DNA from: Bodo saltans
Taxonomy: Eukaryota > Euglenozoa > Kinetoplastea > Eubodonida > Bodonidae
Direction: 5' to 3'
DNA length: 27,062 nucleotides
Assembly (NCBI GenBank): GCA_001460835.1
Contig: CYKH01002041.1
Location: 17,028 to 44,089, forward strand
The position numbers and the translations under genes are program-made. Under the pieces are notes generated by a model, which was given only the letters and a program-made list of their open reading frames with translations, did not search any database and had not been told where the DNA came from. This document shows positions 1 to 27,062 of this stretch, one piece after another; position 1 is the first letter of the stretch, and every line of letters starts with the position of its first letter.

Positions 1-702
1 CTGCTGCTAGGGTTGTCGATTGTTTCTGTCCTCAGTGGCCTTACTGGGTCGAGTGCACAGTGTCGGGGGTGGAGTCTTGTCTCTCTGTTGCTCCTGGTCG
101 CTCAGCTTGTCACTCTTATCGTCGTGGAGCCGCTGACATCAATATTCTCGCACGTTTACGCAATAGCGACCGTGACGTTGACTTGCCTAGGTGTTCTAGC
201 GCAGCTGATTTTCGTCTGGTCGATCGACTCCTTGTGGCTGGTTGACGCCGCTGCTGCGAGTTCGCTGGCGGTGTTGGGCCTAAGCCTGTTGAACATAATG
301 CTGAACGTCACCCAGTTGGTCGCAGCGGTGCGCAGAAGAATTGCGCTGCTATTACAGTTGCGGACGCTCGGCGAGATTGAGCCTGGGCACTTGAGAAAAC
401 CTTCGGTAACCACTGATCTGTTGTTTGTCAGAGACGAATCTTTCGAAATCGATGAACGTTCATCCAAGGAGCTTGTTGATGGCGTCTTGATGATGCCAGA
501 GCATCTCGATGATTCCAAGGAGCTTGTTGATGGCGTCTTGATGATGCCAGAGCATCTCGATGATGTGCATCAACTGCTCGACGATGGTTTGTTTTGGAAT
601 AGTGATGGTGCTGCCGTTGGCACTGGGCTCGTAGAAGGACACTCAGAGATCATTCTGGCACACGCCCCTCTAGAGGAGCCTATGCGCAGTCGGTTTGATT
701 GA
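1..702 (+). CDS. C-terminal part of a multi-span membrane protein (5' truncated by window edge)
   Basis: The frame is open from base 1 and ends at TGA 700-702, so the start lies outside the window. The first ~120 residues hold three to four hydrophobic helices with small loops; the first follows a WSLVSLLLLVAQLV stretch. A hydrophilic, acidic cytoplasmic-type tail of ~110 residues follows. The order of helices and short motifs (SVLS near the start, a W..DAA stretch, and an arginine-rich VRRRI after the last helix) resembles the C-terminal membrane module of the LRR protein at 8972-12655. I infer this is the tail of a related surface protein, but the similarity is weak and judged by eye. The tail contains a perfect 17-residue tandem duplication. 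Specific function unknown. Confidence 0.7.
   Translation: MLLGLSIVSVLSGLTGSSAQCRGWSLVSLLLLVAQLVTLIVVEPLTSIFSHVYAIATVTLTCLGVLAQLIFVWSIDSLWLVDAAAASSLAVLGLSLLNIMLNVTQLVAAVRRRIALLLQLRTLGEIEPGHLRKPSVTTDLLFVRDESFEIDERSSKELVDGVLMMPEHLDDSKELVDGVLMMPEHLDDVHQLLDDGLFWNSDGAAVGTGLVEGHSEIILAHAPLEEPMRSRFD
463..564 (+). repeat. 51-bp perfect tandem duplication inside a coding region
   Basis: Bases 463-513 are repeated without visible change at 514-564. The unit is 51 bp, a multiple of three, and encodes SKELVDGVLMMPEHLDD twice in the acidic cytoplasmic tail of the membrane protein. The lack of divergence suggests a recent slippage or unequal-exchange event and a possible length polymorphism. Confidence 0.93.
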
Positions 703-1011
703 CTGACGTTGTCAGTTTTCTTTTTTAGGGTGTCAATGTTACTGCTCTTTATTATGACGTTTTCTTTCCGCAGTTTGCTTAACTCGATTAGGGTTGTATG
801 GTAAGGCACACGCAGACCGCGGATTTCCTTTCTTTTAAAAAAATTAGTTTGCTGCGTTGGCACAGAACTTATTTCCTAAAGCCTTTTGGACCTTTTTTTT
901 GCGCTTTCTCTTTTTTGCGCTTGATGAAGTTACACGATGCATCTCCGTTATTGCTACTTTCTTGTTTTCTTCTGGATTAGCAAAGAAGGTATCTAGTCTC
1001 TCTGGTGAGAA
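703..1011 (+). promoter_or_regulatory. Intergenic region with spliced-leader acceptor for the 1012 gene
   Basis: This 309-bp spacer has no credible gene. It contains T-rich tracts at about 891-916 and 956-973, the latter followed by AG at 979-980 (ATTAG). Cutting there gives a 31-nt 5' UTR with no earlier ATG before 1012. This is the usual kinetoplastid arrangement for trans-splicing and for polyadenylation of the upstream gene. The exact acceptor is inferred; neighbouring AGs are possible. Confidence 0.6.
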
Positions 1012-3981
1012 ATGCGTTCGTCAGCACTTGGCGCAGGACCTCATCCAAACAACGCCAATGACAAGGCGTCGTCGTCGTCATCCGCCATTGTTACTGGTAG
1101 CCGCGAGGACATGTTCCAGCGCATCATGCGAAAGCTGCAGCACCAAGCGAACTACTCTGAAAGCACAGTGTCCCTTACGCAACAAGTCCTTGGTGTTCCA
1201 CAGCTAGTACCACTGCGTGATGCCCAGACACCACCTGCACCACAACAACAAGATGCAGCTCCTCCTCCTCATAAGCTACAGCCAGGAATGCGAGCTGGGG
1301 GTGGTGGTGGTGCAGGAGGAAAAAATGGAATGCTGAGCGGCATGGATCCTTCGACTACAACAGATCCCACTGTGGACTCATTAGATCAACAAGGCAGCTC
1401 CTCCCCAAAGAGCGCCATGCTGACCATCAGTAGCACCAAAGATTTAGATGAAGAGGAAGAACGAAAGTTTGGCCTACAGCCCTGCCCACCGACGCTCCGC
1501 ACTGTAGTGGAGTTTGTGAGGGAGACGATTGAAGAAAAACTAGAACTTGCGCATATTGGTTCCCTCTGGGAGGCGATGAAGTGCATCTTTGAATCGAGAA
1601 CGATGTTAGATAAGCTGCTCAAGGAAGTTGCGCAGCACACACATTTTCAAGAAGTTGGTGGGTCCGATGGCGGTGGTGGTGGCGGAATGAGTTCTGCGGC
1701 TGGGACGGCTGCCACACGAATTCATGAAATGTATCAAGAACTCCGCAAGGTCCCTGTCATTCTACCACAAGCAACTTATGCACAAGATGCGACTGGTCGG
1801 TATGTCCCCGCATTAAAAGGGCAGGGGGAGGCGGGGAGTGGAGGAGGAGGAGCCAAGCTGCTTGCGCATCACCCCCAGCCGCCCCCACGTGGCGGTCCCA
1901 ACCACTCAGCAGTTGGACGTGCGACGTCTCCAACAGAGACGGCGATTCGAGGCAGCGGGCACCACCATCATTTTCAACACAGCACGTCGCCGACTCACCA
2001 TCTTCACTCTGCGGCCGCAGTGTTAGCGTCCAGCTCTATTGTTGCACAGAAACCAGAAATGTTCGTGCACACTGTCATGGCGGCCAAGGACAAACGTGAT
2101 CACGAGCTTCTTATGAAACACCTTCGGCGAAAAACTCAGTGGATGGAGGCAGGCGTCCAGACAGATGAAAATAACCTGAACATCATCCTCAAGGAGCAAT
2201 ACATCACCCTCGGAAAACACTGCGGCGACTTAGAAATGGAGCTGGAAAACAAGAAAGGCGACATCAAAACACTGACCAAGAAGTATCACGACGCGAAGCA
2301 GCTTCTCTCACAGAAAACAAAAGTAGTGGAGTACCTGCGCGGGACATTATTCAAGGAAACAGTGCTCCTTCGTCAGCAACTTGCAGCAGCACACCAGCGC
2401 CATTTGATGATGCAGCAACAGCAACAGATTTTATCGCAACAAATGATGTCGCAAGTGTCTGCCATCGGCTCTGGTGGCGGTGGCGGTGGCGCCATGTCGT
2501 TTAACAGCACCACAGGGTCCATTACAAGCAATAACGCATCACCCTCAGGCCAGCAGTTTTCTCAGACACATTCTTCGGTTGTAATGCCTGTGATCGAGGA
2601 GTTCGATATCACTGCTATCAGCAGTGTCATTGACTTGGCGTTACTTGGCGTCGAGAAGAATCGTGCGATGAACAGAACCACAGCGGAGATGGTGAAGATT
2701 GCAGCGGCGTCTGGTGGTCTTCTTTCTGAGATTCCAGCGTCTGCAACCAATAACGACCCTTTGCTTACGGCCAACACAGAAGTTCAAGTCACGCGATTGC
2801 GTGAAGAGCTGCAAATCCGAACGATGAAGTGGAAGCGAGAACTCGCTGCAATGCGATCAAAGTTTGCCATTGTCGTCAACGAAAAGAACAAGCAAATCAA
2901 ATCCATTCAAACGGCGACAGACATGAAGAACCTTCGCTCTATTCTTCTCACACAAATCGGAAGCCTTCGCGAAGAGTATGCAACTCTTCGACGCACCATT
3001 CGAGAGACGCTGTCTTCAATGAGGAACGGAATGCTTTCCAATTTAGCAGAGGTGGAGTACTCCATCAAACTGATCTCTGACGCAATGGACATTAGCACCG
3101 AAAAGTCGAAAACGGTGCTGTGCCAATCAGAGCTTTTGAAGGCGTGCCATGATTTGTTTGTGCCAATGTTGTCGTTGGATTATGCAGTGGGGTCGCACCG
3201 ATGGTTGCAACGCCATCGTCCCGGAGATCCGTTACTTCACGCGTTACAAATTCGCACCACGCCAGACGTCATCAGCACTGTCGCTCCTGAACTCGAAGGA
3301 ATGCATCAAGTCTACTTGGCGCTTCAAAAGTTTGTCGTGAAGCATTACCAAGTTCCTCAGATTGCAAACCCGCAGACCGGTACCATTCTGGTGACGCTTA
3401 TTCAAACGTTACTTGGCGATATTAACTGCACTCCTGACTTGACCCACCTCCTGCGCACATCACTTCAGATCGAATTTGAGCTTTGCCGCAAACTTGCGCG
3501 CCTCAATTTCAAAATCAAAGTCACCACGGCGAAGCAAAAGACGGCGCAGGACGTTGCCGTCCGAGCCCTCCGAGAAATGGGCATCGATAGCAACGCTGCC
3601 GCAAGTGGACCTACTCAAAAAGTGATCAACCGCCTAGTGTTGAACGTGACCATGCTGCAGACGATGCGCGCGGATGCTCTCCGCCAACGTCTTTCGAATG
3701 CGAAGGAAGTGCACCGCCTCTGGCGTGAGAGTGCGATGGACCCTTTCCGAGGACGACGACCGCCAAAGATTCGCGACATTATTCTGCAGACCGCAGCCCC
3801 AATGAGCGGAGGTGGTGCGCTCGGTCCATCACCAACGAGCTCCTCCGGTGGTGCCCAACAGTTCCCTTCTTCCAAGGCCCAATCAGCACCTGAGCAGCAT
3901 CCTCGGAAAGCAGCAGCAGCGCGGAAAGGCGGAGCGCAGCGTGGGGATGCGCAAGCCCCAGCTCCTAGCTTCTCTGAGTAG
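1012..3981 (+). CDS. Hypothetical coiled-coil protein, 989 residues
   Basis: ATG 1012 is the first start after an in-frame TGA at 1006-1008 and the first ATG after the predicted splice acceptor. No catalytic motif or signal peptide is seen. Residues 1-150 are low complexity (Ser, Gln, Pro and poly-Gly). A folded stretch at ~155-210 includes TLRTVVEFVRETIEEKLELA. A His-rich segment lies near 313-335. A VQTD motif sits near residue 380, followed by coiled coil (~390-470), a Gln-rich patch, and a second coiled coil at ~588-675. A helical region runs to ~905, and the last 60 residues are disordered Gly/Pro/Ala. The VQTD motif and coiled coils are common in cytoskeletal and flagellar proteins, so a structural role is possible, but this is inference. 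It is head-to-tail with the 4207 gene, as expected for one polycistronic unit. Confidence 0.85.
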   Translation: MRSSALGAGPHPNNANDKASSSSSAIVTGSREDMFQRIMRKLQHQANYSESTVSLTQQVLGVPQLVPLRDAQTPPAPQQQDAAPPPHKLQPGMRAGGGGGAGGKNGMLSGMDPSTTTDPTVDSLDQQGSSSPKSAMLTISSTKDLDEEEERKFGLQPCPPTLRTVVEFVRETIEEKLELAHIGSLWEAMKCIFESRTMLDKLLKEVAQHTHFQEVGGSDGGGGGGMSSAAGTAATRIHEMYQELRKVPVILPQATYAQDATGRYVPALKGQGEAGSGGGGAKLLAHHPQPPPRGGPNHSAVGRATSPTETAIRGSGHHHHFQHSTSPTHHLHSAAAVLASSSIVAQKPEMFVHTVMAAKDKRDHELLMKHLRRKTQWMEAGVQTDENNLNIILKEQYITLGKHCGDLEMELENKKGDIKTLTKKYHDAKQLLSQKTKVVEYLRGTLFKETVLLRQQLAAAHQRHLMMQQQQQILSQQMMSQVSAIGSGGGGGGAMSFNSTTGSITSNNASPSGQQFSQTHSSVVMPVIEEFDITAISSVIDLALLGVEKNRAMNRTTAEMVKIAAASGGLLSEIPASATNNDPLLTANTEVQVTRLREELQIRTMKWKRELAAMRSKFAIVVNEKNKQIKSIQTATDMKNLRSILLTQIGSLREEYATLRRTIRETLSSMRNGMLSNLAEVEYSIKLISDAMDISTEKSKTVLCQSELLKACHDLFVPMLSLDYAVGSHRWLQRHRPGDPLLHALQIRTTPDVISTVAPELEGMHQVYLALQKFVVKHYQVPQIANPQTGTILVTLIQTLLGDINCTPDLTHLLRTSLQIEFELCRKLARLNFKIKVTTAKQKTAQDVAVRALREMGIDSNAAASGPTQKVINRLVLNVTMLQTMRADALRQRLSNAKEVHRLWRESAMDPFRGRRPPKIRDIILQTAAPMSGGGALGPSPTSSSGGAQQFPSSKAQSAPEQHPRKAAAARKGGAQRGDAQAPAPSFSE

Positions 3982-4109
3982 TTGAACCAAATGTTCCAGT
4001 GTACACAACAAAACATTGATGATGTATGACATTGATTGATTACAAGTGATCAACGAACCGCAATTTACCATTAACAGGATAAGTTAGTCTAAATTTATGA
4101 TTCTGATGC

Positions 4110-4135
4110 TTTTTTTTTTTTTCTTTGCTAAGCAG
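4110..4135 (+). promoter_or_regulatory. Spliced-leader acceptor: T13 tract and AG upstream of the 4207 gene
   Basis: A 13-T run (4110-4122) followed by CTTTGCTAAGCAG places candidate acceptor AGs at 4131-4132 and 4134-4135. The resulting ~72-nt leader has no ATG before 4207. Another candidate AG follows CCTTTT at 4186-4187. The 225-bp spacer 3982-4206 holds nothing else recognisable. Confidence 0.65.
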
Positions 4136-4206
4136 AAGCAAACGAGCGTGTTTAGCTTCGGAAGAAGCGTTTGAATCTTCCTTTTAGTTCAACGATAAGG
4201 GGAAAC

Positions 4207-7200
4207 ATGTTCTCTGTTCGCCCTTCTTCAGCGGCGTTCTCGGATTCTGACGACGACGATGAGAACAGTAAATCTGCAGCCCCATCTCTCCCCCCTGGCG
4301 TTGTTGCCCCACCACCACACGGCGCGTATGAGTCTCGGTTGTGGAGTCGTATGAACGAAGTCCTTCCTGATAAATCTTCAGTGATGGCCGTTCGTGGTGT
4401 CGATTTTGGAAGTCATCGCTACCAACTTCTTCATCATGAAATTGACGATATCGTGCGGACAAAGGGCCGCATGAACCACACAGAATTGGTGTGCCTCGAA
4501 GATCCGACATCGAGGGAAGAGACGCCAATGTCTTCTCCACGAACAACAACAGGGGAAGCAAATGGAGTCGGTGGGGGAGCAGCAAAAAAGGTTAGCCCGA
4601 CTCACGCATCAGCAAAACGGGTCCTTCATCCAAGGAAACAACGCTATTTAGCGATGAAGACAGTGGCATACGAGGCCTACACCCCAAATATTTACAAGTC
4701 CAATGGGAAAGCGGTCAACGATTCCGCCAACTTTGCGTCATTCCGCTTTTCGTTTATCACACTGTTTTTTGTCGGTGTCGCCTGTGGAAAGTTCAAACGA
4801 CTTCTACGACGGCGCACGCTGGCTGAGCAGCAAGAGCGCTACGGAGAAATGTTAACCAAGTCCGTGGCCGCAAGACTTGAGCACATCAACAAACCAGAAG
4901 CGAAAGGCTACAGCATCCGAAGTGCAAGGGACCTTGTTCAGCGCACAACCCGGGAAGGCACTGCAAAGTTTAACTTGGCCATCAAGAACTCCAACGAGAT
5001 GGCGCGACGAGTGAGGTTAAATCCTCGCGCGGCACTCACGGCTCGAAACAATGCTGCCGATAGCAGCAGCGTCGATGCATTGCAGCAGTCACTTCCTATT
5101 GTGACGCCAGGAACGACCATTCGACTTGGAGATTTCCTCGTCAACAACAACAATCTCAACCTCCCGTTTATCACTGCAACCACTGGTATCCATGGCAGAA
5201 ACGGCTCCTTGGAAGAAAGCGCAACTGGGTTTGGAGCCGCCCCTGTTGGTGGTGGTGGTGGTGGCGACGGCGGCATTGTGCCGGTGCTTGACATTAGTGC
5301 GAGTCAAATTATGGGAAGCCCCTTCAACGTGACCAACAACAACCGCAGCGGTGGTCAACGGCCAGGATTCCTTTCTCATCAGCAATCACCCCGCCCCGTT
5401 CGAGGAGCATCCACCGCAACTGCGTTGGAAAATTCCCCGCGATTTGGCAGCTTCTATCAAAATGAGGCACCGTCCCTTGCGTCCACCGCGAGAGTGATTC
5501 CTGCGTTTGAGTTATTTTCGGACGCCAACGTGTTCGTCACGAATTTACAGTGGGAGGAGATGGAGTACGTTCCGCTGAGCGAGCGCTCCAAGAAAACGTT
5601 AGTGTTGCAACGGCAAGTACGCGAGTCTGATTTACAAAAGTTTACTCAGACAATCGTCCCGGCGTCATCAAAACGAATTCAAGAGTCTTCCACTTCTGCA
5701 GCGAAAAAACCACCAAGTGATGGCCCTGCTGTTGCAGATAGCCCGAACAAAAACTCAGCACGCAACGGTGCCAGTGGGTCTGAATCTTCTGGAGGAGGAC
5801 CCACCGATCAGAGCAGACAACATCAACTTGGCTTGGTCTCAAGCCACACGTCGTTTTCACGCCACAAAGACGCTCCGCCAGCACCCGCACAAGACCTGAC
5901 CCAAGCACAAAAAACTGCTATGCTACAGCTCCTCGCGTTGCAACAAGCCAACCTTGACATCAACCTGAAGGGCGCCGCAGTGTATGAGCCCGGGAAGAAG
6001 AGTATGGCTCGTAGCGACAACTCTGTGTCAGGCATTCGAGCCACTCGCTCCATTGCTAGGCCCGATCCTTCGGTGCCCTTCAACTTTTATTCATGGAGGT
6101 CAAAACAGAATCGCGCACTCTTTCATCATTTGTGTCAAGAGCATCGCGAGCTGATGCTTGAGACTGCGGCAGCTGTTGCCGGCGGAATGACAAGCGCCGG
6201 CAGTGGTGGTGGCACACAACCACAGCCACCACCTCCGCCACCAGGAAACGGTTTTGAGTTCAACATGTCCGCCAACGCCGCGTTCAGTGGTGAGTCTCCA
6301 GGGGATCCTCAGTTAACCCCACGAGAACCCAATGGTGGAGGTCTGTCGCAGAAGGAACTGCAAGCATTGCGAGAGCGTGTGCGACGTCGTGCAGAAGAAG
6401 TCGAGTTCAATGATCGAGACTCTGCGAGCACCACGTACGGTGCGTTTCTCGTTCACAAGAACGTTGAGCATGCTGACTTTCTCAAACGATCAATGGCAGA
6501 AGTTGAGCGGCTGCTAGCAACAAAAGAGGCGTTAAGTCGTGTTCCCAAGCGTGCACAGCTACTTGAGTCTATTGATCATCAACACGAAAGTGGAATCTTC
6601 CTTGCAGAGCGCTTCTTGGAAAGTGTCGCGAAACTTGACGACGGGATTCGTCAAAATTTGAAGAACTCCATTATCGAGGAGAACGCAGTGTACAATCGTG
6701 GGTGGATATTGACTCTACGCGGCCGCCTGCAGATGAGTTTCGGGGGAGAGATTCCCAAGGAGCTAATGCGTGTTATGGCCCTCGCTGAACAGACAGCTGC
6801 GCGTTGCAGCCACCGCGACTTGACACTCAAAGACCTAGAAGATGGTGTAGTGGCGGAACTGACTGAGACGGAAGCTCTGTCTCCGGCTGCTCAGTTCGGT
6901 CTTGAGCGCCTCCTCCCTGCTTTCTCTTCCACGGAGAAAGTAAAAGAGCAGCCAAACTCACAAGCAGCAGATCCAATTCTTGCGCAACTGTCCATGCCAA
7001 TCCCTGGCATCGACGCCAGGGGACAGCCCACTGTCACTTGTGCACCACCTGCGCCCCCACCTATTACACCAAGAGATATCCTACGGCAAATGTTCGCCAA
7101 GATACAAATTCCGTTTGTCCTTCTCTCTGAAGAAGATGAGAAGGAGCACAAGGAGTTGTTTGGTCTCTCCGTCGCAGATAAGACGAGGTACACCAACTGG

Positions 7201-7941
7201 AAGGAACTTCGATCTATTGGAAAGCTGAACACAGTCATGGAACCGCATTTCGAAAAGCTTGCCCTCGCTGCGCTGAATTCTGTCGAGGCACGCCACACAG
7301 CGATGCGGATGGAGCACAAGAAAATGCTTGAGCAAATGGGGAAGGCCGAGGAGAACGCGTTGTTGAAGGCAGCGTCCCTTGAGCGGCGCAATACAAAGCG
7401 ACTTAGTATTGCAGTGGGACTTGGAAATGGTCTGGATGGAGACGCACCACTTTCGGGGCGGCGTCATTCGTCCAACGTCGTGATGTATCCGATGCCCCTT
7501 GGTATGGACTCCATCTCACCGACAATGGAACGCGCACGAGCAGTCCGAAGAGAGTCCCTTGCTAACAGCAGTGACACAACAACGACAACAGCCGCATCTC
7601 CGTTGTCAGCGGCGTCTCCCAGGAAAGGAAGTGTTGCACCACTGCGATCCAACCAAGGGTCTGGGTCTAACTTTTTCACCGCAGCGACTGTTGGGAAATC
7701 AGAAGTGCCAAAGTTACCGGTGCTCCCCTCACCAACAATCCCAAGTTTAGACCGTCGTTCGTCCCGAGTTGTGACTATGATGCCGCATCCTCCACCACCT
7801 CAGCAATCATCTGCAACGTTCGGAGGGAAGGGTGACAGCCCTTCAAAGCGCACAGGAAGTCATCCGCGTCCATTTTTCACACCAACGGGTGTTACGTCCC
7901 CTCCAAACGCTGTTGTCGCCGAGCCTGTTGGTGCTGCGTGA
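4207..7941 (+). CDS. Large hypothetical protein, 1,244 residues (full-length copy)
   Basis: ATG 4207 is chosen because it is the first ATG downstream of the T-tract/AG; the frame is open a little further upstream only with a TTG. The N-terminus is Ser- and Asp-rich (an SDSDDDDE run). One hydrophobic stretch at about residues 178-195 (FITLFFVGVACGK) followed by KRLLRRR could be a single membrane helix. Long disordered segments contain poly-Gly, a poly-Pro run near 675, and Ser/Asn-rich stretches. Two more ordered helical regions lie at ~720-880 and ~955-1070, the latter beginning TPRDILRQMFAKIQIPFVLL. The last ~170 residues are Ser/Pro/Thr-rich with many RR/RKxS sites that look phosphorylatable. 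No family is recognised. The 3' 646 bp recur, nearly identical and inverted, at the right edge of the window. Confidence 0.85.
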   Translation: MFSVRPSSAAFSDSDDDDENSKSAAPSLPPGVVAPPPHGAYESRLWSRMNEVLPDKSSVMAVRGVDFGSHRYQLLHHEIDDIVRTKGRMNHTELVCLEDPTSREETPMSSPRTTTGEANGVGGGAAKKVSPTHASAKRVLHPRKQRYLAMKTVAYEAYTPNIYKSNGKAVNDSANFASFRFSFITLFFVGVACGKFKRLLRRRTLAEQQERYGEMLTKSVAARLEHINKPEAKGYSIRSARDLVQRTTREGTAKFNLAIKNSNEMARRVRLNPRAALTARNNAADSSSVDALQQSLPIVTPGTTIRLGDFLVNNNNLNLPFITATTGIHGRNGSLEESATGFGAAPVGGGGGGDGGIVPVLDISASQIMGSPFNVTNNNRSGGQRPGFLSHQQSPRPVRGASTATALENSPRFGSFYQNEAPSLASTARVIPAFELFSDANVFVTNLQWEEMEYVPLSERSKKTLVLQRQVRESDLQKFTQTIVPASSKRIQESSTSAAKKPPSDGPAVADSPNKNSARNGASGSESSGGGPTDQSRQHQLGLVSSHTSFSRHKDAPPAPAQDLTQAQKTAMLQLLALQQANLDINLKGAAVYEPGKKSMARSDNSVSGIRATRSIARPDPSVPFNFYSWRSKQNRALFHHLCQEHRELMLETAAAVAGGMTSAGSGGGTQPQPPPPPPGNGFEFNMSANAAFSGESPGDPQLTPREPNGGGLSQKELQALRERVRRRAEEVEFNDRDSASTTYGAFLVHKNVEHADFLKRSMAEVERLLATKEALSRVPKRAQLLESIDHQHESGIFLAERFLESVAKLDDGIRQNLKNSIIEENAVYNRGWILTLRGRLQMSFGGEIPKELMRVMALAEQTAARCSHRDLTLKDLEDGVVAELTETEALSPAAQFGLERLLPAFSSTEKVKEQPNSQAADPILAQLSMPIPGIDARGQPTVTCAPPAPPPITPRDILRQMFAKIQIPFVLLSEEDEKEHKELFGLSVADKTRYTNWKELRSIGKLNTVMEPHFEKLALAALNSVEARHTAMRMEHKKMLEQMGKAEENALLKAASLERRNTKRLSIAVGLGNGLDGDAPLSGRRHSSNVVMYPMPLGMDSISPTMERARAVRRESLANSSDTTTTTAASPLSAASPRKGSVAPLRSNQGSGSNFFTAATVGKSEVPKLPVLPSPTIPSLDRRSSRVVTMMPHPPPPQQSSATFGGKGDSPSKRTGSHPRPFFTPTGVTSPPNAVVAEPVGAA

Positions 7942-8139
7942 TTGTGAAAGAGAAACATTTTTATCCCCCCATAACTTTGATCATTATGTACTTGTTGATG
8001 TCACACAAAATTCGGTCGTTTCTGGAAACCAGCTTTTTTATGTTAGCCAAGTGCTGATTTTTGTTTGGCAACCTCGGCGAAACATAATTTGGTTTATTAC
8101 CCTTGCACTGATTTTGAAATAAAGCTACGAAGAAACGGA
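7942..8139 (+). promoter_or_regulatory. Spacer and probable splice acceptor before SDHAF3-like gene
   Basis: This 198-bp spacer separates two head-to-tail genes. Pyrimidine-rich stretches (TTTTTGTTTGG, GGTTTATTACCCTTG) precede candidate acceptor AGs at 8123-8124 and 8131-8132, leaving a very short leader before ATG 8140. The spacer is conserved in the inverted copy but shows more substitutions than the flanking coding sequences. Confidence 0.45.
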
Positions 8140-8649
8140 ATGAGGCGATTTTGTGCTTCTCTCGCGCCCCACGTTCCTCAAAAGATTTCTTTGGCGAGAC
8201 CGGCAACTGGTCAGGCCAGCAATTCGTCAGGGTGTGGAACCCAACAACGAGTTGCAGCTTCGCCTATCTTGCAATTGTTGCGTCGTCCTCAAGAGTTAGG
8301 CTCTCAACAGTGTAGCTTCCGCTCGGAGGAATGGCGTCAGTCCATGTTGACATTGTATCGTGTTATCCTCAAACTGCATGCCGTGCGGCTGGAGCCTGTC
8401 CAACGGACGTTCGGTGACAAGTTCGTGAAAAATGAATTCCGTCGTCATGCAATGGCAAATGAAAAGTACGCACGCATTTTCTATTCGTCTTGGGTCGATT
8501 ATATTGTTCAATTGGAGCGTGGAGCAACGTCAAGATCGCTCACCAGAGATGAAGAATCGATGCTTTCAGCAGAGCAGAAAGGGAAGCTTGCTGAAATTCG
8601 GAGCTATGTTGTGCAGCAGCGGCAAACTGACGGTGATTTTACGCTGTAG
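8140..8649 (+). CDS. SDHAF3: LYR-motif succinate dehydrogenase assembly factor 3-like protein (ACN9 family)
   Basis: The 169-residue product carries an LYR tripeptide at residues 72-74 (TLYRVILKLH) followed by FGDKFVKNEFRRH at 91-103. The latter corresponds closely to the GDxYVKxEFRRH signature of SDHAF3/ACN9 proteins. A conserved-type tail includes LSAEQKGKLAEIRSYV. Family members act in the mitochondrial matrix, where they help mature the iron-sulfur subunit of complex II. The ~65-residue N-terminal extension, rich in Arg, Ser and Ala with few acidic residues, looks like a mitochondrial presequence; the human protein is shorter. ATG 8140 is the only start shared by both copies. An intact second copy on the minus strand at 26221-25712 differs at only two residues that I can see (A to P and A to T in the presequence region). 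Confidence 0.85.
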   Translation: MRRFCASLAPHVPQKISLARPATGQASNSSGCGTQQRVAASPILQLLRRPQELGSQQCSFRSEEWRQSMLTLYRVILKLHAVRLEPVQRTFGDKFVKNEFRRHAMANEKYARIFYSSWVDYIVQLERGATSRSLTRDEESMLSAEQKGKLAEIRSYVVQQRQTDGDFTL

Positions 8650-8880
8650 CAAAAAAACTAAAAAAAAAAATCACTTTCTCCTTTGTTTGATGGGACGTTT
8701 GTGAGGGAGTACTTCTTGCTTTTTCGTAATTCTGTAACGGTGTGCAAGAGAAGGACAATTTTCAAAAATCCTTCGGCAAAAAGTTATCATTTTTTTCCTT
8801 GCAAGCAGCTTGCCCGTCAGCTTGCCCGTCTCAAGGACACCTCGCTTCGCAAACGAGCAATCCGCTGATTTCCACCTCTG
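8650..8880 (+). promoter_or_regulatory. Intergenic spacer with splice acceptor for the LRR gene
   Basis: After a run of A residues just past the SDHAF3 stop, a pyrimidine tract (ATTTTTTTCCTTGC, ~8790-8802) precedes AG at 8804-8805 and 8807-8808. The first ATG downstream is 8881, which begins a hydrophobic signal-like peptide. This supports 8881 rather than 8972 as the original start of the LRR gene. The spacer has no counterpart in the right-hand copy. Confidence 0.65.
8806..8829 (+). repeat. 12-bp perfect tandem duplication at the splice acceptor
   Basis: CAGCTTGCCCGT occurs at 8806-8817 and again at 8818-8829, directly behind the pyrimidine tract. The duplication also duplicates a CAG acceptor-like site. 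Confidence 0.85.
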
Positions 8881-8971
8881 ATGGTCGTAGAATACGCTAA
8901 TGTCATTTACTCAATAGCAATCTACGTTACTATGACAATCATGGTAGTCACATGTGGGGGGGGGGGGGGAA
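8881..8971 (+). other. Signal-peptide-coding 5' segment of the LRR gene, out of frame with the main ORF
   Basis: ATG 8881 follows an in-frame TGA at 8866-8868 and is the first ATG after the predicted splice acceptor. It encodes MVVEYANVIYSIAIYVTMTI and then MVVTC, a strongly hydrophobic stretch that looks like a signal peptide or anchor. It runs into the G tract and then terminates at a TGA just beyond it. With 14 Gs this frame is one base off from the LRR frame; 13 Gs would join the two. The LRR ORF alone begins at the cap domain with no signal sequence, whereas the paralogous pseudogene on the minus strand has a signal peptide directly before its cap. This fragment is therefore probably the true N-terminus. 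Confidence 0.75.
8956..8969 (+). repeat. Poly-G tract (14 G) at the signal peptide/LRR boundary
   Basis: Fourteen consecutive Gs lie between the hydrophobic leader and the LRR N-terminal cap. The length sets the reading frame: 13 (or 16) fuses leader and LRR, while 14 or 15 truncates the product. A sequencing length error and true length variation are both possible. Confidence 0.95.
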
Positions 8972-11900
8972 ATGGATTATGATGTTCTCATGGAACTATT
9001 CTACGCAACGAGCGGTAATACTTGGACCAACAACAGCGGGTGGGGCAGCACCTCTGTGGCAATATGCAGCTGGTATGGTTTGGGCTGTACCTCCTCCTCC
9101 TCCACCGCACATGTCAATACGTTTCGACTTAGCAGCAACGGTCTTTATGGTACGCTCCCTTCGAATATCTCGAAACTCACTAGCTTGACTGTGGTCAAAA
9201 TGAGCAACAACGCCTTGTTTGGAACTATTCCTGATAGCTGGTCTACCCTTACTTCTCTTACTGAGATGGCACTAAGCATGAATCAACTTACTGGAACACT
9301 CCCAGCTAGCTGGTCATCTTTGCAGCAGCTCCAATTCTTTGAGGCACACTCAAATAAAATTTACGGAGCCCTACCGAGCAGCTGGGTGAACCTGATAGGC
9401 CTGCGGGTCATCGCACTTGGCAACAACAGCCTCACAGGTGCACTCCCTGAAGGTTGGTCCTCGCTACCACAACTGGAAAGCGTTACGTTGTACATGAACG
9501 GCTTGAGTGGATCGCTTCCTCGTGTGTGGAGTGCAATGTCTCAGCTAAACACGCTGCTTCTCCACCAAAACAGACTCATTGGTGATCTGCCAGATGCATG
9601 GTCAAATTTAACAAGCTTGCAACAGTTGCGCTTGGGCAGCAACCGACTTAGTGGCTCCTTGCCAAACACCTGGAGTACGTTGACGAAGCTATCTTTGCTG
9701 GATGTGAACTCCAACGCACTTGCTGGCACCATACCGGAGGGGTGGATCGCGTCCATGACTCAACTGGCGCAAGTGTCCTTTGCAGTCAACAGTTTGCAGG
9801 GGACATTATCTAAAGGCTGGGCATCGATGAAACTATTGGCGTTTCTGTCCCTTTCTTTCAACCGTTTCAATGGTTCATTGCCTAACTCTTGGAGCGCGCT
9901 TACTTCTGTGCAACAACTACAGTTGGCAAGTAATTCTCTCATCGGAACGCTACCATCCTCGTGGAGTGCGTGGTCACAGGTGTTTCATATGACTCTCTCC
10001 GGTAATCAACTGAATGGCTCACTTCCCAAAAGCTGGGCATCGTTGACTCAGCTGGAGTACCTAAGTCTTGGCTCCAACGAATTAATTGGTGCACTCCCGA
10101 GCAGTTGGAGCGGCATGAGTCGGCTGTCAACCATCGGCCTTGGCAATAATAAGCTTTCAGGTATGCTCCCGAGCAGTTGGGATGCCTACTGTTCCCTCAC
10201 ACTCTTGGATGTTTCCAAAAACCAACTGACGGGAACGCTTCCGAGCAGTTGGATGGCGCTTTCTTTGTTGGGGACACTCTCACTTTGGAACAATCAGCTC
10301 TCGGGAACATTGCCAAGCAGTTGGAGCGGCATGAGCAGGCTGTCATCCATCAGTCTTCAAAATAATCAGCTGTCTGGCACGCTTCCTACAACATGGGCCA
10401 TGTCTTCGTTGACGACGTTATCTCTTGACCACAATCAGCTTGAGGGGACGTTGCCTGATCAGTGGAGTATCACAATGCCCAGTTTATCTTCCCTGTCGTT
10501 ACAATGCAATAGTATTGTTGGCACACTACCTAACAGTTGGGGCAGTATGATCATGATGAGTGTGCTCCACCTTAGCTACAATCTGCTCTCCGGAACACTA
10601 CCCCAGTCGTGGGGCGCCATGCTATCACTTTATTCCCTCAGGCTAGGGAATGGAGACATGGATCAAACCGCCCAATGTTCTGCGATCGCACCGCTGGTGA
10701 GCCACGGTAATCGAATCAATGGGACGTTGCCACAGTCGTGGTCGGCACTGTCGTTCATCACGTACCTTTCCCTTGAAGGGAATCAACTTGATGGATCGTT
10801 GCCAGAAAGTTGGTCGGCGATGACATACGTGATAAATATGTCCTTAGCCCACAATGCCTTCACTGGTTTCCTGCCTGCGAGCTGGAGCGCTATGACGATC
10901 ATGGCAGTGCTGTCACTGAACGATAACAGGTTCACAGGAACCGTGCCACCGGCCTGGGGGCTGATGGGGACACAGCAAATAATCGACGACGATGGTAACG
11001 TCGGTGGAACACTTGAATTAAATTTATCGTCGAACTGCATCCGCGGTGAGCTGCCTCCATCTTGGACTACCGTTGCCCACTTGAGCGGTGTCATGGTGAC
11101 AGTGTCGTCGTGCTTTACTCGTCTTCAAGCGGCATCTGGAAGTGGATGCGGTGTTGGTGCGGTGCCCGCTGAATGCGCATCTTGGTCTGTTGAGAGTTCA
11201 CGATCTTTGTCGTCAACTGCAGTGCTTCAGCCTGTGGCGACACCGACCAGCACACATATGCAGCGATGCTGGTCGACCTCCTCCACAGCAACAACCCCGC
11301 CCCCGCATAATTCGTCATCCACTAATCAAACCCAGTTGTCTATGACAGCAGAAATTAGCAGCCAACAAACTGCCGTTGTAGTCGTGAGTGCCCCCGCTGG
11401 AATTCTGACTGCGCTTGCGGGCTCAGCCTCCATTGCAGTGGGCGTCGTGCGTGGTGGCGCATCTATGCGGCTTGTTGCATGCGGCGGTGATGATGATGAC
11501 CTCGAAACTCTAGCTGGGGGATATCTTGGAGCGTACTGCATTGTATTGGCCGTCGTGCTCTGCTTATTATTCCGACAGCGGCGAACAATTGCTATTTCTT
11601 GGAGCGAAGCTTGTGAGCAGCTTGGAATGCCAGGGCAAGTTTGGGTAGTACTGAGCAGCATCGTATTTCCGCTTGTTGAGTTTGGTCTCTCTCTCATGCG
11701 TGCTTCTGAAAATGACAGATCCAGTGAGGTGTCTCTTGGTGTCGTCGCGTTCTGTGTAGGCTTCGTGTCGCTGGTCTGGCTTATGAGTACAATGACTTGT
11801 CGGTTTCGAGCAGTGTGGCGTGTGGCTCAGAATCAAAAAAGTATTTCCACCGTCCCCAGCAAGAGTTCATTATGCACGTGGATAATGAGCCGCTCTGACG

Positions 11901-12655
11901 GGTACGAAATGGATCGTCGAGGCACGTGGGTGGATGACTTGAGCGCCGCGAAGCACGCGTCTCCAACTTCCTCGTTTGTGGAGTGCAAAGGTGCCGTGTT
12001 TGAGGAGTATTCAGACGGACGCGTGTGGTTTGTCGTGTGGGAGAGTGGCATGGCGATGGTCCTGTCGGTGCTCTCTGCAGTGTCCCAGTTGTCGCCGAAT
12101 GCATGCAGCGTGGCTCAAACTGCAGGCGCCGCGGTGCAGATATGTGCACTTCCTGTGCTTGTTTTGGCGAGGCCCCACCGCAAAGCGCGTGCGTTAGCGC
12201 TAGGAGTCATCGTAGAAATCTTTGGTTTCGTTGGAGGGCTGTGCTTGTTGGTGTCAACGACAACGTCCATTGCTGGCGACCCATGGGGAGATGCAGCAAG
12301 CGTTGCACTTCAAAGCCAACTGTATGTTGGTGTAGCACTATTAATCCTTGACGGACTACACACTGGCCGTATTCGAGATACGTTGCGTCGATGGTTCGGT
12401 GGGTCAAGTGGATTTCTCCCGCAGCGTCGGTTGATGGATGCGCCTGTGTCGGTTAATGTAAGCAACGCTCGGCGGTGTGCGCGCAGTGTTGGTCGAAGTG
12501 ATATTTCCACTGCGAACTTCGGCAATCGTGGTCGCGCGAAGGAGCTTATCTCGAGAATCACTGCGCTTGAAGTTATTGTGGAGATGATCTGCATCCAGCG
12601 CCGCACTGACTCAGGACAATATCTGAATCAAAGACTTTTTCCCTGCTCGGTCTGA
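8972..12655 (+). CDS. GP46/PSA-like leucine-rich-repeat multi-span surface protein
   Basis: The in-frame ATG 8972 gives a 1,227-residue product. The original start is probably 8881 across the G run. The N-terminal cap has a CSWYGLGC motif like LRR N-caps. About 26 repeats of ~24 residues follow (nt ~9115-11090) with consensus LxxNxLxGTLPSSWSxLxxL, the pattern of Leishmania PSA/GP46 surface antigens. Next comes a Ser/Thr/Pro-rich stalk (nt ~11160-11340), then about seven or eight hydrophobic helices (from nt ~11365, ~11520, ~11640, ~11730, ~12030, ~12120, ~12190 and ~12310) and a basic tail. Parasite GP46 is usually GPI-anchored, so a polytopic C-terminus is unusual. The repeats probably face outside and bind ligands. 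Neighbouring repeat units are very similar in places (GMSRLS units near 10110 and 10325), suggesting unit duplication. Confidence 0.85.
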   Translation: MDYDVLMELFYATSGNTWTNNSGWGSTSVAICSWYGLGCTSSSSTAHVNTFRLSSNGLYGTLPSNISKLTSLTVVKMSNNALFGTIPDSWSTLTSLTEMALSMNQLTGTLPASWSSLQQLQFFEAHSNKIYGALPSSWVNLIGLRVIALGNNSLTGALPEGWSSLPQLESVTLYMNGLSGSLPRVWSAMSQLNTLLLHQNRLIGDLPDAWSNLTSLQQLRLGSNRLSGSLPNTWSTLTKLSLLDVNSNALAGTIPEGWIASMTQLAQVSFAVNSLQGTLSKGWASMKLLAFLSLSFNRFNGSLPNSWSALTSVQQLQLASNSLIGTLPSSWSAWSQVFHMTLSGNQLNGSLPKSWASLTQLEYLSLGSNELIGALPSSWSGMSRLSTIGLGNNKLSGMLPSSWDAYCSLTLLDVSKNQLTGTLPSSWMALSLLGTLSLWNNQLSGTLPSSWSGMSRLSSISLQNNQLSGTLPTTWAMSSLTTLSLDHNQLEGTLPDQWSITMPSLSSLSLQCNSIVGTLPNSWGSMIMMSVLHLSYNLLSGTLPQSWGAMLSLYSLRLGNGDMDQTAQCSAIAPLVSHGNRINGTLPQSWSALSFITYLSLEGNQLDGSLPESWSAMTYVINMSLAHNAFTGFLPASWSAMTIMAVLSLNDNRFTGTVPPAWGLMGTQQIIDDDGNVGGTLELNLSSNCIRGELPPSWTTVAHLSGVMVTVSSCFTRLQAASGSGCGVGAVPAECASWSVESSRSLSSTAVLQPVATPTSTHMQRCWSTSSTATTPPPHNSSSTNQTQLSMTAEISSQQTAVVVVSAPAGILTALAGSASIAVGVVRGGASMRLVACGGDDDDLETLAGGYLGAYCIVLAVVLCLLFRQRRTIAISWSEACEQLGMPGQVWVVLSSIVFPLVEFGLSLMRASENDRSSEVSLGVVAFCVGFVSLVWLMSTMTCRFRAVWRVAQNQKSISTVPSKSSLCTWIMSRSDGYEMDRRGTWVDDLSAAKHASPTSSFVECKGAVFEEYSDGRVWFVVWESGMAMVLSVLSAVSQLSPNACSVAQTAGAAVQICALPVLVLARPHRKARALALGVIVEIFGFVGGLCLLVSTTTSIAGDPWGDAASVALQSQLYVGVALLILDGLHTGRIRDTLRRWFGGSSGFLPQRRLMDAPVSVNVSNARRCARSVGRSDISTANFGNRGRAKELISRITALEVIVEMICIQRRTDSGQYLNQRLFPCSV

Positions 12656-13230
12656 GCTGCGTCATCTGATTTATTTATTTTTTGTCTGCGTTGCCACCTG
12701 GATCCGGAGCGGGTTGTGGACGAGGCTACCTTTCACCTTCCTCTCCGTCCTTTCGCTCTCAATTGGAATAAAGGCTGTCTCTCATTTTGTAATTGATATG
12801 ATTGACCAACTTGTTTCACACTCTGACAAAAAGAAGCAACTCTCACACGCAAGAAAGCCACCAGCTGTCTTTTGCTCTCTTGTAGCCCTATGTGAATTTC
12901 ACAGAAAGTTCAAAAAAGCAAGCGTTAATACACGCGCGAAACGTATGTGAGTTACGGAGGTGTAGCGAGTGCGAAAAGTTATGGAAAAGTGTGACGTGTT
13001 ATGACTGATGATGACTTGATATGACTTGTTACGAGTTGTTATGACTTATGATGACTTGTGGCGTGCACCGTAACTTCTGTAACCACTCGCTCCTAAAGCA
13101 GGCACGCTCGATCACAGCGATTTATCCGAAGATGCCTTCAGCGTTTTAAAAAAAAACATTGAAAATCTCGCACGTTCGATTGTCTTCTCATTTTATTGTT
13201 TTGATAATTACCTTTAGGCAATTTAGGACA
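12656..13230 (+). other. Intergenic region without a supported gene
   Basis: The spacer between the LRR and giant genes is about 850 bp in all, including the elements listed separately. This part begins with the T-rich probable 3' UTR of the LRR gene and has a pyrimidine-rich stretch at ~12728-12758. It also contains a decamer array, and a second pyrimidine tract (13185-13216) with AG at 13216-13217 that could serve as an upstream splice acceptor. No ORF here has a convincing start or composition. Confidence 0.5.
12991..13060 (+). repeat. Seven-copy 10-bp tandem array, consensus ATGACTTGTT
   Basis: Seven consecutive decamers are in exact 10-base register: GTGACGTGTT, ATGACTGATG, ATGACTTGAT, ATGACTTGTT, ACGAGTTGTT, ATGACTTATG, ATGACTTGTG. 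The units differ by a few bases each. The array lies in the spacer upstream of the giant gene. A 10-bp period is close to one helical turn. Confidence 0.85.
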
Positions 13231-13345
13231 CTAACTAGGAACAACTAGAGGAGTGGAAACCACAGAATATTTTAACGTCACCAACAAGATGAGGCGTGCG
13301 ACTGCTTTGCACAGGATCTGCTGGCCTCCAACCTCTCTTATCATC
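13231..13345 (+). pseudogene. Decayed duplicate of the giant gene's leader and first codons
   Basis: This stretch aligns with 13448-13570. Both have an ACTAGGAAC block, then CCAACAAGATGAG at the start codon, then GCGACTGCTTTGCACA, and finally a CATCCAAC block. The upstream copy's ATG (13289) reads MRRATALHRI, against MSIATALHKI in the real gene, and stops at TAA 13433-13435 without joining the main frame. It is a partial tandem duplication of the 5' end with a pyrimidine tract/AG of its own upstream (13216-13217). Confidence 0.75.
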
Positions 13346-13404
13346 CAACTACACTATTATGTTTCTACGTTGCACTGTAATTGTTCAACAGCGTTCGCGG
13401 TTGG

Positions 13405-13425
13405 TTTTTTTTTTTTGCCTTTCAG
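13405..13425 (+). promoter_or_regulatory. Spliced-leader acceptor for the giant gene (T12 ... TTTCAG)
   Basis: A 12-T run (13405-13416) followed by GCCTTTCAG, ending at 13425, is a textbook acceptor. The next ATG is 13506, giving an 80-nt leader. This decides the start: the frame is open upstream to 13296, but that part would be removed. Confidence 0.8.
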
Positions 13426-13505
13426 TAACCATTAATCTAATAGCACACCAACTAGGAACGATAGTCTCGAAAAAATTGGTGTTCACGGTACCAGTCGCCA
13501 ACAAG

Positions 13506-16500
13506 ATGAGCATTGCGACTGCTTTGCACAAGATCCCTTTGGTCTCCACCAAACTCTCTTTGCATCCAACCACACAGTCATCTATTTGCGCTGCAGTCCT
13601 TGTTATCGCTTTGGTTGCCTGCACCGTCGCTGGTGCTGTTGCTCCAACACAGCCGACCTTCAATGCGACTCGGCAATCCGTCATCAACACGGCTGGAACG
13701 TATGTCGTTGACGGTCTTTCTGTTGACACGAATAACGGCCTGCGCATCTTTCCAAACCTTACGAAATCGTACTCGTTGATTATCGACGTACAAGCAGGCA
13801 ACGTGAGTCTAGTTGTAGAAAGGGGGATTCTCTTAGATGTCCTTAACATCCGTGCTACCAACTTCCATGCGATTGTCACCACAGCCGCTAGTGTCAGTTT
13901 CCAGATTAACGACGTTGTTGACAATGTCGATGTTGAGATCGTGGATGGCGGGATCGTCCGCACCATACATGCCGCTACCAGTAATAGCCTCAAATCCCTC
14001 GCCGTCAATGCCAACAACAGTTTCATTGGTGACAAGGAAAGTGTCTTCCTAGTGGTTGATAATGCGCCTTCGTGCGTGACGACTCTGAACTTCGTGAATA
14101 CGTCCAACCCGCCCATCTCACAGTGGTGGCTAGCAGCGCTCGTGAGCGGCAGCGGCGGGCTGGGTGATCTCATGATTACGATGGCCGCCGGCTCACAATT
14201 CACTTTTATCAATCCATTTCTACAATGTATAGAGTGTGCCAATATCTCCCTGCACCTTCTGTCGATGTCAGTCCTCACAATGTGGTCAAGCGGCGGCCTT
14301 TATGTGGCATCAAGCACGAGTGTTCGCGTTGTAGTGGACAACGCAACAATGCACTTGGAGGGAAATATGGTCAACGCCAGTGGCGTATCTGACGATGTGT
14401 CCATCACGATTACCAACGCAACTGTGAAACACCTTGTATTCCTCTATCCCAGCCTCGAAGTGGACGGAGACTTCATCCTCGTGTCGCTGTGGAACTGCAC
14501 TCACGCGACCATCAACATCAGTGACGCCTCTGTGCAGGCTGTTCGCATCGGTTATGCCTTTAATGTTTCCAATGTAGTGATTTCTATGCTCAACTCCAAC
14601 ATCACAACATTCTTCAGTCCGTATGAACTTGAATACCCTACTGTTTCCACAACCACCACAACGACTGTCGTTGTTCTCGCGGTACGGTCGTGTACCATAT
14701 TCAGTCGTTTTGACTCCTCACTTCTCTCCATTTCCAACGTCGCCACATTCCCGACTGCGAGTAGCTCCAGCATTGTGTTGCAGAACAATAACTTTGGTGG
14801 TGCTTGGTCGTCGCTTCTCAGAATGAATATTAGCAATCTTGCAGTTGTTAGTAGCGGTCTTTATCTGACGACTACCATCGCGCTCAACACGATTGACTCC
14901 GTGATCGGTTTGAATTCATTCGCATTCGTTGAGGGATGGCCTCGCCAAGGTCTAACGGTAAGACAAAACTCTGCTCGAATTGTTGTGGGCAGCGTCACTT
15001 TGGTCTCTACAGCGATCATCCTGAACAACCTACCCGCCACTTCAGCTAAATTGTTCGTCGTGGGCAACAACGTCACTACCGAAATGTCTTCGCCGCCTCT
15101 TCCCGCATTGCAAACTGCAGGAAGCGGCTGCACAACTGTTAGTAGCGACACCGCCGCCACTGCTATCTGCTGGAATACCATAATAGTTGTGGGCGCATCC
15201 AACGGCACATCAAATATCGTTGGTCGCGTTGTGCTCCTTAGTAATGGAGTGTGCAACCACGCCTCCTCACTCCTCGCTGATAACACTGTCAACATTAACA
15301 ACTGTGGGGAGAGGTGTGGCAATGTGAGTGTGGTATTCTTCCCGACGTTGGCGATTAGCACACGGGCAAGTGTCTTCCGCAACATCATGAACATCGAATC
15401 TGGCAGCACTGTTGCCACTTGGTCATTTTTTGATCGCCTCAACACAACCGTAGCCATGACAGTCGTTGGTAGTGCCATCATGTCCTTCCCAACGGCGACC
15501 ATTTCAAGTACTCTCTGCAATTCCTATTCCTCATCCACCGCATCGACTGTACTTTGCGCCAATGTTGTGAACTTGAAAGCTAACGCATCGTTGGTTAAGG
15601 GCTCCGTCATTCGGAACAGCTCCATCGGCACATTAAGCGCGGCGCCAGTGCTCAATTTACAAGCGGCGCCTACAGGTCAAGCTTCGGCGAGTATTGGACA
15701 GTTTGACTTCTTTTACCTTAGCAACGCCACCAGCTTTACCGTCAGCAGCCTCACTCTAACCTCGCAGCTTAGCGCCGCGATCCGCCTCCTACGGTCATCC
15801 CTGGTCTTGGGATCAGTCACTTTTGCGCAGTCCCTCACCGTCACGTTCACCGACACATCAAGCGTTGGTGTCAATTTCACTTTCGCGTTTATCGAGGACC
15901 TGAAGTACTCAACTGCCCTCACGATGTCATCACTATCCATCTCGATGAATACCCTGAACGGAAATGCTACAACCGCCATCTGTCTGAAGTGCTTCGTGAA
16001 GGACAACGTCGCCGTGAAGAACAACAATATCGCGATCACCAACAGCCCAATCGCAACGGCATCGATTGCCGGCATTATCTTCGGAACACTCCCGGAGTAC
16101 GATACCGTCGCCACCACCTCCGCGAAGACCGGTGTCGTTCGCGGCAATTTGCTTATTGTCGCGCCCACCGGCGTGAACCCAAGTGGCTCCGCATCCTGTC
16201 CAAGTGGTGCAGATATCTGTGGCAACACGTTATCTCTGAAGGGCACTGGCGTGTCCAACGTGACGGTGTGCCCTGGATGCGGCACGCAGGACCCTAAGTG
16301 GACCGTCACCGTCTCCAACAACGTGTTTGGAATCCAAAGCACAACCTCCCTCGTAACCGTCGCCCTTTGCCCTGGTTGCATCGCGTGGAACGCAGGTGTT
16401 GTTCGCGTCTTCAATCAAAACTTCACTGTCACCGGCGTGTACGATTTCATGATGAACTTCGGTGGTCTTGACGTGAAGAACGGCACGGGCGTGGTGCAAT

Positions 16501-19500
16501 GGAACCAAGTCCGAGCGTCGCCGGCGAATGTATCGCAGATCCTCGATGCCAGCTGGTTTGGAGAGTGCTCCACCATCCCTGCCAATGTGTCTGCTATTTG
16601 CGGAAACTCGGCCATTGTTAACCTCCTGTCTGTTGATCGCGAAGCGAATCTCGTCAGCAGGACGAGGTGGAACACATTAATCACGCAGCAAGCTGGTGCC
16701 GTGTTCTGCTCTAACTGTACCGCACGAGAAAACGCAACCTTGTCCGTCGTCAACAACTACTTCGAGTCCTTCAACACCACCGGTGCCCGCGTCGTGGTGT
16801 GCGATGACTGCCACGCCAGCGGGGACAACATGCGTGTCACGAATGCAACGTCCCTCACCGACATCCTCGCCACCACGTGGAACCGCCTGACTGTTTCGAA
16901 CAACACTGTCATCACTCGCAAAGGGCCCCCCAGCGCGAACTACGTGTACCTCTACGGCAGCTCGTACCTCTCCACCGTTTACGCTACAACAGCAATCTAC
17001 AAGCACAACATTACCTTGTGCTCCCGGTGCACGGCCACCAATGGCGGTAGCTTGCAGCTCTTCAGCAACGCGTACACTCACTTGCTCGACGATGGTCGCT
17101 ACGATAACTTTTCATCGTACCGCAACGGTATTCTTCAAATCAATCAAATCAATGTGACGCTCTGTCATCAGTGCAACTCAACTGGTCCCGAAGCCATGAT
17201 TGCCTTGTACAACAACACAGCAACTGCTGAAGGACAATATTATGGTGGAATGCGAGGATGTGCACAGTGCGCGGTGAATGAAAGCGGTCGAATAATCATT
17301 GCGTCCAACTTGATCACAGTTGCAGGAGGCTACGGAACTGTAGATGCCTTCAACGCCGAACGTTTGAATGTAGGTGCAAACGCCACAGTGCGCATTGCCC
17401 GAAACTACAAGAACACCTATCGGTACAACTCCTTGAGCACCATGCAAGCCCAAGTGGATGCAGCATTGCCAAGTTGCAATGTCGAATTCGCATTGAACCG
17501 CAACGATTCGATTATCTGTGGTAATGTGTTCGCCGCCATCAGCACCAATTGGGGTTACACGCCGACATGGTTTAATCTGGAGGTCTGTCTTTTCTGTAAC
17601 GCGTCTCATCCTGAGCTGACAAACGAAGAAACATTGACAAACGAGAAACTGGTACACGTGTCCATCTCCAAGAACCGTGAGCTTATCATCGCGAACAACA
17701 CGTGGACTATCTGGTATTCAAACCACAGGACATATTTTGGCGAGCAGTGCATTGGAAACGTGTGGATTACAGGCAACAAGCTGACATTGAACAGCATTAG
17801 CACGCTGGATTTTTCATTCTGCGAGAATTGCACTGTTAGCCCAAGCGTGAATGGAACAAACGTCTTCCGCGTCGAGTTCAATAGCGTGACTGGTGTTGCG
17901 TCTACATCAACTGTCGCGCTTGCGAGCTACAAGTCGCATCACGGCGTCATTGTCTGCAACAACACAATGCAGACACAGTACTACACCTTTCAAGCGCCAC
18001 AATTGCTGAACAATGCATCTCGAATTGATGTTGTGTGCATTATTCCGAACTCAACTTGGTCGCACACCACAAACAATTCCGTTCTGATTACATCTTCCGC
18101 AACTTCGTCTCAAATTCTGTGCAGAAGCTGTTTCACGCGAGGGATTGGCTCGATCCAAGTGCACAATCACACGTTCCTGTCCACCGTTTACAGCTCCACA
18201 ACATTGACTCTCTGCATGAACTGTCACGTTTCCATCAACGGTGAGTTGTTAATTCTCAACAACATCTATTACTTAATGTATTCATCTACCGTCAACATTT
18301 TCTTCAACAATCAGATGAACTCTCAGAGTTCTCATCGGGCTATCAACAACGAAATCCTTGCGGGAAGTAGCCTTGACGAGGTTCGCGATAGCGGCTATGC
18401 GGCAATGAAACACCATCGAGAAGATCTCCTTCAGTACTGTCTTAGTCGAGCGCTCAACACAACACCAATGGGCAACAAAGAAAGTCAACTGCGCCTGGAC
18501 AAAGAGATGAGTCAGTATGGCTCTCTGGTATGCGGCAATCAGTTTTTCATTCTTCAATCCAGCTATCTGAATGTTGTCGCAGTGAAGTCCCTAGACGTTG
18601 TGCAAGGTCTCACGCACTACGTTGAAAACAACACTCTCACCACACGATCAAGCATCTATTCAGTTACACTCCAGTGGTGCTATTTCTGCAACGTTTACAC
18701 AGCGCCGCTTCGAGTTGCGCACAACTACGCGCAATTAAGCGGTAGTCAATACGTCACGGTGTTCTTTACGGGGGTGCGAATCTCGTACAAGACGTCCCAG
18801 GTGCACACCATCACCAACAACAATTTCATTGGCACTTCCGACTATTCCCTTAGTAATCCAGAAGACATTGCATTTGCAACAGAAGTACTTCAACGCTCCG
18901 CAAACGCCAGCGAGCTGTGGAACGTTGAATCGGGTACAGTCAACAACACCGTTGTCGCTGTCAACAACTTGTACGGAGCGACAGTGAGCTTGTGTCGTGG
19001 GTGCCAAGTTGCTCAAGGTGCGACGATGTTAATTGTGAAAAATGAAATTCGCCGGAGCAACTCCTTTACATCCAGCAGCTTCACTGACGCAATATCCCTC
19101 TGTCAAGAGTGCACCTTCGCCAACAGCGGCGTGTTCCGTATTTGGAACAACAGCGTTGATGTTCGCAACTCCAGCACGGTTGAGTTTGTTGGCCTTCGCG
19201 ACTTCGACACATACACCGCTCCCTTCCGTGTGCATCGGAACGCTTTCATCGGTTTTAATAGCAGCGTTTTGCCACGACAGTTTTCCGCAACTTGTGGTGA
19301 TTACAACACATCCGAAATCAACGACGATATTTTTGTCCAGCAGGAGATGTGTGGCAATGTTATGAGAGCCAAGAACGCCGTGCAACTGTCTTCTTACCTC
19401 GTGCGTGGTCTGTATGCTCGGTCTTCAGTTCTCGTCGATATCAACACCGTCATTCAGCAGGACGCGACTACCGCTTACACGTATGGGTGTGATGGTTGCT

Positions 19501-22310
19501 TTGGCGAACCTATGAAGCAGCTTATTTTTGTTGACCCCTACGTGGAGGGTGTGGAAGACGTCATCAGCATCGCATCGCCAATTTCCCCGCCATCAAATAA
19601 CTCCACCACCACCACCACCACTCACTCCTTGTCTCCATCACATAGCCACTTGCAGAGTGCCACAACTGCCACTACAAAATCTGGAGTGCTCGTTAACCGT
19701 AACGTCATGGAGGTGCTCCGCTACACATACGTCACGCATCGCCTGCTCTCTGGCGGTGTCACCAACAACTCTGCATACACGGCGTGGAACAACACGCTGT
19801 ACACAACCAGCACGCAGCGCGTGGCCGTCACCATGCTGCACTACACCCTGTGCCTGAACTCCGTCGTCCTCGTGGCCAAGAATTTGGTCACCGACAACGC
19901 TGACGCGGCAAACGCCGTCATCAACAACGTCACCGGCTCACTCGACGACATGGACGACTTCTGCCCCGTTGGCGTGTGCGGCAACACCGCACTGCTCATC
20001 GGTGCGCAGACGTCCTTCTCCACCTTCGCGTACGGCCCCTCGGCGCGGCAAGTCAACGTTGTCAGCAACCAAGTGCTCCTCGACGGAATCTACTCGGCGT
20101 ACGCGACGTTCGTGGCGAACTCCACAGTCGCGTACGCAACGGTCATCGACAACAACGTGACGGCCACGACCTCCATCGCCACCGTCCTCGCGACCGAGAG
20201 CGTCCAGACTGCCAACGGGCAATACGGGTATTTCACGCTTGCGAACAACGTCGTCAACGCCACCGGCAGGACATCAGCCTCGTATCCATCCACCATCCCT
20301 GGTAGTGCTCCGTGTGCACTCCCCAACGGCAACTACACCGTCGTCTGTCAAAACATATTTGCTTTGAGAACCGACTCGTTCAGCGCCGTCTTGGCGCGCT
20401 CCGTCAGCGTGTACCGTGACGTGGTCCTCAAAAGCAACGCCATCGTTGCTTCTGGCGTCCAAAACGCCACTGCCTTCGTTGGTCAGAGCATTCAAACAGG
20501 GTCCCAAGGCGTCGGACTTGCCGCACTGACGATCGAAGGCAACCTGATCGCAATGGAAAACATGGGCGACTTCACCGACACGCAGGACACTTGCTCCACG
20601 CGCTGCGGGGCCGGCATTCGTGCTGCGCAACAAGCGTACATCAAGAACGGTACCGCGCCTGTCCTCTCCATGATCACCACCAACGCGACAATGGCGGCAA
20701 GCATCTGCTTCTTATGCAACGCGAACTATGGTGCGCTGTCCGTCCAGAATAACGGCGTGACGCTGCAGAAAGCCCAGCGCTACCACTGCAACCACTGCCT
20801 CGGTCGTGTCGACCTCTCACTCAGCACAAGCCTCGCCTCGATCCACAGCGGCTTCACCGGCCGACCTCAAAACACGCTTGCTCCCTCCCTCGTGGACGCC
20901 GTGATCTACACGGGCTCCTCGCTTGGCGCCTCAACGACCATCAAGAACAACTACATCACGCTTGATGAACTTGATGTTTCGACTTGCGACGCCACCGACT
21001 TTAGTGGCGTGTGCCCGTCGTTCCACCAGAGCACATACACAGCCAACCTCGTTCGCGCCGTGGTCATGGGCTTCGGCTCCTACGACTCCAACATCAATGT
21101 GCAGTCCAACACAATCCGCGCCAATGTCACCGCCAACAACTCGTTCCTGCTCGGCTCCACCGCCATGGTGGCCGTCCAAGTATCCGCCAAGCCCACCACT
21201 GCTATTATGACAGTACAATCCAACACCATGACGCTGCAGGGTGGATCGCCCCAAGCGTTCGTGTGCGGAGGCATCTCAGACGTGTCTCAAGCTTCCTACG
21301 CAATCTCCATCACTGGCAACACCGCAACTGCGTATGGAAACGAGACGAGCATTGCAGTCTGCCTTGGGTGCTCAGTGAGCTACCAGTCCTTGACGCTGAC
21401 GTCGAACACACTGACGGCAGGGAAAGGAGAGTATGGTAACGGTGCCATCTGTGCAAAGTGCAGCGCTAATCAAAATGCTATCAAGTTTGGTGTGCAAGAC
21501 AACGTTCTAGCATTCACCAACGTGGACACGTTCCGCGGCATTATCGCGTACCTTGTGTCTGCTTACGGCACAGATGTGGTGATCAGGGACAACGCCATCG
21601 GTGCCTCCTCAGGTACATCGCCGACGTTTAGTTTGTCGCAGACGTGCCCAAATACGGATTTCTACATCTGCCACAATACAATTCGTGCGAGCTACGTCAC
21701 CTCCGTTGCCAATACAACAATTTGTGGAGGCTGCTCCATGTCTAGCTCATCCTCTAGCGCGTCACTCTCCGCAACATACAACCAAGTTAATGTGAACTCG
21801 GTGCCCTCGTCCTACACAGTATTCTACGACGGCACCCTATCAGGATCTCGCACCGTAGCAAGCACCAGCAATGTTCAGGGCAACACCGTCACCATTCAGA
21901 ACGTTGTGAACACTTCCATTGTGCCCTTCCAAGTATCGTCGTCCATGGCGACGGCTTTGGTGGCCAACAACATTTTTGATCTCAACAATGCAGGTTCGTT
22001 TGTGCGTGGTTACCTTGTAGGGGGGCCTGCATCACCGTCCGGCTCTGGTAGCGACACGACGTGCATCAAAAATAATGTGATCACCACGTCGGACTCAGCT
22101 GGTATCCTGAGCGGTGCATCTGCGTTGAGCGGCTGCAACACTTCCATCGTATCGAACACCATTCGTGTCTACAACGGAACAGGACTCGGTGGGTGGTCAC
22201 TGATGGGCAGACTTCCGTCGATGCTGTGTGGCACGGTGCTGACCGCTACTCGCATCAACCGACACCGGCGCATTCATCCACCGACGATGCGGGAACAAAA
22301 CAGTTGGTGA
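13506..22310 (+). CDS. Giant Cys-rich parallel beta-helix-like surface protein, 2,934 residues
   Basis: The start is set by the acceptor at 13425. Residues ~25-44 (SSICAAVLVIALVACTVAGA) form a signal-peptide core. Nearly the whole remainder is short beta-strand rungs with NN turns (TVSNNVF, TVSNNTV, VIRDNAI), typical of parallel beta-helix (PbH1-like) solenoids, with very many N-x-S/T sequons. About 22 CxxC motifs recur from nt ~14226 and then from 15978 to 21733 (ICLKC, VCPGC, LCSRC, LCRGC, ICAKC and others), each followed after ~8-12 residues by a strand and an NN turn. A second type pairs one Cys with a later CGN/CxN. Exceptions to the solenoid are a charged helical insert (~1605-1674) and a Thr/Ser/His linker (~2017-2059, with six ACC codons). 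No catalytic residues or C-terminal membrane helix are seen. The last ~37 residues are antisense of the LRR pseudogene, so the C-terminus is probably lost. No named family is recognised; adhesion or protective coat is inference. Confidence 0.85.
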   Translation: MSIATALHKIPLVSTKLSLHPTTQSSICAAVLVIALVACTVAGAVAPTQPTFNATRQSVINTAGTYVVDGLSVDTNNGLRIFPNLTKSYSLIIDVQAGNVSLVVERGILLDVLNIRATNFHAIVTTAASVSFQINDVVDNVDVEIVDGGIVRTIHAATSNSLKSLAVNANNSFIGDKESVFLVVDNAPSCVTTLNFVNTSNPPISQWWLAALVSGSGGLGDLMITMAAGSQFTFINPFLQCIECANISLHLLSMSVLTMWSSGGLYVASSTSVRVVVDNATMHLEGNMVNASGVSDDVSITITNATVKHLVFLYPSLEVDGDFILVSLWNCTHATINISDASVQAVRIGYAFNVSNVVISMLNSNITTFFSPYELEYPTVSTTTTTTVVVLAVRSCTIFSRFDSSLLSISNVATFPTASSSSIVLQNNNFGGAWSSLLRMNISNLAVVSSGLYLTTTIALNTIDSVIGLNSFAFVEGWPRQGLTVRQNSARIVVGSVTLVSTAIILNNLPATSAKLFVVGNNVTTEMSSPPLPALQTAGSGCTTVSSDTAATAICWNTIIVVGASNGTSNIVGRVVLLSNGVCNHASSLLADNTVNINNCGERCGNVSVVFFPTLAISTRASVFRNIMNIESGSTVATWSFFDRLNTTVAMTVVGSAIMSFPTATISSTLCNSYSSSTASTVLCANVVNLKANASLVKGSVIRNSSIGTLSAAPVLNLQAAPTGQASASIGQFDFFYLSNATSFTVSSLTLTSQLSAAIRLLRSSLVLGSVTFAQSLTVTFTDTSSVGVNFTFAFIEDLKYSTALTMSSLSISMNTLNGNATTAICLKCFVKDNVAVKNNNIAITNSPIATASIAGIIFGTLPEYDTVATTSAKTGVVRGNLLIVAPTGVNPSGSASCPSGADICGNTLSLKGTGVSNVTVCPGCGTQDPKWTVTVSNNVFGIQSTTSLVTVALCPGCIAWNAGVVRVFNQNFTVTGVYDFMMNFGGLDVKNGTGVVQWNQVRASPANVSQILDASWFGECSTIPANVSAICGNSAIVNLLSVDREANLVSRTRWNTLITQQAGAVFCSNCTARENATLSVVNNYFESFNTTGARVVVCDDCHASGDNMRVTNATSLTDILATTWNRLTVSNNTVITRKGPPSANYVYLYGSSYLSTVYATTAIYKHNITLCSRCTATNGGSLQLFSNAYTHLLDDGRYDNFSSYRNGILQINQINVTLCHQCNSTGPEAMIALYNNTATAEGQYYGGMRGCAQCAVNESGRIIIASNLITVAGGYGTVDAFNAERLNVGANATVRIARNYKNTYRYNSLSTMQAQVDAALPSCNVEFALNRNDSIICGNVFAAISTNWGYTPTWFNLEVCLFCNASHPELTNEETLTNEKLVHVSISKNRELIIANNTWTIWYSNHRTYFGEQCIGNVWITGNKLTLNSISTLDFSFCENCTVSPSVNGTNVFRVEFNSVTGVASTSTVALASYKSHHGVIVCNNTMQTQYYTFQAPQLLNNASRIDVVCIIPNSTWSHTTNNSVLITSSATSSQILCRSCFTRGIGSIQVHNHTFLSTVYSSTTLTLCMNCHVSINGELLILNNIYYLMYSSTVNIFFNNQMNSQSSHRAINNEILAGSSLDEVRDSGYAAMKHHREDLLQYCLSRALNTTPMGNKESQLRLDKEMSQYGSLVCGNQFFILQSSYLNVVAVKSLDVVQGLTHYVENNTLTTRSSIYSVTLQWCYFCNVYTAPLRVAHNYAQLSGSQYVTVFFTGVRISYKTSQVHTITNNNFIGTSDYSLSNPEDIAFATEVLQRSANASELWNVESGTVNNTVVAVNNLYGATVSLCRGCQVAQGATMLIVKNEIRRSNSFTSSSFTDAISLCQECTFANSGVFRIWNNSVDVRNSSTVEFVGLRDFDTYTAPFRVHRNAFIGFNSSVLPRQFSATCGDYNTSEINDDIFVQQEMCGNVMRAKNAVQLSSYLVRGLYARSSVLVDINTVIQQDATTAYTYGCDGCFGEPMKQLIFVDPYVEGVEDVISIASPISPPSNNSTTTTTTHSLSPSHSHLQSATTATTKSGVLVNRNVMEVLRYTYVTHRLLSGGVTNNSAYTAWNNTLYTTSTQRVAVTMLHYTLCLNSVVLVAKNLVTDNADAANAVINNVTGSLDDMDDFCPVGVCGNTALLIGAQTSFSTFAYGPSARQVNVVSNQVLLDGIYSAYATFVANSTVAYATVIDNNVTATTSIATVLATESVQTANGQYGYFTLANNVVNATGRTSASYPSTIPGSAPCALPNGNYTVVCQNIFALRTDSFSAVLARSVSVYRDVVLKSNAIVASGVQNATAFVGQSIQTGSQGVGLAALTIEGNLIAMENMGDFTDTQDTCSTRCGAGIRAAQQAYIKNGTAPVLSMITTNATMAASICFLCNANYGALSVQNNGVTLQKAQRYHCNHCLGRVDLSLSTSLASIHSGFTGRPQNTLAPSLVDAVIYTGSSLGASTTIKNNYITLDELDVSTCDATDFSGVCPSFHQSTYTANLVRAVVMGFGSYDSNINVQSNTIRANVTANNSFLLGSTAMVAVQVSAKPTTAIMTVQSNTMTLQGGSPQAFVCGGISDVSQASYAISITGNTATAYGNETSIAVCLGCSVSYQSLTLTSNTLTAGKGEYGNGAICAKCSANQNAIKFGVQDNVLAFTNVDTFRGIIAYLVSAYGTDVVIRDNAIGASSGTSPTFSLSQTCPNTDFYICHNTIRASYVTSVANTTICGGCSMSSSSSSASLSATYNQVNVNSVPSSYTVFYDGTLSGSRTVASTSNVQGNTVTIQNVVNTSIVPFQVSSSMATALVANNIFDLNNAGSFVRGYLVGGPASPSGSGSDTTCIKNNVITTSDSAGILSGASALSGCNTSIVSNTIRVYNGTGLGGWSLMGRLPSMLCGTVLTATRINRHRRIHPPTMREQNSW
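22193..22310 (+). other. Fusion junction: giant gene tail encoded by antisense LRR sequence
   Basis: Up to about 22190 the giant protein keeps its rung pattern (IRVYNGTGLGG). From ~22195 the same DNA, read on the other strand, matches the 3' end of the LRR gene (compare nt ~12420-12500: Pro/Arg-rich codons then APVSV). The final residues of the giant ORF (RINRHRRIHPP and so on) are therefore chance coding and lack Cys, NN turns and sequons. The ORF stops at TGA 22308-22310. Confidence 0.75.
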
Positions 22311-25300
22311 CATGCCAGTATCATCACCGAGCCATCGACGCAACGTATCTCGAATGCGGCCGGTGTGTAGCCCGTCAAGGATCATCAATGCAACACCAGC
22401 ATACAGCTGAATTTGAAGTGCAACGTTGGCTGCGTCTCCCCATGGGTCGCCGGCAATGGACGTTGTCGTTGACCACAGCCCTCCAACGAAACCAAAGCTT
22501 TCTATCACGACTCCTAGAAGAAACGCACGCGCTTTGCGGTGGGGTCTCGTCAAAACAAGCACAGGAAGGGCACATTTCTGCACTGCGGCGCCTGCAATTT
22601 GAGCGACGTTGCATGCATTTGTCGACAACTGGGACACTGCAGAGAGAACCAACAGGACCATCGCCATGCCGCTCTCACACACAACGAACCACACGCGGCC
22701 ATCTGAATACTCCTCGAACAAGGCGCCGTTGCATTCCACAAAAGAAGTGGTGGAAGACGGAGAGACGTGTTTCGGGGCGATCACGCCGTCTCCCCACCAC
22801 CCAAGGCGTTTCTTTCGTTGGAGGCGCTCAAGATCCATGAGCTTAAGATTGATGAGCTCGCGGCGGGGATAGTGGAAATTCTTCGACCTCCAGCCATACG
22901 CCATATTGCTTCAAACCGGCACGTCATTGTCCTAAAAAGCCACACGAACGACAACAAACCTACACAAAAAGATATGGCACCAAGAGCGACCTCGCCGATT
23001 CCGCCACTTCCAGAAGCAATAATAAGGGAGAGCCCAAACTCAACGAGTGGAAAAATTATGCTGCTCAGTATCACCCAAGCTTGCCCTGGAATTCCAAGCT
23101 GCTCGCGAGCTTCCCTCCAAGAAATCGCCTCGCGTCGTTGCCAGAGCAATAAGCACAATGTGACGACCAAACAAAGCAGTACGCTCCAAGATATCCCCCA
23201 GCGAAAGCAGCGAGATCCTCATCGCCGCCGCCGCACGCTACGGCAAGCCGCACCGATGCACCACCACGCACGGCGCCAACAGCAATCGAGAGGAAAGCGC
23301 CAGCAACTAGAGTGTTCAGAACCCCAGCGAGGCCACTAGCGATGACGACAGCCGAGTTTGCTGGCTACTAATTGCAACTGGGAAGTAGTTTTGATTGATG
23401 GATGATGAATTATTGGGCGCCAATGTTGTCAGTTGTGCTGGCTGGGGGGTTGACTCGGAGCAGGAGGGAAGGGAGTTCAATGGGTACAGTGTCGAGTGCG
23501 CCAGGACAAAAGACTGATTTGCCGCACTGCACACAGCCACATCGTCCACGCAGAACGAAAACACTACTTGTGCAAAACCGCCCACACCTCCGCATAAGTG
23601 CGTGTGGCACAGCCCGACGCTACCTCCCAGCGCCACCTGAACGATTGAAGACCACGATGACGGAATTGTCCCGCTCACAGAGGTATTCTGCAGGCCAAGG
23701 CCAAAGAGCTTCAGGGAGCTTGAAGAACCACCCCCACATCGGGGGCAGCGATCTGAGCGCCCTCATCGTGCCGAATGAGTCGGGTAGCGAGCCACTCAAT
23801 TGGTTACACTGTAAGAGCTCCACAAGCGTTGCATTGAGCGAGGCGTATGACGCAGGAATAGTCCCAGGAAAGTTGTTGTTACCGAAGCCAATGGTGAGAA
23901 TGTTCCGCCAGGACTCAGCGATAAAAAGCGGCAGTGACCCTTCAACAGCGTTATTGGAAAGGAAAATCCTTTGCAAATTGGTCCACCGAGCAAATGATTC
24001 AGGAATACTCCCACATAGTTTGTTGCTGTTTGCAGAAAAATTTACCAAGCTCGTCCAGCTTCCATATGAAGATGGGAGGCTGCCACTCAGCTGGTTGGTG
24101 GACATGTAGAACGTACTCACCTGCGGACCCCAAAGAGCGTAACCTTCAGGCCGAGTGCCAATCAACTGGTTGCTACCTGCATCGAAAGTTATCAACCCTC
24201 TCCATTGCTGGTAACCATCGGGTAGGACACCAGTTAAGCTGTTTGTGGAAACGTCGAAGTAGTTCAGGTTGACCCACCTCCCAAACTCAGATGGGAGCGT
24301 CCCATTGAACTGGTTCCTTGCAACATTAAACGACTGCAGTTTTGTCCACTGCGCAAAGGTGGGCGAAAGTGTGCCGTTCAGGCCATTGTCCTGGCACGAA
24401 AAGGTTTGCAGTGACGCCCAACTACTGTAGCAGGGAGCGACCCTGTGAGTCTGTTTAAGTAAACGATAAACTGTGTCAGCCCTACCCACTGCTGGTAGTT
24501 CTCAGGTAGGACGCCAGTAAAGCCGTTGGTAGAGATATCTAAGTAGGTCAGGGTGATGAAGTGTGCCGCTCAGGCCGTTGTCCTGGCACGCAAAGGTTTG
24601 CAGTGATGCCCAACTGCTGTAGCTTGTGTCGTAAGTAGCGTCCAATTCGAATACACCGATGGGAGGGTGCCACTCAGCCGGTTGATGGACATGTAAAACA
24701 CGCTTAGTTGCGACCAAGCGCTGTAGACCGCAGGAAGAGTGCCGGAGATGCTGTTCCATGCAGCAATAAACTGTGTCAGCCCTACCCACTGCTGGTAGTT
24801 CTCAGGTAGGACACCAGTTAAGCTGTTTGTGGAAACGTCGAAGTAGTTCAGGTTGACCCACCTCCCAAACTCAGATGGGAGCGTCCCATTGAACTGGTTT
24901 CTCGAAACGCCAAAAGGCTGCAGTTTTGTCCCCTGCCCATAGGAAGTATGAAGTGTGCCGCTCAGGCCGTTGTCCTGGCACGCAAAGGTTTGCAGTGACG
25001 ACCAACTACTGTAGCTAGCAGGGAGCGATCCACTTAGGTAGTTTGACCAGACAGAGAACTCGGATAACGACGTCCAGTTTGAGTACGACGCTGGCAAGCC
25101 ACCTCGTAACTGATTATTGTTCACTTTAAACAATACGAGGGCAAGCCACGATGAACCTAATTCTGGGGGAAGTGTTCCAGCGATGCTGTTAAAGGAAATA
25201 TCAAACGATTTCATGCTTGTCAGCGCCGATAGGCCAGCAGACAACGAGCCGGTGAGGTGATTTCCGCCGAATCGAACAGTCTCAAGCGAGGTCAGGTTTT

Positions 25301-25553
25301 GCAGTATGCCGACAGGGAAGCCACCTCGAAGGTTATTGCTAGCAAGACTGAGTTCGATCACGTCCCTGGTTCCGCTGCTGCAAGTTACACCATACCACGA
25401 GCACATGTCGCTCCCCGACCACGTGGTGTACCACGACGCACCGCCAGTGCTTTCGTTGAAGCGTTGAAGAAGAAGCTGTTGAGTGCTTTGAGCTCCAACG
25501 CACGTCTGCAGTACTACCATGGCAACGGCACCGAGCAGCAGGAGTGAGACCAT
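22197..25553 (-). pseudogene. Degenerate GP46-like LRR surface protein gene with several frameshifts
   Basis: Read from 25553 downwards, it starts MVSLLLLGAVAMVVLQTCVG (signal peptide), then an N-cap with CSWYGVTC, then LRRs of the form LxxNxLxGxLPxxYxxW. The frame breaks near 24640-24490 (several breaks within recombined repeats), ~23745, ~23365, ~23190 and ~22820. Each piece continues in another frame with recognisable homology to the plus-strand LRR gene: GGASVRL with GGYLGAYC; IPGQAWVILSSI then PLVEFGLSL; and DGLHTGRIRDTLRRW near the end. Homology runs to about 22200. The upstream half differs from the plus-strand gene in repeat type, while the multi-span C-terminus is clearly related. 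Two ~75-bp blocks (from 24241 and from 24825) are almost identical, showing internal repeat exchange. A short N-terminal product could still be made. Confidence 0.85.
24241..24898 (-). repeat. Near-identical LRR-unit blocks duplicated within the pseudogene
   Basis: The ~75-bp block from 24241 (encoding LPSEFGRWVNLNYFDVSTN on the minus strand) recurs from 24825. A second block (encoding SLQTFACQDNGLSGTL or close variants) occurs near 24370, 24565 and 24960. The intermediate copies are broken by small out-of-frame deletions, where the frame is first lost. Confidence 0.8.
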
Positions 25554-25711
25554 TGGCGTTGTGGGAACAACGTGGAACGTTTGGCGTGAACACTATTAGT
25601 TTCCGCCTGGGTAATTCCCTTCCTTTGTTTAGTGACAAAAAATCTACTCGAAAGTGCCGTAAAGTGCCGTGAAACGTTGAAAATACAAGAAGGGAATTAG
25701 ACTTTTCCTTT
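25554..25711 (-). other. Spacer between the second SDHAF3-like gene and the LRR pseudogene
   Basis: This 158-bp spacer is unrelated to the equivalent spacer on the left (8650-8880). It contains a perfect 10-bp tandem pair, AAAGTGCCGT at 25651-25660 and 25661-25670. Read on the minus strand, a T6 tract lies before several weak AGs. No clear strong acceptor is visible, in line with a decaying gene. Confidence 0.5.
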
Positions 25712-26221
25712 TTACAGCGTAAAGTCGCCGTCTGTTTGTCGTTGCTGCACAACATAACTACGGATTTCAGCAAGCTTCCCTTTTTGCTCTGCTGAAAGCA
25801 TCGATTCTTCATCTCTGGTGAGAGATCTTGACGTTGCTCCACGCTCCAATTGAACAATATAATCGACCCAAGACGAATAGAAAATTCGTGCGTACTTTTC
25901 ATTTGCCATCGCATGACGACGGAATTCATTTTTCACGAACTTGTCACCAAACGTTCGTTGCACAGGCTCCAGCCTCACGGCATGCAGTTTGAGGATCACG
26001 CGGTACAATGTCAACATGGACTGACGCCATTCCTCCGAGCGGAAGCTACACTGTTGGGAGCCCAACTCTTGAGGACGACGCAACAATTGCAAGATAGGGG
26101 AAGCTGCAACTCGTTGTTGGGTTCCACACCCTGAAGAATTGCTGGTCTGGCCTGTTGGCGGTCTCGCCAATGAAATCTTTTGAGGAACGTGGGGCGCGAG
26201 AGAAGCACAAAATCGCCTCAT
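25712..26221 (-). CDS. SDHAF3: Second copy of SDHAF3-like LYR protein
   Basis: This 169-residue ORF is intact and differs from the left copy at two positions near residues 22 and 26 (LARPPTGQTS here, LARPATGQAS there). The LYR motif at 72-74 and the FGDKFVKNEFRRH signature are unchanged. It ends in TAA where the left copy ends in TAG. The family role is assembly of the iron-sulfur subunit of mitochondrial complex II. It lies head-to-tail with the hypothetical gene on the minus strand, exactly as the left copy does on the plus strand. Synonymous differences between the copies with almost no amino-acid change in the domain suggest both are, or recently were, under selection, or are being homogenised by gene conversion. 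Confidence 0.85.
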   Translation of the reverse strand: MRRFCASLAPHVPQKISLARPPTGQTSNSSGCGTQQRVAASPILQLLRRPQELGSQQCSFRSEEWRQSMLTLYRVILKLHAVRLEPVQRTFGDKFVKNEFRRHAMANEKYARIFYSSWVDYIVQLERGATSRSLTRDEESMLSAEQKGKLAEIRSYVVQQRQTDGDFTL

Positions 26222-26419
26222 TCCGTTTCTTCGTAGCTTTCTTTCAATATTGGTGCAAGGTAATAAACCAAATTACGTTTCGCCGAGGTTGCCGAACAAA
26301 ATCAGCAGCTTGGCTAACAGAAAAAAGCTGGTTTCCAAGAAACGACCGAATTCTGTGTGACATCAACAAGTACATAATGATCAAAGTTATGGGGGGATTA
26401 AAATGTTTCTCTTTCACAT
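26222..26419 (-). promoter_or_regulatory. Spacer before the second SDHAF3-like gene
   Basis: This is the mirror of 7942-8139, the same length but with several base changes. Read on the minus strand it keeps the pyrimidine-rich stretch and AG just before ATG 26221, so the trans-splicing signals seem preserved. Confidence 0.45.
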
Positions 26420-27062
26420 TCACGCAGCACCAAAAGGCTCGGCGACAACGGCATTTGGAGGGGACGTAACACCTGTTGGTGTGAAAAATGGACGCGGATG
26501 ACTTCCTGTGCGCTTTGAAGGACTGTCACCCTTCCCTCCGAACGTTGCAGATGATTGCTGAGGTGGTGGAGGATGCGGCATCATAGTCACAACTCGGGAC
26601 GAACGACGGTCTAAACTTGGGATTGTTGGTGACGGGAGCACCGGTAACTTTGGCACTTCTGATTTCCCAACAGTCGCTGCGGTGAAAAAGTTAGACCCAG
26701 ACCCTTGGTTGGATCGCAGTGGTGCAACACTTTCTTTTCTGGGAGACGCAGCTGACAACGGAGATGCGGCGGTTGTTGTGGTGTCACTGCTGTTAGCAAG
26801 GGACTCTCTCCGGACTGCTCGTGCGCGTTCCATCGTCGGTGAGATGGAGTCCATACCAAGGGGCATCGGATACATCACGACGTTGGACGAATGACGCCGC
26901 CCCGAAAGTGGTGCGTCTCCATCCAGACCATTTCCAAGTCCCACTGCAATACTAAGTCGCTTTGTATTGCGCCGCTCAAGGGACGCTGCCTTCAACAACG
27001 CGTTCTCCTCGGCCTTCCCCATTTGCTCAAGCATTTTCTTGTGCTCCATCCGCATCGCTGTG
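26420..27062 (-). CDS. C-terminal part of a second copy of the 1,244-residue hypothetical protein (cut by window edge)
   Basis: The minus-strand frame is open from the window end to TGA 26422-26420 and matches the last ~214 residues of the plus-strand gene (MRMEHKKMLEQMGKAEENAL onward). The only differences I see are a deleted Thr in a Thr run, G to E (PRKESV) and V to F near the end (EPFGAA). No frameshift is present. Whether the copy is full length cannot be known from this window. Confidence 0.85.
   Translation of the reverse strand, partial: TAMRMEHKKMLEQMGKAEENALLKAASLERRNTKRLSIAVGLGNGLDGDAPLSGRRHSSNVVMYPMPLGMDSISPTMERARAVRRESLANSSDTTTTAASPLSAASPRKESVAPLRSNQGSGSNFFTAATVGKSEVPKLPVLPSPTIPSLDRRSSRVVTMMPHPPPPQQSSATFGGKGDSPSKRTGSHPRPFFTPTGVTSPPNAVVAEPFGAA

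Follow-up and report, generated by a model that had tools for sequence, protein, structure and literature searches.

The window, meaning the whole stretch of Bodo saltans DNA analysed here (27,062 nucleotides), carries one giant gene encoding recurrent CxxC motifs, with leucine-rich-repeat genes adjoining it. Two kinds of cysteine-bearing repeat, termed rungs, are distinguished in its product, namely the CxxC rung and the C-x-N rung, in which a cysteine stands two residues before an asparagine. The main features are as follows:

13506..22310, plus strand: whole gene, open reading frame of 2,934 amino acids with 22 CxxC motifs and 77 sequons
13506..13643, plus strand: putative signal peptide, residues 1–46, with a hydrophobic core at 27–45 (from hydropathy alone)
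13644..15950, plus strand: N-terminal part, presumed to be membrane-distal, carrying a single CxxC, which is atypical, and C-x-N rungs at residues 557 and 686
15951..22210, plus strand: CxxC-bearing repeat region, holding 21 of the 22 CxxC motifs as well as C-x(n)-C-x-N rungs, in putative coils with Asn turns, each about 31 residues long
16269..16607, plus strand: block 1, rung order CxxC, CxxC, plain, C-x-N (residues 922–1034); its second CxxC rung is missed by the mechanical rule
18993..19358, plus strand: block 2, same rung order (residues 1830–1951), also found by mechanical typing
21360..21677, plus strand: block 3, same rung order (residues 2619–2724), also found by mechanical typing
22211..22310, plus strand: out-of-family tail, after the end of identity to contig C930
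22253..23413, minus strand: inverted remnant, 76% identical to the leucine-rich-repeat gene 8954–12655 in the 3' part of the latter, following the truncated CxxC gene

Several other genes were recognized in the window. On the plus strand, 8954–12655 encodes 1,233 residues with leucine-rich repeats (Pfam LRR_1, E 1.3e-42). The C-terminal third of this protein contains eight hydrophobic segments, in which it resembles the leucine-rich-repeat class of bodonins. A second leucine-rich-repeat gene, split into several frames, follows the truncated CxxC gene on the minus strand (22253–25592). At the left end of the window, 1–702 (plus strand) holds the C-terminal piece of a multi-pass protein, which is related to the membrane region on C930 (E 1.2e-20) and contains a short internal direct repeat, KELVDGVLMMPEHLDD being present twice. 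Ahead of this piece, the contig consists of N in the stretches examined. A small LYR-motif protein is encoded at 8065–8649 (plus strand; Complex1_LYR_2, E 2.6e-11). An upstream frame of 5,908 residues was considered as a giant neighbour and rejected, as this frame is a run of N.

The frame and coordinates originally given for the CxxC gene are correct: it begins with an ATG at 13506, its stop codon ends at 22310 and its product has 2,934 amino acids. The open frame already starts upstream, at 13293, which leaves the start codon uncertain. The hydrophobic segment at residues 27–45 is compatible with the proposed signal peptide, as judged by hydropathy. Ser, Thr and Asn make up 11.8, 10.7 and 9.1% of the whole protein, respectively, the RGD tripeptide does not occur in it, and 44 of its 84 cysteines (2.9% of the residues) belong to CxxC motifs. 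The N-glycosylation sequons, which had been described as dense, are indeed present in number (77), but their excess over shuffled sequences is modest (mean 58.6, maximum 79 in 1,000 shuffles).

A search of the genome (29.3 Mb, 934 contigs) located the extracellular part of this protein only on C821, which carries the window gene, and on contigs C544 and C930; tile searches added a single further match, at E 0.1. The C544 paralogue is 72% identical (2,059 of 2,871 aligned residues) and retains all 44 CxxC cysteines and 77 of the 84 cysteines overall. Between these two genes, dN/dS is 0.15 over 2,795 codons, with a high dS of 1.2. By tile, the ratio is 0.28 for residues 50–449 and 0.10–0.18 for the six following 400-residue tiles, while the last tile, of only 32 codons, gives 0.36. 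Given the overall ratio of 0.15, the sequence comparison indicates a functioning protein under purifying selection, which is looser in the N-terminal part. As an observation on the assembly, the C544 frame is broken by a direct duplication of 449 bases (L007 from 8909 to C544 about 58805), whose copies are exactly adjacent and 99.8% identical; the duplication may be real or an assembly fault.

The C930 copy starts at contig base 1, inside the gene. The window gene is identical to it in 574 of 591 bases (97%; 17 mismatched or gapped columns) up to position 22210, where homology to the family ends. Since the family homology ends there and the frame stops at 22310, the window gene has no anchor as assembled, and as read, its product would be secreted rather than anchored. 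The repeats had been thought to extend over almost 2,900 residues, but the last 32 residues (from base 22211) lie outside the family; neither the break nor the loss of the anchor formed part of the earlier account. The break at 22210 is either a true rearrangement or an assembly misjoin. We lean slightly towards a misjoin, the genuine 3' half of this gene then lying on C930. This would account for the start of C930 at base 1 inside the gene, for its 97% identity to the window gene as far as 22210 and for the opposite-strand gene remnant behind the truncated gene, and the run of N ahead of the window also speaks for it. Nevertheless, the 17 differing columns among 591 would suit two alleles or two paralogues equally well.

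Beyond the end of the window gene, the C930 frame runs on into sequence without CxxC rungs. It continues with a Ser/Thr/Pro-rich stalk (41% over residues 601–985), an EGF-like stretch containing 41 cysteines in 265 residues, which has no Pfam match and no match in PDB sequence searches, and a second Ser-rich stretch. The frame ends with seven clustered hydrophobic segments (residues 1736–2016) followed by an acidic tail. The count of seven is soft, because these segments score no higher (1.61–1.88) than four segments inside the repeat region of the window protein (1.61–1.79, by hydropathy). The C930 membrane region has at least 77 matching rows in the genome at E ≤ 0.001, itself included, a lower bound in which some rows are pieces of one gene. 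C544 shares the middle part of the C930 continuation (63% identity over 594 residues), behind which it has a stalk rich in Ser/Thr/Pro, a single strong membrane segment (score 2.9) and a short tail. Because C544 ends in one strong segment, and C930 in an EGF-like stretch and about seven weak ones, one extracellular design appears, from these sequences, to have been placed on two different anchors in the L008 and L009 relatives (C544 and C930). The window gene itself lacks both the roughly seven C-terminal membrane helices and the intracellular part.

A regular solenoid had been proposed for this protein, and the periodicity of its Asn-turn motif supports such a regularity, the fold itself being a matter of reasoning from sequence. 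The motif h.h..N.h.h occurs 33 times in the window protein, compared with a mean of 8.2 and a maximum of 19 in 1,000 shuffles. Twelve of its 32 consecutive spacings measure 27–36 residues, whereas random placement gives a mean of 2.8 and none of 5,000 placements reached 12. The lags between all pairs peak in the bins 28–34, 58–64, 88–100 and 118–130, without any fitted model. The shorter motif h..N.h is found 65 times versus 29.2 in shuffles (maximum 44 of 300) and, in the C544 paralogue, 66 times versus 26.8; in both proteins its lags peak at 26–38, 58–70 and 90–98 (where the last bin ends), corresponding to a period of about 31 residues. Few turn sites precede residue 428, and the spacing of the sites is irregular in places. 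Although 24 anchors of the Asn-turn position matrix were chosen by eye, these pattern counts are independent of eye-picked sites.

Two proteins of this genome that Pfam Beta_helix matches served as controls. They contain h..N.h 31 and 49 times, versus 8.9 each in shuffles, with peaks near 23, 46 and 68 residues, while a protein bearing DGF-1_C showed neither an excess (9 versus 12.5) nor a period. The longer motif was not enriched in the two Beta_helix controls (3 versus 1.3, maximum 5; 0 versus 1.7), nor in the C930 continuation (3 versus 0.85, maximum 5; 1 versus 1.7). Therefore, only the short motif ties the window protein to known beta-helices. Giant Pfam Beta_helix proteins of the genome, L056 (open frame of 2,979 residues) and L057 (3,926 residues, a figure inflated by a run of N), have a clean 23-residue Asn-turn period and, by profile, no CxxC rung.

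The noted number of about 22 CxxC motifs agrees with our count of exactly 22, far above the mean of 2.4 and the maximum of 9 in 2,000 shuffles. Neither CC nor CxC occurs, and cysteine spacings of 4 to 7 are found 0–2 times each. A profile of the CxxC segments comprises a strand, C-x-x-C, 4–6 residues often including Gly, a second strand, the Asn turn and a third strand. When each segment was left out in turn, the profile told 16 of 22 apart from their flank-shuffled versions, with at most 10 of 200 such nulls allowed to reach the score of the segment. Two segments were borderline (residues 1539 and 2740, 13 of 200 nulls each) and four were not recognized (residues 241, 1725, 1995 and 2428); segments 241, 1361 and 2428 had been kept out of the training because of poor alignment. 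The described succession of a hydrophobic CxxC turn, a strand and an NN turn is thus recovered in most, but not all, of the segments. Among the loci searched, the rung profile matched those from C821, C544 and C930, and not L055–L057; most of the other loci reach about 1.5 kb to either side of a membrane region, so that CxxC rungs may exist elsewhere in the genome.

With respect to position, an Asn turn follows 9–17 residues after CxxC in 12 of the 22 cases by the mechanical rule, and the distance is 11–14 residues in 14 of 22 with a turn-site list that includes 14 sites chosen by eye. Seven pairs of CxxC are spaced 27–36 residues apart, which is about one coil. These distances and pairs support the placement of CxxC at one corner. 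However, 21 of the 22 motifs are confined to residues 826–2743 and most turn sites carry no CxxC (43 of 68 lack any cysteine rung by mechanical typing), so that the motif does not run along the entire protein as envisaged. Likewise, a continuous ladder of cysteines is not supported, with 22 CxxC for an estimated 90 coils, and vicinal disulfides, the other arrangement proposed, are excluded because CC does not occur.

A second type of cysteine rung, which the earlier account did not include, has the cysteine of C-x-N preceded by a partner cysteine 5 to 31 residues earlier. This C-x(n)-C-x-N pattern was counted nine times in the window protein, against a shuffle mean of 0.67 and a maximum of 5 in 2,000 shuffles, and ten times in the C544 paralogue. 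Moreover, the order CxxC, CxxC, plain, C-x-N is present three times in the window protein (blocks 1–3). This recurrence suggests that the protein may have grown by blocks of four coils.

Homology searches did not assign the repeats to a family. The window protein has no match above cut-off in Pfam, NCBIfam or PHROGs, C544 and C930 have none in Pfam or NCBIfam, and C930 has none in PHROGs either. Pfam Beta_helix matches 72 rows in the genome, and the window protein is not one of them; PDB sequence searches returned two matches at chance level (E 1.3 and 1.2). Profile scans of a prokaryote collection (genome_contigs) and a virus collection (viral_contigs), using two short peptide patterns per collection for alignment A1, gave 35 and 65 stretches, respectively, none of which was confirmed; as these collections hold prokaryotes and viruses, the scans reveal little about protists. 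AlphaFold gave a mean pLDDT of 30.2 with a two-sequence alignment (A2) and of 39.2 with twelve internal-repeat rows (A3), and Foldseek found no match at E ≤ 0.001 in the PDB for either of these low-confidence models. Several weak Foldseek rows were beta-helix proteins; because the models are poor, they were given no weight. At such confidence, structure prediction speaks neither for nor against the continuous right-handed solenoid that had been expected. The statement that no named family fits is correct for the extracellular part, which matches no model, but not for the layout of the relatives, which is of the bodonin/DGF-1 type.

From the strand and turn pattern, we infer that the repeats are probably coils of a pectate-lyase-like right-handed parallel beta-helix. 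In mapping them onto this fold, we assign CxxC to the first corner, the Asn turn to the second and the variable loops to the third. The window protein and Pfam Beta_helix or pectate-lyase-like proteins share the turn core h..N.h in regular repetition, but the former differs in its period (about 31 instead of 23), in lacking a Pfam match, in its corner CxxC and, compared with the two Beta_helix controls, in the longer strands around Asn.

An alternative is another beta-rich architecture, either stacked small beta-domains or a different solenoid, in which CxxC would form ordinary loop disulfides. It gains from the lack of a confident model and of any family match for the repeats, from the longer turn motif being unenriched in genuine beta-helix controls, from the 43 of 68 turn sites without a cysteine rung and from the locally irregular spacing. 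This lack of enrichment and the weakness of the C930 segments make the beta-helical rod less probable and this alternative more so. Nevertheless, we regard it as unlikely, since the window protein shares its turn core with the Pfam beta-helix proteins found in the genome and a single period accounts for the whole series of lag peaks.

Metal binding at Cys4 sites, formed by CxxC pairs that stack at a distance of one coil, is a further alternative, for which the seven pairs spaced 27–36 residues apart and two faint zinc matches (zf-C4pol, E 2.9; IS1/IS1595 zinc domain, E 0.034) could be cited. Both matches are well under their cut-offs, for 8 of the 22 CxxC there is no second CxxC at one coil's distance, and the hydrophobic N-terminus and the sequons indicate an oxidising secretory route, so metal binding seems quite improbable. 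A match of the CxxC segments to a zinc-binding or EGF-like domain, which would have counted against a solenoid, was looked for, and no zinc-finger or EGF model scored above the curated cut-off. We give hardly any credence to the idea that this is a cysteine-rich variant surface protein like the VSPs of Giardia or the immobilisation antigens of ciliates, for although recurrent CxxC in a protist surface protein is a feature of these, the window protein has 2.9% cysteine, far below the roughly 11% of Giardia VSPs, sets its CxxC in a strand and Asn-turn repeat and has no match in the family libraries used (Pfam, NCBIfam and PHROGs).

Returning to the beta-helical reading, the nearest known systems are bodonin of B. 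saltans and DGF-1 of Trypanosoma cruzi. Both are described as having large glycosylated extracellular parts with autotransporter-like or pectin-lyase-like folds and, respectively, about seven or 8–9 membrane helices (PMC4728078, PMC9967923); for bodonin, the fold is described there from fold prediction alone (PMC4728078). The extracellular part of bodonin is reported to be large, Ser/Thr/Asn-rich and sequon-rich (PMC4728078), as is that of the window protein; the family means given there are 14.8, 10.4 and 5.6% for Ser, Thr and Asn. Bodonins form a multi-copy family, and the C930 relative likewise ends in a hydrophobic region with at least 77 rows in the genome. Leucine-rich-repeat genes with multi-pass ends adjoin the window gene, which is also bodonin-like, whereas the single membrane segment of the C544 relative is not. 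DGF-1 is described as having pectin-lyase-like parts, EGF-like signatures and cysteine-rich motifs along the gene (PMC9967923). These motifs may be related to the CxxC rungs. Unlike DGF-1, the window protein has no RGD, and the Pfam model DGF-1_C (PF11040), with 30 rows in the genome, is missing from C821, C544 and C930; 18 of these rows exceed the cut-off alone and two more do so jointly with their neighbours, against none in 14 control genomes. Together with the 77 rows of the C930 membrane region, this distribution points to a kinetoplastid as the probable source of the DNA. No DGF-1 model is among the Pfam matches of the window, C544 and C930 frames.

Taken through its relatives, the window gene thus resembles bodonin and DGF-1 in its predicted layout, with bodonin known here by its published description. 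The abstract openings and passages of the bodonin and DGF-1 literature searched contained no description of CxxC rungs or of a 31-residue coil. ChloroIBP, a disulfide-bonded ice-binding beta-solenoid, is comparable in that it is secreted and its model is a right-handed beta-helix, one side of which bears seven predicted disulfides, but it has only 34 kDa, its predicted disulfides cross-link loops, and the passages of its description available mention no corner CxxC repeat (PMC4838330).

Overall, we consider it somewhat probable that the gene encodes a disulfide-stapled beta-helix rod belonging to a surface glycoprotein of the bodonin/DGF-1 type. The window gene would then represent most of the extracellular part of such a giant glycoprotein, and each repeat of about 31 residues would form one coil of a right-handed parallel beta-helix. 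The first corner would be formed by CxxC, in which strand 1 ends, the second by the Asn turn, with strand 2 on one side and strand 3 on the other, and the third by variable loops. CxxC would close as a disulfide within its own turn and, in the second rung, a first-corner cysteine would bond to the cysteine two residues before Asn. As the protein is apparently secreted, we take these staples to be disulfides and not metal sites. Together, they may yield a protease-resistant rod of about 90 coils, which at a coil spacing of 0.48 nm, as given in PMC4838330, would measure about 44 nm if residues 47 to 2,903 were fully coiled; this is an upper estimate, as turn sites are sparse before residue 428. 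Against the rod count the low-confidence AlphaFold models, the lack of a Beta_helix Pfam match, the period of about 31 instead of 23, the presence of an anchor only in the relatives and the putative nature of the disulfides.

Such a rod would hold the faster-evolving N-terminal tip away from the membrane, and the window copy would have lost its stalk and anchor at 22210. Bodonins have been suggested, as speculation, to attach to prey and substrata (PMC4728078). Following this published speculation, the tip would most likely serve in attachment to prey or surfaces, and a stapled rod with a faster-evolving tip fits this proposed role. The same source proposes bodonins as ancestors of trypanosome and Leishmania surface proteins, including T. 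cruzi DGF-1 and Leishmania PSA (PMC4728078). It is possible, although we hold this more tentatively than the rod itself, that these proteins constitute a new class of beta-solenoid, with coils of about 31 residues, corner CxxC and C-to-CxN staples in alternation, growth by four-coil blocks, rods of about 45 nm and a cassette mounted on two anchors, of which that of C544 passes the membrane once and that of C930 combines an EGF-like stretch with about seven passes. With its readable coil period, its conserved staples and its relatives on different anchors, such a protein would offer a concrete, testable model of how a giant rod is constructed, and would bear on how exchangeable parts came together in the surface of a free-living feeder.
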